Assembly (NCBI GenBank): GCA_027488115.1
Contig: JAIYCG010000026.1
Coordinates: 1-64,000, forward strand
Length of the DNA: 64,000 nt
Reading direction: 5' to 3'
Source: Comamonadaceae bacterium
Lineage (GTDB): Bacteria > Pseudomonadota > Gammaproteobacteria > Burkholderiales > Burkholderiaceae_C
Of this stretch, positions 1 to 64,000 are shown in pieces (the first letter of the stretch is position 1; each line of letters begins with the position of its first letter). A program made the translations under genes and the position numbers. The notes under the pieces are model-generated. The model saw nothing but the letters and a program-made list of their open reading frames with translations, was not told the DNA's origin and ran no database searches.

Positions 1-131
<131 letters not shown>

Positions 132-136
132 TCAGA

Positions 137-163
137 AGTAGGGGCGGTTTGGGCTATTTCAAG
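137..163 (-). promoter_or_regulatory. Candidate sigma-32 (RpoH) promoter upstream of dnaK
   Basis: Minus strand reads CTTGAAA-N12-CCCCTACT, close to the sigma-32 consensus CTTGAAA-N12-15-CCCCATNT, 42 nt upstream of the dnaK ATG. Confidence 0.7.
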
Positions 164-238
164 GTCAAATTGCTTGAAATTGGGCCTTTTTTGCCCGCTT
201 TCGCCCAAAACCAGGCTGTTATCTACTTCCGAGGGACG

Positions 239-850
239 TTATTTGGGGGCCGTGACAGTCACCAAGGCGGGGCGCAATACGCGTTCTGCAATCAGGTAGC
301 CCTTTTGCAAAACGGTGACCACGGTGTTGGCGTCTTGCTCAGCGGGTACCACACTGATAGCTTGGTGGTGGTGAGGGTCAAACTTGGTACCAGCGGCAGG
401 GTTGATTTCCACCACTTTGTTGCGTTCCAAAGCGCTTTTCAATTGGCGAAGCGTGGCTTCTGCACCTTCGCGAATTTGCTCTGGCGTGACGTTTTGGATG
501 GCCAAACCTGCCTCCAAACTGTCTAACACGGGTAGCAGGCTGTCGGCAAATCCTTCGACTGCAAATTTACGGGCTTTGGAGATTTCTTCGTCTGCTCGTC
601 TGCGGGCATTCTGCACATCGGCTTGGGCACGCAAGTACTGATCGGCCAAGTTGGCGTTTTGAGCTTTGACGTTGGCCAGTTCGGCTTGGGCATCTGCCAA
701 AGGGTCGACAGGTGCAGGCGTTTGTTGAGCTTGGGTATCTGTCCCCATGGCTGCAGCGGCTGCAGCCAAGGCTTCTGCCGTGGGCATGACGTTTGCGGCG
801 CCAGGATTGGGGTTTTGATGGAAGGTGTTTTGTGAGTTGGAATCAGACAT
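239..850 (-). CDS. grpE: Nucleotide exchange factor GrpE (start likely at MSDSNSQ)
   Basis: GrpE core motifs ([43 protein letters not shown]); upstream of dnaK. Confidence 0.95.
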
Positions 851-883
851 GAAATGCATCCGCAATAAATGACAACGCCCCAA

Positions 884-911
884 ACTTGGGGGCGCTTTGT
901 GGGATTTCAAG
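884..911 (-). promoter_or_regulatory. Candidate sigma-32 (RpoH) promoter upstream of grpE
   Basis: Minus strand reads CTTGAAA-N13-CCCCAAGT, a perfect -35 and near-consensus -10, about 34 nt before the grpE ATG. Confidence 0.75.
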
Positions 912-948
912 CCCCGTTGTGCAAAGTGCCAAAGGGGCCCGAGTCAGA

Positions 949-1299
949 TCAAGACAGTTCTAGCAATTCGACGTCGAACTTCAAGGTGGCGTTGGGTGGA
1001 ATCACGCCGCCTGCGCCGCGGGAACCATAGCCTAAGTCGGAAGGAATGATCAGGGTGCGTGTGCCACCGATTTTCATACCAGCCACGCCTTCGTCCCATC
1101 CGCGAATGACCATGCCTGCACCCAAACTAAATTGGAAGGGGTCTTGGCGGTCTTTGCTAGAGTCAAACTTGGCGCCTTGTTCGCCGTCTTTGTACAACCA
1201 GCCTGTGTAATGAACGGTAACTGTTTGGCCCTTGGTGGCTTCGGCGCCGTCGCCGACCACGGTATCTTCGTATTGCAAGCCAGTGGTTGTGGTGATCAT
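949..1299 (-). CDS. FKBP-type peptidyl-prolyl cis-trans isomerase
   Basis: VTVHYTGWLYKDG...VIRGWDEGVAGMKIGGTRTLIIPSDLGYGSRGAGGVIPPNATLKFDVELLEL is a full FKBP domain. Confidence 0.95.
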   Translation of the reverse strand: MITTTTGLQYEDTVVGDGAEATKGQTVTVHYTGWLYKDGEQGAKFDSSKDRQDPFQFSLGAGMVIRGWDEGVAGMKIGGTRTLIIPSDLGYGSRGAGGVIPPNATLKFDVELLELS

Positions 1300-1410
1300 G
1301 AATGTATCCTTGTCAGGGGGTCATAGAAAAGCCAGTTCGTGACTGGCCTAAGGGATGGATTATGCCAGTGGATCGCAAGCCACTTGTATCTCTTGAAGCC
1401 TTGGGGCCGA

Positions 1411-2583
1411 CTAGGCTTGCCTTTTCGCCAAGTCTTGCATCAAAGCTCGAACGCCATAAATCCAGGGGGGTGCTTGGTCTGAGGTGGTGACTCGGTTGAA
1501 GAGGGTTCCCAGTTGTGGGGTTGAGATAGCGACCGTATCTCCCACAACATGGGTGAAACCTTGGCCAGGGCCATGCCGATCTTGGGTGGGTGCAAACATG
1601 GTGCCCAGAAACAAGACCAAGCCATCCGGGTACTGGTGGTAAATGCCAATGGCTTGTTCAGCCAAGTCTAAGGGGTCGCGGCTAATTTGACTGAGCGAGC
1701 TGCTGCCTTGCATCACAAATCCCTCGGGCCCGTTGACGGTCATGCTGAGGTCGGTGGTGCGCACGTTGTCGATGCTGTAGTTCTCGTCAAACAAGCGAAT
1801 GAAAGGGCCAATGGCGCAACTGGCATTGTTGTCTTTGGCTTTGCCCAACAAAAGCGCGCTTCGGCCTTCAAAGTCGCGCAGATTGACATCGTTGCCCATG
1901 GCGGCACCAACGACTTTGCCTTTGGAATTGATGACCAACACAATCTCGGGCTCTGGGTTGTTCCAGGAACTGCCGGGGTGCAAGCCCACATCGAAGCCTG
2001 AGCCGACAGCACTCATGGCTTGCGACTTGGTGAAAATTTCGGCGTCAGGGCCAATGCCTACTTCTAAATATTGCGACCAAACACCTTGAGCCACCAAGAC
2101 TTCTTTGAGCTTCATGGCTTGAGCTGAACCCGGTTTGACATTTCTCAGGTTGTCGCCCATCACGCTGATAACAGCTTTGCGAACGCTTTCTGCCTTGGCG
2201 GCATCACCTCGAGCTTGTTCTTCAATGACGCGCTCAAGCATGCTGGCAACAAATGTCACGCCTGCGGCTTTGATAGCCTGCAGGTCTGTAGGGGCGAGGA
2301 ACCAAGCTTGATGAGGATCTTGGATCCTTGGGTCGGAGTTTTCCCAAATTTTAGAGCTTGACCAAGTCCTTGCTCGGTGCTGCTTCACCAGCTTCGCAGC
2401 ATTTTCAAGCTCCATCAAGTCTGCGCTGGTGATGGCAATTGCAGATAAATCCGTGAGTTCTTGTTCACCAACTTTGACCAAGTAAGGTCCTTCACCTGGC
2501 ACCCAAATTCGACCAATCAAAACGGCTTCGGCAGCGTCAATTGGCAAAGTCTCTTTCAGTGAGGGAAAGCTTGAAATTGCCAC
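1411..2583 (-). CDS. Fumarylacetoacetate hydrolase family protein
   Basis: EPEIVLVINSKGKVVGAAMGNDVNLRDFEGRSALLLGKAKDNNASCAIGPF matches FAH-like fold motifs; GTG start. Confidence 0.75.
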   Translation of the reverse strand: MAISSFPSLKETLPIDAAEAVLIGRIWVPGEGPYLVKVGEQELTDLSAIAITSADLMELENAAKLVKQHRARTWSSSKIWENSDPRIQDPHQAWFLAPTDLQAIKAAGVTFVASMLERVIEEQARGDAAKAESVRKAVISVMGDNLRNVKPGSAQAMKLKEVLVAQGVWSQYLEVGIGPDAEIFTKSQAMSAVGSGFDVGLHPGSSWNNPEPEIVLVINSKGKVVGAAMGNDVNLRDFEGRSALLLGKAKDNNASCAIGPFIRLFDENYSIDNVRTTDLSMTVNGPEGFVMQGSSSLSQISRDPLDLAEQAIGIYHQYPDGLVLFLGTMFAPTQDRHGPGQGFTHVVGDTVAISTPQLGTLFNRVTTSDQAPPWIYGVRALMQDLAKRQA

Positions 2584-2634
2584 GATTCGTTGTCCTAAAG
2601 AAAGTTCTTGTAAAGAGGTGCTTGCACAGATGAC

Positions 2635-3096
2635 TTAAAGATAGATTTTTTGCAAAAGAGTGACCAAGGTTTGTGCCTGGTTGCTGGTGAGTTTACCGCC
2701 AACATTTCTTTCGAGTTCTGATGCCGCAATTTCTGCTTCTGCCATCAGATCCTTGCCTTTCTCGGTGGGGTGAAGCCCCACGGCACGGCCATCATGCGGA
2801 TGAGGTAAACGTTGAATCAACCCACGGGAGTCCAAAGATTGAATCAGGCTTACTAAATTGGGCGGCAAGATGTTCAATGAAGCGCAAAGTTGACGCGATG
2901 TCACGCCAGGGTTGTGAACGATGACGGACATGACAGAAAAATCAACCGGCTTAAGACCATAAACAGCCATTTTTTCTAAAAACTCCTCAATGATGGCCAA
3001 GGCGGCACGACGAGCGTTGTAGCCAATCAAGGTTTCTAGAAAGCGGGTGTCGACTGTTTCAACAGCAGTCACCGGAATTTTCTTGCTGCGTTGCAT
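2635..3096 (-). CDS. MarR family transcriptional regulator
   Basis: wHTH: VMSVIVHNPGVTSRQLCASLNILPPNLVSLIQSLDSRGLIQRLPHPHDGRAVGLHPTEKG. Confidence 0.9.
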   Translation of the reverse strand: MQRSKKIPVTAVETVDTRFLETLIGYNARRAALAIIEEFLEKMAVYGLKPVDFSVMSVIVHNPGVTSRQLCASLNILPPNLVSLIQSLDSRGLIQRLPHPHDGRAVGLHPTEKGKDLMAEAEIAASELERNVGGKLTSNQAQTLVTLLQKIYL

Positions 3097-3160
3097 GGTG
3101 ATGAAAGGCTTTTATAAAAATGCTTTGTGAACGCTTTGGGACAAGGTGCATGCCAGCTTC

Positions 3161-3201
3161 TACAAAAAAACAAAGCCCGAGAACTTGGACGGTTCTCGGG
3201 C
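3161..3201 (-). terminator. Rho-independent terminator of the Bug receptor gene / upstream operon
   Basis: Perfect 10-bp stem GCCCGAGAAC...GTTCTCGGGC followed on the minus strand by TTTGTTTTTTT. Confidence 0.9.
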
Positions 3202-3221
3202 ATGTTGAGATCAGTCCAATA

Positions 3222-4223
3222 TTAGGAATCGACAGTGAAGCCAATGCGCTTGATCAAGGGACCCCAGCGCTCTAATTCAACTTGAGAGCTTCTGAGTTGA
3301 TCAGCAGGCGTGCCGCCAAAAGGAATCAAACCAACGATGGTCAATGCTTCTTGAACGCTTTTGTCTTTCAATGCCGCGTTGATGGCGGCATTGGCTGCTT
3401 GAACGATGTTGGCAGGTGTTTTGGCGGGAGCGTAAAAGCCAAACCATTCTTCTACAGTCAGTTCTGGAAAACCTTGCTCTGCAAAAGTGGCAACCTCTGG
3501 CACAAAGGGTGAACGTGTTTTACCCGACGTTGCCAATATGCGCATCTTGCCAGCTTTGTGATTGGCAATGAAGTCACCATGGGGTGTGAACATGCATGCA
3601 ATTTGACCGCCAACCACATCGGTTACGCCTGGCACAGAACCGCGGTAGGGGGCATGTTTGAACTCAAAGTTTTGGTTGAGACCCAGCAAAGCACCTATGA
3701 AGTGAGGTGTAGAGCCTGCTGCGGGGGAACCATAGCTTGCATCTGCAGGATTGGCTTTGGCCCAAACTACAAAGTCCTTCACATTCTTAACGCTGGCCGG
3801 CACCATGGGGCCCACAGCAAAACCGTGGTGAATCATGGAACTTGTGCCAACCGGGGTGAAATCTTCAAAGGGTTTGTATTGAAGATTTTTGTAGATGTGA
3901 GGAAACAGTGAGATTGGCGAAAAAGGGGTCATTGCCAGCACAGACCCGTCGGCAGGCGCACTCTTAAGAAGATTGAGCGCAATTTGTCCGCCAGCACCAG
4001 GGCGGCTGTCGATCACACCCGCATTTTTGCTGTAGCTTGAACCGCCAAATTTTTCAGCGACACGGCGAGCGCAGATGTCGCCAGAACTGCCAGGCGGAAA
4101 GCCATAAAGCACTTTGACTTGCTCTATAGGCAGGCCACTTTGCGCCCATGATTGTTGAAAAGCAGTGCTGCCCACAATGGCAGCTCCTACTGTGGTCTGC
4201 AAAAATTCACGACGATTTGTCAT
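3222..4223 (-). CDS. Tripartite tricarboxylate transporter substrate-binding protein (Bug family)
   Basis: Signal peptide, VKVLYGFPPGSSGDICARRVAEK...SRPGAGGQIALNLLKSAPADGS...; typical Bug receptor motifs. Confidence 0.92.
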   Translation of the reverse strand: MTNRREFLQTTVGAAIVGSTAFQQSWAQSGLPIEQVKVLYGFPPGSSGDICARRVAEKFGGSSYSKNAGVIDSRPGAGGQIALNLLKSAPADGSVLAMTPFSPISLFPHIYKNLQYKPFEDFTPVGTSSMIHHGFAVGPMVPASVKNVKDFVVWAKANPADASYGSPAAGSTPHFIGALLGLNQNFEFKHAPYRGSVPGVTDVVGGQIACMFTPHGDFIANHKAGKMRILATSGKTRSPFVPEVATFAEQGFPELTVEEWFGFYAPAKTPANIVQAANAAINAALKDKSVQEALTIVGLIPFGGTPADQLRSSQVELERWGPLIKRIGFTVDS

Positions 4224-4277
4224 GCTTGTCTCCTCTTGGGGTGGTTGAAAAAATGAACAAATTGCGGATCTCTTACA

Positions 4278-4697
4278 TCAACTGCACAAAGCTTTGATGT
4301 CATTGGGCACTGCAATGGCTTTGATTCGATCTGGATCATCAGGGTGCTTGATGCAAAAGGCACGAACCTCTGTGCCTTCGCACAAAACGGTGTCACCGCG
4401 CATCACCACGTGTTTGTGGATGAAGGTTTTCTCTCTCCACTCTTGCACGCTGGTGTGTATTTGTAGTGTTTCGCCGTAGGTGGCAGGCCGCCCAAACTTG
4501 GTATTGATTTCTAACAACGGTGTACCAATGATGCCGGAGGTTTTGACCAACTCGCGCCAAGGTTGAACCCCGCACTTGACAAAAAAGTTGAGTGAGGAGG
4601 CGTCCATCCATTTGGAAAAATTGGGGAAAAACACAATGCCTGCAGGGTCGCAATCACCGAACATCACTTGCACTTCGTAAACAACTGTTTTGCTCAT
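4278..4697 (-). CDS. Acyl-CoA thioesterase, 4-hydroxybenzoyl-CoA thioesterase-like hotdog protein
   Basis: VMFGDCDPAGIVFFPNFSKWMD matches the 4-HBT active-site motif. Confidence 0.88.
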   Translation of the reverse strand: MSKTVVYEVQVMFGDCDPAGIVFFPNFSKWMDASSLNFFVKCGVQPWRELVKTSGIIGTPLLEINTKFGRPATYGETLQIHTSVQEWREKTFIHKHVVMRGDTVLCEGTEVRAFCIKHPDDPDRIKAIAVPNDIKALCS

Positions 4698-4718
4698 CAA
4701 TGACTTTCTGGGCTGAGG

Positions 4719-5483
4719 TCAGCGAGGTGACATGCGAAGTGCGCCATCTAAACGAATCACCTCGCCGTTCATGTGGCCGTTGCTCACAATGTGAGCAGCC
4801 AGTTGTGCAAACTCCTCTGGCTTGCCAAGGCGAGAGGGAAAGGGAATGCTAGCCGCCAAAGAGGCTTGTACAGGCTCAGGCAGGGTTTTCAACAGAGGCG
4901 TTGCAAATATACCGGGTGCTATGGTGCAAACACGAATGCCGTGTTGTGCCAAATCGCGCGCCATGGGTAATGTCATGCCTGCCACACCCGCTTTGGATGC
5001 GCTGTAGGCTTGCTGACCGACTTGACCGTCAAAGGCTGCGACGGAAGCTGTAAAAACCATGACACCACGTTCGCCGTCTGCCATGGGATCCAGCTTGGCA
5101 CACGCTGCAGCAAAAACACGAGCAGCGTTGTAGGTGCCAATTAAATTGACGTTGACCACTTTGGCAAAGTCTTCCAAAGGTGCAGGGTTGCCATCTTTAC
5201 CCACAATGCGTTTAGCGGTGCCAATGCCCGCAATTTGCATCAAGATGCGCGCGCCACCCTGGGCTTTCGCTGCTTCTGCGACAGCGTTTTCCATGCTGGT
5301 GGCGTTGGTGACGTCGCACTGAATGGCGATGCCACCAATGTCAGTTGCTACCTTTTGTGCATTTTCAAGATTCAGGTCGAGCACCGCCACTTTGGCACCT
5401 AATCGGGCCAATTCACGGGCGGTTGCTTCGCCAAGTCCAGAGCCACCCCCTGTGACCAATGCGCTCATGCCTTGAATGTTCAT
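4719..5483 (-). CDS. SDR family dehydrogenase (3-hydroxyacyl-CoA dehydrogenase type 2-like)
   Basis: TGGGSGLGEATAREL; YSASKAG active site; PGIFATPLL. Confidence 0.9.
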   Translation of the reverse strand: MNIQGMSALVTGGGSGLGEATARELARLGAKVAVLDLNLENAQKVATDIGGIAIQCDVTNATSMENAVAEAAKAQGGARILMQIAGIGTAKRIVGKDGNPAPLEDFAKVVNVNLIGTYNAARVFAAACAKLDPMADGERGVMVFTASVAAFDGQVGQQAYSASKAGVAGMTLPMARDLAQHGIRVCTIAPGIFATPLLKTLPEPVQASLAASIPFPSRLGKPEEFAQLAAHIVSNGHMNGEVIRLDGALRMSPR

Positions 5484-5503
5484 GTTGGACTTTCAAAAAT
5501 TAA

Positions 5504-7357
5504 TTAAAGGGTGGGCTTCAAAATGAAGTGCAATCGATCTTCATGCAATGCTGCGACGGTGTCTGCGCGATGCGTCAAAACGGAGCGTTGATTGATGGAG
5601 CCCTTGTCTGTAATCTCACCCTTGTCAATGGTGGGTGGTTCAGACAACAAGCACATGCGAGCAATGCGGTTGGCGCTGCCAGTGGCATTCTTGGACAATT
5701 CGTTGATGAGATTCTGAAAATGGGCTAGGACAGGTGCACTGCCCAAGACATCGGCCATGGGTGAATCGGATGCCATGCCACTCAGAGCACGCACGGCTGG
5801 TGTTGGAAACACCATGGCGCCAACTTCTTTCAAGTTGATGCCTGTCAGTACCACGTCTTGAATATAGGGAGCGCCAGCAGCAATGATCTTGCCGCGCAGT
5901 GGCCCAACGCTGACAAAAGTGCCCGTCGCCAATTTGAAGTCTTCTGCAATGCGACCATCAAATTTCAAACCTAAATGCACATCGGTTTCATCAATCCATT
6001 TGACAGCATCCCCCGTGCAGAAGAAGCCTTCGTCGTCAAAGGAGCTTTTCGTTTCTTCCGGATTGCGCCAGTAACCTGGGGTGATGTTGGGGCCACGATA
6101 ACGGACTTCTGTTTTGCCGCCCATGTCGACCAGTTTGAGCTCCAAACCAGGTGTGGGCACACCCAAGTCGCCTGCCGAAACATTGGGGTTGGTCACAAAA
6201 ATACCGAAGGGGCCAGACTCGGTCATGCCAAGGCCGGTGCCCATCACAATGCGCTCGCCTATTTCGCGCTCTTGCGATTCGTACAAGCTGTCCCAAATGG
6301 GTTGCGCCAAAGCTGCACCGGCGTAGAAGAACATTTGCACGCGCGAAAGCAAAGTTTTTCGCAGAAGGTCGTCTGTTTTCATGGCCAAGGCAATGGCTTC
6401 GAAACCAGTAGGTACGTTGAAGTAAACCGTGGGTGCAATTTCACGCAGGTTGCGCAATGTTTCAGGCATGAGTGCCGGCGTAGGTTTGCCATCGTCAATG
6501 AACATGGTGCCACCATGAAAAACCACCATGCCAAAGTTGTGGTTGCCACCAAAGGTATGGTTCCAAGGTAACCAATCAACCAAGACCAAGGGAGCTTCAG
6601 CCAAGATGGGCATGGACTGAGCCATTTGTTGTTGGTTAGAACACCACAAACGCTGAGTATTGATGACCGCCTTGGGTAATTTTGTAGAGCCGCTGGTAAA
6701 CAAGAATTTCACAATGGTGTCAGGTCCAGTAGATGCCATTGCAGCATCCACTTGGGCAGTTGCTTGAGTTTGGCACAAGGCTTCAAAGCTTGTAACTTGC
6801 AGACCTTCTACGTTGCCCTCGTTCATCACAACTTCCATGTCCTTAGAAACTGTTGAAGCGATTGCTTTTGAATACCGTGAATCGCTGGCGAAAACCATAC
6901 CAGGGGTCACGGTGCGCAGCACGTGCTTGAGTTTGTCGTAGTCTTGGCTGATCAGGGAGTAAGGCGGTGAGGTGGGTACAAATGGAACGCCAGCGACCAT
7001 GCAACCCAAAGCCAGCAAGGCATGTTCCAAACTGTTCTCACTCAAGATGACAACAGGGCGTTCTGTATTGAGACCACGGTTGATCAGGCCTTGCGCAATA
7101 TTTCGCGCGGATTTCCAAGCTTCTGCATAAGTGACGTGTCGCCACTCTCCCAAGCTGCCGTCGGACAATTTAATGCGGCGTGCAAACAAGGTTTGGTTGG
7201 GTTTGGTATGTGCCCAGTGTTGCAAGCGATCAGTGAGCCGGTCTGGGTAAGCTGATAACTCTTGATCAGCTTTGAGGTAGTGCGTGCCAGGCGCTCCGTC
7301 TTTCAAGGTGACACGTGTGACGCCGAAACGCAGTGGCCGAAATTTTGGTGAGCTCAT
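5504..7357 (-). CDS. fcs: Feruloyl-CoA synthase (AMP-forming acyl-CoA synthetase)
   Basis: LFTSGSTKLPKAVINTQRLWCSNQQQ; 617 aa with the feruloyl-CoA synthase-type architecture; neighbours crotonase and SDR. Confidence 0.85.
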   Translation of the reverse strand: MSSPKFRPLRFGVTRVTLKDGAPGTHYLKADQELSAYPDRLTDRLQHWAHTKPNQTLFARRIKLSDGSLGEWRHVTYAEAWKSARNIAQGLINRGLNTERPVVILSENSLEHALLALGCMVAGVPFVPTSPPYSLISQDYDKLKHVLRTVTPGMVFASDSRYSKAIASTVSKDMEVVMNEGNVEGLQVTSFEALCQTQATAQVDAAMASTGPDTIVKFLFTSGSTKLPKAVINTQRLWCSNQQQMAQSMPILAEAPLVLVDWLPWNHTFGGNHNFGMVVFHGGTMFIDDGKPTPALMPETLRNLREIAPTVYFNVPTGFEAIALAMKTDDLLRKTLLSRVQMFFYAGAALAQPIWDSLYESQEREIGERIVMGTGLGMTESGPFGIFVTNPNVSAGDLGVPTPGLELKLVDMGGKTEVRYRGPNITPGYWRNPEETKSSFDDEGFFCTGDAVKWIDETDVHLGLKFDGRIAEDFKLATGTFVSVGPLRGKIIAAGAPYIQDVVLTGINLKEVGAMVFPTPAVRALSGMASDSPMADVLGSAPVLAHFQNLINELSKNATGSANRIARMCLLSEPPTIDKGEITDKGSINQRSVLTHRADTVAALHEDRLHFILKPTL

Positions 7358-7398
7358 GTGTTTCTAGGAGATTCTGTGTGTATGAATTTCAAGAGATT

Positions 7399-8208
7399 TC
7401 ATGAGCTCTTTTGAACTTTGGCTGCCTTGCCTTCTAGAAATGCCTTGACACGAGCTTTGGCCTCAGGTGCAGCTTGAGCAATGGAAGAGATCAGCGCCTC
7501 TGTGAGATACCCATGGTCTGCAGGTTGCTCGGCGATGCGTGGCAGTGCGTGCATCAAGGCGTAGTTGGTTAAAGGCGCGTTGGTGGCAATGCGTTGCGCC
7601 AAATCCATAGCCTTTTCCAAAGATGTCCCTGTGGGAACATGGTATTGAGCCAAGCCAATGCGCTCGCCATCTGCCGCGTTGTAGACGCGGCCTGTGAGCA
7701 TCATGTCAGTCATGCGTGCCACGCCAATCAGCTTGGGAATGCGAACTGAGCCGCCACCGCCCACAAAAATGCCACGCGTTCCTTCGGGCAAAGCGAAGAA
7801 GGCGCTGTCGTCGGCTACCCGAATGTGACATGCGCTGGCCAGTTCTAAACCGCCTCCGACCACGGCGCCATGCAAAGCCGCAACGACTGGGACTCTGCCC
7901 AATTGAACCGCGTCCAATGCCACATGCCAGCTTCTAGAATGGAAAACACCCTGACCCGCGTCGCGTTCTTTCAGCTCTGACAAATCGAGTCCAGCGCAAA
8001 AATGATCGCCTTCGCCATGAATAACCGCAGATTTGGCTTCTTCAGGAAGGTTTTGAAAAATATCCCGCAGGGCTTCGACCAAGCCATCGTTGAGTGCATT
8101 GCGCTTGGCAGGGCGGCTCAGGCGCACCACAGCCACTGCGCCTTTCATTTCAAAATGGATGCCGTTAGATTGGGCGCGTTGCAACAAAGGATGAAGGTTT
8201 TGGGTCAT
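7399..8208 (-). CDS. Enoyl-CoA hydratase/isomerase (crotonase) family protein
   Basis: KRNALNDGLVEAL; GEGDHFCAGLDLSEL; HGAVVGGGLELASACHIRVA. Confidence 0.93.
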   Translation of the reverse strand: MTQNLHPLLQRAQSNGIHFEMKGAVAVVRLSRPAKRNALNDGLVEALRDIFQNLPEEAKSAVIHGEGDHFCAGLDLSELKERDAGQGVFHSRSWHVALDAVQLGRVPVVAALHGAVVGGGLELASACHIRVADDSAFFALPEGTRGIFVGGGGSVRIPKLIGVARMTDMMLTGRVYNAADGERIGLAQYHVPTGTSLEKAMDLAQRIATNAPLTNYALMHALPRIAEQPADHGYLTEALISSIAQAAPEAKARVKAFLEGKAAKVQKSS

Positions 8209-8257
8209 GATGTCAGGGCAAACAAGGCCATGCAGCGCTGCAAAGTTTTGTTAAAAA

Positions 8258-8274
8258 GGTTATTATCAATAACC
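8258..8274. promoter_or_regulatory. Palindromic operator candidate (GGTTATT-ATC-AATAACC)
   Basis: Perfect 7-bp inverted repeat in the divergent gap between the crotonase (-) and amidohydrolase (+) genes. Confidence 0.55.
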
Positions 8275-8335
8275 ATATTGTCTTTCTATGACGAACTAAA
8301 AATCACAGGGTTTTCCCGCATTTCTGAAAGTTTTT

Positions 8336-9199
8336 ATGAATCACCAAGACCTGATTGCCATCGACATTCACACCCATGCAGAGGTCAGTTGCTGGAACCC
8401 ATTTGACAATTACGGCGAGGAATACGACCGCGCTGCGGACAAGTTTTTCGGCAGCAACCGCCGACCCACCATCGACGAAACCGTGGCGTATTACCGCGAG
8501 CGAAAAATTGGCTTGGTGATGTTCACTGTGGACAGCGAGTCTCAGTTAGGCCGTCGCCGAATTCCGAACGAAGAAATTGCCAAAGCCGCGCGCGACAACA
8601 GCGACATGATGATTGCCTTTGGCAGCATCGATCCACACAAGGGCAAGATGGGTGCGCGTGAAGCCGAAAGACTGATCAAAGAGGAGGGCATCAAGGGTTT
8701 CAAGTTTCACCCCACAGTTCAGGGCTATCACCCCTACGACAAAATGGCTTGGCCCATTTACGAAGTGATCAATGAACACAAGTTACCCGCTATTTTTCAC
8801 ACGGGTCACAGCGGCATTGGTTCTGGCATGCGGTGTGGTGGCGGTTTGCGCTTGGCCTACAGCAACCCCATGCACTTAGACGATGTGGCCATTGATTTTC
8901 CCGACATGCAAATTGTGATGGCACACCCTAGTTTCCCTTGGCAAGACGAAGCGCTCAGTGTGGCTACGCACAAGCCCAACGTTTGGATTGATTTGTCGGG
9001 CTGGAGCCCCAAGTACTTTCCAAAGCAGTTGATTCAGTACGCCAATACCTTGCTGAAAGATCGCATCTTGTTTGGCAGCGACTACCCCCTGATCACACCC
9101 GAGCGGTGGATGAAGGACTTTGAAGTGGCCGGTTTCAAACCCGAGGTGATGCCAGGTATTTTGAAAGACAACGCGGTGCGTTTGCTCGGCCTGAAATAA
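8336..9199 (+). CDS. Amidohydrolase family protein (ACMSD-like), candidate beta-ketoacyl-CoA hydrolase of hydroxycinnamate catabolism
   Basis: IDIHTHAE; FKFHPTVQGYHP; IFHTGHSG; MAHPSFPW; LFGSDYPLITPERW. Confidence 0.85.
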   Translation: MNHQDLIAIDIHTHAEVSCWNPFDNYGEEYDRAADKFFGSNRRPTIDETVAYYRERKIGLVMFTVDSESQLGRRRIPNEEIAKAARDNSDMMIAFGSIDPHKGKMGAREAERLIKEEGIKGFKFHPTVQGYHPYDKMAWPIYEVINEHKLPAIFHTGHSGIGSGMRCGGGLRLAYSNPMHLDDVAIDFPDMQIVMAHPSFPWQDEALSVATHKPNVWIDLSGWSPKYFPKQLIQYANTLLKDRILFGSDYPLITPERWMKDFEVAGFKPEVMPGILKDNAVRLLGLK

Positions 9200-9200
9200 T

Positions 9201-10964
9201 TCACTTCAATGTGACAGTCGTTCTGACAGTGCCAGCCCTTGAGGCGTGTGCTTTCAGATTGAGCACTGTGCCAGCTGGAGCCTCAACAATCCATTCGTTC
9301 AAAGCCCGATCGCCCGTGATGTTTTTACTGGGCAAGAAGGCTTGAAGTGAATGGGTGGCTGCATGCCCTTCCAATTGCGGTCCTTCCATCCGAGGCTTGC
9401 CCATTCGAAGTTGAGCACCTTCAGGTATTTCTATTTCAAAAATGCAAGGACGCGCTGTCTTTCTTTCAAGAGCGCGTTTGGTGACATAGCTTGGCAGGTA
9501 CCCAGCATTGCCCACAGCCATTTGAACGCGCCATTGGCCATTGCCTAAACTTTCAGCTTTGGCATGAAGCAATTCGAGCTTGGGCAACGTCAATGCAATT
9601 TGGTCCAACCAAGCGGGAAAACGTGCCGCTTCGCGCTCTCGCAAATGGGCGGGTGGATTGCGCCAGAAATTCATCCGGTCCCAGCCACCCAATTCAACTG
9701 CGCCCAACTCGGGGTGTTGGTAGGCATACCAATCGACGTGTGCTTGGCCCCCGCAAACCTCATCACTCCATTTGAGCAATTTGATATCGTCTTCGGGTGG
9801 GTGATCGCGGTACCAATGGATCCAGTCGTAATCCGTGATGCCGGCTTCCTTGTTGGGTGCCCAAATTTCAACCGTCCAAAACAAGGCGCCCAGGTGCTCA
9901 TACACCCAGTCTTGCGTGCCGGTGATGACTTCTTTGGGGTGGTACTTGAAGTCATGAAAAATACTGACGGCGGGATAACCCGTGAGCTTGCTGCCAATGT
10001 CTGACATGCGCTTGATGATCCACAAATCTTCAGGCGTCATGTCGGTGTCGCTTTGGGTGCCCATCGGACGCAAAATGACGCCAGAGTGGGTATGAAAGCT
10101 GACGGCCGCGCCAATGTTGGGGTGCTTGGCAATGAAGTCCACCATGGCGCGCACTTCGGGTTCGCTGGTGGGGTAGGGGCCCGCACCGACTTGTTCGTGC
10201 TCTTGGCGCCAGAAGGAGGGGAAGTTGCGGTTTAAATCCAAGCCTTCAACATCTCGGTTGGGTTTGATGTTGACGCCGTCGTAGTGTTGCAAACTGCCCT
10301 CTGGCATCACCCTGTAGTAAGTTCCACCAAATTCGCCTGGCAAGCGAGGCGTCAGCAGCCTGGGCTCGTTTGGGTTGACTTTCCAACCGCCGTGAGGGTC
10401 GGGTATGCGCATCATCAAGATGCGACCATCACCATCCATGTCTTCAATACTCAGGCCTTCCACATGGGGTTCGTCCCAAGGGTAGGGCCGTGTGGAAGAT
10501 CGAATGTGCCTGGGTTTGTCTGCCAATGCCAGTTCTGCACCATCGGGGTTCAATCGGGGCACCAAGTAAATCACGCGCGAGTTGAGCAATTCAGTCACGC
10601 TAGCCTCTACGCCATCCTTGCTGAGAAGGTGGTGGAGCCAGTAAAGGCAAGCCGTGCTTGCAGTGAGCTCGGCAGCGTGAATGTTGCCATCCACCCAAAA
10701 AGCAGGCTTGTCTGTGTCTAAACCAGTGGACTTGCGAGTCAACACAAGTACCCAAATGGGGCGATTTTCATGGCTTCTGCCCAGCTCTCGAAGTTCGACC
10801 AACTCAGGCCTTGCAGCAGCAAAGGCTTGAAGTAATTCAGTCAATTCGTGGTGCTTGTAGAAACGATCAAAGGCGGGAAGCGGCAGCGCCACTTGAAGGG
10901 ACTGGTCGGGAGTAGCAGAGGACATGGTCATGTGCGTGTGAGAGCGATGATAAGCCCTCAGCAT
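9201..10964 (-). CDS. M14 family zinc carboxypeptidase
   Basis: DGNIHAAELTAS (HxxE zinc motif), AAVSFHTHSGVILRP, LFWTVEIW; 587 aa. Confidence 0.88.
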   Translation of the reverse strand: MLRAYHRSHTHMTMSSATPDQSLQVALPLPAFDRFYKHHELTELLQAFAAARPELVELRELGRSHENRPIWVLVLTRKSTGLDTDKPAFWVDGNIHAAELTASTACLYWLHHLLSKDGVEASVTELLNSRVIYLVPRLNPDGAELALADKPRHIRSSTRPYPWDEPHVEGLSIEDMDGDGRILMMRIPDPHGGWKVNPNEPRLLTPRLPGEFGGTYYRVMPEGSLQHYDGVNIKPNRDVEGLDLNRNFPSFWRQEHEQVGAGPYPTSEPEVRAMVDFIAKHPNIGAAVSFHTHSGVILRPMGTQSDTDMTPEDLWIIKRMSDIGSKLTGYPAVSIFHDFKYHPKEVITGTQDWVYEHLGALFWTVEIWAPNKEAGITDYDWIHWYRDHPPEDDIKLLKWSDEVCGGQAHVDWYAYQHPELGAVELGGWDRMNFWRNPPAHLREREAARFPAWLDQIALTLPKLELLHAKAESLGNGQWRVQMAVGNAGYLPSYVTKRALERKTARPCIFEIEIPEGAQLRMGKPRMEGPQLEGHAATHSLQAFLPSKNITGDRALNEWIVEAPAGTVLNLKAHASRAGTVRTTVTLK

Positions 10965-11173
10965 ACCAAGGCTTTGCCATGAATTGAAAGATTTTGCGCG
11001 CTTTTTATCCTTTGAATTTGAGAGGACTTATCAGGGAAACACCTAGGGAATAAATGTCAATGAGGCCTGTGAATGATTTCAATTCTCTTCACAATCCGTC
11101 ATCAGTTCGAAACACAGCGTGTCCCCTGAACTTTTTCATTCAAAGGGGCCACTTCAACCCACGAAAGTTTGTC

Positions 11174-12853
11174 ATGTCAAAACCTGTATTAATTCTTGAA
11201 CATGTATTTGCCCACGAAAAAAATCGTCCTGATTTTGTGTACATGACGCAGCCCATTGGCAATGGTCAGGTGATAGATTACTCATGGCGCGAAACCCTGA
11301 AGCAAGCGCGGTCCATGGCGGCCTACCTCCAAGCCCAAAATCTAGCGCCAGGTGCCCGAGTGGCCATTCTTTCTAAAAATTGTGCGCACTTCATCATGGC
11401 TGAATTGGCCATTTGGATGTCAGGTTGCACCACCGTGGCCATTTTCCCAACGGAGTCGGGTGAGACCATTCGATACGTGTTAGATCACAGTGAAGCCAGT
11501 TTGTTGTTTGTCGGTAAATTAGACACATGGCCTGAACAAGCGTCATCCGTGCCTGCATCTTTGCCTTGCATTGCTTTCCCTTTGGCACCTGACAATCAAT
11601 TTGCAAAGTGGGATGACATCGTGGCCAGAACAGCACCTTTACAAGGTGAAATAGCCCGAGCCCCGCATGATCTCGCCATGATCATGTACACCTCAGGTTC
11701 GACGGGTCAACCCAAAGGCGTCATGCACAACTTTGAGCGAATCTCAGTGACTGCCGAATTAATCAGCCAATCTATTTTGGAAAGTGCGGGTGATTTAAAA
11801 GACTATCGAATCTTGTCATATTTGCCCTTGGCACACGTTTTTGAGCGTGCATGGGTGGGGGCTGCCAGTTTGACCCATGGCGAGACACATGTTTTTTTTG
11901 CAGAATCTTTGGACACGTTCATTCAAGACTTAAACCGCGCACGGCCGACGTTCTTCATTTCTGTACCGCGGTTGTGGCTCAAGTTTCAGCAAGGTGTTTT
12001 CAGCAAGATGCCTCCCGCCAAGTTGGATTTGTTGTTGAGCATCCCTATCGTCAAAGGCTTGGTTAAAAAGAAAATTCTCAAAGGCCTCGGCTTGGATCAA
12101 GTGGTGTCAGCTGGAAGTGGTTCTGCGCCCCTGCCAGCTGATTTGATCATCTGGTATCGCAAGCTAGGTTTGAACCTTTTGGAGGGCTACGGCATGACGG
12201 AGGATTTTGCCTGGTCGCACAACTGTACCAATGAAATTAATGAGCCTGGCAGTGTGGGTATACCCGCGAATGGCGTTCAAGCTCGCATTAGCCCTGAAGG
12301 TGAAATTCAGTTGAAATCACCTGGCCAAATGGTGGGCTATTACAAACGCCCCGATTTGGATGCTGAGGCTTTTACAGAAGACGGCTTTTTCAAGACAGGC
12401 GATCAAGGCCAGCAGCGAGCAGATGGTTTGTTGAAAATTACGGGACGCTTGAAGGAGATTTTCAAAACCTCCAAAGGCAAATATGTGGCACCAGCGCCCA
12501 TTGAAAACAAACTCAATGTGCACCCCATGATTGAGATGAGCATTGTCTCAGGAGTGTCCCAGTCGGCTGCTTATGCGATGGTAGTTCTGGCAGAAGATAT
12601 TCGTCCCAAAGTCAAGGACCCAGAGGTCAGGGCACAAGTTGAAAAAGAATTGAGTGAGTTGCTGGAGAGAGTCAATTCGCAGTTAGCAGACTACGAAAAG
12701 CTTCGAATGCTGGTCATTGCCAATGAAGCTTGGTCCATCGAAAACGGCTTCCTGACACCCACCATGAAAATCAAACGCAATCGCATTGAATCGTCTGTTG
12801 AAAGCCAAGTACCCAGCTGGTATGAAAAGTCCGGCAGTGTATTTTGGGCTTGA
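11174..12853 (+). CDS. AMP-dependent synthetase/ligase (long-chain fatty acyl-CoA synthetase-like)
   Basis: MIMYTSGSTGQPKGVMHNF; LEGYGMTE; ITGRLKEIFKTSKGKYVAPAPIE; start inferred at MSKPVLILEH. Confidence 0.92.
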   Translation: MSKPVLILEHVFAHEKNRPDFVYMTQPIGNGQVIDYSWRETLKQARSMAAYLQAQNLAPGARVAILSKNCAHFIMAELAIWMSGCTTVAIFPTESGETIRYVLDHSEASLLFVGKLDTWPEQASSVPASLPCIAFPLAPDNQFAKWDDIVARTAPLQGEIARAPHDLAMIMYTSGSTGQPKGVMHNFERISVTAELISQSILESAGDLKDYRILSYLPLAHVFERAWVGAASLTHGETHVFFAESLDTFIQDLNRARPTFFISVPRLWLKFQQGVFSKMPPAKLDLLLSIPIVKGLVKKKILKGLGLDQVVSAGSGSAPLPADLIIWYRKLGLNLLEGYGMTEDFAWSHNCTNEINEPGSVGIPANGVQARISPEGEIQLKSPGQMVGYYKRPDLDAEAFTEDGFFKTGDQGQQRADGLLKITGRLKEIFKTSKGKYVAPAPIENKLNVHPMIEMSIVSGVSQSAAYAMVVLAEDIRPKVKDPEVRAQVEKELSELLERVNSQLADYEKLRMLVIANEAWSIENGFLTPTMKIKRNRIESSVESQVPSWYEKSGSVFWA

Positions 12854-12856
12854 GGC

Positions 12857-13813
12857 ATGAGCAATTTAAGTACACACACAAACAGAGTCTTGGCGCACAC
12901 GGGCGCCAAGTACCCCATCCTTCAAGCCCCTATGGGTTGGATCGCGCGCACCCCATTGGCATCTGCAGTGTCAAGAGCAGGCGGCCTTGGCATCATTGAA
13001 ACCTCATCGGGTGAAACCGAGAATTGCCAAGCCGAAATTAAAAAAATGCGCGAATTGAATTTGCCATTTGGCGTCAATTTGCCTATTCGGTTTTTAAAAG
13101 ACGATGCCATGCTGAAGTTTGTCTGCGCGTCAGGTGTGAAATTTGTCACCACATCCGCAGGCAGCCCCGCTAAATTTGTACAGCCCTTGAAAGATGCGGG
13201 TATTACCGTTTACCACGCTGTACCCACAGTCGATGCGGCCATGAAATGCGTTGACGCGGGCATCGATGGCTTGGTTGTGGAAGGGTCAGAAGGAGGCGGC
13301 TTCAAAAACCCCGAAGATGTTTCAACGCTGGTCCTGTTGCAGGCCATTCGTGCCAAGGTCGAAGTGCCCTTGATTGCCGCTGGCGGTATTTGCGACGGCA
13401 GGGGCATGGCTGCCGCTTTTGCGCTGGGTGCAGAAGCCATTCAAATGGGAACGCGTTTTGTCAGTTGTGCAGAAAGCCCTGTTCACGATAACTTTAAAAA
13501 TGCCATTGTGAGTTCCAAAGAGACAGGTACTTGGATGTTGAATACCAAATCAACGCCTTGTATTCGCGCCCTCAAGTCTGAGCGAACCAGCGTCATTCAC
13601 GAGCAAGGCATCATGTCATTTGATGACATGAAAGGTATTTTGAATGTTTACTTCAAAGGCGACATGGAGGCTGCGCCGGCTTTGGCAGGGCAGTCTGCTG
13701 GGTTGATTGATTCGGTGAAAACCGCCAAGGACATCATTGAAGATACCGTGGCAGAATTTTTTGAAATCAGTGCCCGCATGGGGGCGATGGCACAGGGTCG
13801 CCGCTTTTCTTGA
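12857..13813 (+). CDS. Nitronate monooxygenase family (2-nitropropane dioxygenase-like) flavoprotein
   Basis: YPILQAPMGWIARTPLASAVSRAGGLGII; VEGSEGGG; AAGGICDGRGMAAAFALGAEAIQMGTRF. Confidence 0.92.
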   Translation: MSNLSTHTNRVLAHTGAKYPILQAPMGWIARTPLASAVSRAGGLGIIETSSGETENCQAEIKKMRELNLPFGVNLPIRFLKDDAMLKFVCASGVKFVTTSAGSPAKFVQPLKDAGITVYHAVPTVDAAMKCVDAGIDGLVVEGSEGGGFKNPEDVSTLVLLQAIRAKVEVPLIAAGGICDGRGMAAAFALGAEAIQMGTRFVSCAESPVHDNFKNAIVSSKETGTWMLNTKSTPCIRALKSERTSVIHEQGIMSFDDMKGILNVYFKGDMEAAPALAGQSAGLIDSVKTAKDIIEDTVAEFFEISARMGAMAQGRRFS

Positions 13814-13819
13814 AATTCA

Positions 13820-13847
13820 AAAGAGTGGCCATGAAAGGCCAGTCTTT
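13820..13847. terminator. Probable bidirectional terminator hairpin between convergent genes
   Basis: AAAGAGTGGCC-ATGAAA-GGCCAGTCTTT, 11-bp stem with one mismatch; short T tracts. Confidence 0.45.
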
Positions 13848-14452
13848 CAGCGTTCAAGAGGTAAACCATTCAGCCAGTTCTCGCCTCTTTGGTAGAGGTT
13901 TTGTACCCCTTCGCCTTTTAGCATGGGCATGTCCATTTTGACGGTGTAGCCTATGCGTGTTTGAATGTAAGCCAAGTGCCTGTATCCTTCTGGAAAATGC
14001 GACAAAGCCTCGGCGTCTAATTTAAGAGTCGCCGATGGATCAACCGGGTCAATTCGATCCTTTTCGTAAATGGGTTGGCGGTGAACCAAGCCCCATTGAC
14101 CATTGCGCTCTTCAAAAAAATCATAAAAGCGGCCTGTGCATACAACGTCGCACAGCACGCCTTCAACCATGCCGCGTTGGGAGATGGTCATTTTTGTTTG
14201 AGAGATGGCGCGTGTTCCTTGAACTTCAATGGAAGAGCCACCCAAAAAGTGCAGGATGCTGACGCCCTTGTTCCAACCCTCAATGGTGACCTTGATGAAC
14301 TCTTCGAACGGCCCTTGAAACCACGTAGCCATCATGACGCCGTCTTCATGCCAGACGGTTCGAAATTTGTCCCAGAGCCCGGCATCGCGCCAAACCGCCC
14401 AGTTTTCAACCAACTGGCGAATGCGCAATTGCTGTGTCATTTCATGTGTCAT
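13847..14452 (-). CDS. NTF2-like / SnoaL-like family protein (copy A)
   Basis: LVENWAVWRDAGLWDKFRTVWHEDGVMMATWFQGPFEEFI; paralogous to 18690..19322. Confidence 0.8.
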   Translation of the reverse strand: MTHEMTQQLRIRQLVENWAVWRDAGLWDKFRTVWHEDGVMMATWFQGPFEEFIKVTIEGWNKGVSILHFLGGSSIEVQGTRAISQTKMTISQRGMVEGVLCDVVCTGRFYDFFEERNGQWGLVHRQPIYEKDRIDPVDPSATLKLDAEALSHFPEGYRHLAYIQTRIGYTVKMDMPMLKGEGVQNLYQRGENWLNGLPLER

Positions 14453-14467
14453 TTATTTACCTTGTAC

Positions 14468-15433
14468 TTACTCAAGTTCAATCTTTTTGTCTTGGATCAC
14501 TTTTCTCAAGTTTCGGATGTCGCGTTCCACGCGCTGCTTAAATTCATTTGAAGAACTTGCATTGGGAGAGCCTCCAAAGGAAATGAGTCTTTGCTTCACA
14601 TCTTCTTGATTTAGAACTGCACGCAACTCTTTGTTCAAACGCTCAACCAGTTCGGGGGGCGTGCTGGCGGGTGCGGCAATACCCAGCCAAGATTCAAACA
14701 CTACGCCGGGGTACTGATCGGCAATGGCGGGTACACCCTGCACAGGACTTCCGCCAGGTGCGGATGTCACAGCGATGGCTCTGACTCGCTGGTCTTTCAA
14801 GAGAGAGGCCGTCAAGGTCATGGTGTCGACCATGACATCTAGGCGCCCTGCCAACAATTCAGTCAGAGGTCCCGTGCCACCTTTGAAAGGAATGTGAGTC
14901 ACTTGTACGTTGGCATCGCCAAAAGCCCATTCAGCGGCCAAGTGCATGGCGGTGCCAATGCCTACAGACGAGTAGGTGTACTTGTTGGGTTCTGCTTTGG
15001 CTTTTTGGATCAAGTCTGCATATGACCGGATGGGCGAGTTGGGTGCAACAGTGAAGGCCAGTGGGTAAGTTGTGATGGTGCTGACCCATGCCAAATCTTT
15101 GATGGGATCGAAAGGCAGCGATTTCTTCATCGCAGCGCCACTGGCGTGACCACTGGGAACCAAGAGCAGGGTGTACCCATCTCCAGGTGCTCGGACCAAC
15201 ATTTCGGTAGCGATATTGCCGCCTGCGCCTGGTTTGTTATCGACCACCACATTTTGACCGAGCCGGTCGCTTAAAGACTTGGCAACGAGCCTGGCCACAA
15301 TGTCTGATCCGCCACCTGCTGGGAATCCCAGCAAAAGGCGAATGGGCTTTTGAGGCCAGTTGTCTTGCGCGCTCACCGTTGGCAGCAAGCCAAGCGCTAG
15401 GCTTAGCGCAAGCAAGAGTTTATAAAAGCTCAT
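14468..15433 (-). CDS. Tripartite tricarboxylate transporter substrate-binding protein (Bug family)
   Basis: WPQKPIRLLLGFPAGGGSDIVARLVAKSLSDRLGQNVVVDNKPGAGGNIATEM. Confidence 0.95.
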   Translation of the reverse strand: MSFYKLLLALSLALGLLPTVSAQDNWPQKPIRLLLGFPAGGGSDIVARLVAKSLSDRLGQNVVVDNKPGAGGNIATEMLVRAPGDGYTLLLVPSGHASGAAMKKSLPFDPIKDLAWVSTITTYPLAFTVAPNSPIRSYADLIQKAKAEPNKYTYSSVGIGTAMHLAAEWAFGDANVQVTHIPFKGGTGPLTELLAGRLDVMVDTMTLTASLLKDQRVRAIAVTSAPGGSPVQGVPAIADQYPGVVFESWLGIAAPASTPPELVERLNKELRAVLNQEDVKQRLISFGGSPNASSSNEFKQRVERDIRNLRKVIQDKKIELE

Positions 15434-16287
15434 GATGCAACGTCGTCTTTGATGGTGTTGCGCAAAATGCCCACTGCATCGACTTCAATCTCAACCACAT
15501 CGCCGGGTTTCATGAACACTTGTGGCGTTCGTTTGTTACCCACGCCACCGGGTGTACCACTGACAATGACATCGCCGGGTTCAAGGGGAATGAAGGTCGA
15601 GATGTAGGCAATTTGCCGAGGAATGCTGTGAATCATCATGTCCGTGGTGGCGCGTTGCAACTCAACGCCATTCAAGCGAGTGCTGAGGGTCAAAGTTTGG
15701 CCGGGCTTGATTTCATCGGCAGTGACCATCCAAGGCCCAAAACCACCGGTGCGCCAGAAATTTTTACCAGCGGTCCATTGGGTGGTAAAGTTTTGCCAAT
15801 CGCGCACAGAGCCATCGTTGTAGCAAGAGTAGCCGGCAATGTGCTTCCAAGCATCTGCTTCCGAAATTCGGCGACCGCCTTCACCAATGATGATGGCAAT
15901 TTCACCTTCGTAGTCGAGTCGGTGAGACTCCGGTGGGCGCATGATGTCTTGGCCATGTCCGACTTGCGAAGAATTGACGCGTGAAAAAATGGCTGGCTTT
16001 TCTGTGAGGTCTCGGCCAGTTTCTTTCACGTGATCGTGATAATTCAAGCCTACACACATGATTTTTTCTGGATTGGGAATGACCGGTAAAAGCGACAGGT
16101 CATCAAACAGCAAATCAGGTGTGTTTTTGCTCAATGCATCGGCTGCTTGTGAAAACATTTGTTTCGCAATCAGGGTTTTGAGATCGGGTGCTTGCGCCCC
16201 CAAGATAGGGGTGAGGTTTAAAACCTTGTTGCCGTGAACTGCGCCATAGCATGCGGTGTTGTTGAGCAAGAAGCTAATGAGTTTCAT
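15430..16287 (-). CDS. Fumarylacetoacetate hydrolase family protein
   Basis: IMCVGLNYHDHVKETGRDLTEKPAIFSRVNSSQVGHGQDI; DYEGEIAIIIGEGGRRIS; GDVIVSGTPGGVG. Confidence 0.93.
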   Translation of the reverse strand: MKLISFLLNNTACYGAVHGNKVLNLTPILGAQAPDLKTLIAKQMFSQAADALSKNTPDLLFDDLSLLPVIPNPEKIMCVGLNYHDHVKETGRDLTEKPAIFSRVNSSQVGHGQDIMRPPESHRLDYEGEIAIIIGEGGRRISEADAWKHIAGYSCYNDGSVRDWQNFTTQWTAGKNFWRTGGFGPWMVTADEIKPGQTLTLSTRLNGVELQRATTDMMIHSIPRQIAYISTFIPLEPGDVIVSGTPGGVGNKRTPQVFMKPGDVVEIEVDAVGILRNTIKDDVAS

Positions 16288-16305
16288 GGTGTTTCTTTCA
16301 AGTGA

Positions 16306-16878
16306 TCAAGAGGAATAGCCCATTTGACGAGCCATGTCGGCTTGCCATATTGAGCGCAATTGGAATTTGGGGCGGGTGCTGGCAATTTTTTCAGCCTGCG
16401 CAAAAATAGCGTCATCGTCTTGGCTTAGATCGATCATTTCGCGCAGTGGTTGTTCACAATACCAAGGCGTGTCGACAAAGGCTTCAATTCGATTGCCTTC
16501 AGGGTCGCGAAAATAAATTGAAATGGCGTTGCCGTGGGTCACGCTGACCATGTCGCTTGTGCCAGAGTCTTGATCGGCCAGCGCCTTCACCGCCCTCAAC
16601 ACACCCAAGTTCTGCACACGAAATGATATTTGATTGATGGCATTGAAGCTCAGACCTTCAGGCTTTCCGCCAGCCAAAATAATTTGGTGGTGTTCGCTGG
16701 GATCACGACTTAAAAAAATCAAAGGCACCGTTCCAAGCAAGCCACGGTCTGTGATGTTAAAGCCGAGAACCTTCTGGTAGAACAGGGCCATGCGCTCTGG
16801 ATCGCGCACGAAAAAGCCCATGTGACTGAAGGTCAGGGCTGCTTGCGCTTGAAGCAGAGGATGCTTGGCAGGCGTCAC
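16306..16878 (-). CDS. VOC family protein (glyoxalase / extradiol dioxygenase-like)
   Basis: TFSHMGFFVRDPERMALFYQKVLGF; HHQIIL; DPEGNRIEAFVDTPW (H/H/E ligands present); GTG start overlapping region of TAAGTG. Confidence 0.85.
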   Translation of the reverse strand: MTPAKHPLLQAQAALTFSHMGFFVRDPERMALFYQKVLGFNITDRGLLGTVPLIFLSRDPSEHHQIILAGGKPEGLSFNAINQISFRVQNLGVLRAVKALADQDSGTSDMVSVTHGNAISIYFRDPEGNRIEAFVDTPWYCEQPLREMIDLSQDDDAIFAQAEKIASTRPKFQLRSIWQADMARQMGYSS

Positions 16879-17481
16879 TTAGAAAGAACCCCTTTTGGCC
16901 AATGCACTGAGTGGCTTGCGTGCATTGGGGGCTTCTCTTTCGCGCAATGCATCGGGCAGCGTGGCGGCATCGCCGCGTTTGCCAACCGTGGCCAACATTT
17001 GCAAAGTGTGGTCTGCAGGCAGGCCCAAAACTTGTGCACCTGCCACCTTGTCAAATCCGCCAATGCCGTGCAATGAAAAACCGTTCAGGTGAGCTTGCAT
17101 GGCCATGTAGGCCCAAGCGGCGCCCGTGTCAAAGGCGTGCATGCCATTCGGAATTAAGTCAGGCGAACCTGCTTTGGCCGCCAACTGGTAAGAAGCGATG
17201 GCCACCAGTGCGCCAGCCTTGCCGGCCCATGCTTGGTTGTTGGGGTTAAGTGTGGCAAACAGAGCATCCCATTGTGGGTCGTTGCGAAGCACCACGGCAA
17301 ATCGCCATGGTTGTGCGTTGTTCGAGGAAGGCGCCCACCGAGCGGCCTCGAGCATGCTCATGACATCGGCTTCGGAAATCACTTCGCCCGTGTAGGCGCG
17401 GGGTGACCAGCGTTCGGTAAATTGCGGGTCGATGGGAAAGTCTGCCTTGCGGGTGTTGGTCACGGGTGAGGGGTGGCTCAT
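16879..17481 (-). CDS. Nitroreductase family protein
   Basis: RWSPRAYTGEVISEADVMSMLEAARWAPSSNNAQPWRFAVV. Confidence 0.93.
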   Translation of the reverse strand: MSHPSPVTNTRKADFPIDPQFTERWSPRAYTGEVISEADVMSMLEAARWAPSSNNAQPWRFAVVLRNDPQWDALFATLNPNNQAWAGKAGALVAIASYQLAAKAGSPDLIPNGMHAFDTGAAWAYMAMQAHLNGFSLHGIGGFDKVAGAQVLGLPADHTLQMLATVGKRGDAATLPDALREREAPNARKPLSALAKRGSF

Positions 17482-17550
17482 GAAACAATTTCCTACTGAA
17501 GATAAAAGCGATATTGTGCTTGTTTTAGGGTGAACAGAAGTGGGGGTGCC

Positions 17551-18711
17551 TTAAGCTTTGGGAGCCAATTGGGGCATGAGTCTCAAGGCATTTCCTCTGT
17601 TGATGGCCACCCGCTCTGCCGGCGTGAACTGTCTTTCAGCCAAACCGTCTTTGGTCTCAGCGCCAGGGCGGTATGGGTAATCAGATCCATACATGATTTG
17701 CGATGTCGGGATCAGTTGCCTCAAGGCTTGCATAGCGCCTTCATGATGGCCTTGCGCAGTGTCGTAGTAAAACTTTTGAACTTCTTTCAATACGCCATTG
17801 GGCAGAACTTCTTTCGCTTTGTCTTTCATGTCCACCACCTGACGGGTGAAGCGGCTCCATAGGAATGGCATGGTGCCACCGCTGTGCGACCAAATCCAAC
17901 GAATGTCTGGAAACTTATTGGCTGCGCCAGAAAACAACATGCTTGCGATGGTTCTGGTGGTGTCGGTTGCATACTCAAGTGAGGAGTTAGGCAAGCCGGG
18001 AATCAGGTTGCGGCAGCAATCGGGTTGAAGCGGGTGGACATAAATCACAGCCTTGCGCCTGTTGAGTTCTTCCCAGATAGGCCAAAAATGAGTGTCGCCC
18101 AGGTACAGATCTCCATAGCTGGTCATCAAGCCAATGCCATCGGCTTTGAGTGTGTCGTAGGCATAGGTAATTTCTCGCAAGCTGCCTTCTACGTCCATGA
18201 GTGGCAGCGTGGCGAAAGAGCCAAATCGACCTGGAAAATCACGTGACATTTGAGCTGCGTATTCATTGGCCTCTCGGGCCATGCGCCGGTCTGCTGTCAC
18301 ATTTTTAAAGAAGGCGCCTGGCTGAATCAGCGCGACCACCGAGGTGGCAATGTCATTTTTGTCCATGTCATCAATTGACATCTGTGGTGTCCAACGAGGC
18401 ACTCCCCCCAAGCCCATGCGCTTCATGTCGGCGGCGTAAGAGGGTGGCACCATGTGATGGTGAATGTCGATGCGAGAAGATCTTGCCGGTGTGGCGGAGC
18501 CGAAAACACTGTCAATGGATTGACAAGCTGCCAAGGAGGCACCGAGGCCAGTTGCCGTGCCTGTGGCTAGCAAAGAAGAGAGAAAACCGCGACGTGTCGA
18601 ACCTTCAGATTGCTTCGTTTGCGCCATGCCATCGGGGCTGCACAAGCATGACATCTTGTTTGTCGAATCAAGTGAATTCAAAGGTGTGTTCATGGGTTGC
18701 TCCTTAACCAT
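17551..18711 (-). CDS. Amidohydrolase family protein (ACMSD-like) with TAT/lipoprotein signal
   Basis: N-terminus STRRGFLSSLLATGTATGLGASLAACQS; RIDIHHHMVPP; IYVHPLQP; WSHSGGTMP; YGSDYPYRPG; likely ATG at 18693 in an ATGA overlap with the upstream gene. Confidence 0.85.
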   Translation of the reverse strand: MVKEQPMNTPLNSLDSTNKMSCLCSPDGMAQTKQSEGSTRRGFLSSLLATGTATGLGASLAACQSIDSVFGSATPARSSRIDIHHHMVPPSYAADMKRMGLGGVPRWTPQMSIDDMDKNDIATSVVALIQPGAFFKNVTADRRMAREANEYAAQMSRDFPGRFGSFATLPLMDVEGSLREITYAYDTLKADGIGLMTSYGDLYLGDTHFWPIWEELNRRKAVIYVHPLQPDCCRNLIPGLPNSSLEYATDTTRTIASMLFSGAANKFPDIRWIWSHSGGTMPFLWSRFTRQVVDMKDKAKEVLPNGVLKEVQKFYYDTAQGHHEGAMQALRQLIPTSQIMYGSDYPYRPGAETKDGLAERQFTPAERVAINRGNALRLMPQLAPKA

Positions 18712-19286
18712 TGGTGGGCTTCAAGTTTCAGTTGTGTGCTTGCTTCGGATCGGGCGGTTGGCAAATCAGGATTGACATTGCCGCCATTGAAAGATTGCAG
18801 ATAAGCCAAGTGGCGATAGCCTTCAGGAAAGCGCAAGAGTCGCTCGCTTGAAAGTTGAATGGCATCGCCTACGTGAACGGGTGTCAGGGTGTCTTTGTCG
18901 TAAATGACATTGCGCTTGGCAATTCGCCACTGGCCATTGCGCTTTTCTACCCGATCGTAAAAAAGCCCTAGGCAATTGACATCAACAGGCACGTCTTCTA
19001 ATTTGCCTCGGACCCAAATAGACATTCGGGTTTGAGCAATGGCTTTGGTGCCAAGCATTTCAACCACAGTGCCGCCTTGAAAGTGTTGCGAGCTTGAACC
19101 TTTGCGCCATGAGTCTTGAATGGCGGCAATGAACGCTTCAAAAGTGCCATGAAACCAAGTGGCCGTCATGATGCCATCTGGGTGCACCGTCTGTCGGAGC
19201 TTGTCCCAATCGCCAGCGTCTCGGTACAGAGCCCAACTCTGGACCAGCTCTGCAATTTCGAGTCGCTCTAAAAGGGCTTGTGACAT
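18690..19286 (-). CDS. NTF2-like / SnoaL-like family protein (copy B)
   Basis: LVQSWALYRDAGDWDKLRQTVHPDGIMTATWFHGTFEAFI; FPEGYRHLAYLQ; paralogous to 13847..14452. Confidence 0.8.
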   Translation of the reverse strand: MSQALLERLEIAELVQSWALYRDAGDWDKLRQTVHPDGIMTATWFHGTFEAFIAAIQDSWRKGSSSQHFQGGTVVEMLGTKAIAQTRMSIWVRGKLEDVPVDVNCLGLFYDRVEKRNGQWRIAKRNVIYDKDTLTPVHVGDAIQLSSERLLRFPEGYRHLAYLQSFNGGNVNPDLPTARSEASTQLKLEAHQWLRSNP

Positions 19287-19308
19287 TTTGAATTTCAGTT
19301 GGCGTGAA

Positions 19309-20286
19309 TTACTCTTGAACAATGCCAGCGTTTTTCAAAAGTCTAGGCCATTTGGCGACTTCGGATTTCAGCATGCTTTCAGTTTCTGCATTGTTCATTT
19401 GAACGATGCGACCACTGCCTTGTTGGAGTTTCTTGCGAACATCGGCCGATTGCATGGCTTTGTCGATTTCTGCCCTGAGTTTTTCAACAATGGCGGGCGG
19501 TGTTTTAGCAGGTGCAAACAAGCCAAACCAAGTTTCCATTTCCAAGTCCATGGTGCCAGTTTCAATGAGCGTTGGAATTTGCGGGCCATCGGGTGCTCTT
19601 TGGCGGCTGGAGACTGCAAATGCCTTGAGTTGGTTGCTTTCTAAATAGGTTCGGGTTGTGGTTGTGTTGTCAAAAAAGAGGTCAACGCGTCCACCTAGAA
19701 GGTCCATGTAAACTGGCTGTGCTCCTTTGTAGGGAACCAATTGAATATCAACGTTGCCCATGCCTTTGATGAGCGAGCCCAAAATAAATTGTCCGGTGCC
19801 AGGACCACTGGTACCAAAGTTAAGTTTGCCAGGGTTGGCTTTGGCATAAGTCAACATGTCTTTCATGTTGTTGAAGGGTAAATCCTTGCGACCGACCAAG
19901 GTATAGGAGTGCGATACCACAATGCGCAGAGGGATGAAGTCTGACAAAGGGTCATAGCCCGGATTTTTATAAAGACCCGCATTCAATGCCATGTTGGACA
20001 GGCCGCCCACAATAAGGTGATAGCCATCGGCTGGGGCTTTGGCAATGGCTTGAGTGCCCGCCAAGGTGCCGCCACCTGAACGATTTTCAACTACAAATTG
20101 TTGGCCCATTTGCTCGGACAGCTTGCTACCTAAGACCCTTGCGACCAAGTCAAAGCCGCCGCCCGCGGCTGATGGCGCCACAATTCGAATGGGCTTGGTG
20201 GGATAGTCTGTGTTGGCTTGTTGGGCCCATGTCGGCGAGCTTGCAGATACAAAAACAGTCAGTGCAAGAAAAGTTTTTTTAAACAT
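19309..20286 (-). CDS. Tripartite tricarboxylate transporter substrate-binding protein (Bug family)
   Basis: YPTKPIRIVAPSAAGGGFDLVARVLGSKLSEQMGQQFVVENRSGGGTLAG; start inferred at MFKKTFLAL. Confidence 0.93.
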   Translation of the reverse strand: MFKKTFLALTVFVSASSPTWAQQANTDYPTKPIRIVAPSAAGGGFDLVARVLGSKLSEQMGQQFVVENRSGGGTLAGTQAIAKAPADGYHLIVGGLSNMALNAGLYKNPGYDPLSDFIPLRIVVSHSYTLVGRKDLPFNNMKDMLTYAKANPGKLNFGTSGPGTGQFILGSLIKGMGNVDIQLVPYKGAQPVYMDLLGGRVDLFFDNTTTTRTYLESNQLKAFAVSSRQRAPDGPQIPTLIETGTMDLEMETWFGLFAPAKTPPAIVEKLRAEIDKAMQSADVRKKLQQGSGRIVQMNNAETESMLKSEVAKWPRLLKNAGIVQE

Positions 20287-20328
20287 ATTGATAAAAATAT
20301 TGGAAAAATAAATGAGATGTTGTGTCAA

Positions 20329-21180
20329 TTAACTGCGCATGATGGCCTTGCCCCAAAGGTTCAAGGTACGCTCTTCATGCTTCCATTGACCCACAGGGCG
20401 GCTGTCTGTGCAAATCTCTATTTCAGAGGAGATTTCGGCTAAATTGCCATCGGGATCTCGCACCATGAAAAACACATCATTGCCAGGTCCGTGACGCCCC
20501 ACGCCCCAGACAATTTCAATTCGCAATCTGCCCATGTGATCGGCCCAATTTTTCAGTTCGTCCCAACTGGGCGTTTCAAACGACTGGTGATCGAAGCAGG
20601 TCACGGGCGCGCCAAAAAGGGCCAGGGTGTGATGCATTTCATTGCCACGCACAAAGCAAGCCTTGAGTTGCCCCGAGTCGTCTTGAACCACATCAGAGAG
20701 GGTAAAACCAAGATCCTCTGTGTAAAAGCGCTTCATGTTGTCCACTTGCTGTGTCCGAAGTGCAAAATGTTGCGAGACTGCAGCCGGCAAAGAAGCTGTT
20801 TTCGCGGTCAAGGATGAGCTTGGGTGGGGTTCTTCAAGATCTGACTCGAGCACAAAAACCATGCGGTTTTGGTCTGGATCCATGAAACCTATCGCCGTGT
20901 GAGGAAGCTCTGCATAAGCTGCCAAGTTGGCTTTTGGTAAGTCTTGGGTGGCGCGCGTGAACTCCTCCCATTGCGCTGAATTTTGAATGGCAAACAGGGC
21001 GTAATGAAGTTGGCCAGCTTGCCCTTCTGACACCAAAACTTCTCTGCCTTCGTGGCGACAAAACCAGGTGCCATTGACTTCATGGCACGTCATACCCAAG
21101 GCTCGTGCATAAAAGTTGGCAAGCATTGAGGCATGAGGCGACTGCAAATGCAGTCGTTTCAAATGACGTTGGGGACGCAT
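20329..21180 (-). CDS. Two-domain VOC protein, type I extradiol dioxygenase-like
   Basis: SQHFALRTQQVDNMKRFYTEDLGFTL; RGNEMHHTLALFG; RDPDGNLAEISSEIE; H-H-E metal triad retained. Confidence 0.82.
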   Translation of the reverse strand: MRPQRHLKRLHLQSPHASMLANFYARALGMTCHEVNGTWFCRHEGREVLVSEGQAGQLHYALFAIQNSAQWEEFTRATQDLPKANLAAYAELPHTAIGFMDPDQNRMVFVLESDLEEPHPSSSLTAKTASLPAAVSQHFALRTQQVDNMKRFYTEDLGFTLSDVVQDDSGQLKACFVRGNEMHHTLALFGAPVTCFDHQSFETPSWDELKNWADHMGRLRIEIVWGVGRHGPGNDVFFMVRDPDGNLAEISSEIEICTDSRPVGQWKHEERTLNLWGKAIMRS

Positions 21181-21494
21181 AGGATGGGGTGCTCTTCGGG
21201 TACTAACCGTCGACTATCACTGCATGAAAGCTTGAACTCTAGCGTATTAACCCCTATGCATTTCACATTCTGCAGACGGCGGGAGTTTCAGTCACGAGCT
21301 CAGGAAAACCATTCACACCCCGAACGCTTCATCAGAGTCAAGTTAAGCCGTATAAAATGAATCGACCACTTTACGGTTTGGCCAATGGCGGACTCACTTG
21401 TGGCTCACTTCACACAACTGCATGACTTGTGCAAAAAAGCTGCTTTGCGAATTAACTGCTTCGGGTCTAGCCAAGCAGTTTTCAAGGAAATGAG

Positions 21495-22526
21495 ATGTTT
21501 CTTAAAAATGAATGGTACGTTGCCTGTCGTGCTGACGAAATCACAGAAAAGCCCTTGGGCCGGAAAATTTGCAATGAGTCTATGGTTTTTTTCAGAGGGC
21601 TCGAAAGCAAGGTCTCGGCTTTAGAAGATTTTTGTCCTCACCGCGGCGCACCTTTGTCACTGGGCCGAGTTTGCAATGGGCAATTGGTCTGCGGATACCA
21701 TGGCCTCACCATGGGATGCGATGGGCACACAGTCAGCATGCCAGGACACAATGTTCGCGGATTTGAGCCCGTCAAAAGTTTTCCGGTGATTGAGCGATAT
21801 GGCTTTGTCTGGGTTTGGCCGGGTGATGCGTCCAAAGCAGACCCCCGCAAAATGCCTGTTTTTGAATGGTTTGAAAATCCAGCTTGGGCATACGGGGGAG
21901 GGCTTTATCACATTGCGTGTGACTACCGCCTGATGATTGACAACTTGATGGACCTGACACATGAAACCTATGTGCATGCCACAAGCATTGGTCAAAACGA
22001 AATTGATGAAACACCCAGTCGAACTGTGACCGAAGGCAACACGGTGGTGACCAGTCGATTCATGGAAGGTATCAAAGCGCCACCTTTTTGGCAAATGGCC
22101 ATGCGCGCCAATGATTTGCCAGACGATGCCCAAGTTGATCGTTGGCAGATTTGCCGTTTTTCACCCCCCAGCCATGTGATGATTGAAGTGGGTGTGGCCT
22201 TGACGGGCAAGGGCGGCTACAGTGCTGACCCTCAAGACAAAGCCTACAGCGTGGTGGTTGACTTTATTACCCCCGAAACAGAGACCAGCATTCATTATTT
22301 CTGGGGCATGGTTCGACAATTCAAGCCGAATGATCACGATTTGACGGCACGCATTCGCGAGGGCCAGGGCAAAATTTTCAGTGAAGATTTGGAGATGCTT
22401 GAGCGTCAACAAAAGAATATTTTGGCCAACCCAACTCGCAAATTAAAAGTATTGTCTATCGACGCAGGTGGTGTGATGTCGCGCCGCGTCATTGATCGAC
22501 TATTGGAATTAGAGAAGGCAGCTTGA
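21495..22526 (+). CDS. vanA: Rieske non-heme iron oxygenase, vanillate O-demethylase oxygenase (VanA)-like
   Basis: Rieske CPHRGAPLSLGRVCNGQLVCGYHG; mononuclear iron DLTHETYVH; 343 aa. Confidence 0.88.
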   Translation: MFLKNEWYVACRADEITEKPLGRKICNESMVFFRGLESKVSALEDFCPHRGAPLSLGRVCNGQLVCGYHGLTMGCDGHTVSMPGHNVRGFEPVKSFPVIERYGFVWVWPGDASKADPRKMPVFEWFENPAWAYGGGLYHIACDYRLMIDNLMDLTHETYVHATSIGQNEIDETPSRTVTEGNTVVTSRFMEGIKAPPFWQMAMRANDLPDDAQVDRWQICRFSPPSHVMIEVGVALTGKGGYSADPQDKAYSVVVDFITPETETSIHYFWGMVRQFKPNDHDLTARIREGQGKIFSEDLEMLERQQKNILANPTRKLKVLSIDAGGVMSRRVIDRLLELEKAA

Positions 22527-22527
22527 A

Positions 22528-23505
22528 ATGAATCTGAAATCAAAATGGGTTTCTTTGGCCTTGGCCACCCTTCTTGGGGCCATGAGTGCAAACGCATTCA
22601 GCCAAGCTGCTTACCCCAACAAGCCTCTCAAAATTGTGGTCCCATTTGGTGCTGGCGGCGTGGCCGATTTGACGGCGCGTACTGTGGCACAAAAGCTGGG
22701 TGAGAATTTAGGCCAAAGCATCGTCATTGAAAACAAACCTGGCGCTGGGGGTGTTGTGGCCACAGACGCTGTGGCCAAGTCTGCACCCGATGGTTACACC
22801 TTGCTTTTGATGTCCAATGCCACAGCGGTCAGTGCTGGGCTTTTCAAAACATTGCCTTACGATGCAGAAAAAGATTTGACGCCGCTGTCGGTCCTTGGCA
22901 CGTTTGATATTGCCATTGTGGTGCCCCAAGAATCTAAATTTACTTCTTTGCAAGACTTGCTCAACTTTGCCAAAACCAACCCTGGAAAGCTGAACATTGG
23001 CAGCATCAATGTGGGTAGCACCCAGCATTTGGCGGCAGAACTTTTTAAGGCGACGGCCGGTATTGATGCGCAAGTGGTACCCTTCAATGGCACACCCGCT
23101 GTGCTCACTGCTTTGCGTGGCGGGCAAATTGATTTGGCTGTAGAAATTTTAGCCCCGGTATTGCCTCAAATTAAGGGACAAGCCCTGCGGGCTTTGGCGG
23201 TAACAGGCGATAAGCGCTCGGTTGCATTGCCTCAAGTGCCCACAGCCAAAGAAGCTGGTGTTCGCAATTTGTATGCGGCCTCTTGGAATGCTCTTGCAGT
23301 CCCCTCCAAAACGCCGCGTGAAATTGTTCAAAAACTCAACCAAGAAATTCAGAATGCTTTGAATTCAGTTGATGTTCGGAAAAAATTATTTGACATGAAC
23401 GTCGATCCGCAACCCGGTAGCTTGCAGCAAGCTGCCGACTTGTTAAGCAGCGAGACCAAGCGCTGGGGTGAGGTCATTCAACGTGCCGGCATTCCGAAGC
23501 AATGA
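22528..23505 (+). CDS. Tripartite tricarboxylate transporter substrate-binding protein (Bug family)
   Basis: YPNKPLKIVVPFGAGGVADLTARTVAQKLGENLGQSIVIENKPGAGGVVATDAVAKSAPDGYTLL. Confidence 0.95.
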   Translation: MNLKSKWVSLALATLLGAMSANAFSQAAYPNKPLKIVVPFGAGGVADLTARTVAQKLGENLGQSIVIENKPGAGGVVATDAVAKSAPDGYTLLLMSNATAVSAGLFKTLPYDAEKDLTPLSVLGTFDIAIVVPQESKFTSLQDLLNFAKTNPGKLNIGSINVGSTQHLAAELFKATAGIDAQVVPFNGTPAVLTALRGGQIDLAVEILAPVLPQIKGQALRALAVTGDKRSVALPQVPTAKEAGVRNLYAASWNALAVPSKTPREIVQKLNQEIQNALNSVDVRKKLFDMNVDPQPGSLQQAADLLSSETKRWGEVIQRAGIPKQ

Positions 23506-23533
23506 ACGCCAACTGGGGTGTTCATGAAGGAAC

Positions 23534-24478
23534 TTGATGTTTGATATTCTGACCATCACGGCCCCCATCTACCTTGCGATCGTTTTGGGCTATGGCTTAA
23601 CCCGTTGGGGAGTGTTTCAAAAATCAGACATGCGTGGCTTTGGCACTTTTGTGATCAAGGTGTCATTGCCAGCCATGCTCTTCAATGCGCTTTCCAACAC
23701 CCATGTCAAAGACATATTTCAGCCCGCTTATTTGGCTGCATATGCTTTGGCATCTTTGGCCACGCTGGGCTTGGCCTTGGCGTGGTCCATGAAAGTCAAA
23801 AAAGAAAGCTTCAGCCTCAGCAGTTGCTATGCCATGGGCATGAGTTGTCCCAACAGTGGCTTTGTGGGTTACCCCGTTGTGTTGCTCAGCTTGGGGCCAA
23901 TTGCGGGTGTTGTATTGGCCTTGAACATGATTGTTGAACTGTTCTTGATCATTCCGATCTTGATGGCTTGGGCCGATGCACAGGAAGGTCAAAACAGCGC
24001 TTTTCAAGTGCTATTCCAAACCTTGAAGGGTATGCTCAGCAACACTTTGCTTTGGGGCATTGTTTTGGGTTTTCTATTTTCTTGGTTTGAAATTCAATTG
24101 CCGCAAAGTCTCAATCGAACTGTGACATTGTTTGCACAAGCCAGTGGCGCATTGTCTTTGTTTGTCATTGGTGGCAGTTTGGTGGGTCTGTCAGTCAAAG
24201 GGATGGGGCCTCGCGTGTCCCAAATCGCTTTGGGTAAATTGATGCTTCACCCCTTGCTGATGTTGGCCGTGTTGATGTGGGTCCTGCCCATTTCAGACCC
24301 TGTGCTTCGCGCGGCTGCCATTCTGAGTTGTGCCATGCCCATGTTTGGCATTTATCCCATCCTGACGCAAAAGCATGGCCACGAAGGACTTAGCGCCGCC
24401 GCTTTGTTGGTCACCACCATGGCTTCTTTTTTCAGTCTGAATGGCTTGCTTTGGTTGCTCAAAGTAAACCCTGTCTGA
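23534..24478 (+). CDS. AEC family (auxin efflux carrier-type) transporter
   Basis: Multi-TM; AMGMSCPNSGFVGYPVVLLSLGP; typical AEC permease. Confidence 0.85.
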   Translation: MMFDILTITAPIYLAIVLGYGLTRWGVFQKSDMRGFGTFVIKVSLPAMLFNALSNTHVKDIFQPAYLAAYALASLATLGLALAWSMKVKKESFSLSSCYAMGMSCPNSGFVGYPVVLLSLGPIAGVVLALNMIVELFLIIPILMAWADAQEGQNSAFQVLFQTLKGMLSNTLLWGIVLGFLFSWFEIQLPQSLNRTVTLFAQASGALSLFVIGGSLVGLSVKGMGPRVSQIALGKLMLHPLLMLAVLMWVLPISDPVLRAAAILSCAMPMFGIYPILTQKHGHEGLSAAALLVTTMASFFSLNGLLWLLKVNPV

Positions 24479-24510
24479 TATTGGGGCCCGGTTTGGCCAC
24501 AGAGTCCAAC

Positions 24511-25422
24511 CTAAACTGTCTCTAACAAGCGAATGGCTGTTTCGCGAATCAGAATGAGTGTCGCTTTTTGAGTCTCGGTGCTGGGTCTTTGCGAACTGAT
24601 TACACAGCTCAATTCAATGCTGAGTCGCGGGCTTGAAATTGACTGAGTAGAAAAAGCTGAGGGGTTGATGGATCGCGTCACCGCATTGCGTGACAAGATG
24701 GCACAACCAGCGCCATCGGCCACCAAATCTAGGATGGCCGTCACGCCATCTATTTCCAAAGCAATGTGCGGCCTCATACCAACTGCTGCCATTTCTGATT
24801 CCACAAGCATTCGAATGGCATTGGGCCTGCTTGGAATGACCAAGGGAAGTTTGGCGACATCTGTGAATTCAATTGGCGGCGGTGGCGGATCTTCTTGTAG
24901 CCCTGGTGGGCGACGCCGAACAAGCCACAACTCCTCTTGAACCAAATGTGAAACTTCCAGTCCCGATGTGGGCTTCATGTTGTAGAGCAAAGCGATGTCG
25001 AGTCTGCCGTTAAGCAAACTTTCTTGCATGGCGGATGTCAGCCCTTCGCTGATCGACAATTGAGCATCGGGCATTTTTTCCCTGAAGGCACGGGTCAGTG
25101 GCACGGTTAAGACTCTGGCCACACTGGGTGGCAGCCCCAAAGCCACCCGGCCTGTCAGGCCGCTTCGGGCCCGTCCAAGCGCCTCGTGTGTGCGTTCAAT
25201 TTGGTGCAAGATGCCGCGGCCATGTTCTAAAAGCAGCAAGCCTGCGTCGGTGGGGCTGGCGCCACGACCGTTGCGCTTGAGCAGGGTTTGACGCAACTCA
25301 ACTTCCAAAAGCCTCACTTGTCGGCTTAATGCCGGTTGTGCCACGTTGAGTGCAATGGCTGCGCGCGTGAAGCTGCCCATTTCTGCAACGCGCACAAAAT
25401 ATTCAATTTGCTTGAGATCCAT
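24511..25422 (-). CDS. LysR family transcriptional regulator
   Basis: MDLKQIEYFVRVAEMGSFTRAAIALNVAQPALSRQVRLLEVELRQTLLKRNGRG; divergent from prpF/galD. Confidence 0.95.
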   Translation of the reverse strand: MDLKQIEYFVRVAEMGSFTRAAIALNVAQPALSRQVRLLEVELRQTLLKRNGRGASPTDAGLLLLEHGRGILHQIERTHEALGRARSGLTGRVALGLPPSVARVLTVPLTRAFREKMPDAQLSISEGLTSAMQESLLNGRLDIALLYNMKPTSGLEVSHLVQEELWLVRRRPPGLQEDPPPPPIEFTDVAKLPLVIPSRPNAIRMLVESEMAAVGMRPHIALEIDGVTAILDLVADGAGCAILSRNAVTRSINPSAFSTQSISSPRLSIELSCVISSQRPSTETQKATLILIRETAIRLLETV

Positions 25423-25557
25423 CTTAGAATTTTGCCATAACAGCGCTTTAGATATTCAAATTTGTTCTATCTGGTAGTGCTTCACAGGCCTAGTTAAAAG
25501 GCTTGCTAAATTGGAAAATCCAGCACTTATTTGAACCAATGCCTCTGGCTTCAGACC

Positions 25558-26700
25558 ATGAAACTTTCTTCTCAAACTGCAGTGCCTTGCTTATTCATGC
25601 GGGGTGGGACCTCCAAGGGGCCCTTTTACAATGCGGCCGACTTGCCTTCAGACATCGCGCTGAGAGACAAAGTGTTGTTGGCGGCCATGGGTTCGCCTGA
25701 CAAACGGCAAATTGATGGGTTGGGTGGGGCACATCCACTCACCAGCAAGGTGGGCATCGTGCGCCAAAGTGATGTGCCTGGCGTGGCGCTTGACTTTTTA
25801 TTTGCCCAGCTTCAGCCTGACAACGACACGGTCGATACCACGCCCAATTGCGGCAACATGCTGGCTGCAGTGCTGCCATTTGCCCTAGAAACAGGCATGC
25901 TCCAAGCGCAAGGTGATCAAACCACTTTTCGTGTGCTGACCCTGAACACCAACATGCAATGCGACATTACCGTCGACACCTCCGGTGGCATGGTGCAATA
26001 TGAAGGCAACGCGCGCATTGATGGCGCGCCAGGCACCTCAGCGCCTGTTGTGATTAATTTTTTAGACACCGCAGGTTCAGTTTGCTCAGGCTTGTTGCCA
26101 ACCGGCAAGGTCAGAGACACCTTGACAGTCACAGGTCAAGGATTTGCTCCTTTCACTTTGGATGTCACTTGCATCGACAACGGCATGCCCTTGGTGATGT
26201 TCAAGGCTTCTGATGTAGGCCGAACAGGTTATGAATCGGTGGCCGACATGAATGCTGATTCGGAACTCAAAACCAAAATTGAAGCGCTCAGATTGCAAGT
26301 CTCTTTGTTGATGGGCTTGGGCGACGTGAGTCAAAAAAACTATCCCAAAATGACCCTCATTGCACCCCCACAAAATGGCGGGGCTTTGACCACCCGCAGT
26401 TTCATTCCGCATGTGTGCCACGACGCCATTGGCGTTTTGGCAGCCGTCACGGTGGGAACCGCATGTGTGCTTGAAGGCTCGGTGTGCGATGGCATTGCTG
26501 TCATGCCCACTGGCGCTGCCAAAAATGTTTCGGTTGAACACCCCACGGGCGAATTCAGTGTGGCTTTGCAAACAGAACCTGCCCCCAATTTGCCGGGTGG
26601 ACAAAATGTGACGCAGGCAGCCTTGTTGAGAACGGCACGCCTTCTGATGCGAGGAGAGGTCATGGTGCCTGCTTCCTTGTGGTCCGGAACCAACTCTTAA
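25558..26700 (+). CDS. galD: PrpF-family protein, 4-oxalomesaconate tautomerase (GalD)-like
   Basis: CLFMRGGTSKGPFYNAADLPSD; PNCGNMLAAVLPFALETG; adjacent to ligJ/ligK. Confidence 0.85.
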   Translation: MKLSSQTAVPCLFMRGGTSKGPFYNAADLPSDIALRDKVLLAAMGSPDKRQIDGLGGAHPLTSKVGIVRQSDVPGVALDFLFAQLQPDNDTVDTTPNCGNMLAAVLPFALETGMLQAQGDQTTFRVLTLNTNMQCDITVDTSGGMVQYEGNARIDGAPGTSAPVVINFLDTAGSVCSGLLPTGKVRDTLTVTGQGFAPFTLDVTCIDNGMPLVMFKASDVGRTGYESVADMNADSELKTKIEALRLQVSLLMGLGDVSQKNYPKMTLIAPPQNGGALTTRSFIPHVCHDAIGVLAAVTVGTACVLEGSVCDGIAVMPTGAAKNVSVEHPTGEFSVALQTEPAPNLPGGQNVTQAALLRTARLLMRGEVMVPASLWSGTNS

Positions 26701-26733
26701 TTTTCTCATTTTACTTTTCAATTGGACATCGAC

Positions 26734-27780
26734 ATGAGTACTCAACACCCTTTGATCATCGACTGCCACGGTCACTACACCACAGCGCCCAAAGCTTTGG
26801 AAATCTGGCGCAATGCACAAATTGCCAATTTGAATACGCCTGAGCTCGGTCCTAAAGTGGCTGACCTCAAAATCAGCGACGACGAGTTGCGCGAATCGAT
26901 TGAGACCAATCAATTGCGTTTGATGAAAGAGCGCGGATCTGACCTCACTTTGTTCAGCCCACGCGCTAGTTTCATGGCACATCACATTGGCGACTTCAAT
27001 GTCTCTTCCACATGGGCGGCCATTTGTAACGAATTGTGCTACCGCGTGAGCCAACTCTTCCCAGACAACTTTGTGCCAGTGGCCATGCTGCCGCAGTCAC
27101 CTGGCGTCGATCCCGCTACTTGCATTCCTGAGTTGGAGCGCTGTGTCAAAGAGTATGGCAACGTGGGTATCAATTTAAATCCAGACCCCTCTGGTGGACA
27201 TTGGACTTCGCCCCCTTTAAGCGACAAGCAGTGGTATCCCATCTACGAAAAAATGGTGGAGTACAACATACCCGCCATGATTCACGTGAGCACCAGTTGC
27301 AACAACTGCTTCCACACCACTGGCGCCCATTATTTGAACGCTGACACGACCGCCTTCATGCAGTGTCTCACTTCCGATTTGTTCAAAGACTTTCCCACCT
27401 TGAAGTTCTTGATTCCCCATGGCGGTGGCGCTGTACCGTATCACTGGGGACGTTTTCGCGGTTTGGCGCAAGAATTGAAAAAGCCCTTGTTGCAAGACCA
27501 TTTGCTCAAGAACATTTTTTTCGACACTTGCGTTTATCACCAGCCCGGCATCGATTTGCTGACCAAGGTGATTCCAGTCGACAACATTTTGTTTGCATCA
27601 GAAATGATTGGTGCTGTGCGCGGAATTGACCCCGAAACCGGTCACTACTTTGACGATACCAAGCGATATATCCAATCTTCCAGCATCTTGAACGATGAGC
27701 AGCGCTACAAAATTTACGAAGGCAACACCCGCAAAGTGTTCCCACGTTTGGACATGCACTTGAAGGCCAAAGGCCTGTAA
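26734..27780 (+). CDS. ligJ: Amidohydrolase, 4-oxalomesaconate hydratase (LigJ)-like
   Basis: [65 protein letters not shown]. Confidence 0.88.
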
Positions 27781-27826
27781 GCCCGCATTCAATTCAATCG
27801 ATACACCTTTAATCTTTGGAGTCAAC

Positions 27827-28510
27827 ATGACTGAACTCGGAATTGTGAAACGCAACATCACCCGCGCTGACAAAGCGGCCGTCGAAAAATTGGGCCGATT
27901 TGGTGTGGCCACGGTGCACGAGGCTATGGGCCGTGTGGGCCTTATGCAGAAGTACATGCGCCCCATCTACAGCGGCGTTCCGGTTTCAGGCACAGCCGTA
28001 ACGGTGCTGTTGCACCCTGGAGACAACTGGATGATGCACGTTGTCGCAGAGCAAATTCAACCTGGCGATATCGTGGTGGCGGCCATCAGCGCAGACAATT
28101 GCGATGGCTTCTTTGGCGATTTGTTGGCAACGTCTTTCATGGCGCGCGGTGCAAAAGCCTTGGTGATCGATGCTGGCGTGCGTGACGTCCGGGAGCTTAC
28201 GGCCATGGGCTTTCCAGTTTGGAGCAAGGGCATCAGCGCCAAGGGGACGATCAAATCTACTTTAGGATCTGTCAACATTCCAGTGGTTTGCGCGGGTGTG
28301 AACGTCAATCCAGGTGATGCAATCGTGGCAGATGATGACGGCGTGGTGGTGGTGCCAGCAGCATGGGCTCAAAAGGTTGCCGATGCCGCTGAAGCCCGTG
28401 AAGCCAACGAAGGTGAGAAACGCGCCAAATTGGCGGCTGGCGTATTGGGCTTGGACATGTACAACATGCGGGAACCTTTGGCCAAAGCTGGATTGAAATA
28501 CATTGATTGA
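27827..28510 (+). CDS. ligK: 4-carboxy-4-hydroxy-2-oxoadipate / HMG aldolase (LigK, RraA-like)
   Basis: [51 protein letters not shown]-like [12 protein letters not shown]. Confidence 0.92.
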
Positions 28511-28555
28511 ATTTTTCACAAAGCCTTTTCAGCATTCTTTGAATCAGGACCCACC

Positions 28556-29410
28556 ATGATGTTCAACACACGTGTTCAATTTAAATGGCGTTGGCTGGCT
28601 GTTGCTTTCTTAAGCCTGTCTCTCAGTGCTTGTTTGAATCTCACAATTGTCTCGAACAAAGCTGAGACGTCAGTCAATGCGAAACTTGAAACAGCTTCTG
28701 CTGAAGTCCGACAAGCATTGGCACCTACGGGTGTATTTCGCGTTGGTGTTTATCCAGGCAGTCCTACCTCTTGGGTTAAAGATCCTAAAACCGGGGAGAG
28801 TGTGGGCATTGCGCTTGACTTGGGCAAAGCCTTGGCGATGCGAATGAAAGTGCCTGTTCAGGTGATCGAGTTCGATCGCTTGGCATTGGTTTTGGATGCA
28901 TTGAAAGAAGGCAAAGTAGATTTTACATTTACAAACGCAACGGCTGCTCGCGCGAAAGACATGGACTTCACACCGCCCATGGTTCGTTTGGAATTGGGCT
29001 ATCTTGTTGTGGGTGCCAGCCCCCTCAAATCTGTGACAGAAATGGACCAAGCTGGCATGCGCATCGGCGTGAGTCAAGGAAGTTCATCGCAAGGTGTACT
29101 GACGCAACTCTACAAACAGGCTACGGTGGTGCCCGCAGATTCTTTGTCAAAAGCGCAGACCATGCTGAACGCCAAACAGATCGATGCATTTGCAACCAAC
29201 AAAGGGATCTTGTTTGAGATGTCAGATGCGTTGCCTGGCAGTCGTGTGATCGAAGGTCGATGGGGTTTGGAAAATTTGGCGATTGCCGTTCCTAAGGGGC
29301 GTGAAGCGGGACGCTTGTTTGTCCAAAATTTTGCAAATGAAATGACGCAAAACGGAGAACTGGACAAAGCCATACAACGATCCGGTTTGCGCGGCACAGT
29401 CCGTGACTAA
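28556..29410 (+). CDS. Periplasmic solute-binding lipoprotein, amino-acid-type SBP family 3
   Basis: Lipobox LSLSAC; GVFRVGVYPGSPTSWVKDPKTGESVGIALDLGKALAMRM. Confidence 0.8.
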   Translation: MMFNTRVQFKWRWLAVAFLSLSLSACLNLTIVSNKAETSVNAKLETASAEVRQALAPTGVFRVGVYPGSPTSWVKDPKTGESVGIALDLGKALAMRMKVPVQVIEFDRLALVLDALKEGKVDFTFTNATAARAKDMDFTPPMVRLELGYLVVGASPLKSVTEMDQAGMRIGVSQGSSSQGVLTQLYKQATVVPADSLSKAQTMLNAKQIDAFATNKGILFEMSDALPGSRVIEGRWGLENLAIAVPKGREAGRLFVQNFANEMTQNGELDKAIQRSGLRGTVRD

Positions 29411-29432
29411 AGCTTTAACCTAGAAAGACACT

Positions 29433-30416
29433 ATGAAAAACTTTCGCAATTTGATGCAAATACTTGGCTTGGCCTTGGCTACGTTAACCACGGCCCACGT
29501 GTTGGCTCAGTCGAACAACAACTATCCCAATAAGCCAGTGAAAATTGTGGTGGGTTACGCGCCTGGCGGCGCTGTCGATGTGGTGGCGCGCACCTTGGGC
29601 CAAAGCCTCGGCGCTCAGTTGGGTCAGAGTTTTGTCGTTGAAAATAAGCCTGGTGCCGGCACCAACATTGCAGTGAAATCAGTGATCTCAGCTGATCCTG
29701 ATGGGTATACCTTGATGTTGGCTGCCAACGCTTTGGCGGCCAACATGGCCTTGTACCAACCCATGCCCTTTGATGCTGAAAAAGAATTGACAGCTGTGTC
29801 ATTGGTGGGTCGAGTGCCAGTGGTCATTGCCGCCAACCCCAACGCGCCTTTCTCTTCAGTTGCCAAATTGATCGAGGCTGCCAAGGCCAAGCCTGGTCAA
29901 ATTGCTTTCGCCAGTCCTGGCAATGGTTCTACGCCCCACATGGCCATTGAATTTTTTGCCAAAGCCGCAGGCATTGATTTACAACACATCCCTTACAAAG
30001 GCGGCTCCCCTGCCATCACCGATACCATCGGCGGTCAGTTGCCCTTGGTGGCTGTGAATGCTCTAGAAGTATTGCCCCATGTGAAAAGCGGCAAGCTCAA
30101 AGTCTTGGCGGTTCTGAGTCCCACGCGCAGTGTCATTTACCCAGATGTTCCCACCATCGCTGAATCTGGATTCCCAGGTTTTGAGGCCTCTGTTTGGTAC
30201 GGATTTGTGGCGCCTGCTGCCACCCCCAAACCCATCGTTGTGAAGTTGCATGCGGAAATACAAAAAGCACTTCAAACCAAAGAAGTGAAAGACCGAATGA
30301 GCGCCGTGGGTGGCGAAGTCATCCCGGGTTCATCAGACATGTTTGCAGCCTTGATCCGCAGCGAACGCCAGCGTTATGAAAAGTTAGTTCGCGAAGCTAA
30401 CATCAAACCTGATTAA
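29433..30416 (+). CDS. Tripartite tricarboxylate transporter substrate-binding protein (Bug family)
   Basis: YPNKPVKIVVGYAPGGAVDVVARTLGQSLGAQLGQSFVVENKPGAGTNIAVK. Confidence 0.95.
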   Translation: MKNFRNLMQILGLALATLTTAHVLAQSNNNYPNKPVKIVVGYAPGGAVDVVARTLGQSLGAQLGQSFVVENKPGAGTNIAVKSVISADPDGYTLMLAANALAANMALYQPMPFDAEKELTAVSLVGRVPVVIAANPNAPFSSVAKLIEAAKAKPGQIAFASPGNGSTPHMAIEFFAKAAGIDLQHIPYKGGSPAITDTIGGQLPLVAVNALEVLPHVKSGKLKVLAVLSPTRSVIYPDVPTIAESGFPGFEASVWYGFVAPAATPKPIVVKLHAEIQKALQTKEVKDRMSAVGGEVIPGSSDMFAALIRSERQRYEKLVREANIKPD

Positions 30417-30449
30417 TTCTGACCCGTTTAACTTTGTAGAAAGCAACTC

Positions 30450-31366
30450 ATGGAATTTCAAAAAACCCCTGGCTGGTTAGATTGGTATGCAGGCCCTAGC
30501 AAGCCCACATTCAAATTACCGGCTGGTGCAGTCGATTCGCATTGCCATGTGTTTGGACCTGGTGCTGAGTTTCCTTACGCACCAGAGCGCAAATACACAC
30601 CTTGTGATGCTTCCAAGCAGCAACTTTATGCGCTGCGTGATCACCTAGGATTTGCACGCAACGTTGTGGTGGGTGCAAGTTGCCATGGTTCAGACAATCG
30701 CGCCACTGTAGACGCTTTGCTCAACTCGAATGGCAAAGCTCGCGGCGTGGCCACTGTCAAGCGCAGTGTCACTGACGAAGAATTACAAGCCATGCATGAT
30801 GCGGGCGTTCGTGGCGTGCGCTTTAATTTTGTGAAGCGCTTGGTTGACTTCACCCCCAAAGATGAACTGATGGAAATAGCTGGACGCATTGCCAAGCTGG
30901 GCTGGCATGTGGTCATCTACTTTGAAGCTGTTGACCTGCCCGAGTTGTGGGACTTCTTCACAGGCCTGCCCACGGTCGTGGTGGTTGATCACATGGGCAC
31001 ACCCGATGTGAAGCTGCCTGTGGATGGCCCTCAGTTTCAATTGTTTTTAAAGTTCATGCGAGAGCACAGCAACGTCTGGTGCAAAGTGACTTGCCCAGAG
31101 CGTTTGTCTGTTACTGGCTCACCTGCTTTGCATGGTGAGCAAAATGCATACCAAGATGTCGTGCCATTTGCCAAAGCCATTGTTGACGAGTTTCCCGATC
31201 GGGTGCTGTGGGGCACCGACTGGCCACATCCCAATTTGAAAAAACACATGCCCGATGACGGTCTCTTGGTGGACTTTATTCCGCACATTGCCACCACACC
31301 GGCACTTCAGCAGAAGTTGTTGGTGAGCAATCCCATGCGCCTTTACTGGCCAGAGGAGAAAATTTA

Positions 31367-31367
<1 letters not shown>
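30450..31367 (+). CDS. ligI: 2-pyrone-4,6-dicarboxylate lactonase (LigI)-like amidohydrolase
   Basis: GAVDSHCHVFGPGAEFPYAPERKYTP; VVVDHMGTPD; WGTDWPHPN. Confidence 0.9.
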
Positions 31368-32679
<1,312 letters not shown>

Positions 32680-32694
32680 ACTGAGGAAAAACGA

Positions 32695-33651
32695 ATGTCT
32701 AAAACAATCAAAGTTGCGTTGGCTGGTGCTGGCGCTTTCGGTATCAAACACTTAGATGGCATCAAGAACATTGATGGCGTCGAAGTCGTTTCACTGATAG
32801 GCCGCGAATTTCATAAAACCAAAGAGGTTGCCGACAAATATGGCATTGGCCATGTGACCACAGACTTGGCCGATAGTCTGGCGCTCCCAGAGGTTGATGC
32901 CGTGATTTTGTGCACCCCTACACAAATGCACGCATCGCAATCGATTGCTTGTTTGAAAGCGGGCAAGCACGTACAGGTTGAAATTCCTTTGGCAGACAGC
33001 TGGAAGGATGCAGAAGAAGTGGTTCGTTTGGCCAAAGAATCAGGCAAGGTAGCCATGTGTGGCCACACGCGCCGTTTTAACCCTAGCCATCAATGGGTGA
33101 ACCACAAAATCAAGGCTGGCGAATTCAACATTCAGCAAATGGATGTGCAAACTTATTTCTTCCGCCGCACCAACATGAATGCGTTGGGCCAAGCACGCAG
33201 TTGGACAGACCATTTGCTGTGGCACCATGCGGCCCACACCGTTGATCTGTTTGCCTATCAAGCTGGCAGCCCCATTGTGAAAGCCAATGCGGTACAGGGG
33301 CCGATTCATCCCACATTGGGCATCGCCATGGACATGAGCATTCAGTTGCAAGCTGCCAATGGCGCCATTTGCACTTTGAGCTTGTCCTTCAACAACGATG
33401 GTCCTTTGGGAACCTATTTCCGATACATCGGCGACACGGGCACCTACTTGGCCCGCTACGATGACTTGTACACCGGCAAGGAAGAGCAAATTGATGTGTC
33501 CAAAGTGGATGTCTCGATGAACGGCATTGAACTGCAAGACCGTGAATTCTTTGCCGCCATTCGAGATGGCCGTGAACCCAACTCGAGCGTGGCGCAAGTA
33601 CTGCCTTGCTATCAGGTGCTGCACAATCTCGAGCAACAACTGAACGCGTAA
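32695..33651 (+). CDS. ligC: Gfo/Idh/MocA oxidoreductase, 4-carboxy-2-hydroxymuconate-6-semialdehyde dehydrogenase (LigC)-like
   Basis: VALAGAGAFGIKHLDGIKNIDGVEVVSLIGR; adjacent to ligAB. Confidence 0.9.
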   Translation: MSKTIKVALAGAGAFGIKHLDGIKNIDGVEVVSLIGREFHKTKEVADKYGIGHVTTDLADSLALPEVDAVILCTPTQMHASQSIACLKAGKHVQVEIPLADSWKDAEEVVRLAKESGKVAMCGHTRRFNPSHQWVNHKIKAGEFNIQQMDVQTYFFRRTNMNALGQARSWTDHLLWHHAAHTVDLFAYQAGSPIVKANAVQGPIHPTLGIAMDMSIQLQAANGAICTLSLSFNNDGPLGTYFRYIGDTGTYLARYDDLYTGKEEQIDVSKVDVSMNGIELQDREFFAAIRDGREPNSSVAQVLPCYQVLHNLEQQLNA

Positions 33652-33667
33652 GCTTGTGCGCTTCACA

Positions 33668-33698
33668 AAATGGCTGTGATTTTCACAGCCATTTTTTT
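33668..33698 (+). terminator. Rho-independent terminator after ligC
   Basis: AAATGGCTGTGA-TTT-TCACAGCCATTT followed by TTTT. Confidence 0.85.
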
Positions 33699-33743
33699 GG
33701 GGTGCCATTGAATTGACCATGAACTAAATGGTACATTTCGCGC

Positions 33744-34409
33744 ATGGTGACCTCTGAAAAACAAACTGTCCGTAAGCAAAAGACCCGAACCAACGACCCT
33801 GAACGGACGATGGCTGAAATCTTGTCTGTGGCCACCAAAGAGTTTGCTGACAAAGGCTTGGCGGGGGCGCGAATTGACGAAATTGCGGCTGCCACGCGCA
33901 CCAGCAAACGAATGATCTACTACTACTTTGCAAGCAAAGAGGGCTTGTACTTGGCGGTATTAGAAGCCGCCTATCGGGGCATGCGACAAATTGAATCTGA
34001 TTTGCATCTTCAAGACTTGCCGCCCGTTCAAGCCTTGAAAGCGCTGGTTGAGTTTACTTACGACCATCACCAACAGAACGAGAATTTCATTCGCTTGGTC
34101 ATGAGCGAAAACATTCAGCGAGGCGAGTACATTGGCCAGAGCAAAGACATTCAACAGCTCAATGGCTCCGCCATTGAGACACTTCAAAATTTATATGAGA
34201 GAGGTGTGAAGAGCGGTGATTTTCGGCCTGGACTGACACCCTTGGACATTCACTCTGCTATTTCAGCGTTGACATTTTTCAATGTTTCAAACCAACACAC
34301 CTTTGGGCTCATTTTTAAAAAGAAAAACGCACCAGGAAAAGCCCAGACGCTTTCACGCGCGAATGTGGTGAGTTTGATTTTGAATTTTGTTGCCAAGCCC
34401 TTAAGTTAG
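33744..34409 (+). CDS. TetR family transcriptional regulator
   Basis: ATKEFADKGLAGARIDEIAAATRTSKRMIYYYFASKEGLYLAVLEAAY. Confidence 0.93.
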   Translation: MVTSEKQTVRKQKTRTNDPERTMAEILSVATKEFADKGLAGARIDEIAAATRTSKRMIYYYFASKEGLYLAVLEAAYRGMRQIESDLHLQDLPPVQALKALVEFTYDHHQQNENFIRLVMSENIQRGEYIGQSKDIQQLNGSAIETLQNLYERGVKSGDFRPGLTPLDIHSAISALTFFNVSNQHTFGLIFKKKNAPGKAQTLSRANVVSLILNFVAKPLS

Positions 34410-34529
34410 TTCGTTCTGGCATAACAGGTAGCTTGTGTTGAGACTTAAATATAGGGTTTTTACTTATATTTACTAAACTAACTATTTTGTACATTTTACG
34501 TAGCCCTCTATTTTTTTTCAAAAGCTCCC

Positions 34530-35066
34530 ATGAACAAGTTTCTGGACATCTACTGCAAGTTTCTCAAGGTCATCATGGCTGCCTTTTTGGCAGTCATGGT
34601 GGTCTTGGTGTTTGGCAATGTGGTTTTGCGCTACGCCTTTAATTCTGGACTGACCATTTCAGAGGAACTGTCACGCTGGTTGTTTGTCTGGGTGACCTTT
34701 TTGGGCGCCATTGTGGCCATGAAAGAGGGCGCACATTTGGGGTCAGATACCTTGGTCTCGCGCTTGTCAGTGGCAAATCAAAAAGCTTGTTTTGTGTTGG
34801 GCCATCTTTTGATGCTGGGTATTTGTTACTTGTTGTTCAAAGGATCTTACGAACAAGTCATCATCAACTGGACCACCACCAGCGCAGTGATGGAAGTATC
34901 AATGGCCATGTTCTACGCGTGTGGCTTGGTCTTGGCCGTTTCTGGTGCCTTAATTTTGTTGAATCAATTGGTGCGATTGGCCAGAGGACAACTGGCAGAA
35001 GGTGAGCTGATTGGTATTCGGGAATCTGAAGAAGAGCCCATTGATGCGCCCGCTCCCTTGAAATAA
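34530..35066 (+). CDS. dctQ: TRAP transporter small permease (DctQ)
   Basis: YAFNSGLTISEELSRWLFVWVTFLGAIVAMKEGAHLG. Confidence 0.93.
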   Translation: MNKFLDIYCKFLKVIMAAFLAVMVVLVFGNVVLRYAFNSGLTISEELSRWLFVWVTFLGAIVAMKEGAHLGSDTLVSRLSVANQKACFVLGHLLMLGICYLLFKGSYEQVIINWTTTSAVMEVSMAMFYACGLVLAVSGALILLNQLVRLARGQLAEGELIGIRESEEEPIDAPAPLK

Positions 35067-35077
35067 GAAAGAACACC

Positions 35078-36355
35078 ATGACCATCGCCGTCTTCTTAGG
35101 ATCCCTGCTTGCCGCTATGGCGTTGGGCGTACCGATTGCTTTTTCATTGCTGATTTGCGGAGCTGCACTCATGTGGCACATGAACATGTTTGACGCGCAA
35201 ATTTTGGCGCAAAACGTGATTGAAGGTGCCAACAGCTTCCCCTTGCTGGCTGTGCCGTTTTTCATGCTCGCGGGTGAGATCATGAACACGGGTGGTCTTT
35301 CGCGTCGGATTGTCGATTTTGCTTTAGCGCTTGTGGGTCACATTCGCGGTGGTTTGGGTTATGTGACCATTGTGGCTGCATGTTTATTGTCAGCCTTGTC
35401 TGGATCTGCCGTTGCTGACGCTGCTGCACTGACAGCATTGCTTTTACCGATGATGGTCAAGGCAGGACATGACAAATCTCGCAGCGGTGGTTTGATCGCA
35501 GCGTGTGGTGTCATTGGCCCCATCATTCCGCCTTCCATTGGCTTTGTGATTTTTGGCGTCGCAGCCAATGTGTCAATCAGCAAGTTATTTTTGGCTGGTA
35601 TTTTTCCCGGTATCGTTTTGGCTGCGGGCTTATGGCTGACTTGGTGGTGGTTGACTCGCAAAGAGCATCTCGAACCACCTCCCAGAAAAACGACTGCAGA
35701 AGTTTTCAAAGCTCTGAGAGATGCTGGATGGGCACTCATGTTGCCATTGATCATTTTGGTGGGACTTCGCATGGGCGTCTTTACCCCGACTGAAGCTGCA
35801 GTTGTAGCAGCTGTCTATGCGCTCTTCGTTGCCACTGTGATTTACAAAGAATTGAATTGGCGCCAGTTGTATCAAGTCTTTGAAACTGCTGCTCGCACCA
35901 CGGCTGTGGTGATGTTCTTGGTAGCTGCTGCCATGGTCTCTGCTTGGCTGATCACAGTGGCAAACTTGCCGGGTCAAGTTGTCACTTTGCTCCAGCCCTT
36001 GTTGGACAATCCAACCTTGCTGTTGATGGCCATCATGTTACTGGTCATGATTGTGGGTACGGCCATGGACATGACCCCCACCATTTTGATTTTGACCCCC
36101 GTCTTAATGCCGATTGTCAAAGCAGCGGGTATCGACCCTGTTTACTTTGGTGTTTTGTTCATCATCAACAACTCCATTGGTTTGGTCACGCCGCCTGTGG
36201 GTACCGTTTTGAATGTGGTGGCGGGTGTTGGCCGAATGCGAATGGACGATGTGACCAGAGGCGTGATGCCCTTCATGGCCGTTCAATTCTTGGTCATGTT
36301 CTTGATGGTTTTGTTTCCATCCATCGTGATGGTCCCCGCAAGATGGTTTTATTGA
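35078..36355 (+). CDS. dctM: TRAP transporter large permease (DctM)
   Basis: SFPLLAVPFFMLAGEIMNTGGLSRRIVDFA; GLVTPPVGTVLNV; 425 aa multi-TM. Confidence 0.95.
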   Translation: MTIAVFLGSLLAAMALGVPIAFSLLICGAALMWHMNMFDAQILAQNVIEGANSFPLLAVPFFMLAGEIMNTGGLSRRIVDFALALVGHIRGGLGYVTIVAACLLSALSGSAVADAAALTALLLPMMVKAGHDKSRSGGLIAACGVIGPIIPPSIGFVIFGVAANVSISKLFLAGIFPGIVLAAGLWLTWWWLTRKEHLEPPPRKTTAEVFKALRDAGWALMLPLIILVGLRMGVFTPTEAAVVAAVYALFVATVIYKELNWRQLYQVFETAARTTAVVMFLVAAAMVSAWLITVANLPGQVVTLLQPLLDNPTLLLMAIMLLVMIVGTAMDMTPTILILTPVLMPIVKAAGIDPVYFGVLFIINNSIGLVTPPVGTVLNVVAGVGRMRMDDVTRGVMPFMAVQFLVMFLMVLFPSIVMVPARWFY

Positions 36356-36452
36356 CCGCCTGATCTTTTTCCATTCACTGCTTGTTCGGGTACGCCATGC
36401 AGTTGAATCCTTGTTCTGCGTACGACCATCCATTTCATCAGGAGACACAGAC

Positions 36453-37448
36453 ATGAAGCGTGTTTTGATCAAGACAGTATTGGCCACCCTCGCATTGACG
36501 GCCATGGGCATGGCGTCCGCTCAGGAGAGAACCATCAAATTTGCCAATCAAAACGCAGTGGGTCACCCCGTTGTGCAAGGCATGGAAAAATTCAAAGAGA
36601 TTGTGGAAAAGCAATCTGGCGGAAAAATCAAGGTCAACGTCTTCCCAGGCGGTGCATTGGGCAGTGACCAAGCCAATGTGTCAGCCATTCAAGGGGGTGC
36701 CTTAGAAATGGCAGCCATGAACTCAGGTATTTTTGCCAGCCAAGTTAAAGACTTTGCTGTCTTCGATTTCCCCTTCATGTTTGCCAGCGGCAAAGAAGCT
36801 GATGCAGTTGTCGATGGCGCATTCGGTAAAAAAATGCATGCCAAATTGGAAGAAAAAGGTTTGGTGGGCTTGGGGTACTACGAACTGGGCTTTCGCCACA
36901 TGTCCAACAGCAAGCGTGCCATCAATAAAGTGTCTGACATCGACGGTTTGAAATTGCGTGTCATTCCAAATCCAATTAACGTGGATTGGGTCAAGGCATT
37001 GGGCGCCAATCCAACACCACTGCCATTCCCTGAGCTTTATGCAGCCCTTGAGCAAAAGGCTGTAGACGGTCAAGAAAATCCAGTGGCCACCATCAATGGT
37101 GCCAAGCTCTATGAAGTTCAGAAAAACCTGGCGTTGACAGGTCACCAATACAACCCACAGTCTGTGGTCATCAGCAAGAAGTTCTGGGACACCTTGTCTG
37201 CAGCCGAGAAGAAAATTGTGTCTGATGCCGTGGCTGAGTCTTCTAAATTCCAACGCACGACTGCTCGCGCTTTGGAAGCCGGCACGCTTGAAACCCTGAA
37301 GAAAAATGGCATGGCTGTCACCCTATTGCCCGATTCAGAAATGGCCATCTTGCGCGAAAAAATGAAGCCTGTGATTGCCAAACATGGTGAACCCATTGCG
37401 GCCACAGTGGCTGAGCTGCAAGCTGAGTTGGCCAAGTTGCGCAAGTAA
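36453..37448 (+). CDS. dctP: TRAP transporter substrate-binding protein (DctP)
   Basis: Signal peptide; MHAKLEEKGLVGLGYYELGFRHMSNSKRAINKVSDIDGLKLRVIPNPINVD. Confidence 0.95.
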   Translation: MKRVLIKTVLATLALTAMGMASAQERTIKFANQNAVGHPVVQGMEKFKEIVEKQSGGKIKVNVFPGGALGSDQANVSAIQGGALEMAAMNSGIFASQVKDFAVFDFPFMFASGKEADAVVDGAFGKKMHAKLEEKGLVGLGYYELGFRHMSNSKRAINKVSDIDGLKLRVIPNPINVDWVKALGANPTPLPFPELYAALEQKAVDGQENPVATINGAKLYEVQKNLALTGHQYNPQSVVISKKFWDTLSAAEKKIVSDAVAESSKFQRTTARALEAGTLETLKKNGMAVTLLPDSEMAILREKMKPVIAKHGEPIAATVAELQAELAKLRK

Positions 37449-37495
37449 TTGAGCCTTTCATGAGGTCAACCCCAAGACCTTGATGTCGTTTTATG

Positions 37496-37533
37496 GCGAA
37501 GTCTCTAAGCCGGTCTTGGAGCTTCGCTTTTTA
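37496..37533 (+). terminator. Probable Rho-independent terminator after dctP
   Basis: GCGAAG-T-CTC...GAG-CTTCGC stem followed by TTTTTAATTT. Confidence 0.55.
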
Positions 37534-37544
37534 ATTTCTTTACC

Positions 37545-38378
37545 ATGAACATCGACGGCCATACAGAGTTGATTGCCCACATTGGCTATCCCACTCACAG
37601 TTTCAAATCACCTTTGATTTACAACCCTTACTTTGAGAAAGAGGGCATCAATGCGCTGGTGGTACCGATGGGTTGTCAGGCGGAACATTACCCTGCTTTT
37701 TTGAAGTCGGTTTTTCAGCTGACCAACATTCGAGGTGCGTTGATCACCATGCCTCATAAAGTCACCACGGTGGACCTCTTGGACCTGGTCTCGCCCACAG
37801 TCAAAGTTGCGGGTGCTTGCAATGCTGTGAAGTTAGATGCTCAGGGCCGTTTGGTGGGTGACATGTTTGATGGCGCAGGCTTTGTTCGCGGCGTTCAAAG
37901 AAAAGGCTTCGAACTCAATGGCAAACGCGCCATGGTGATTGGCACAGGAGGCGTGGGCTCAGCGATTGCTGCTTCTCTGGCTGCTGAAAAAATCAAGGCC
38001 ATCAGTTTGTTTGACATTGAGACTGCCGCCTGTGAGGCATTGGCACAAAGGCTTGTGAATGAATATCCACACATCCAAGTCAAGACAGGTTCAAATGACC
38101 CTGATGGACATGACCTGGTTGTGAACGCTACGCCCATGGGCATGAACGAAGGCGATCCTTTACCCTTAGACGTTTCCCGCCTTGCGCCAGAAACTTTTGT
38201 GGGCGAAGTTGTCATGCGCACTGAGATGACCGCGTTCCTGCAGGCAGCACAAAAAAGGGGATGCCGCACTCAAGTGGGCTCGGACATGTTGTTTGAACAA
38301 ATCCCTGCATATCTGGAATACTTCGGATTGCAGACGACGACCGCTGAAGTGCTTCGAAATTTGGCTCGTCTGGTTTGA
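37545..38378 (+). CDS. Shikimate/quinate dehydrogenase family protein (AroE-like)
   Basis: HIGYPTHSFKSPLIYN; TMPHKVTTVDLLD; GACNAVKLDAQGRLVGDMFDGAGFVRG; VIGTGGVGSAIAASLA. Confidence 0.92.
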   Translation: MNIDGHTELIAHIGYPTHSFKSPLIYNPYFEKEGINALVVPMGCQAEHYPAFLKSVFQLTNIRGALITMPHKVTTVDLLDLVSPTVKVAGACNAVKLDAQGRLVGDMFDGAGFVRGVQRKGFELNGKRAMVIGTGGVGSAIAASLAAEKIKAISLFDIETAACEALAQRLVNEYPHIQVKTGSNDPDGHDLVVNATPMGMNEGDPLPLDVSRLAPETFVGEVVMRTEMTAFLQAAQKRGCRTQVGSDMLFEQIPAYLEYFGLQTTTAEVLRNLARLV

Positions 38379-38399
38379 AATCTGAAATTGGACTGACTT

Positions 38400-39281
38400 A
38401 TGAATTTACGCACAACTGACCGAGAAGCCGTTCCAGAAATGCCCAATCGATTGGGCATTCAAGGCATTGAGTTCATTGAGTATGCGACCAATCGGCCTCA
38501 GGCCTTGGGTCAGGTTTTAGAGGCTATGGGTTTCAGGCCAGTGGCACGCCATCGCTCGCGGGAAGTTACTTTGTACCGGCAAGGTGGTATGAACTTGGTG
38601 GTCAATGCCAACCCCGATGATGCGCGAGTCAGTGCCACTGTCGATGGACAAGCTGAAATTTCTGCTGTGGCGTTTCGCGTGCAAGACGCTTTGAAGGCGC
38701 ATACAAGGTGCATTGATTTAGGCGCGTGGTCCGTGGCCAGCCATGCACAAGCTATGGAGTTGCACATTCCTGCTATTCACGGCCCCGGCGGTACTCGTTT
38801 TTACTTTGTAGACCGTTGGCAAGAGTTTTCAATTTACGACATTGACTTCAAACCCATTCCCACAGTCGACCAACATCCTGCCGCGGTGGAGAGCATGAGT
38901 TACTTCGGTTTGGTTCAGTACATTGGTTCGGCGCGCAGCCAAGATTGGCTGGCTTATTACGAACACATGTTTGACTTCAGTGTCATTGCAGATGAAGAGC
39001 GCTTTGGCATCTTGCCCAAAGGCAAATTGATGAAGAGTCCTTGTGGTCAATTTCTTTGGCAACTCATCGAACCCGATCCTTGGATGGAAGCCGATGAAGC
39101 GCCTGAATCACTTAAACGAATAGGCTTCGGTGTCAAAGATGTTGCCCAAGCTGTGAAAACCCTTAAGACCAATGGCGTTGAGTTTGTCGAGTCGAAAGAG
39201 TTGCACCCAGAAGACCGTGGTGCCTTGACACGAAGTGCACTGGGTTCGGTGTCGTTTGAGCTGGTTCACCAAAGCGTCTAA
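38400..39281 (+). CDS. VOC/4-hydroxyphenylpyruvate dioxygenase-like protein, corresponding to the C-terminal half of QuiC-type proteins
   Basis: GIQGIEFIEYATNRPQALGQVLEAMGFRPVARHRSREVTLYRQGGMNLVVNANP; canonical HPPD metal His positions appear substituted. Confidence 0.8.
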   Translation: MNLRTTDREAVPEMPNRLGIQGIEFIEYATNRPQALGQVLEAMGFRPVARHRSREVTLYRQGGMNLVVNANPDDARVSATVDGQAEISAVAFRVQDALKAHTRCIDLGAWSVASHAQAMELHIPAIHGPGGTRFYFVDRWQEFSIYDIDFKPIPTVDQHPAAVESMSYFGLVQYIGSARSQDWLAYYEHMFDFSVIADEERFGILPKGKLMKSPCGQFLWQLIEPDPWMEADEAPESLKRIGFGVKDVAQAVKTLKTNGVEFVESKELHPEDRGALTRSALGSVSFELVHQSV

Positions 39282-39284
39282 GGA

Positions 39285-40184
39285 ATGGCCATGAATTTGC
39301 TAGACGGCTATGGCATGGACACCATCACGATGGCGGGCCCTTTAGAGGCCAAGTTAGAGGCCATGAAAAGTGTCGGCTTCTCGCAAGTGATGCTCATGGC
39401 GCGAGACCTGGTGGGACATCCTGGTGGCGTTAAGGCTGCCGTGAAAGCCGTTCAAAAAAGTGGCTTGCGCCCTACAGGATTTCAAGTGCTCAGAGACTTT
39501 GAAGGCTTGTCAGGGCACTTGCACAGTTACAAAGTAGACATTGCCAAGTCCATGTTGGAAATGTGTGCCGCAACAGGCAGCAAAGTTTTGCTGGCTTGCT
39601 CTTCAACGTCCCGCCACGCCACCGAAGATTTAGACCTGATTGCCAAAGACTTGAAAAAATTGGCCATGATGGCCATTCCTTTGGGCATCAAGGTGGCCTA
39701 TGAAGGCTTGTCTTGGGGCCGCACGGTGAACGAATTCACCACCAGTTGGGATGTGGTCTGCCGCGCAGACTGTCCTAATTTAGGGATTGGAATTGACTCG
39801 TTTCACATCTTCGCGGCCAAGACACCCCTAGATGCTATTGAAGACATAGACCCCGATCGCATTTATCTGGCTCAACTGTCTGATTTCATGTGGCATGAAA
39901 CGCCTTCATTTGAAGAGCGCATGACCACGGCCCGAACTTTCCGCGTGTTTCCAGGTGAAGGCGTGCACAGTGATCAACTGGCTGATTTGGTGTTGCGTCT
40001 TGAGCGCATAGGCTACCGAGGCGATTACAGCTTCGAAGTATTCAACGACGATTACCAACAGCTGCCACTCGAAACCGTGGCTGAACGCGCGCGCAAAAGT
40101 GCAACATGGTTGCATCAAGATGTGTTGCACCGCTCAGCACCCTTACCATCATGGGCATCAACTTCAAAAAGGCCAGCCATATGA
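39285..40184 (+). CDS. Sugar phosphate isomerase/epimerase-like TIM barrel, candidate 3-dehydroshikimate dehydratase (QuiC N-domain-like)
   Basis: MDTITMAGPLEAKLEAMKSVGFSQVMLMARDLVGHPGG; LGIGIDSFHIFA; FPGEGVHSDQLADLVLRLERIGYRGDYSFEVFND. Confidence 0.82.
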   Translation: MAMNLLDGYGMDTITMAGPLEAKLEAMKSVGFSQVMLMARDLVGHPGGVKAAVKAVQKSGLRPTGFQVLRDFEGLSGHLHSYKVDIAKSMLEMCAATGSKVLLACSSTSRHATEDLDLIAKDLKKLAMMAIPLGIKVAYEGLSWGRTVNEFTTSWDVVCRADCPNLGIGIDSFHIFAAKTPLDAIEDIDPDRIYLAQLSDFMWHETPSFEERMTTARTFRVFPGEGVHSDQLADLVLRLERIGYRGDYSFEVFNDDYQQLPLETVAERARKSATWLHQDVLHRSAPLPSWASTSKRPAI

Positions 40185-41185
40185 AAAACAGAAAACTAGG
40201 ACAATTCCAAGTCAGTGAAATTGGCTTGGGTTGCATGAATTTAAGCCATGCTTATGGTGCACCCGTCTCTGAAGCCCAAGCTGAAAAGGTTTTGCTCACG
40301 GCATTGGATGCAGGCGTCACATTCTTTGACACAGCGGCGCTTTATGGATTTAGTGCCAACGAAACCTTGGTCGGCAAAGTGCTCAAAGCGCACCGTCAGA
40401 AATTCACGCTCGCTAGCAAGTGTGGCATGACGGGTGTGGATGTGAATGGCGATGGCAAATTGGTGCGCGTCATTGACGGCCGTCCCGAAACCATTCGCAA
40501 AACCTGTGAAGACGCCTTGAAGCGTTTGCAAACCGACGTCATCGACTTGTACTACTTGCACCGTTGGGACAAAAAAGTACCGATTGAGGACAGTGTGGGT
40601 GCACTCAGTGATTTGGTGCGACAAGGCAAAATTCAAAGCATTGGTTTGTCTGAAGTTTCGGCCAGCACTTTGCGCAAAGCCCATGCAGTTCACCCCATCA
40701 CGGCTGTGCAAACTGAATACTCATTGTGGACACGCAATCCAGAAATTGCGGTGCTTCAAGCCTGCAAAGAATTGGGTGCCAGCTTTGTAGCTTTCAGTCC
40801 CGTAGCGCGGGGGTTTTTGTGCGGCAAACTTGAGCTTGATGCCTTTGACGCCAAAGACATCCGAAAAGGCATGCCGCGTTTCACGCCTGAAAACTATGCT
40901 GCCAATTTCAAGTTGTTTGCACCTTACCTGAGCTTGGCACAAGAAGCTGGTTGCTCGCCAGCACAGTTGGCTTTGGCTTGGCTGCTGCACAAGGATTCAC
41001 ACATCATTCCAATTCCTGGCACGACCAGCGTGGCCCATTTGCTGGATGACATTGGCGCCAGTCAAGTCCATCTCAGTGCAGATTTGATCGCAAAGCTGGA
41101 TGACCTGATCAACGAAAAAACCGTGCAGGGCAACCGGTACAACGCTCAGGCCAACTCTGAGGTGGATACTGAAAACTTTGTGTGA
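40181..41185 (+). CDS. Aldo/keto reductase
   Basis: MKNRKLGQFQVSEIGLGCMNLSHAYG; FFDTAALYGFSANETLVGKVL; ATG overlaps the stop of the preceding gene. Confidence 0.95.
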   Translation: MKNRKLGQFQVSEIGLGCMNLSHAYGAPVSEAQAEKVLLTALDAGVTFFDTAALYGFSANETLVGKVLKAHRQKFTLASKCGMTGVDVNGDGKLVRVIDGRPETIRKTCEDALKRLQTDVIDLYYLHRWDKKVPIEDSVGALSDLVRQGKIQSIGLSEVSASTLRKAHAVHPITAVQTEYSLWTRNPEIAVLQACKELGASFVAFSPVARGFLCGKLELDAFDAKDIRKGMPRFTPENYAANFKLFAPYLSLAQEAGCSPAQLALAWLLHKDSHIIPIPGTTSVAHLLDDIGASQVHLSADLIAKLDDLINEKTVQGNRYNAQANSEVDTENFV

Positions 41186-41288
41186 GAAAAACTCCAGTAA
41201 GCGAAACCCCTTAAACCCTGTCAAGCGCTGAGTGAATCAGTATCCTTCACAATTGATCTGTACTTAACAAGTCTAAGTGAAGGTAAAA

Positions 41289-42260
41289 ATGAAGGTTCAA
41301 GAATCTCTGATTCGCTTGTTTTTGACTTTGGCCTCAACCGTCATTTTGGGCACAAGCGGCATTCAAGCCGCACCTGCCAATTTGAGCCTCATTGTCTCGG
41401 CATCCCCAGGCACTGGCTTGGACATTCTTGCAAGAACGCTAAGCCAACAGTTTTCTATCAAGGGCAACTATGCCACTGTGGTTGAAAACAAAGCCGGCGC
41501 CAGCGGCAACATCGCAGCCGATCACGTCACCCGTGCCAAACCAGATGGCGCCACTTTGTTGGTGGTTGGCACCACCTTTGCAACCAACGCCGCGGTCAAC
41601 CCCAGCTTGCCCTTTGACACGGTCAAAGATTTCACGCCAGTGGCTTTGTTAGGAACGGGCACTTTGTGCTTGGTGGTTCCAAGCAGTTCAAGCGCCAACA
41701 CTTTGGCCGAGTTTTTGCAAATGGCCAAAACCAGCGTCAAGGGTGTCAATTACGCGTCTCCCGGAAATGGGACGCCGCAACACTTGGCCATGGAATTGCT
41801 TAAGTTTGAAGCCGGCTTGAACCTCTTTCACGTTCCCTTCAAGGGCAGTGCTGGCGCTGTGAACGATGTGGCCGCTGGTCATGTGTCGGCCATGATTGCG
41901 CCAGTTCACACCGTCATGCCCTTGGTCAAAGCGGGCAAGCTCAAAATGCTGGCGGTCCTCAGTTCCGAGCGAGTGCCGCAAATGCCCCAAGTGCCGACCT
42001 TCAAAGAGCAGGGCCTGCCCAAAGTGCAGGTCGACATTTGGTATGGCTTGATGGCCCCTAAGGGCACGGCAACTCAAGTGATCCAATCTCTTAACCAAGA
42101 GGTGAACCTTGTCTTGAAAAATCCGGAGATCGTGGCCAACCTTGCGAAGCAGGGGATTGATGCCGGGGGCGGCACGCCTCAGTTGATGGCTGACACCTTG
42201 TCGGCTGAATTGAAACGCTGGCCACCCGTGGTCAAAGCAGCGCAGATCAAAGCGGATTGA
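41289..42260 (+). CDS. Tripartite tricarboxylate transporter substrate-binding protein (Bug family)
   Basis: LSLIVSASPGTGLDILARTLSQQFSIKGNYATVVENKAGASGNIAADHVTRAKPDGATLL. Confidence 0.93.
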   Translation: MKVQESLIRLFLTLASTVILGTSGIQAAPANLSLIVSASPGTGLDILARTLSQQFSIKGNYATVVENKAGASGNIAADHVTRAKPDGATLLVVGTTFATNAAVNPSLPFDTVKDFTPVALLGTGTLCLVVPSSSSANTLAEFLQMAKTSVKGVNYASPGNGTPQHLAMELLKFEAGLNLFHVPFKGSAGAVNDVAAGHVSAMIAPVHTVMPLVKAGKLKMLAVLSSERVPQMPQVPTFKEQGLPKVQVDIWYGLMAPKGTATQVIQSLNQEVNLVLKNPEIVANLAKQGIDAGGGTPQLMADTLSAELKRWPPVVKAAQIKAD

Positions 42261-42310
42261 TTTTTCATTTCATAGAAACAACAACGCCTTCAATATTTTG
42301 AAAGTCCTAC

Positions 42311-43798
42311 ATGCCTGATACATCTTCCAAACCCCAAAACTTGACCAAGGCATGGAACGACTACGACGGTCCGCATTTGGATTTGCGCGAACTGATCGCT
42401 CGCGCAGAACTTGCCGACGAGGTCTTGCACATTTCTGGAGCCGATTGGAATTTGGAAGTGGGGACCTTGGCCGAAATTGTCAATTCTTCGCGCAAGGGCG
42501 AACCCAAGGCCATCTTGTTCGACAACATTCCTGGTTATCCTCCTGGCTATCGCTTGTTGTCGGGCGGTACCAATTCGTCCAAGCGCTTGGCCTTGACCTT
42601 GGGCTTCCCCGTTCCGAAGGGTCCGATGGATGTCGTGCAGGCCTACCGCAATCGCATGCAAAAACATGAGCCTATTCCACCACGCGTTGTGCCAACAGGC
42701 CCCATCATGGAAAACGTAGATCGCGGCGAAGATGTCGATATTTTCAAGTTCCCCATTCCCCTGTTGCATGAGTTAGATGGGGGTCGGTACATCGGCACCG
42801 ATGACTTGGTCATCATGCGTGACCCAGAGCTAGACTGGATCAACATTGGCACTTACCGCGCTATGGCGCACGACAAAAATAAAGTAGGCCTTTGGACATC
42901 ACCCGGAAAACATGGCCGCCAAATTCGCGACAAATACTTTGCACAGGGCAAGCCTTGTCCTGTCCTTATTTCTTGCGGACATGACCCCTTGTTGTTCTTG
43001 GCCGGTGGCAATGAACTGCGCTTTGGTTTGTCTGAATTTGACTACTCTGGCGGGCATCGTGGTTTGCCATTTGATGTGGTGCTGAGTGAGGTGCACCAAC
43101 TGCCCATGCCAGCACACAGCGAAATTGTGCTGGAAGGCGAGATGTACCCTGGCGAAACATTGCCAGAAGGCCCATTTGGGGAATTCACAGGTTATTACGC
43201 AGGTGGCAAAAGCAATCAACCCGTGGTGCGCATCCAACGGGTGTATTACCGCAATAACCCCATCATGACCATGGCTACGCCCCTGAAGCCGCCATCCGAC
43301 TTCTCCTTTTCAAAGTGTGTCATGAAGGCCGGCATGATTTGGGATGAAGTCGAGCGTGCAGGTTTGTCAGGCGTGAAAGGCGTGTGGTGTCATGAGGCAG
43401 GCGCAGCGCGCATGCTCAATATCATCTCGATCAAACAAGCCTATGCAGGCCACTCCAAACAAGCCGCCATGATGGCCGCAAATTGTCAATCGGGTTCTTA
43501 TCTAGGCCGATTTGTGGTGGTCGTCGATGATGATGTTGATCCAACAGACTTGTTTGACGTGATGTGGGCCATGTGCACGCGCTGTGACCCTGTAGAAGAC
43601 ATTGAGTTCATTCGAAAAGCTTGGAGTGGTCCTTTGGACCCGCGCATCCCCCGCGGTACCAGCACCAATTCTCGGGCCGTCATTGATGCTTGCCGACCTT
43701 TTGAAATGCTCAAAGATTTTCCGCCTGTGGCATGTGCAAGTCCTGAGTTGAAGCAGCGCGTGGCTGAAAAATTCAAATCGTATTTAGTCGGTCTTTAA
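42311..43798 (+). CDS. UbiD family decarboxylase
   Basis: [73 protein letters not shown]. Confidence 0.93.
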
Positions 43799-43818
43799 TC
43801 CTTGGAGGCAAATTTAAA

Positions 43819-44325
43819 ATGTATTCACTGAATGTCAACGGCAAAGTCCAAAAAATTGATGCAGAACCAGAGATGCCACTGCTTTGGGTTGTTCGTGAGG
43901 TGCTTGGCCTCACAGGAACCAAATTTGGTTGTGGCATTGCCCAATGCGGTGCCTGCACCGTGCACGTAGACGGACAACCAATCCGTTCTTGTTCAGTTCC
44001 TGGCTCTGCCATGGCGGGTCGCAAAATCACCACCATTGAAGGCCTGTCAAACAACAGCAGTCACCCTGTGCAAAAAGCATGGGCTGAAGTTGATGTTCCC
44101 CAATGCGGATACTGCCAGTCGGGTCAAATCATGGCAGCCTCAGCTTTACTGAAGCGCACCCCCAAGCCTACCAACAAAGACATTGATTTGGCCATGACCA
44201 ACATTTGCCGTTGCGGTACGTACCAACGCATTCGCGAGGCCATTCATGTGGCGGCAGGGACTAAGAAATTGGCCAAGTCCGACAGCGGTGAAGTTGCCGC
44301 TTTGGTTCAACAAATCAAAGTTTAA
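43819..44325 (+). CDS. (2Fe-2S)-binding protein, small subunit of a molybdenum hydroxylase (IorA-like)
   Basis: [54 protein letters not shown]. Confidence 0.95.
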
Positions 44326-44336
44326 GGAGAAACAAC

Positions 44337-46541
44337 ATGAGTCAAATTCAAACTTCTCCTGCTCAGCTTTCACGTCGCAGTTTCATGGTTGGAACATCCG
44401 CCATGGCCAGCGGTGGTCTTGCCTTGGGCTTTAACTTGTTGTCAACTTCTGAGGCTCTCGCGCAAAGCTCTGAGGCAACACCTGAGATTGGTGTTTGGGT
44501 TGTGGTCAAGCCCGATGACACTTGTGTGGTTCGCGTAGTTCGCTCAGAAATGGGACAAGGCACCCGCACGGGCTTGGCCCAATTGGTGGCCGAAGAATTA
44601 GAGTGTGATTGGTCCAAAATTACTACCGAGTCGCCTACAGCGGGTCAAAACTTAAAGCGCAAGCGCGCTTGGGGTGACATGAGTACCGGTGGTAGCCGAG
44701 GTATCCGTACTTCCCAAGATTACGTTCGCCGCGGTGGTGCGGTCGCTCGAATGATGCTCGTTCAGGCGGCGGCCAATGAATGGAATGTGCCAGCCACAGA
44801 GCTCACAACTTCAAACAGCGTCATTACCCACGCTGCATCAGGTCGTAAGACAACTTATGGCCAGGTGGCTGCGGCCGCGGCCAAGTTGCCTGTGCCCGAC
44901 ATGAAATCGGTTGTTCTGAAGGACCCGCGTACGTGGAAAATTGCTGGTAAATCTGTCAAGCGTTTGGATACGCCAAACAAGCTTAACGGCAAACTCATTT
45001 ACGGTATTGACTTGAAGATGGATGGCATGTTGTGTGCCACAGTCATGGATTGCCCCGTATTTGGTGGCAAGCTTGTAAGTTTTGACGACAGTAAAGTGAA
45101 AACATTGCGCGGGGTGAAAGCCGTGGTGCGCGTTGATGCCTCCACTGTGGCTGTGGTTGCTGATACTTGGTGGCGCGCAAAAAATGCATTGGCGCAACTT
45201 CCTATTGTTTGGGACGAAGGCCCCAACGCCAAAGTCAACAGTGCCATGATTGCAGACCACGTCCGTGAGGGACTCACGGCACGTGGTAATTTTGCGGGCC
45301 GCAATGAAGGTGACGCCATCTCTGTTGTTGCCAATGCTCCCAGAAAAGTCGAAGCCATTTACAGCTCTCCCTTCTTATCACACGCCCCGCTGGAACCCAT
45401 GAATTGCACGGCGCGTTGGACTGCTGACAAGGCCGAGGTCTGGACGCCCACCCAAAACGCAGAGGCCTCCTTGGCGGTGTTGGCCGAAACCGCAGGCTTG
45501 CCCCTGGAAAAGTGCGAGGTCTATGTGACAGATCTGGGCGGTGCATTTGGTCGCAAAGGTGGCCAGCAAGATTTTGTCTCTCAAGCCGTCAAAATTGCCA
45601 AACAGTTTCCAGGCACGCCCATCAAAATGATTTGGACGCGTGAAGAAGATCAAACCCACGATTACTATCGCCCCATTTCTCAGTGCCACATGAAAGCTGG
45701 CCTTGACGACAAAGGCAACTTGGTGGGCATGACCCTTCGGTCTTCAGGTCAGTCCATCAACGCATGGGTGAACCCCTCTGCCATCAAGGATGGCAAAGAT
45801 GAACGCCAGCTTCAAGGCTTCTGGAAAGAGCCTGGCGACGCCCAATTGGGATACACCATTCCGAATTTGCTCACTGAATATGCCATTCGCAACACCCATG
45901 TGCCAGTTGGCCCTTGGCGCGGTGTGAACACCAACCAAAACGGTGTTTACATGGAATGCTTCATTGAAGAAGTGGCTCGGGCCTCAGGCAAAGATTCGTT
46001 GGCGTTCCGTCAAGCCTTGATGCAAAACCATCCCAAGCATTTGCAAGTGCTCAATGCGGCTGCAGAAAAAGGCGATTGGGGTAAGCCTGTCGCCCCTGGT
46101 GTTTTCAGGGGCATTGCTCAGTTTATGGGTTATGGCGCTTATTCAGCAGCGGTTGCAGAAGTCACTGTCAGCCCCAAAGGCGAAGTCAAAGTCTTGCGCA
46201 TGGTGTTGGCCACCAATGCTGGCCATTTCGTCAATCCCCATCAAGTTGCAGCGCAAGTTGAGGGGGGTGTGGTCATGGGTCTTAGCGCTACGTTTTTTGG
46301 CGAATGCACCGTTGAAAATGGCCGCATCAAAGAAAAGAACTTTGACACTTACCAACTGCTCAAACTAGCTCAGATGCCTAAAGTGGAAACTGTTTTGGTG
46401 CCCACTTACGATTTCTGGGGAGGTGTGGGTGAACCCACCATTTGTGTGGTGGCGCCCGCTGTGATCAATGCTATTTCCGCTGCTGTTGGCAAACCCCTGC
46501 GCGATTTGCCTTTGAAGAATGCAGGCTTTAAGTTTGTTTGA
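44337..46541 (+). CDS. Molybdopterin-dependent oxidoreductase (IorB-like), TAT signal
   Basis: SRRSFMVGTSAMASGGLALG; RSEMGQGTRTGLAQLVAEEL; TDLGGAFGRKGGQQDFVSQA; VPVGPWRGVNTNQNGVYMECFIEE. Confidence 0.93.
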   Translation: MSQIQTSPAQLSRRSFMVGTSAMASGGLALGFNLLSTSEALAQSSEATPEIGVWVVVKPDDTCVVRVVRSEMGQGTRTGLAQLVAEELECDWSKITTESPTAGQNLKRKRAWGDMSTGGSRGIRTSQDYVRRGGAVARMMLVQAAANEWNVPATELTTSNSVITHAASGRKTTYGQVAAAAAKLPVPDMKSVVLKDPRTWKIAGKSVKRLDTPNKLNGKLIYGIDLKMDGMLCATVMDCPVFGGKLVSFDDSKVKTLRGVKAVVRVDASTVAVVADTWWRAKNALAQLPIVWDEGPNAKVNSAMIADHVREGLTARGNFAGRNEGDAISVVANAPRKVEAIYSSPFLSHAPLEPMNCTARWTADKAEVWTPTQNAEASLAVLAETAGLPLEKCEVYVTDLGGAFGRKGGQQDFVSQAVKIAKQFPGTPIKMIWTREEDQTHDYYRPISQCHMKAGLDDKGNLVGMTLRSSGQSINAWVNPSAIKDGKDERQLQGFWKEPGDAQLGYTIPNLLTEYAIRNTHVPVGPWRGVNTNQNGVYMECFIEEVARASGKDSLAFRQALMQNHPKHLQVLNAAAEKGDWGKPVAPGVFRGIAQFMGYGAYSAAVAEVTVSPKGEVKVLRMVLATNAGHFVNPHQVAAQVEGGVVMGLSATFFGECTVENGRIKEKNFDTYQLLKLAQMPKVETVLVPTYDFWGGVGEPTICVVAPAVINAISAAVGKPLRDLPLKNAGFKFV

Positions 46542-46568
46542 TTGACTTTAGACTTCTTTAAACTCAAT

Positions 46569-47432
46569 TCATCGCCGCAAGGAAGGCCCTTCAATGGGCA
46601 TGCCTTGCGCGCGAGATTTTAAAAATAATTCCAATTGTCTGAGCTCTGGGCTGCCAGGCGCAGGCACTTCGGCTTGAACGCCTGAGTAACAGGCTCTCAA
46701 TCTGCGGTCGATGGAACCCATGCTTTGCCAACTCAATTTGAAAATTGGAAATCCGGTGGGATGACCCGGTGAGATGACATCTGCGCGCATGGTTTTGCCA
46801 ATGTTCAAATCATGGCAATGCGTACAAGCTAAATTCATTCGTCCGATGCGCGTTGTGAAAAGTTTGGCGCCTTCGTTCAGTTCAAGTTGCCACCGCTCTT
46901 TCACTTCCTCCTTCGGTGTCGTTTGAAAATTCAAACCTGCGCTGGTTTGATGTAAGAGGGCGCTGAGAGAGAGAACATCTGCGTTTTCAAGACCTTTGAA
47001 GGGCTGCTGCGTTCGCTCAGAACAAATCAAGATCTGATCTTCAAGGTTAATTAATTTTTGCTGTTTGACAGACCACATGGGAAAGTGCGTTGCGGCTTGT
47101 CGCATTTTGTCAATGTTGCCGTGGCACTTTGAACAGGATGCTTGTCCTGCCCAGAGCACTCTTCCTTGTTCCAGCCACAAGCTCACAGGATTGGTGCTGG
47201 GGTCGTTTTGAATCGCTTTCAGCGAGGGGCTTAAAAAAGCCTGACCACTGAGCTGATTCAAAGGCCCTTTAGGCAAGCTTGAATTTTCTTGTGAAACAGA
47301 TTGAGCCACCGAGAAAAATGGCACACCAAAGAGCAAGTAAAGAGAGAGCAGCCAACGCATGCGTTTACAAAACCAATCGCTGTTGCGTTTCACCCATCTG
47401 TCCTGAATCGTCTTTCCAAATGACTTTGACAA
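46569..47432 (-). CDS. soxA: SoxA-like diheme c-type cytochrome
   Basis: CSKCHG and CTHCHD heme motifs; RRLRACYSGVQAEVPAPGSPELRQLELFLKSRAQG; adjacent to soxZ. Confidence 0.88.
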   Translation of the reverse strand: MSKSFGKTIQDRWVKRNSDWFCKRMRWLLSLYLLFGVPFFSVAQSVSQENSSLPKGPLNQLSGQAFLSPSLKAIQNDPSTNPVSLWLEQGRVLWAGQASCSKCHGNIDKMRQAATHFPMWSVKQQKLINLEDQILICSERTQQPFKGLENADVLSLSALLHQTSAGLNFQTTPKEEVKERWQLELNEGAKLFTTRIGRMNLACTHCHDLNIGKTMRADVISPGHPTGFPIFKLSWQSMGSIDRRLRACYSGVQAEVPAPGSPELRQLELFLKSRAQGMPIEGPSLRR

Positions 47433-47694
47433 TGCCGCCTTCTAAAGGCACCAAGACTGGAAAAGCCAAGTACACAGGCGATGTCATCGCTGTTCCAAGG
47501 TCTGCCTCCATGATCAATCGATCATTCAAATAGGCCCTCACGGTGTGGATGATATTTTTTGGGATTTGCCGTCCAGAATCGTCTACACGAAACCCAGAGT
47601 CCATGGGGTGGGCTGCAGACCAGCGAGCTTCTACATGCGCACCAGCTTTAACCTGGCCTGTCAATGCAAGTCGAGTGAGTATGGGAGCGCTCAT
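47365..47694 (-). CDS. soxZ: SoxZ-like sulfur carrier subunit
   Basis: HPMDSGFRVDDSGRQIPKNIIHTVRAYLNDRLIMEADLGTAMTSPVYLAFPV. Confidence 0.9.
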   Translation of the reverse strand: MSAPILTRLALTGQVKAGAHVEARWSAAHPMDSGFRVDDSGRQIPKNIIHTVRAYLNDRLIMEADLGTAMTSPVYLAFPVLVPLEGGIVKVIWKDDSGQMGETQQRLVL

Positions 47695-47700
47695 GTGAAA

Positions 47701-48138
47701 TTAAGAATCATCTAGGCATGCTGTGGATGTGATGACGGTTGGCGCATGGTTGGCGCGCTCACTGCCATCATTGAAATAGGCAACGAGCCATACGGACTGA
47801 CTGGCTGCCAGTCGGAGGCGCGTTTTCAATCTGTACTGAACCGGTTGGTCCAGGATCTTGAGGTGAAGTGCCTCAGGGTTGGGGTTCTCTGGCAAGATCA
47901 CTTTCAGTGCCTTCAGATAAAGACCTGAAGGCGCAGTAATCAGTGCTTCTAACGGAACGGCATTGCCGGTGTCTGCCAACCTTGGAAAAACGAGTTCAAT
48001 GCCATCAGGTGACAACTCATTCAGCGGTTTAGAAATCGCCAATGTGTGCGGCACCGCCAACCAGGTGCCCAAGGCCCATACCATACCGCTTCGTCGCATT
48101 GGGCTGTGTTCATTGAAAGGCGTTGGGGTCTTGCGCAT
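47701..48138 (-). CDS. soxY: SoxY-related carrier protein with variant C-terminal arm (STACLDDS instead of GGCGG)
   Basis: ELVFPRLADTGNAVPLEALITAPSGLYLKALKVILPENPNPEALHLKI; C-terminus PTVITSTACLDDS. Confidence 0.82.
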   Translation of the reverse strand: MRKTPTPFNEHSPMRRSGMVWALGTWLAVPHTLAISKPLNELSPDGIELVFPRLADTGNAVPLEALITAPSGLYLKALKVILPENPNPEALHLKILDQPVQYRLKTRLRLAASQSVWLVAYFNDGSERANHAPTVITSTACLDDS

Positions 48139-48143
48139 TTTGT

Positions 48144-48590
48144 TTATCGCCACGATTGCAGGGTGAAGACCACTTGAGCAATTTGTTCGTTCGACAGAAT
48201 GACCCGAGCTGGCCGAGTCAACTTCAAATCATGCGTGCTTCCAAAGGGGGGCATTAAGGTGTCTGCATTGAACTTGCGTGCATCGACAACCCACTGCATC
48301 AATTCCTTTTCAGAGTATTTCCGACCCACGCCTTGGAGAGACGGTGCAAAATTGCTCGTCAAACCTTGAACGCCAGGCATGTCGTGGCATGCAATGCAAT
48401 TACCATATTGCTTGTTGGTCATCAATTCATAGCCAGAAGTTTTGACTTCGGCAGTTTGTGCAGCGGCGGGTGAAAGAACCACCAGGCCGATGAGCATGCT
48501 AAGCGTAAAAATCTGCAATTTCATGTTTTGCATTGTGTCATTGAGTGATTTCGACTGCTGAGTAATTTCTTTCATAGGGATATGAGTCAT
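48144..48590 (-). CDS. soxX: SoxX-like c-type cytochrome
   Basis: GNCIACHDMPG; APSLQGVGRKYSEKELMQWVVDARKFNADTLMPPFG; first gene of the soxXYZA order. Confidence 0.87.
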   Translation of the reverse strand: MTHIPMKEITQQSKSLNDTMQNMKLQIFTLSMLIGLVVLSPAAAQTAEVKTSGYELMTNKQYGNCIACHDMPGVQGLTSNFAPSLQGVGRKYSEKELMQWVVDARKFNADTLMPPFGSTHDLKLTRPARVILSNEQIAQVVFTLQSWR

Positions 48591-48736
48591 TATTGTTTAG
48601 GGTTTACCCTATGAATTTTTTGTCGTTTGAATTCTAAAAACATGCATAATATTTCCAGTCCGAGCGGTTGGTTAATTGCATTCCTGATGACCTGCTGCAC
48701 GTTTATTGAACTATCAAGCCAGTCAGGACCTTCTCA

Positions 48737-50788
48737 ATGACTACCGTACTCCAAAGTTACATAGCCGGCCGCTGGGTTGGTCGGGAATCTGCACAAGCGC
48801 TACACAGCGCCATCAATGGCCAAGAAATCGCTTTTGCCCATGCTGAAACATTGGACTTTGCGGAGGCCCTTGAATACGGTCGCACCAAGGGGCTGCAAGG
48901 CATGTTGGCCATGGACTTTCAGCAACGTGCTGCGACATTGCGCGCCTTGGCCAAATATTTAGGTGAACGCAAAGAAGAGCTTTACGCTATTTCAGCCCAC
49001 ACGGGTGCGACACGCATTGATTCGTGGGTGGATATTGAAGGCGGTACGGGCACCTTGTTCGCCTATGCTGGCATGGCCGCCAGCGAACTGCCAAGTGGCA
49101 ATTTAATTCACGAAGGCCCCGTCACATCCTTGGGCAAGAAAAACACCTTTGCAGGCACCCATATTTTGGTGCCACGGGGTGGTGTGGCAGTTCACATCAA
49201 TGCCTTCAATTTTCCGGTGTGGGGTTTGTTGGAAAAATTTGCACCCACCTTTTTGGCAGGCATGCCTTGCATTGGAAAGCCAGCCACAGCCACCAGTTAC
49301 TTAACTGAAGCCCTGGTCCGAATGATTGATCAGTCCGGCATTTTGCCCAAGGGCGCATTGCAATTGGTGATTGGCAGCACGGGTGATTTACTTGACCGCT
49401 TGGACGTGGCCGATGTGGTCACTTTCACTGGCTCTGCCGACACGGCTGCCAAGTTGCGCGTGAACCCGAACGTGGTTCGCAACAGCATTCCATTCAACGC
49501 TGAAGCTGACTCTTTGAATTGCGCCATCTTGGCAGACGACGTCACACCGGATGATGAAGAGTTTGATTTGTTCGTCAAAGAGGTGGTTCGTGAAATGACC
49601 GTCAAAGCCGGCCAGAAGTGCACGGCCATTCGACGTGCTATTGTGCCGCGCAAGCACCTTGATGCGCTTGCTGAAAAAATCAAAACTCGATTGTCCAAGG
49701 TGGTGGTGGGAGATCCATCCGTTGAAGGTGTGAAGATGGGCGCATTGGCATCCAAATCACAACAATCAGACGTGGCTGAGCGCGTGGCCTTGTTGCGCCA
49801 GAGTGCTGAGTTGGTTTACGGCGGTGATGCCAATTTCAGCTTGGTAGGCCAGGGCGTGGACAAGGGTTATTTCTTTCAACCCACTTTGCTGTTGTGCCAA
49901 AAACCCTTAAGCACGGACAATGTTCACGACATTGAAGCCTTTGGTCCTGTGAGCACACTCATGCCTTACGACAACATGGAGGATGCGATGGCCTTGGCCA
50001 AGCGTGGCAAGGGCAGCTTGGTGGGTTCATTGATCACCAAGACCCCTTCAGTGGCTGCGCAAGTGGTTCCGCGATTGGCTGCCAATCACGGACGATTGCA
50101 TGTGCTAGATCGCGAATCTGCTGGCGAATCAACCGGCCACGGCTCACCGCTGCCTTCTTTGAAACACGGCGGCCCTGGTCGAGCGGGTGGTGGCGAAGAA
50201 TTGGGCGGTATTCGCGCTGTCACTCACATGATGCAACGTGCGGCTGTGCAAGGTTCACCTAGCATGTTGACGGCGATCACACGCGAGTACGCCCGTGGTG
50301 CCAAAGTCATTGAAACGGGCACCCATCCGTTCAAACGTTATTTTGAAGAGTTGCAAATTGGCGAGTCATTGTTGACAGCATCAAAGCTCATTGGTGAAGC
50401 GGATGTGAAAGCCTTTGGCGAACTCACAGGCGATATGTTTTACATGCACTTTGACGACGAAGCCGCCAAGGCTTCGGCTTTTGGGAAACGAATTGCGCAC
50501 GGCTATTTGGTTTTGTCTGATGCGGCAGGCTTGTTCGTGGTGGCCGAGCCAGGGCCCGTCTTGGCCAACTATGGCTTGGACACTTTGCGGTTTGTGAAGC
50601 CTGTCGGTTTGGGTGACACCATTCAGGTGCGCCTTACATGCAAACGCAAGATTGATCGAAACAAAAAAGACGCCAATGGCCAAGGGCAGGGCGTGGTGGC
50701 TTGGGATGTTGAGGTGAGCAATCAGGACAAGGAATTGGTGGCGAGTTATGACATCCTCACCTTGGTTGCAAAGCAGCATTCAAATTAG
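48737..50788 (+). CDS. paaZ: PaaZ-like bifunctional aldehyde dehydrogenase / enoyl-CoA (oxepin-CoA) hydratase
   Basis: ALDH domain (HINAFNFPVWGLLEKFAPTFLAGMPCIGKPA) fused to a MaoC-like domain (FGELTGDMFYMHFDDEAAKASAFGKRIAHGYLVLSDAAG); 683 aa. Confidence 0.93.
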   Translation: MTTVLQSYIAGRWVGRESAQALHSAINGQEIAFAHAETLDFAEALEYGRTKGLQGMLAMDFQQRAATLRALAKYLGERKEELYAISAHTGATRIDSWVDIEGGTGTLFAYAGMAASELPSGNLIHEGPVTSLGKKNTFAGTHILVPRGGVAVHINAFNFPVWGLLEKFAPTFLAGMPCIGKPATATSYLTEALVRMIDQSGILPKGALQLVIGSTGDLLDRLDVADVVTFTGSADTAAKLRVNPNVVRNSIPFNAEADSLNCAILADDVTPDDEEFDLFVKEVVREMTVKAGQKCTAIRRAIVPRKHLDALAEKIKTRLSKVVVGDPSVEGVKMGALASKSQQSDVAERVALLRQSAELVYGGDANFSLVGQGVDKGYFFQPTLLLCQKPLSTDNVHDIEAFGPVSTLMPYDNMEDAMALAKRGKGSLVGSLITKTPSVAAQVVPRLAANHGRLHVLDRESAGESTGHGSPLPSLKHGGPGRAGGGEELGGIRAVTHMMQRAAVQGSPSMLTAITREYARGAKVIETGTHPFKRYFEELQIGESLLTASKLIGEADVKAFGELTGDMFYMHFDDEAAKASAFGKRIAHGYLVLSDAAGLFVVAEPGPVLANYGLDTLRFVKPVGLGDTIQVRLTCKRKIDRNKKDANGQGQGVVAWDVEVSNQDKELVASYDILTLVAKQHSN

Positions 50789-50840
50789 CCTGCTCAAAAT
50801 CCCCTACGAAAAATGGGCTTAATAGAAAAGCATTTTGGAA

Positions 50841-51074
50841 TTTAGGAAGACTTCATTTCTAATGCCTAAATCGTTGGGGAGTAGCTCAATTTCTTCGTGC
50901 TCAGTTAAGCCAAAAGGCGCACGGAGAAATCAACAAATCGTCATTACGAAGTTTTTACTTCCGGTTTGTTGGGCATATAACTGATTCATAACAAGCAAAG
51001 CAAGACCTTCGATCTCTCGTGTTGCAATTGTCTTTTGGCAATTCAACTTGTTACGATCGTTACTGAAGGTCTTT
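50841..51074 (+). promoter_or_regulatory. yybP-ykoY-type (Mn2+) riboswitch with translational expression platform
   Basis: TTGGGGAGTAGC signature at 50874-50885; 12-bp stem 50889-50900/50919-50930; helix CAACAAA 50931-50937/TTTGTTG 50965-50971; 3' GCAAGACC; AAGACCTTC (51002-51010) exactly complementary to GAAGGTCTT (51065-51073) over the SD; upstream of terC. Confidence 0.85.
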
Positions 51075-51075
51075 C

Positions 51076-51783
51076 ATGGAATTGTTCTCAATGCCCTGGT
51101 GGTCAGCATTGCTTGCCATCATTCTCATCGATTTAGTCTTAGCTGGCGATAACGCCATCGTCATTGCACTTGCCGCTCGCGGTCTTCCTCCGGAACATCA
51201 AAACAAAGCCATTATTTGGGGCACTGTGGGCGCTATCGTGGTTCGCTCAGCAATGACTGTTGGCGTTGTATGGCTCCTCAAAATTCCTGGCCTCATGTTG
51301 GTTGGTGGTCTGGGTCTGTTATGGATTGCCTACAAGCTCATTTCGGATACGTCCGATGACGAGCACCAAGGCGTTGGCGCAACCACATTTTGGGGTGCCA
51401 TGAAAACCATCATCGTGGCCGATGCCCTTATGGGGGTGGACAACGTGTTGGGCGTGGCAGGCGCTGCCAATGGCTCGTTTGACCTGGTTGTCATTGGTTT
51501 GCTGATCAGTATTCCGATCGTGGTCTTGGGTAGCAAATTGGTATTGCAATTGGTCGAAAAATGGCCCGTCATTATTCATCTGGGTGCAGCTGTCTTGGCC
51601 TTTACTGCTGCCCAAATGATCATCAATGAAAAACTTTTAGATCCTGTTTTTGATGGTGGCGAAACCATCAACTACTTGGCACGTGGTGCAACTTATATTT
51701 TGGCCATCGTTGGGGTATTGGGCTTGGGCTGGTTAGCAACCAAACGTCAGGCGACATCCAGCACTGAAACCCAATCGATCTGA
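51076..51783 (+). CDS. TerC family integral membrane protein (YkoY/YjbE-type)
   Basis: LIDLVLAGDNAIVIALAARGLPPEHQNKAIIWGTVGAIVVR; VADALMGVDNVLGVAGAANG. Confidence 0.95.
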   Translation: MELFSMPWWSALLAIILIDLVLAGDNAIVIALAARGLPPEHQNKAIIWGTVGAIVVRSAMTVGVVWLLKIPGLMLVGGLGLLWIAYKLISDTSDDEHQGVGATTFWGAMKTIIVADALMGVDNVLGVAGAANGSFDLVVIGLLISIPIVVLGSKLVLQLVEKWPVIIHLGAAVLAFTAAQMIINEKLLDPVFDGGETINYLARGATYILAIVGVLGLGWLATKRQATSSTETQSI

Positions 51784-51809
51784 ACAAATTTTTAAACCAG
51801 GAGAAAAAA

Positions 51810-52265
51810 ATGGAAACATTCATTGTTTACATCGACGACAAGCAATATGCACTCCAACAAATTGTTCCTATGTTGCCTGCCAATGGTTCACAAAATGGCG
51901 CAGCAAATTGGATTTTGATTGGATGCCCGCCAAGATTAAACCGCCACACAGGCAGGTGGTTAACGCATACGGCTCAAAAGAAATGGCGTCAAGAATGGAC
52001 GCAGGAAGCGACCCACGTACTGGTTCATATGCTTCGTGACTTCGGCAACACTGTGTCGGTGCGAACCGTGCAGGGGCCCCTTGTCGAATTTACCAAGCAA
52101 GTGAAAGGGGAAGTGGGCGTTGCGAGAGTGCTCGACGCACGCCGACCTAAATTGTCAGTCAATCTGTCCCCAGTGACTTCAGAGCAACCACAAGAAAAAT
52201 CTACTTGGGCTTTGCCGGGTGGTGTGTTGGCCATGAGTGCAGCCATCGTTATGGCCAGCGAATAA
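51810..52265 (+). CDS. Conserved-looking hypothetical protein downstream of terC
   Basis: Intact 151-aa ORF, ribosome binding site AGGAGAAAAAAATG, no recognised domain. Confidence 0.75.
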   Translation: METFIVYIDDKQYALQQIVPMLPANGSQNGAANWILIGCPPRLNRHTGRWLTHTAQKKWRQEWTQEATHVLVHMLRDFGNTVSVRTVQGPLVEFTKQVKGEVGVARVLDARRPKLSVNLSPVTSEQPQEKSTWALPGGVLAMSAAIVMASE

Positions 52266-52281
52266 AGAACTTTGTAAAATG

Positions 52282-52321
52282 AAAAAAGGCCTTCCAGTGG
52301 TCAACTGGAAGGCCTTTTTTT
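52282..52321. terminator. Bidirectional Rho-independent terminator between hypothetical gene (+) and rpoD (-)
   Basis: Perfect 17-bp stem AAAAAAGGCCTTCCAGT-GGTCA-ACTGGAAGGCCTTTTTT. Confidence 0.95.
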
Positions 52322-52359
52322 GACGCTGCCTTGATGCAGCGTTAGGCAAACATGCTTGC

Positions 52360-54987
52360 TTACATCGTATCGATGAAACTGCGCAGTTTGTCGCTGCGGC
52401 TGGGGTGCTTCAACTTGCGAAGTGCTTTGGCTTCAATTTGACGAATGCGCTCGCGCGTGACGTCGAATTGCTTGCCCACTTCTTCAAGCGTATGGTCGGT
52501 TGACATTTCAATACCAAAACGCATGCGCAGCACTTTGGCTTCGCGAGGTGTCAGGCTGTCTAGGATGTCTTTGACCACATCGCGCAATCCAGCTTGCATG
52601 GCTGCATCGATAGGCGCAGTGTTGGCGCTGTCTTCAATGAAGTCACCCAAGTGGCTGTCATCGTCGTCTCCAATTGGCGTTTCCATGGAGATCGGCTCTT
52701 TGGCAATCTTCATGATCTTGCGAATCTTGTCTTCCGGAATCTCCATCTTCTCGGCCAAGATGCTGGCATCGGGCTCAAAGCCAAATTCCTGCAAGTGCTG
52801 GCGCGAAATGCGGTTCATCTTGTTGATCGTTTCGATCATGTGAACAGGAATACGGATGGTACGGGCCTGGTCAGCAATCGAGCGCGTGATGGCCTGACGA
52901 ATCCACCATGTGGCATAGGTTGAGAACTTATAGCCACGGCGGTATTCAAACTTGTCAACGGCCTTCATCAAACCGATGTTTCCCTCTTGAATCAAATCAA
53001 GGAACTGCAAACCACGGTTGGTGTACTTTTTAGCAATAGAAATGACCAAGCGCAAGTTGGCTTCGATCATCTCTTTTTTGGCATGGCGTGAAGAACGCTC
53101 GCCTGCATTCATGCGTTTGTTGATGTCTTTCAGTTCATCCAAGGGCACCACCACGCGAGATTGCAAGTCTGTCAGCTTTTGCTGCAAGTCTTGAACGGGG
53201 GGAATGTTCCGTCCCATGACCGTACTCCAGGGCTTGCCTGCTGCTGCTTGCTTTTCGATCCATTTCAGATCGAGCAAGCTTGACTTGATGCGTTGGTTGG
53301 ATTTGTCACGACCACTGAATTCAGCGATGAACAAGTCTTGGGGGTAGCCGCATTTGTCCACAATGATGCGGCGCAATTCGCGTTCTTTCTTTCGCACATC
53401 GTCTACGTGGCCACGCACCATGTCGCACAGCTTTTCAATGGTTTTGGCCGTAAATCGAATGGTCATCAGTTCCTCTGACAATGCGATTTGAGCCTTTTGA
53501 TAAGCGGGAGTGCCCCAACCTTCTTTGGCATAGATTGCGTGTACTTGTTGGTCAAGTTCGGTGATGCGGTCGAATCGCTCTAAGGCCTGATTCTTCAGCT
53601 CTTCCAATTTTTTAGTGAGCGCTTTGGAGCCACCTTTGCCATCGTCGTCATCTGACTCATCGAATTCGTCGAAGTCTTCCTCAGCAACATAATCATCGGC
53701 TTCATTGATGTTAGAAAAACCATCTACAACAGTGGAGATGACAACTTTGCCTTCGCGAATTTCACCAGCCAGGCGGAGAATCTCAGAGATGGTGGCAGGC
53801 GAAGCGCTGATCGCTGTCATCATGTCCATCAAGCCGCCTTCAATGCGCTTGGCAATTTCAATTTCACCTTCGCGCGTGAGCAACTCAACCGTGCCCATTT
53901 CGCGCATGTACATGCGCACCGGATCTGTTGTGCGACCGAATTCGCTGTCTACTGTGGACAGTGCAGCCTCGGCAGCTTCTTCAGCTTCTTCTTCGGTTGA
54001 ACCGGTGGGCGCGTTGTCAGTGATGATCAAAGTCTCGGCATCGGGGGTTTGCTCGTAAACCGCAACACCCAAATCATTCAAAGTAGCAATGACTACCTCT
54101 AGGGTTTCTGCATCAACCAACTTGTCTGGCAAGTGGTCTGAGATTTCGCCATGGGTGAGGTATCCACGAGTTTTACCTAACTTGATCAAAGCTTTGAGGC
54201 GCTGACGGCGTTTGGCCATGTCTTCTTCAGACAAAACAGTTTCGTCTAAGCCAAACTCTTTCATCAAGGCGCGTTCTTTGGCCTTGCTGATCTTCATGCG
54301 AAGCGGTTTGACTTTTTCAGTGGACTCAGCAACGGGTTCGCCTGCCAAGTCTTCTTCAATGTCGCGCATGTCTTCATCCACCGGACCCGAATCAGCTTTT
54401 GGCTTTCGTCCGCGTTTGGCGGCTGCTGACTTGTCTGCAGGTTCGGGTGCCGGTGTTTTAGTGGGCTTCAAAGCTGTAACTTTGACAGGGGTTAGAGTCT
54501 CTGCTTTTGATTTAGCAACTACTTTCTCAGCAGATTTGACAGAAGGCTTAGGTGAAGTTTTTGCGATGACTTTGCTGGCTTGAGGCTTGCTGGGCTTGGC
54601 TGGCGCTTTTGCTGCGGTTTTAGAGGGCGCTTTCGCGGCGTTTGCTTTTGGTAATACGGGCACTGAACTGACTTTCTTGACCGGTATGACAGCTTTGGCA
54701 ACTGGCTTGGCAGATGTTTTGGCGACAGGTTTAACCACGGGTTTGGCGCTTGCTTTGGCGATTGGCTTGGCAGGTGCTTTTGTAGGTGATTTGACAGACG
54801 ATTTAGCAGGTGTTTTAGCGGGTGCTTTGGCTTTGACTGGACTTTTGGAGGCCGTTGCTTTCAGGGCAGGCTTTGCCACTGATTTGCCAGCCGACTTGCC
54901 GGCGGGCTTGGCAACGGATTTGAGGGCTTTGCTTGCGCCAGATTTGGCTTGTGCTTTAACGGGCTTCTTCGGTTTTTGAGCGGGCAT
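52360..54987 (-). CDS. rpoD: RNA polymerase primary sigma factor RpoD (sigma-70), with long K/A/P-rich N-terminal extension
   Basis: [79 protein letters not shown]; adjacent dnaG; start inferred at MPAQKPKKP. Confidence 0.96.
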
Positions 54988-55231
54988 GATGGACCTCAAT
55001 ACTTCAAACTGACTAGGAAACAAACGCTGCGCCACAAACTTCTGGCGCGAGATGGGATGCAAACAAACACCTGAGGGCAGGTGGCTTCATTTGCAAGTGC
55101 TTAGGGGCAAGATGGGTGGGCGAACATTTGGAATGCAGTCCTTGCGGTAGTTTAGCCGTCTCGTGAAAAGAGGTGCGCTGAGGCGGTGGCCGGGTCCGGA
55201 GGTGTTGCTGTCGCTCTTGCCTGAATAATGG

Positions 55232-55237
55232 ATTATA
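55232..55237 (-). promoter_or_regulatory. Candidate -10 element (TATAAT) for rpoD
   Basis: Minus strand TTGGGTATAATCC in the dnaG-rpoD gap; -35 not convincing. Confidence 0.35.
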
Positions 55238-55258
55238 CCCAATAAGGACTGAAATCAG

Positions 55259-57316
55259 CTACTGAACTTCAATATTCGTGAGGTTTCGCCGGCGTTGATG
55301 CAGCTCCCGCCATTTTTGGAATGCTTCGGGAATTTGTAGTTTTTCAGCCTCTTCGAGTGCCTCAGTCTCAAGCACTTTGAGGCGGTCAATCAGCATGAGA
55401 TTGAGAAGCAACCTGAGCTCTTTTCGGGCTTCCCCTGGCTCACCCTCTGGGTTGGCTTCGGGGGCATTGGGCTTGTGGGACCCCATTAATTGACCCGCCA
55501 AATTTGCAAAAGCCAATTGACTCAATCCCTCTTGCAATGCACCCCAAGACAAAGGCCCATGATCATGAAACTGACTTTCAACCCAACGCATGAGTTCACC
55601 ATGTTGATCCGGCAGATCGCACAACAAGGCATGATCTTCCGCAGACAAGCCGTCCCACAGCGCCATGTTGGTGAGAATGAGCCTGACAGCGTGGTCGGAA
55701 CGGCTGGCAGGTTGAACTCTGGGGCCAAGTGAAGCTATTTGCTGGGCATCAGACCCGCCTACCAAACGCCATTTGCCATTTGGATCTTGATGCCAAGTTT
55801 TGCCATCTGGTCGAGCCCTCGTTGTTTTCTGAAAACTGGCGTTTCTTGCCGGTTCAAATGGGGACGGCATACCCTCGGGGTCAAACGCCATGCCGGCCGA
55901 ATTGAATGGCATAGCAGAAACACCATTTGCAGTCGCTCTTTGCATGCTGGCGCTAGCTGAAGACGTGTTTCTTGAATGGCCTCTGGCCGATGCCGTTTCC
56001 GCCTGTTGCAGCCACAGGCCAGCTAACTCTGAGGCTTCAAGCTGAATTAACTGCGCTAATTCTGAAAGAAGTTGTCGTTTCAAGGCGCCGTCGGGCAGGG
56101 CGCGCCAAAGTGGGCTGGCATTGCTTGAAAGATGTGCACGACCTTCTGCCGACTGCAAATCACAGGCTTCAGACGCCACTTCAATTAAAAATTTAGACAA
56201 AGGCGTTGCTGTCGCAACACAGTTCGAAAAGGCGTCTGAGCCCTTTTCTCGGATGTAGCTGTCGGGGTCGTGCTCTTCGGGAAGAAATAAAAATTTTATG
56301 CTCCTGACGTCGGTGGCATAAATCAGTGCGCCATCAAGCGCTTTGCGAGCTGCCCTTCGCCCTGCAGCGTCACCGTCAAAACTGAACACCACAGAATCAG
56401 TAAATCGAAAAAGCTTTTGAACGTGATCAGGTGTACAGGCTGTTCCTAAGGTTGCAACCGCATTGGGAAAGCCCCATTGTGCTAACGCCACCACATCCAT
56501 GTAACCTTCTGTGACCAAGACATAGCCAGCACCGTGAATGCTGTCGCGGGCTTCAAACAAACCATAAAGTTCTCGGCCTTTGTGAAAAACGGGAGTTTCT
56601 GGCGAATTTAAATATTTGGGCGAGCCATCCCCCATGACGCGGCCACCAAAACCTATGCAATCACCTTTGATACTTCGAATCGGAAACATGATGCGATCTC
56701 TAAAGCGATCGTATCTTTTGTCGTCTTCTTCGTTGACGATCACTAGACCGCTTTCAGCCAAAAGGGGGTCGCCATATTCAGGAAAAACGCTTGCCAAACT
56801 GCGCCAACCTTCTGGTGCATAGCCCAAACCAAACCGTTTGGCAATTTGTCCTGACAAGCCGCGCCCCTTCAAGTAGGCTACTGCTTTTGGTGCGCTCTTC
56901 AAATGTTGCTGATAAGCGTTTGCCGCCTTTTCCAACATATCGCTCAAATTAGTTTGCTTTTGTTTTTGTGCAGCCGCAAGGGCTCGGTCCTGTGGTGAGA
57001 TGTCTTCTTCAGGGATGGACATGCCCGTCTGCTGAGCTAAATCTTTGACAGCTTCAATGAAGCTCATGCCCGCATGGTCCATCAGAAATCCAATGGCGTT
57101 GCCGTTTTTTCCGCAACCAAAGCAGTGAAAGAATTGCTTGGTAGGGCTGACGGTGAAGCTGGGTGATTTCTCGCCGTGAAATGGGCAAAGACCCATGAAA
57201 TTAGCACCGCCTTTTTTCAGCTGTACAAAACGGCCAACGACCTCCACCACGTCAACACGCGATAGAAGTTCTTGAATGAAAGACTGAGGAATTGCCACTC
57301 GGGTATTTTCGCCCAA
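55259..57316 (-). CDS. dnaG: DNA primase DnaG
   Basis: CPFHGEKSPSFTVSPTKQFFHCFGCGKNGNAIGFLMDH; VTEGYMDVVALAQWGFPNAVATLGTA. Confidence 0.97.
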   Translation of the reverse strand: MGENTRVAIPQSFIQELLSRVDVVEVVGRFVQLKKGGANFMGLCPFHGEKSPSFTVSPTKQFFHCFGCGKNGNAIGFLMDHAGMSFIEAVKDLAQQTGMSIPEEDISPQDRALAAAQKQKQTNLSDMLEKAANAYQQHLKSAPKAVAYLKGRGLSGQIAKRFGLGYAPEGWRSLASVFPEYGDPLLAESGLVIVNEEDDKRYDRFRDRIMFPIRSIKGDCIGFGGRVMGDGSPKYLNSPETPVFHKGRELYGLFEARDSIHGAGYVLVTEGYMDVVALAQWGFPNAVATLGTACTPDHVQKLFRFTDSVVFSFDGDAAGRRAARKALDGALIYATDVRSIKFLFLPEEHDPDSYIREKGSDAFSNCVATATPLSKFLIEVASEACDLQSAEGRAHLSSNASPLWRALPDGALKRQLLSELAQLIQLEASELAGLWLQQAETASARGHSRNTSSASASMQRATANGVSAMPFNSAGMAFDPEGMPSPFEPARNASFQKTTRARPDGKTWHQDPNGKWRLVGGSDAQQIASLGPRVQPASRSDHAVRLILTNMALWDGLSAEDHALLCDLPDQHGELMRWVESQFHDHGPLSWGALQEGLSQLAFANLAGQLMGSHKPNAPEANPEGEPGEARKELRLLLNLMLIDRLKVLETEALEEAEKLQIPEAFQKWRELHQRRRNLTNIEVQ

Positions 57317-57333
57317 GTTCGGGCTTCATTAAA

Positions 57334-57362
57334 CAAAAAAAGCCCTGCAACGCAGGGCTTTG
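57334..57362 (-). terminator. Rho-independent terminator downstream of the 57379..57669 gene
   Basis: Minus strand AAAGCCCTGCGTTGCAGGGCTTTTTTTGTTT. Confidence 0.9.
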
Positions 57363-57378
57363 AGTGGGAAGCTAAAAA

Positions 57379-57669
57379 TCAGGTCGCTTTCTTTTTTGCT
57401 TTAGCCTTTTTCTTTTTGGCAGCTTTTTTGCTAGCCTTGGGTGTTTGGGCTTCTGCTGCTTGCTTGGCTGTTGCGGGAGCAGAGGGAGCTGCTGCTGGAG
57501 CCGCAGCTGGCGCAGCAGCAGGTGCTGCTGGAACAACGGGAGTCGCAGGGGCTGCAGTTTGAGCAACTGAAACCAAAGCAGAAAGGCTTAGGACGCTAGC
57601 AAGGATGATTTTGTACATGTAATTTCCTTCAAAAAACAAAACAACACAAGCATACAACGGTTGAATCAA
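57379..57669 (-). CDS. Small secreted Ala/Pro/Lys-rich protein
   Basis: Signal-like MYKIILASVLSLSALVSVAQ then APAAAPAAAPAAAPSAPA and KKAAKKKKAKAKKKAT; dedicated terminator; real start probably MYKIIL at 57618. Confidence 0.65.
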   Translation of the reverse strand: MIQPLYACVVLFFEGNYMYKIILASVLSLSALVSVAQTAAPATPVVPAAPAAAPAAAPAAAPSAPATAKQAAEAQTPKASKKAAKKKKAKAKKKAT

Positions 57670-57683
57670 GTTGATGGATGACT

Positions 57684-58235
57684 TCAGTCAATATTCAGGG
57701 TGTGCACGTCAAATTGGCCTGATTTTTTGTCAGCAAAATAATGCTTCAAAGTTTCTTGAACGGTTCGAAAAGCCAATTCGTCCCATGGAATTTCTGACTC
57801 TGAAAACATTTTGGCTTCTTGTGTTTCAAAACCGGGATTGAATTGCTCATTGTTCAACTCAGCAAGAAAATAGAGATGAACCTGTCCAACACGTGCCACG
57901 CTCATGACCGTAAACAGTGGACCCATTTGGAACTGCGCGCCAGCTTCTTCGGTGGTCTCGCGTGCGGCGCCTTCGGCGGTGGTCTCACCCAGCTCCATGA
58001 AACCAGCAGGTAAAGTCCATTTGCCTTTTCGGGGTTCGATGTTCCGTTTGCAAAGCAACACGCGTTCACCCGAGTAAGGAACCGTGCCGACCACATTCAG
58101 AGGGTTCTCGTAATGCACCAAATGACATTGTGTGCAGATGGCGCGTTGTTTGGTGTCGCCATCGTCGGGAAGTCGATACAACACTACCGAGCCACAGGCT
58201 CGGCAGTGTTTGATCAATTGTCTTTGAAAGCTCAA
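57684..58235 (-). CDS. NUDIX hydrolase with N-terminal zinc ribbon
   Basis: CRACGS...CTQCH; Nudix box GFMELGETTAEGAARETTEEAGA. Confidence 0.93.
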   Translation of the reverse strand: MSFQRQLIKHCRACGSVVLYRLPDDGDTKQRAICTQCHLVHYENPLNVVGTVPYSGERVLLCKRNIEPRKGKWTLPAGFMELGETTAEGAARETTEEAGAQFQMGPLFTVMSVARVGQVHLYFLAELNNEQFNPGFETQEAKMFSESEIPWDELAFRTVQETLKHYFADKKSGQFDVHTLNID

Positions 58236-59317
58236 GCCTTTTTCGCAGGTGCTTTGGCGGCTGGGGCTTTGGAGTGCTTTTCGATCAATTCGCGTGCTGA
58301 ATCGATCAGCTTGCGTCCGTCGAAGCCGCGCTTGTTCATGTCCTCAATCCATTCAACCTCGAGGGCACGCGACTTGCGGCGGAACTCTTGAGCTTCTACT
58401 GGACCCACAGTAAAGATGGTGTTGTTGCGGTCGGTGGCTGATTTGCGGCCAGGCACATCGCCTTCTTGTTGAACCTTGCCCAACCAGCCTGAAGTTTCAA
58501 TACCACTGTTGTTGTCGATGATCTTTTTCAGATCAGGTGGCAGTGAGTTGTATTTGGCTTTGTTCATGGCCATCACAAATGTGGTGGTGTACAAGCAGCC
58601 GCCAGCAGGGTCAAACTCGGCATGGAACTTGGTGAGTTCGTTGACCTTCACGGCGGGCACGACTTCCCAAGGAATGACGGCGCCATTGATGGTACCTTTT
58701 GACAGCGCATCGGGTATGCCAGGCAAGGGCATGCCAACAGGAATAGCACCCAGAGCGCCCATCAACTTGGTCACTTGGCGTGTTGGGGCGCGCATTTTCA
58801 AGCCCTTCATGTCGGCCACACTTTTCACTGGTTTGTCGACCGTGTGAATGGCACCAGGGCCATGAACTTGCAAGGCAATTAAGTGAGTTTCCTTGAACTC
58901 ATCGGGTGCCATGGTTTGCACATATTCCCAGTAGGCTTTGGATGTCGCTTCAGCATTGGTCATCATGAAGGGCAACTCAAAAACTTCAACTCTGGGGAAA
59001 CGGCCCGCTGTATTGCCAGGCAAAGTCCAAACTACGTCAACCACGCCATCCCGAACTTGGTCGTACAACTGAACAGGTGTGCCACCCAATTGCATAGCGG
59101 GGTAAGCTTCAAATTTGATTCGACCGCCAGACTCTTGTTCGACTTTGTTCATCCATGCTTTGTGCATGTTGAGCCACACATTGGACTGGGGGGCCATGAA
59201 AGTGTGAAACTTCAGGGTGACTGTTTGCTGTGCGAAGCCTGTAATGGCTGGCGCTGCGATGGCAGCTACTGCACCAGACTTCAAAAGTGAGCGACGTTTG
59301 ATCATGAGGGTCTCCAA
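58232..59317 (-). CDS. TRAP transporter substrate-binding protein (DctP)
   Basis: LKFHTFMAPQSNVWLNMHKAWMNKVEQESGGRIKFEAYPAMQLGGTPVQLYDQVRDGVVDVVWTLPG. Confidence 0.93.
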   Translation of the reverse strand: METLMIKRRSLLKSGAVAAIAAPAITGFAQQTVTLKFHTFMAPQSNVWLNMHKAWMNKVEQESGGRIKFEAYPAMQLGGTPVQLYDQVRDGVVDVVWTLPGNTAGRFPRVEVFELPFMMTNAEATSKAYWEYVQTMAPDEFKETHLIALQVHGPGAIHTVDKPVKSVADMKGLKMRAPTRQVTKLMGALGAIPVGMPLPGIPDALSKGTINGAVIPWEVVPAVKVNELTKFHAEFDPAGGCLYTTTFVMAMNKAKYNSLPPDLKKIIDNNSGIETSGWLGKVQQEGDVPGRKSATDRNNTIFTVGPVEAQEFRRKSRALEVEWIEDMNKRGFDGRKLIDSARELIEKHSKAPAAKAPAKKA

Positions 59318-59368
59318 ATAACGATGTCTGAATGGTAACGGAACAAAGCCCCCAAAAGAGGCTTCAAC

Positions 59369-60688
59369 TTAAGCAACGTATTGAATCAACCACAGGGAAA
59401 TCCCGGGGAAGAACAGCAAAAGGGTGGTCCGAATGGTGTCACTGATGAGGAAGGGCATGACGCCCTTGTAACTTTCAGAAATGGGCACATCCTTGGCCAT
59501 GCTGTTCACTACGTAAACATTCAGGCCAACAGGCGGCGCCAGCATACCAAAACCTACAGTCATGAGCACCATGATGCCGAACCATATGGCAGTAGGCTCC
59601 TTGGCCATGCCAAAGTCTAGGCCCATGATCATGGGGAAGAAAATAGGAATTGTCAGCAAAATCATGCTGAGTTCGTCCATCACGGCGCCTAGCACCACAT
59701 AAAACAGCAAGATGGCTGTAACGACCATCAAGGGTGCGAGTCCCCAGCTGCTAACGACAGCGGCCAATTGATTGGGGACTTGGGTTAATGCCAATGAGGA
59801 GTTCATGACATCGGCGCCAATGAAAATCATGAAAATCATGGCCGAACTTTCAGCCGTTGCATAGAAGCACACTTTGAACTTGGTCCAAGTGATTTCTCGC
59901 TTTAGCAAGGCTGCCACAAAAGTTGAAGCTGCACCCACTCCAGCGCCTTCAGTGGGGGTAAAGTAGCCCCCGTAAATGCCACCAAACACGATGACAAAAA
60001 TGGTTGCAATGGGCGCAATACCTGAAAGAGCGGCCATTGAAAATTTCTCGATGTTGTCGTCCACTTCGGGGGCTTGTCCGGGAACCACGCGCACATAAAT
60101 GGCGATGGCAACCATGTAGCCCAACATGGCAATGATGCCTGGCACCATGGCAGCTGCAAACAATTTGGCGATGTTTTGTTCCGTCAAAATGGCATAAATG
60201 ACCAAGGGAACTGAAGGTGGAATCAGAATACCCAAGGTGCCACCTGCGGCCAAAGTGCCAGTCGATAGACGGCCCGAATAGCCGTGTCTTTTCATTTCCG
60301 GCAAAGCGACGCCTGTGATGGTGGCTGCTGTTGCAACGGAGGAGCCGCAGATGGATCCAAAAGCGGCACTGGCTAAAACAGCGGCCATGGCCAAACCGCC
60401 TTTAAAGCGCCCCATGACGCTGGCTGCAAATTGGAACAAGGCTTTGCTGATGCCGCCCTGAGTTGCAAAGTGACCCATCAAAATAAACAAGGGAATGACT
60501 GACAAGTCATAACTTGCAAATCGAGCGAAGGCCAAGTTGTTGAGAAAGCTTGAGTAAGGCCCCCAGCCGGTTTGAATCAGATAGCCCAAAGTACCCGCTG
60601 CAAACATGGCAACAGCAATGGGGACTCGAATGGCCATGAGAACGAGCATGGCACCAAAAATAATCAAACACAGTGTGAGCGCATTCAT
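59369..60688 (-). CDS. TRAP transporter large permease (DctM)
   Basis: 439-aa multi-TM; GSICGSSVATAATITGVALPEMKRHGYSGRLSTGTLAAGGTLGILIPPSVPLVIYA. Confidence 0.95.
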   Translation of the reverse strand: MNALTLCLIIFGAMLVLMAIRVPIAVAMFAAGTLGYLIQTGWGPYSSFLNNLAFARFASYDLSVIPLFILMGHFATQGGISKALFQFAASVMGRFKGGLAMAAVLASAAFGSICGSSVATAATITGVALPEMKRHGYSGRLSTGTLAAGGTLGILIPPSVPLVIYAILTEQNIAKLFAAAMVPGIIAMLGYMVAIAIYVRVVPGQAPEVDDNIEKFSMAALSGIAPIATIFVIVFGGIYGGYFTPTEGAGVGAASTFVAALLKREITWTKFKVCFYATAESSAMIFMIFIGADVMNSSLALTQVPNQLAAVVSSWGLAPLMVVTAILLFYVVLGAVMDELSMILLTIPIFFPMIMGLDFGMAKEPTAIWFGIMVLMTVGFGMLAPPVGLNVYVVNSMAKDVPISESYKGVMPFLISDTIRTTLLLFFPGISLWLIQYVA

Positions 60689-61197
60689 GCCGAGGCTCCT
60701 TCAGAGCTTGTGAACTTGTCGCCCAACAAGGCTTGTGCCAATGCGATGGCGGCACTGAGAGCCAAAGGGGGCGTCATGGCGGCAAAAACGATCCACTCTG
60801 GAAAGCCGAGCATCATAGAGCCCGACTGAGAAACCCATGCGTTCATTCCGCCTAAGTAAGTCCGCCAAGCGAGCAATGCAAAGGTGGCGGCCATGAACAA
60901 AGCGCCAAGTCTGTCGAGTTGGACGATGGTTGCCTCACTGGCCTTGGCCGTGAAAAAGTCGACAATGATATTGGCTTTTTTCAGCTGACACAGTGGCATG
61001 AACAGCGCGATGGCGGCCCCTGTGGCAACACCCGTTAGTTCAAAATCGCCCACAATGGTTTGGCCCGATGTGTTTCGACCGATGAGGCTATAACAAGTCA
61101 TCAAGGTGATGAACGTTAACAAGGCCCCCGAAAGAATGCTGCAAAACTTGGCAAGTGATTCAAGTATTTTCAATGTCGACTCCCAATCAAGGGGCAT
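60685..61197 (-). CDS. TRAP transporter small permease (DctQ)
   Basis: 4-TM-type DctQ; overlaps dctM start. Confidence 0.9.
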   Translation of the reverse strand: MPLDWESTLKILESLAKFCSILSGALLTFITLMTCYSLIGRNTSGQTIVGDFELTGVATGAAIALFMPLCQLKKANIIVDFFTAKASEATIVQLDRLGALFMAATFALLAWRTYLGGMNAWVSQSGSMMLGFPEWIVFAAMTPPLALSAAIALAQALLGDKFTSSEGASA

Positions 61198-61219
61198 TGA
61201 ACCCCTTTTTACTGTCTAT

Positions 61220-61924
61220 TTACTTTGCTGGGTCAACTTTAACCGTTAACGTCCCTAAGCCAGCAACGTGGCCAACTAAAGTATCGCCAGCCACCACAGC
61301 AGCCACACCTTCAGGTGTGCCTGTGTAAATCAAATCGCCGGGTTGCAACTCCCAAGCTGCCGACAAATGTTCAATGGTTTCTGCCACATTCCAAATGAGC
61401 TTGGCCACATTGCTGCTTTGGCGAACGGTGCCATTGACCAAGACATCTAAGTCCGCGTGGTTGACATCGCCAGCTTTTTCGATGGGGGTAATGGGTCCAA
61501 TAGGGGCTGAATGGTCAAATGCTTTGCCGATGCACCAAGGACGGCCCTGCTTCTTCATGTCGTTTTGCAAATCACGACGCGTCATGTCCAGACCCACGGC
61601 ATAACCGAAGATGTGTTTTTCGGCATCTGCTGCTTTGATGTTTCTGCCGCCGGTGCCAATTGCAACAACGAGTTCAATTTCATGATGGAAATTCTGAGTC
61701 AAGCTGGGGTAAGGCATGTGGCCAGTCTCACCTTCGTTCACAACCACCAACGCGTCAGTCGGTTTGAGAAAGAAGAAAGGCGGCTCGCGGCCTGTGAAAC
61801 CCATTTCCTTGGCGTGCTCTTCGTAATTGCGGCCAACGCAATAGATGCGGCGCGCGGGGTAACGTTCGGCTCTTCCCAATACAGGGACAGAAACCACGGG
61901 AGCGGGAGAGAAAACAAAGTCCAT
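61220..61924 (-). CDS. Fumarylacetoacetate hydrolase family, fumarylpyruvate hydrolase-like
   Basis: RYPARRIYCVGRNYEEHAKEMGFTGREPPFFFLKPTDAL; NFHHEIELVVAIGTGGRNI; GDLIYTGTPEGVA. Confidence 0.9.
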   Translation of the reverse strand: MDFVFSPAPVVSVPVLGRAERYPARRIYCVGRNYEEHAKEMGFTGREPPFFFLKPTDALVVVNEGETGHMPYPSLTQNFHHEIELVVAIGTGGRNIKAADAEKHIFGYAVGLDMTRRDLQNDMKKQGRPWCIGKAFDHSAPIGPITPIEKAGDVNHADLDVLVNGTVRQSSNVAKLIWNVAETIEHLSAAWELQPGDLIYTGTPEGVAAVVAGDTLVGHVAGLGTLTVKVDPAK

Positions 61925-61968
61925 AACAGCCTTTCAAGCAAAATAATTTGACACACTCAAATTGAATT

Positions 61969-61988
61969 TTCATAAGTATACTTATGAA
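61969..61988. promoter_or_regulatory. 20-bp perfect palindrome, candidate MarR operator
   Basis: TTCATAAGTATACTTATGAA in the divergent gap between the FAH gene and marR. Confidence 0.75.
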
Positions 61989-62025
61989 TTGACGAGTCCG
62001 TCACCAACTTATCGATGATAGTCGC

Positions 62026-62469
62026 ATGAAAAAGAGTTTTGATTTTGCGAAGGCACCCGGCCATTTGGTGCGGCGTGCTCAACAAATTGCGGTGGCCTTG
62101 TTCATGGCTGAATTGGCCGCTGAAGATGTAACACCTGTTCAATTTGCCATCTTGAATGCTGTGATGGACACCCCGGGCATCGATCAAATTACGCTGGCGG
62201 GTCGCGTGGCGTTTGATGCCGCAACCTCGGGATCGGTCATTGGCCGGTTAGAAATCAAGGGATGGATCAAGCGTGAACCGCATCAAGTTGATCGCCGAAG
62301 AAAGCTTTTGTGGCTAACACCCGCAGGCCAAGCCGCCACACTTCAAATGAAAACTGCCGTGGAGCGTGTTCAAGAGAATTTATTGAAACCACTGAGTCAA
62401 GAGGAGGCCCAACATTTGTTGGGCTTGCTGTCTAAGTTGGTGGCAGGGCACGAGCTAGAGGCCCCTTGA
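62026..62469 (+). CDS. MarR family transcriptional regulator
   Basis: VQFAILNAVMDTPGIDQITLAGRVAFDAATSGSVIGRLEIKGWIKREPHQVDRRRKLLWLTPAGQ. Confidence 0.92.
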   Translation: MKKSFDFAKAPGHLVRRAQQIAVALFMAELAAEDVTPVQFAILNAVMDTPGIDQITLAGRVAFDAATSGSVIGRLEIKGWIKREPHQVDRRRKLLWLTPAGQAATLQMKTAVERVQENLLKPLSQEEAQHLLGLLSKLVAGHELEAP

Positions 62470-62526
62470 ATTTCGTGTGATGGCTTTTTCGTTCATGCAA
62501 GTGGGCTGCAAAAAGCCAGATCTAAT

Positions 62527-62826
62527 TTAGCTTTTGTAGGTCAGCACAAAATGTTCAACGACGGGAGGCGCTGCAAAGAAGGGTCCCACGATAGCGCGCC
62601 ATTCAGTGAACAAAGGTGATTCCCTGAAGCCGACTGTGTGATCTTCTAGGGTGTTCCAAAAAATTTGCAAAATGAAACGATCGGGGCTTTCGACACCCTT
62701 GTTGACTTTTGCGCCCTGAAAGCCCTTGGCTCTAGAGATTACGGTTTGAAGTCCGCGTGCAATGGCCTCTTCAAATTCAGCTTCGTGGCCGGGCTTGATG
62801 CGAATGTCTGCTAATTCAAGAATCAT
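62527..62826 (-). CDS. Antibiotic biosynthesis monooxygenase (ABM/Dabb-like) family protein
   Basis: ILELADIRIKPGHEAEFEEAIARGLQTVISRAKGFQGAKVNKGVESPDRFILQIFWNTLEDH. Confidence 0.85.
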   Translation of the reverse strand: MILELADIRIKPGHEAEFEEAIARGLQTVISRAKGFQGAKVNKGVESPDRFILQIFWNTLEDHTVGFRESPLFTEWRAIVGPFFAAPPVVEHFVLTYKS

Positions 62827-62872
62827 GATGGTCCTAGGTTTAAAAAAAAATTATAAATTGGATGAAATGAAA

Positions 62873-64000
62873 TCAAAGTCTGCGTAGCTTGGCAACCCAC
62901 ATAACCAGTGCCACAAACGCAAAGCTCACTGTGCACAATGCAAAACTGCTGGTGATCCAAAAAGTACTAACCTCTGGCCGACTTTCTAGTGCTCCCCATC
63001 CAAGGTAAGCCCAAATGTAAGCTCCCCAAAGACCCACTCCCCAAAGCATGATGCTGTAGATGATCAATGGCATGAGGGTTATTTTGTAACACCTCAAAAT
63101 AAATGCGCACACCGCTTGAATTGAATCGAACAGATGATAAATGGCGACCCATCCTAGGACAGAAGCAGCAGCCAGAGCAACGGCAGCATCGACTGTGAAT
63201 AATGCGGCCAGAGCGTCTTTGCCTAATGCCAAGACAGTGCCTAAAAACATGGCAAGTAACAGTGTCAGCTGAAGTCCTGTATAGGCAGCCTTTTCGGCCA
63301 GGCGAGGTTCGTTAGCCCCAATCCAAAAGCCAACCCGCGCACTGCAAGCAATGCCAAGAGACAGCGGAACCATGTAAAGCAAAGTTGCAACGCTCGATGC
63401 AATTTGGTGGCTGGCCGCAGCGACCACGCCCTGTCTAGAAATAAACAGCGCCATCAAGGTGAAGGCAGTGACCTCTACCAGCAAAGACAAGGCAGCAGGA
63501 ATTCCCATTCGCAAAAAATTTTGAAGTATTTTCCAATTGGGGGGTTCTAAGGGCTTCCATATTTGAAACTCTTGGTAAAGCTTTTGATGTCGCAAGAAAT
63601 AGATGCCCATCAGCATGAGCCAGGTATTCACCACCAAGGTTGCCCATGCGCATCCCACCAGGCCTTGCGCCTGCATGCCCCAGCCGCCCAATGTGAACAA
63701 AATGGAAAGAGGAATTTTAAGACCCAATGAAGCAATTTGAAGTGCAGTGACCAAGAAGGGCATGCCTAAGCTTTGGTTCAGTGTTGAATACATCCGAAAC
63801 AGCAAGGAGGGGCCGACGGCAATGGCCAGAACCTGCAAATATTCGCGAACATCATTTTGTAAAACTTCTGGAACACCCGTGGCATTCAGCCAAGGCTCTG
63901 GGAAGAGCAGGGCCAAGGTACCTATAAAAATCACACTCAAACACAAGTACAAGGCTTGACGGACTGACTGACCCAGCGTGGCGTGAGAGCCTGCGCCTCG
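62873..64000 (-). CDS. MATE family efflux transporter, partial (frame stays open to the window edge)
   Basis: Multi-TM; GMPFLVTALQIASLGLKIPLSILF, ACSARVGFWIGANEPRLAEKAAYTG; upstream codons continue in frame to 64000. Confidence 0.9.
   Translation of the reverse strand, partial: RGAGSHATLGQSVRQALYLCLSVIFIGTLALLFPEPWLNATGVPEVLQNDVREYLQVLAIAVGPSLLFRMYSTLNQSLGMPFLVTALQIASLGLKIPLSILFTLGGWGMQAQGLVGCAWATLVVNTWLMLMGIYFLRHQKLYQEFQIWKPLEPPNWKILQNFLRMGIPAALSLLVEVTAFTLMALFISRQGVVAAASHQIASSVATLLYMVPLSLGIACSARVGFWIGANEPRLAEKAAYTGLQLTLLLAMFLGTVLALGKDALAALFTVDAAVALAAASVLGWVAIYHLFDSIQAVCAFILRCYKITLMPLIIYSIMLWGVGLWGAYIWAYLGWGALESRPEVSTFWITSSFALCTVSFAFVALVMWVAKLRRL

Follow-up and report, generated by a model that had tools for sequence, protein, structure and literature searches.

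The soxXYZA genes described here encode the carrier component of a conserved module around a Mo hydroxylase of the XO family, predicted to be periplasmic, and are not a truncated thiosulfate-oxidation operon. They lie in a 64,000-nucleotide stretch of a Comamonadaceae genome (contig JAIYCG010000026.1), which was analysed whole and is called the window below. The pairing of a Sox carrier with a Mo hydroxylase recurs across many Proteobacteria and appears to be undescribed, as the open-access literature searched, which excludes most subscription journals, yielded no account of SoxYZ encoded next to a Mo hydroxylase. Earlier work describes SoxY with divergent arms as well as SoxYZ-like carriers next to PQQ enzymes (PMC11237559, PMC12997753), and reports 'SOX clusters' in Polynucleobacter whose function is unconfirmed (PMC3308952).

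Gene content of the window

The four sox genes, all on the minus strand, run soxX, soxY, soxZ, soxA from 48590 to 46569. The genes of the Mo hydroxylase, a [2Fe-2S] small subunit (FeS) and a large subunit (MoL), lie on the plus strand, so that MoL is convergent to soxA across a gap of 27 bp. The features are as follows.

43819-44325, plus strand: FeS, small subunit of the XO-family Mo hydroxylase (Pfam Fer2 and Fer2_2)
44337-46541, plus strand: MoL, large subunit of the Mo hydroxylase (MoCoBD domains; Tat signal RRSF)
46413-46436, plus strand: FWGGVGEP motif around the catalytic Glu699, which marks the clade of Sox-linked MoL
46569-47360, minus strand: soxA, diheme (TIGR04484 166.9 bits, over the cut-off of 110)
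47365-47694, minus strand: variant soxZ (Pfam SoxZ 61.6 bits, above gathering; TIGR04490 60.4 bits, under the cut-off of 76)
47701-48153, minus strand: variant soxY, 150 aa, RR signal, C-terminus ITSTACLDDS
47704-47727, minus strand: carrier arm STACLDDS of SoxY (Cys146 codon at 47716-47718)
48144-48590, minus strand: soxX, c-type cytochrome with one CxxCH (TIGR04485 66.6 bits, over the cut-off of 61)

The soxX-Y-Z-A order and the intact heme motifs, which a first-pass annotation had read from the letters of the window, hold: all four open reading frames are present, and the CxxCH motifs of SoxX and SoxA are intact. SoxA contains two CxxCH motifs (CSKCH and CTHCH) and the ligand Cys in RLRAC, its nearest solved structure is the diheme SoxA 1h31, and SoxXA possesses the heme-ligand and catalytic Cys motifs of the Sox thiosulfate pathway. 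The open reading frame of soxA (46569-47432) opens with a TTG at 47432, inside soxZ; the likely start is the ATG at 47360, right behind the soxZ stop, which gives a protein of 263 aa and is preferred.

MoL belongs to the XO family by its MoCoBD domains, the conserved residues Q373, R528 and E699, its 2Fe-2S partner and a fold match to 8gy3. Its nearest solved relative is 8gy3_C, the membrane-bound aldehyde dehydrogenase of Gluconobacter (716 aligned columns, TM 0.83, 28% identity), in a comparison where the AlphaFold model of MoL supports the fold only. MoL differs from this enzyme in its FWGGxGEP loop and its Sox partners; we know of no Sox partner of the Gluconobacter protein. From its signal and domains, MoL is predicted to be a Tat-exported, periplasmic subunit, and an aldehyde- or heterocycle-type C-H oxidation would be expected of it, judged by its family. 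The first-pass annotation had suggested that the arm may carry an organosulfur compound or a sulfur species produced by neighbouring enzymes. In tying the carrier to its neighbourhood it was right in spirit, but it missed the enzyme itself, the Mo hydroxylase at 43819-46541. Over 43819-48153 the window carries a variant SoxY and SoxZ beside an FWGG-type MoL and FeS, the combination referred to here as a Mo-hydroxylase-linked Sox module, and the tie between carrier and Mo hydroxylase is conserved across Beta- and Alphaproteobacteria.

The SoxY carrier arm

The window SoxY is a member of Pfam SoxY (47.3 bits, above gathering), and its AlphaFold model matches Paracoccus SoxY 2ox5 over the core (E 2e-7). 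With an arm reading STACLDDS, it lies outside canonical SoxY as defined by TIGR04488 (a GGCGG arm and more than 125 bits). The comparison with SoxY and AACIE-arm models proposed in the first-pass annotation placed TIGR04487, 'SoxY-related AACIE arm', first (53.7 bits, under its cut-off of 172) and SoxY_true_GGCGG (TIGR04488) second (42.3 bits, likewise under cut-off). The suspected kinship with the AACIE class stands on the SoxY tree, where the window type falls on the AACIE side and not the GGCGG side, but not by score, which is far under the curated cut-off.

The arm is a stable feature. The ending ITSTACLD[DEG][ST] is shared by the nine SoxY of the initial comparison within the genus and by the 19 best-matching SoxY from other genomes of a species-level genome collection, and the arm ends in SSACFD or SSTCFD in four more relatives. 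STACLD is without variation in close relatives, and T-x-x-A-C-x-D is common to the SACVD relatives too. The dN/dS of soxY against relatives is approximately 0.09-0.24. Judged from these sequences, the arm is under selection and is no error. A non-canonical arm that retains its cysteine was therefore read correctly at the outset, and the frameshift or sequencing error then envisaged as an alternative is ruled out, given that the arm is invariant across 19 other genomes.

Linkage of variant SoxY to the Mo hydroxylase

Linkage was defined as MoL and FeS within 6 kb of SoxY, in loci with full flanks (at least 5 kb either side of SoxY). The searches for variant-arm SoxY selected loci by SoxY and not by MoL, and a few later MoL-centred loci were also counted. 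By this measure, 45 of 47 SoxY with an xxC-x-[DE] arm were accompanied by MoL and FeS, against 0 of 8 SoxY with a GGC arm (Fisher p=3.7e-8); SoxB was present near four of the latter eight. Phage records gave no match.

The usual layout, on one strand, is FeS-MoL-[SoxX]-SoxY-SoxZ-[SoxA], sometimes with a flavocytochrome c sulfide dehydrogenase (FCSD). SoxY, SoxZ and MoL are constant, whereas SoxXA and FCSD are optional. This layout was found in many Burkholderiales families, including genomes of 1.7-2.1 Mb, and in Hyphomonas, the full order FeS-MoL-SoxX-SoxY-SoxZ-SoxA being the usual operon. The whole operon, together with an FCSD-like flavoprotein and a cytochrome c, also lies on plasmids of Methylobacterium sp. 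NMS14P and Roseomonas marmotae, and a Neorhizobium galegae plasmid has it with the flavoprotein; the SoxY of the Methylobacterium and Neorhizobium operons is annotated in its record as 'SoxY-related AACIE arm protein'. FCSD was assigned by Pfam at one locus (L175), whose gene clusters with genes of six other loci, and the plasmid flavoprotein matched sulfide-quinone-reductase-like models only, below cut-off.

Other arms also occur among Mo-linked SoxY (CG-type, LACLEG and AACIIG). One branch with CG-type arms (AGCGL, TACGG, SSCG) has an operon without SoxXA (L185, L189, L190, L194, L198-L200, L204, L241, L242). Three loci (L094, L193, L201) hold variant-arm SoxXYZA (SACWDES, TACLDA) with no Mo hydroxylase in 16-17 kb and share other neighbours (gene clusters 24-27). 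On the symbiosis plasmid psymA of Sinorhizobium meliloti (L301, 1405686-1419982), a SoxYZ with the arm end NGCL has no Mo hydroxylase nearby.

Closer to the window, whose genome is of the Limnohabitans type, the best related loci come from records named, for example, Limnohabitans sp. or Comamonadaceae MAG, and cultured Limnohabitans such as Rim11, Rim28, JirII-31 and T6-5 carry the module. The sox and Mo sets occurred together in each of the first eight relatives compared, among which the flanking UbiD and PaaZ were variable; in the larger set, the Sox-Mo pairing holds wherever the contig is long enough, with the exception of one Rhodoferax contig (L082). In many Limnohabitans relatives the Mo-Sox region is bordered by a UbiD-like decarboxylase and PaaZ (window 42311-43798 and 48737-50788), which suggests that the region was inserted into an aromatic-degradation neighbourhood. 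As constant partners these two are ruled out, since both are missing from L041, where the Sox-Mo pair is retained. Further neighbour genes cluster by lineage only. A dedicated cytochrome c, considered as a possible mark of unlinked as opposed to linked MoL operons, was seen in few operons of either set.

Phylogeny and private residues

In the MoL tree, all Sox-linked MoL fall in one clade (99% SH-aLRT), save one adjacent paralogue. W694 of FWGGxGEP, ahead of the catalytic Glu, is present in 100% of this clade, in contrast to Pro in 21 of 22 outgroup MoL, and E376, R518, R66 and R110 are nearly clade-specific. Where enough flank was available, MoL was Sox-linked in 78 of 88 FWGG proteins and in none of 21 others. 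Sox genes are absent within the stretch read for the remaining ten FWGG MoL, and therefore Sox is not strictly required at the same locus. FWGG-type Mo hydroxylases with no Sox genes within about 8 kb were seen in other Gammaproteobacteria (L304-L308).

The SoxY tree is short, with many forks that lack resolution, and splits SoxY at 100/99 into a GGC clade and a Mo-linked clade. Within the latter, the window type forms a fast-evolving branch; a recent duplicate of canonical SoxYZ is ruled out by this tree.

Sox genes across the genome

The window genome (2.95 Mb, 96% complete) contains no SoxB over cut-off, its sole match scoring 26 bits against a cut-off of 550, and no match to SoxC was found in the whole genome. 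The absence of SoxB and SoxCD, noted at first for the window only, thus extends to the genome, which does not satisfy the definition of the Sox thiosulfate pathway with respect to SoxB. The only SoxA copy is that of the window. Two further SoxYZ sets, both on contig C12, are present, neither with SoxB. The first, FeS-MoL-SoxY(ESACVDAS)-SoxZ, is AACIE-like with its own Mo hydroxylase, and its SoxY scores 115 bits against TIGR04487 (cut-off 172). The second, cytochrome c-FCSD-like-SoxY(GSCGS)-SoxZ, is GG-like; at this locus (G000 C12; L005:17417-19837 and L007) a cytochrome c, an FCSD-like flavoprotein, a small cytochrome, SoxY GSCGS and SoxZ were observed, with SoxXA and SoxB not adjoining. The GSCGS set is a second non-thiosulfate use of SoxYZ.

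It had been allowed that a second canonical SoxYZ with SoxB might reduce the window set to a redundant duplicate. No SoxB accompanies the C12 sets, and in relatives that do have canonical SoxYZ with SoxB, the variant set forms a separate clade and is no recent duplicate. SoxB was over cut-off in 46 of 61 sampled congeners and stood alongside the module in 32 of 44 tested genomes; it was under cut-off in several near-complete module-bearing genomes. The complete-level genome G001 is without SoxB yet retains an unlinked variant-type SoxXA together with FeS-MoL-SoxYZ. There (L211, G001:C2:524000-542000), as in a second genome (L212, G032:C3:317000-335000), the variant SoxX and SoxA form a pair without SoxYZ, and FeS-MoL-SoxYZ lies elsewhere in the same genome.

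Relation to known systems

The closest named family is TIGR04487 (SoxY_para_1), with which the window SoxY shares its clade in the SoxY tree and the arm pattern [AS][AST]C-x-[DE]. True members, from several Burkholderiales and Methylobacterium, lie in the FeS-MoL-SoxX-Y-Z-A operon. The window differs in its score (53.7 bits against 172), in reading STACLD and not AACIE, and in having its sox and Mo genes convergent rather than in a single operon. The canonical Sox pathway (SoxXAYZB, SoxCD) shares with the window the SoxX, SoxY, SoxZ and SoxA homologues, the diheme SoxA with its ligand Cys and the SoxY fold; unlike it, the window genome has no GGCGG arm in this set and neither SoxB nor SoxCD, and it has a Mo hydroxylase instead. 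The quinoprotein-associated carrier of TIGR04557 is likewise of the SoxYZ type and linked to a periplasmic oxidoreductase, not to thiosulfate oxidation (PMC11237559, PMC12997753). That system comprises a fused SoxYZ, SoxH and a PQQ enzyme, whereas the window combines separate SoxY and SoxZ with SoxXA and a Mo enzyme. The separate soxY and soxZ score 34.1 and 27.6 bits against TIGR04557 (cut-off 140) and fall outside this family of fused SoxYZ beside a PQQ dehydrogenase.

Proposed role in sulfur donation and alternative explanations

Hydroxylases of the XO family require a terminal sulfido ligand (Mo=S), which can be lost in air, and XdhC is the usual factor that delivers it. It is tentatively proposed that SoxYZ passes sulfane sulfur to the Mo=S site of MoL. 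SoxXA would oxidatively load sulfane sulfur onto Cys146 of SoxYZ, and where an operon has an FCSD, this enzyme would provide the sulfane sulfur from sulfide. Without SoxB or SoxCD, nothing would strip or oxidise the Cys146-bound sulfur, and the non-GGCGG arm would be expected to be a poor substrate for the canonical SoxB/SoxCD that many relatives also have. The persulfide on the swinging arm could then be handed to the Mo enzyme, where the donated sulfur would set or restore Mo=S. To our knowledge, Sox proteins have no precedent in sulfur trafficking of this kind.

The donor model is favoured because the constant parts of the module are SoxY, SoxZ and MoL, with SoxXA and FCSD optional, because the model needs no sulfur-stripping enzyme, and because XdhC is scarcer next to Sox-linked MoL and does adjoin two FWGG MoL that lack Sox. 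XdhC adjoined MoL in 3 of 78 Sox-linked and 11 of 31 unlinked cases (p=4e-5), in counts that ignore phylogeny and cover genes beside MoL, so that Sox-linked genomes may have an XdhC gene at another site; at L305 and L307, both Sox-less FWGG loci, it directly adjoins MoL. Confidence in the model as a whole stays below even, because Hyphomonas operons have both Sox and XdhC, because other XO-family enzymes need no SoxYZ (the 21 unlinked MoL outside the clade, also periplasmic, manage without it), and because XdhC was counted beside MoL only. The private active-site motif also counts against the donor model, as a dedicated substrate would account for it no less well than a maintenance role. So do the ten FWGG MoL without Sox at their locus, and the layout of the window, where the sox and Mo sets are convergent and do not form one transcript. 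The more specific claim, that SoxXA-SoxYZ is a dedicated donor outside the cytoplasm that installs or repairs the Mo=S of periplasmic Mo hydroxylases and is common to Beta- and Alphaproteobacteria, is held to be doubtful.

The main rival is carrier-bound oxidative desulfuration, over which the donor model, whose chemistry we infer, is favoured. Here SoxXA would form a mixed disulfide between SoxY and a thiol R-CH2-SH, the arm would present the bound thiol to the Mo hydroxylase, and hydroxylation at the carbon beside the sulfur would free an aldehyde or acid, leaving a SoxY persulfide for FCSD or canonical Sox. The catalytic ligand Cys retained in SoxXA, the FCSD flavoprotein within the operon in several lineages and an aldehyde dehydrogenase as nearest solved relative of MoL are consistent with such a route, as are the private conserved residues near the active site and the extra Arg residues R66, R110 and R518, which could meet the acidic residue of the arm or an anionic substrate. 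However, CG-type-arm Mo-linked SoxY lack the acidic residue though their MoL retain the Arg residues, and neither a thiol substrate nor a transporter shows consistent linkage. The route accounts for FCSD and for the remodelled active site but leaves unexplained the FWGG MoL found without Sox nearby, which indicate an active site not shaped solely for the SoxY arm; it is considered somewhat unlikely.

A protective role is less likely again. SoxXA/SoxYZ, with FCSD where present in the operon, would clear reactive sulfur (thiosulfate, sulfite or sulfide, for example) before it could poison the Mo site, in parallel with the protection suggested for SoxYZ-like proteins beside PQQ alcohol dehydrogenases (PMC12997753, PMC11237559). 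Scavenging needs a release step, yet SoxB is missing from several module genomes, and related periplasmic Mo hydroxylases of the same order have no Sox set.

Inorganic sulfur oxidation with the Mo hydroxylase replacing SoxCD/SoxB would accord with the absence of both from the window genome and with the intact SoxXA active site. It is judged improbable, given that the 32 of 44 tested genomes that keep SoxB alongside the module need no replacement; moreover, we know of no precedent for XO-family chemistry on sulfane sulfur. Finally, a redundant or decaying remnant of a lost thiosulfate pathway, to which the absent SoxB and the fast-evolving, low-scoring SoxY and SoxZ might point, is disfavoured as very improbable, since the arm and heme motifs are conserved in about 20 species, dN/dS is well under 1, the clade is separate from canonical SoxY of the same genus and MoL synteny is retained while the flanks change.

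Implications

AACIE-arm SoxY is a named family for which no assigned role was found, and its co-inheritance with one MoL clade provides a concrete partner and a testable role. A soxXYZA set without soxB is easily read as partial thiosulfate oxidation; caution is warranted, as the presence of soxXYZA by itself does not justify calling thiosulfate oxidation in widespread freshwater bacteria, Limnohabitans among them. The module also poses the question of how periplasmic Mo enzymes acquire or retain their sulfido ligand. If true, the donor reading would represent an apparently new sulfur-trafficking use of Sox proteins, common to Beta- and Alphaproteobacteria.
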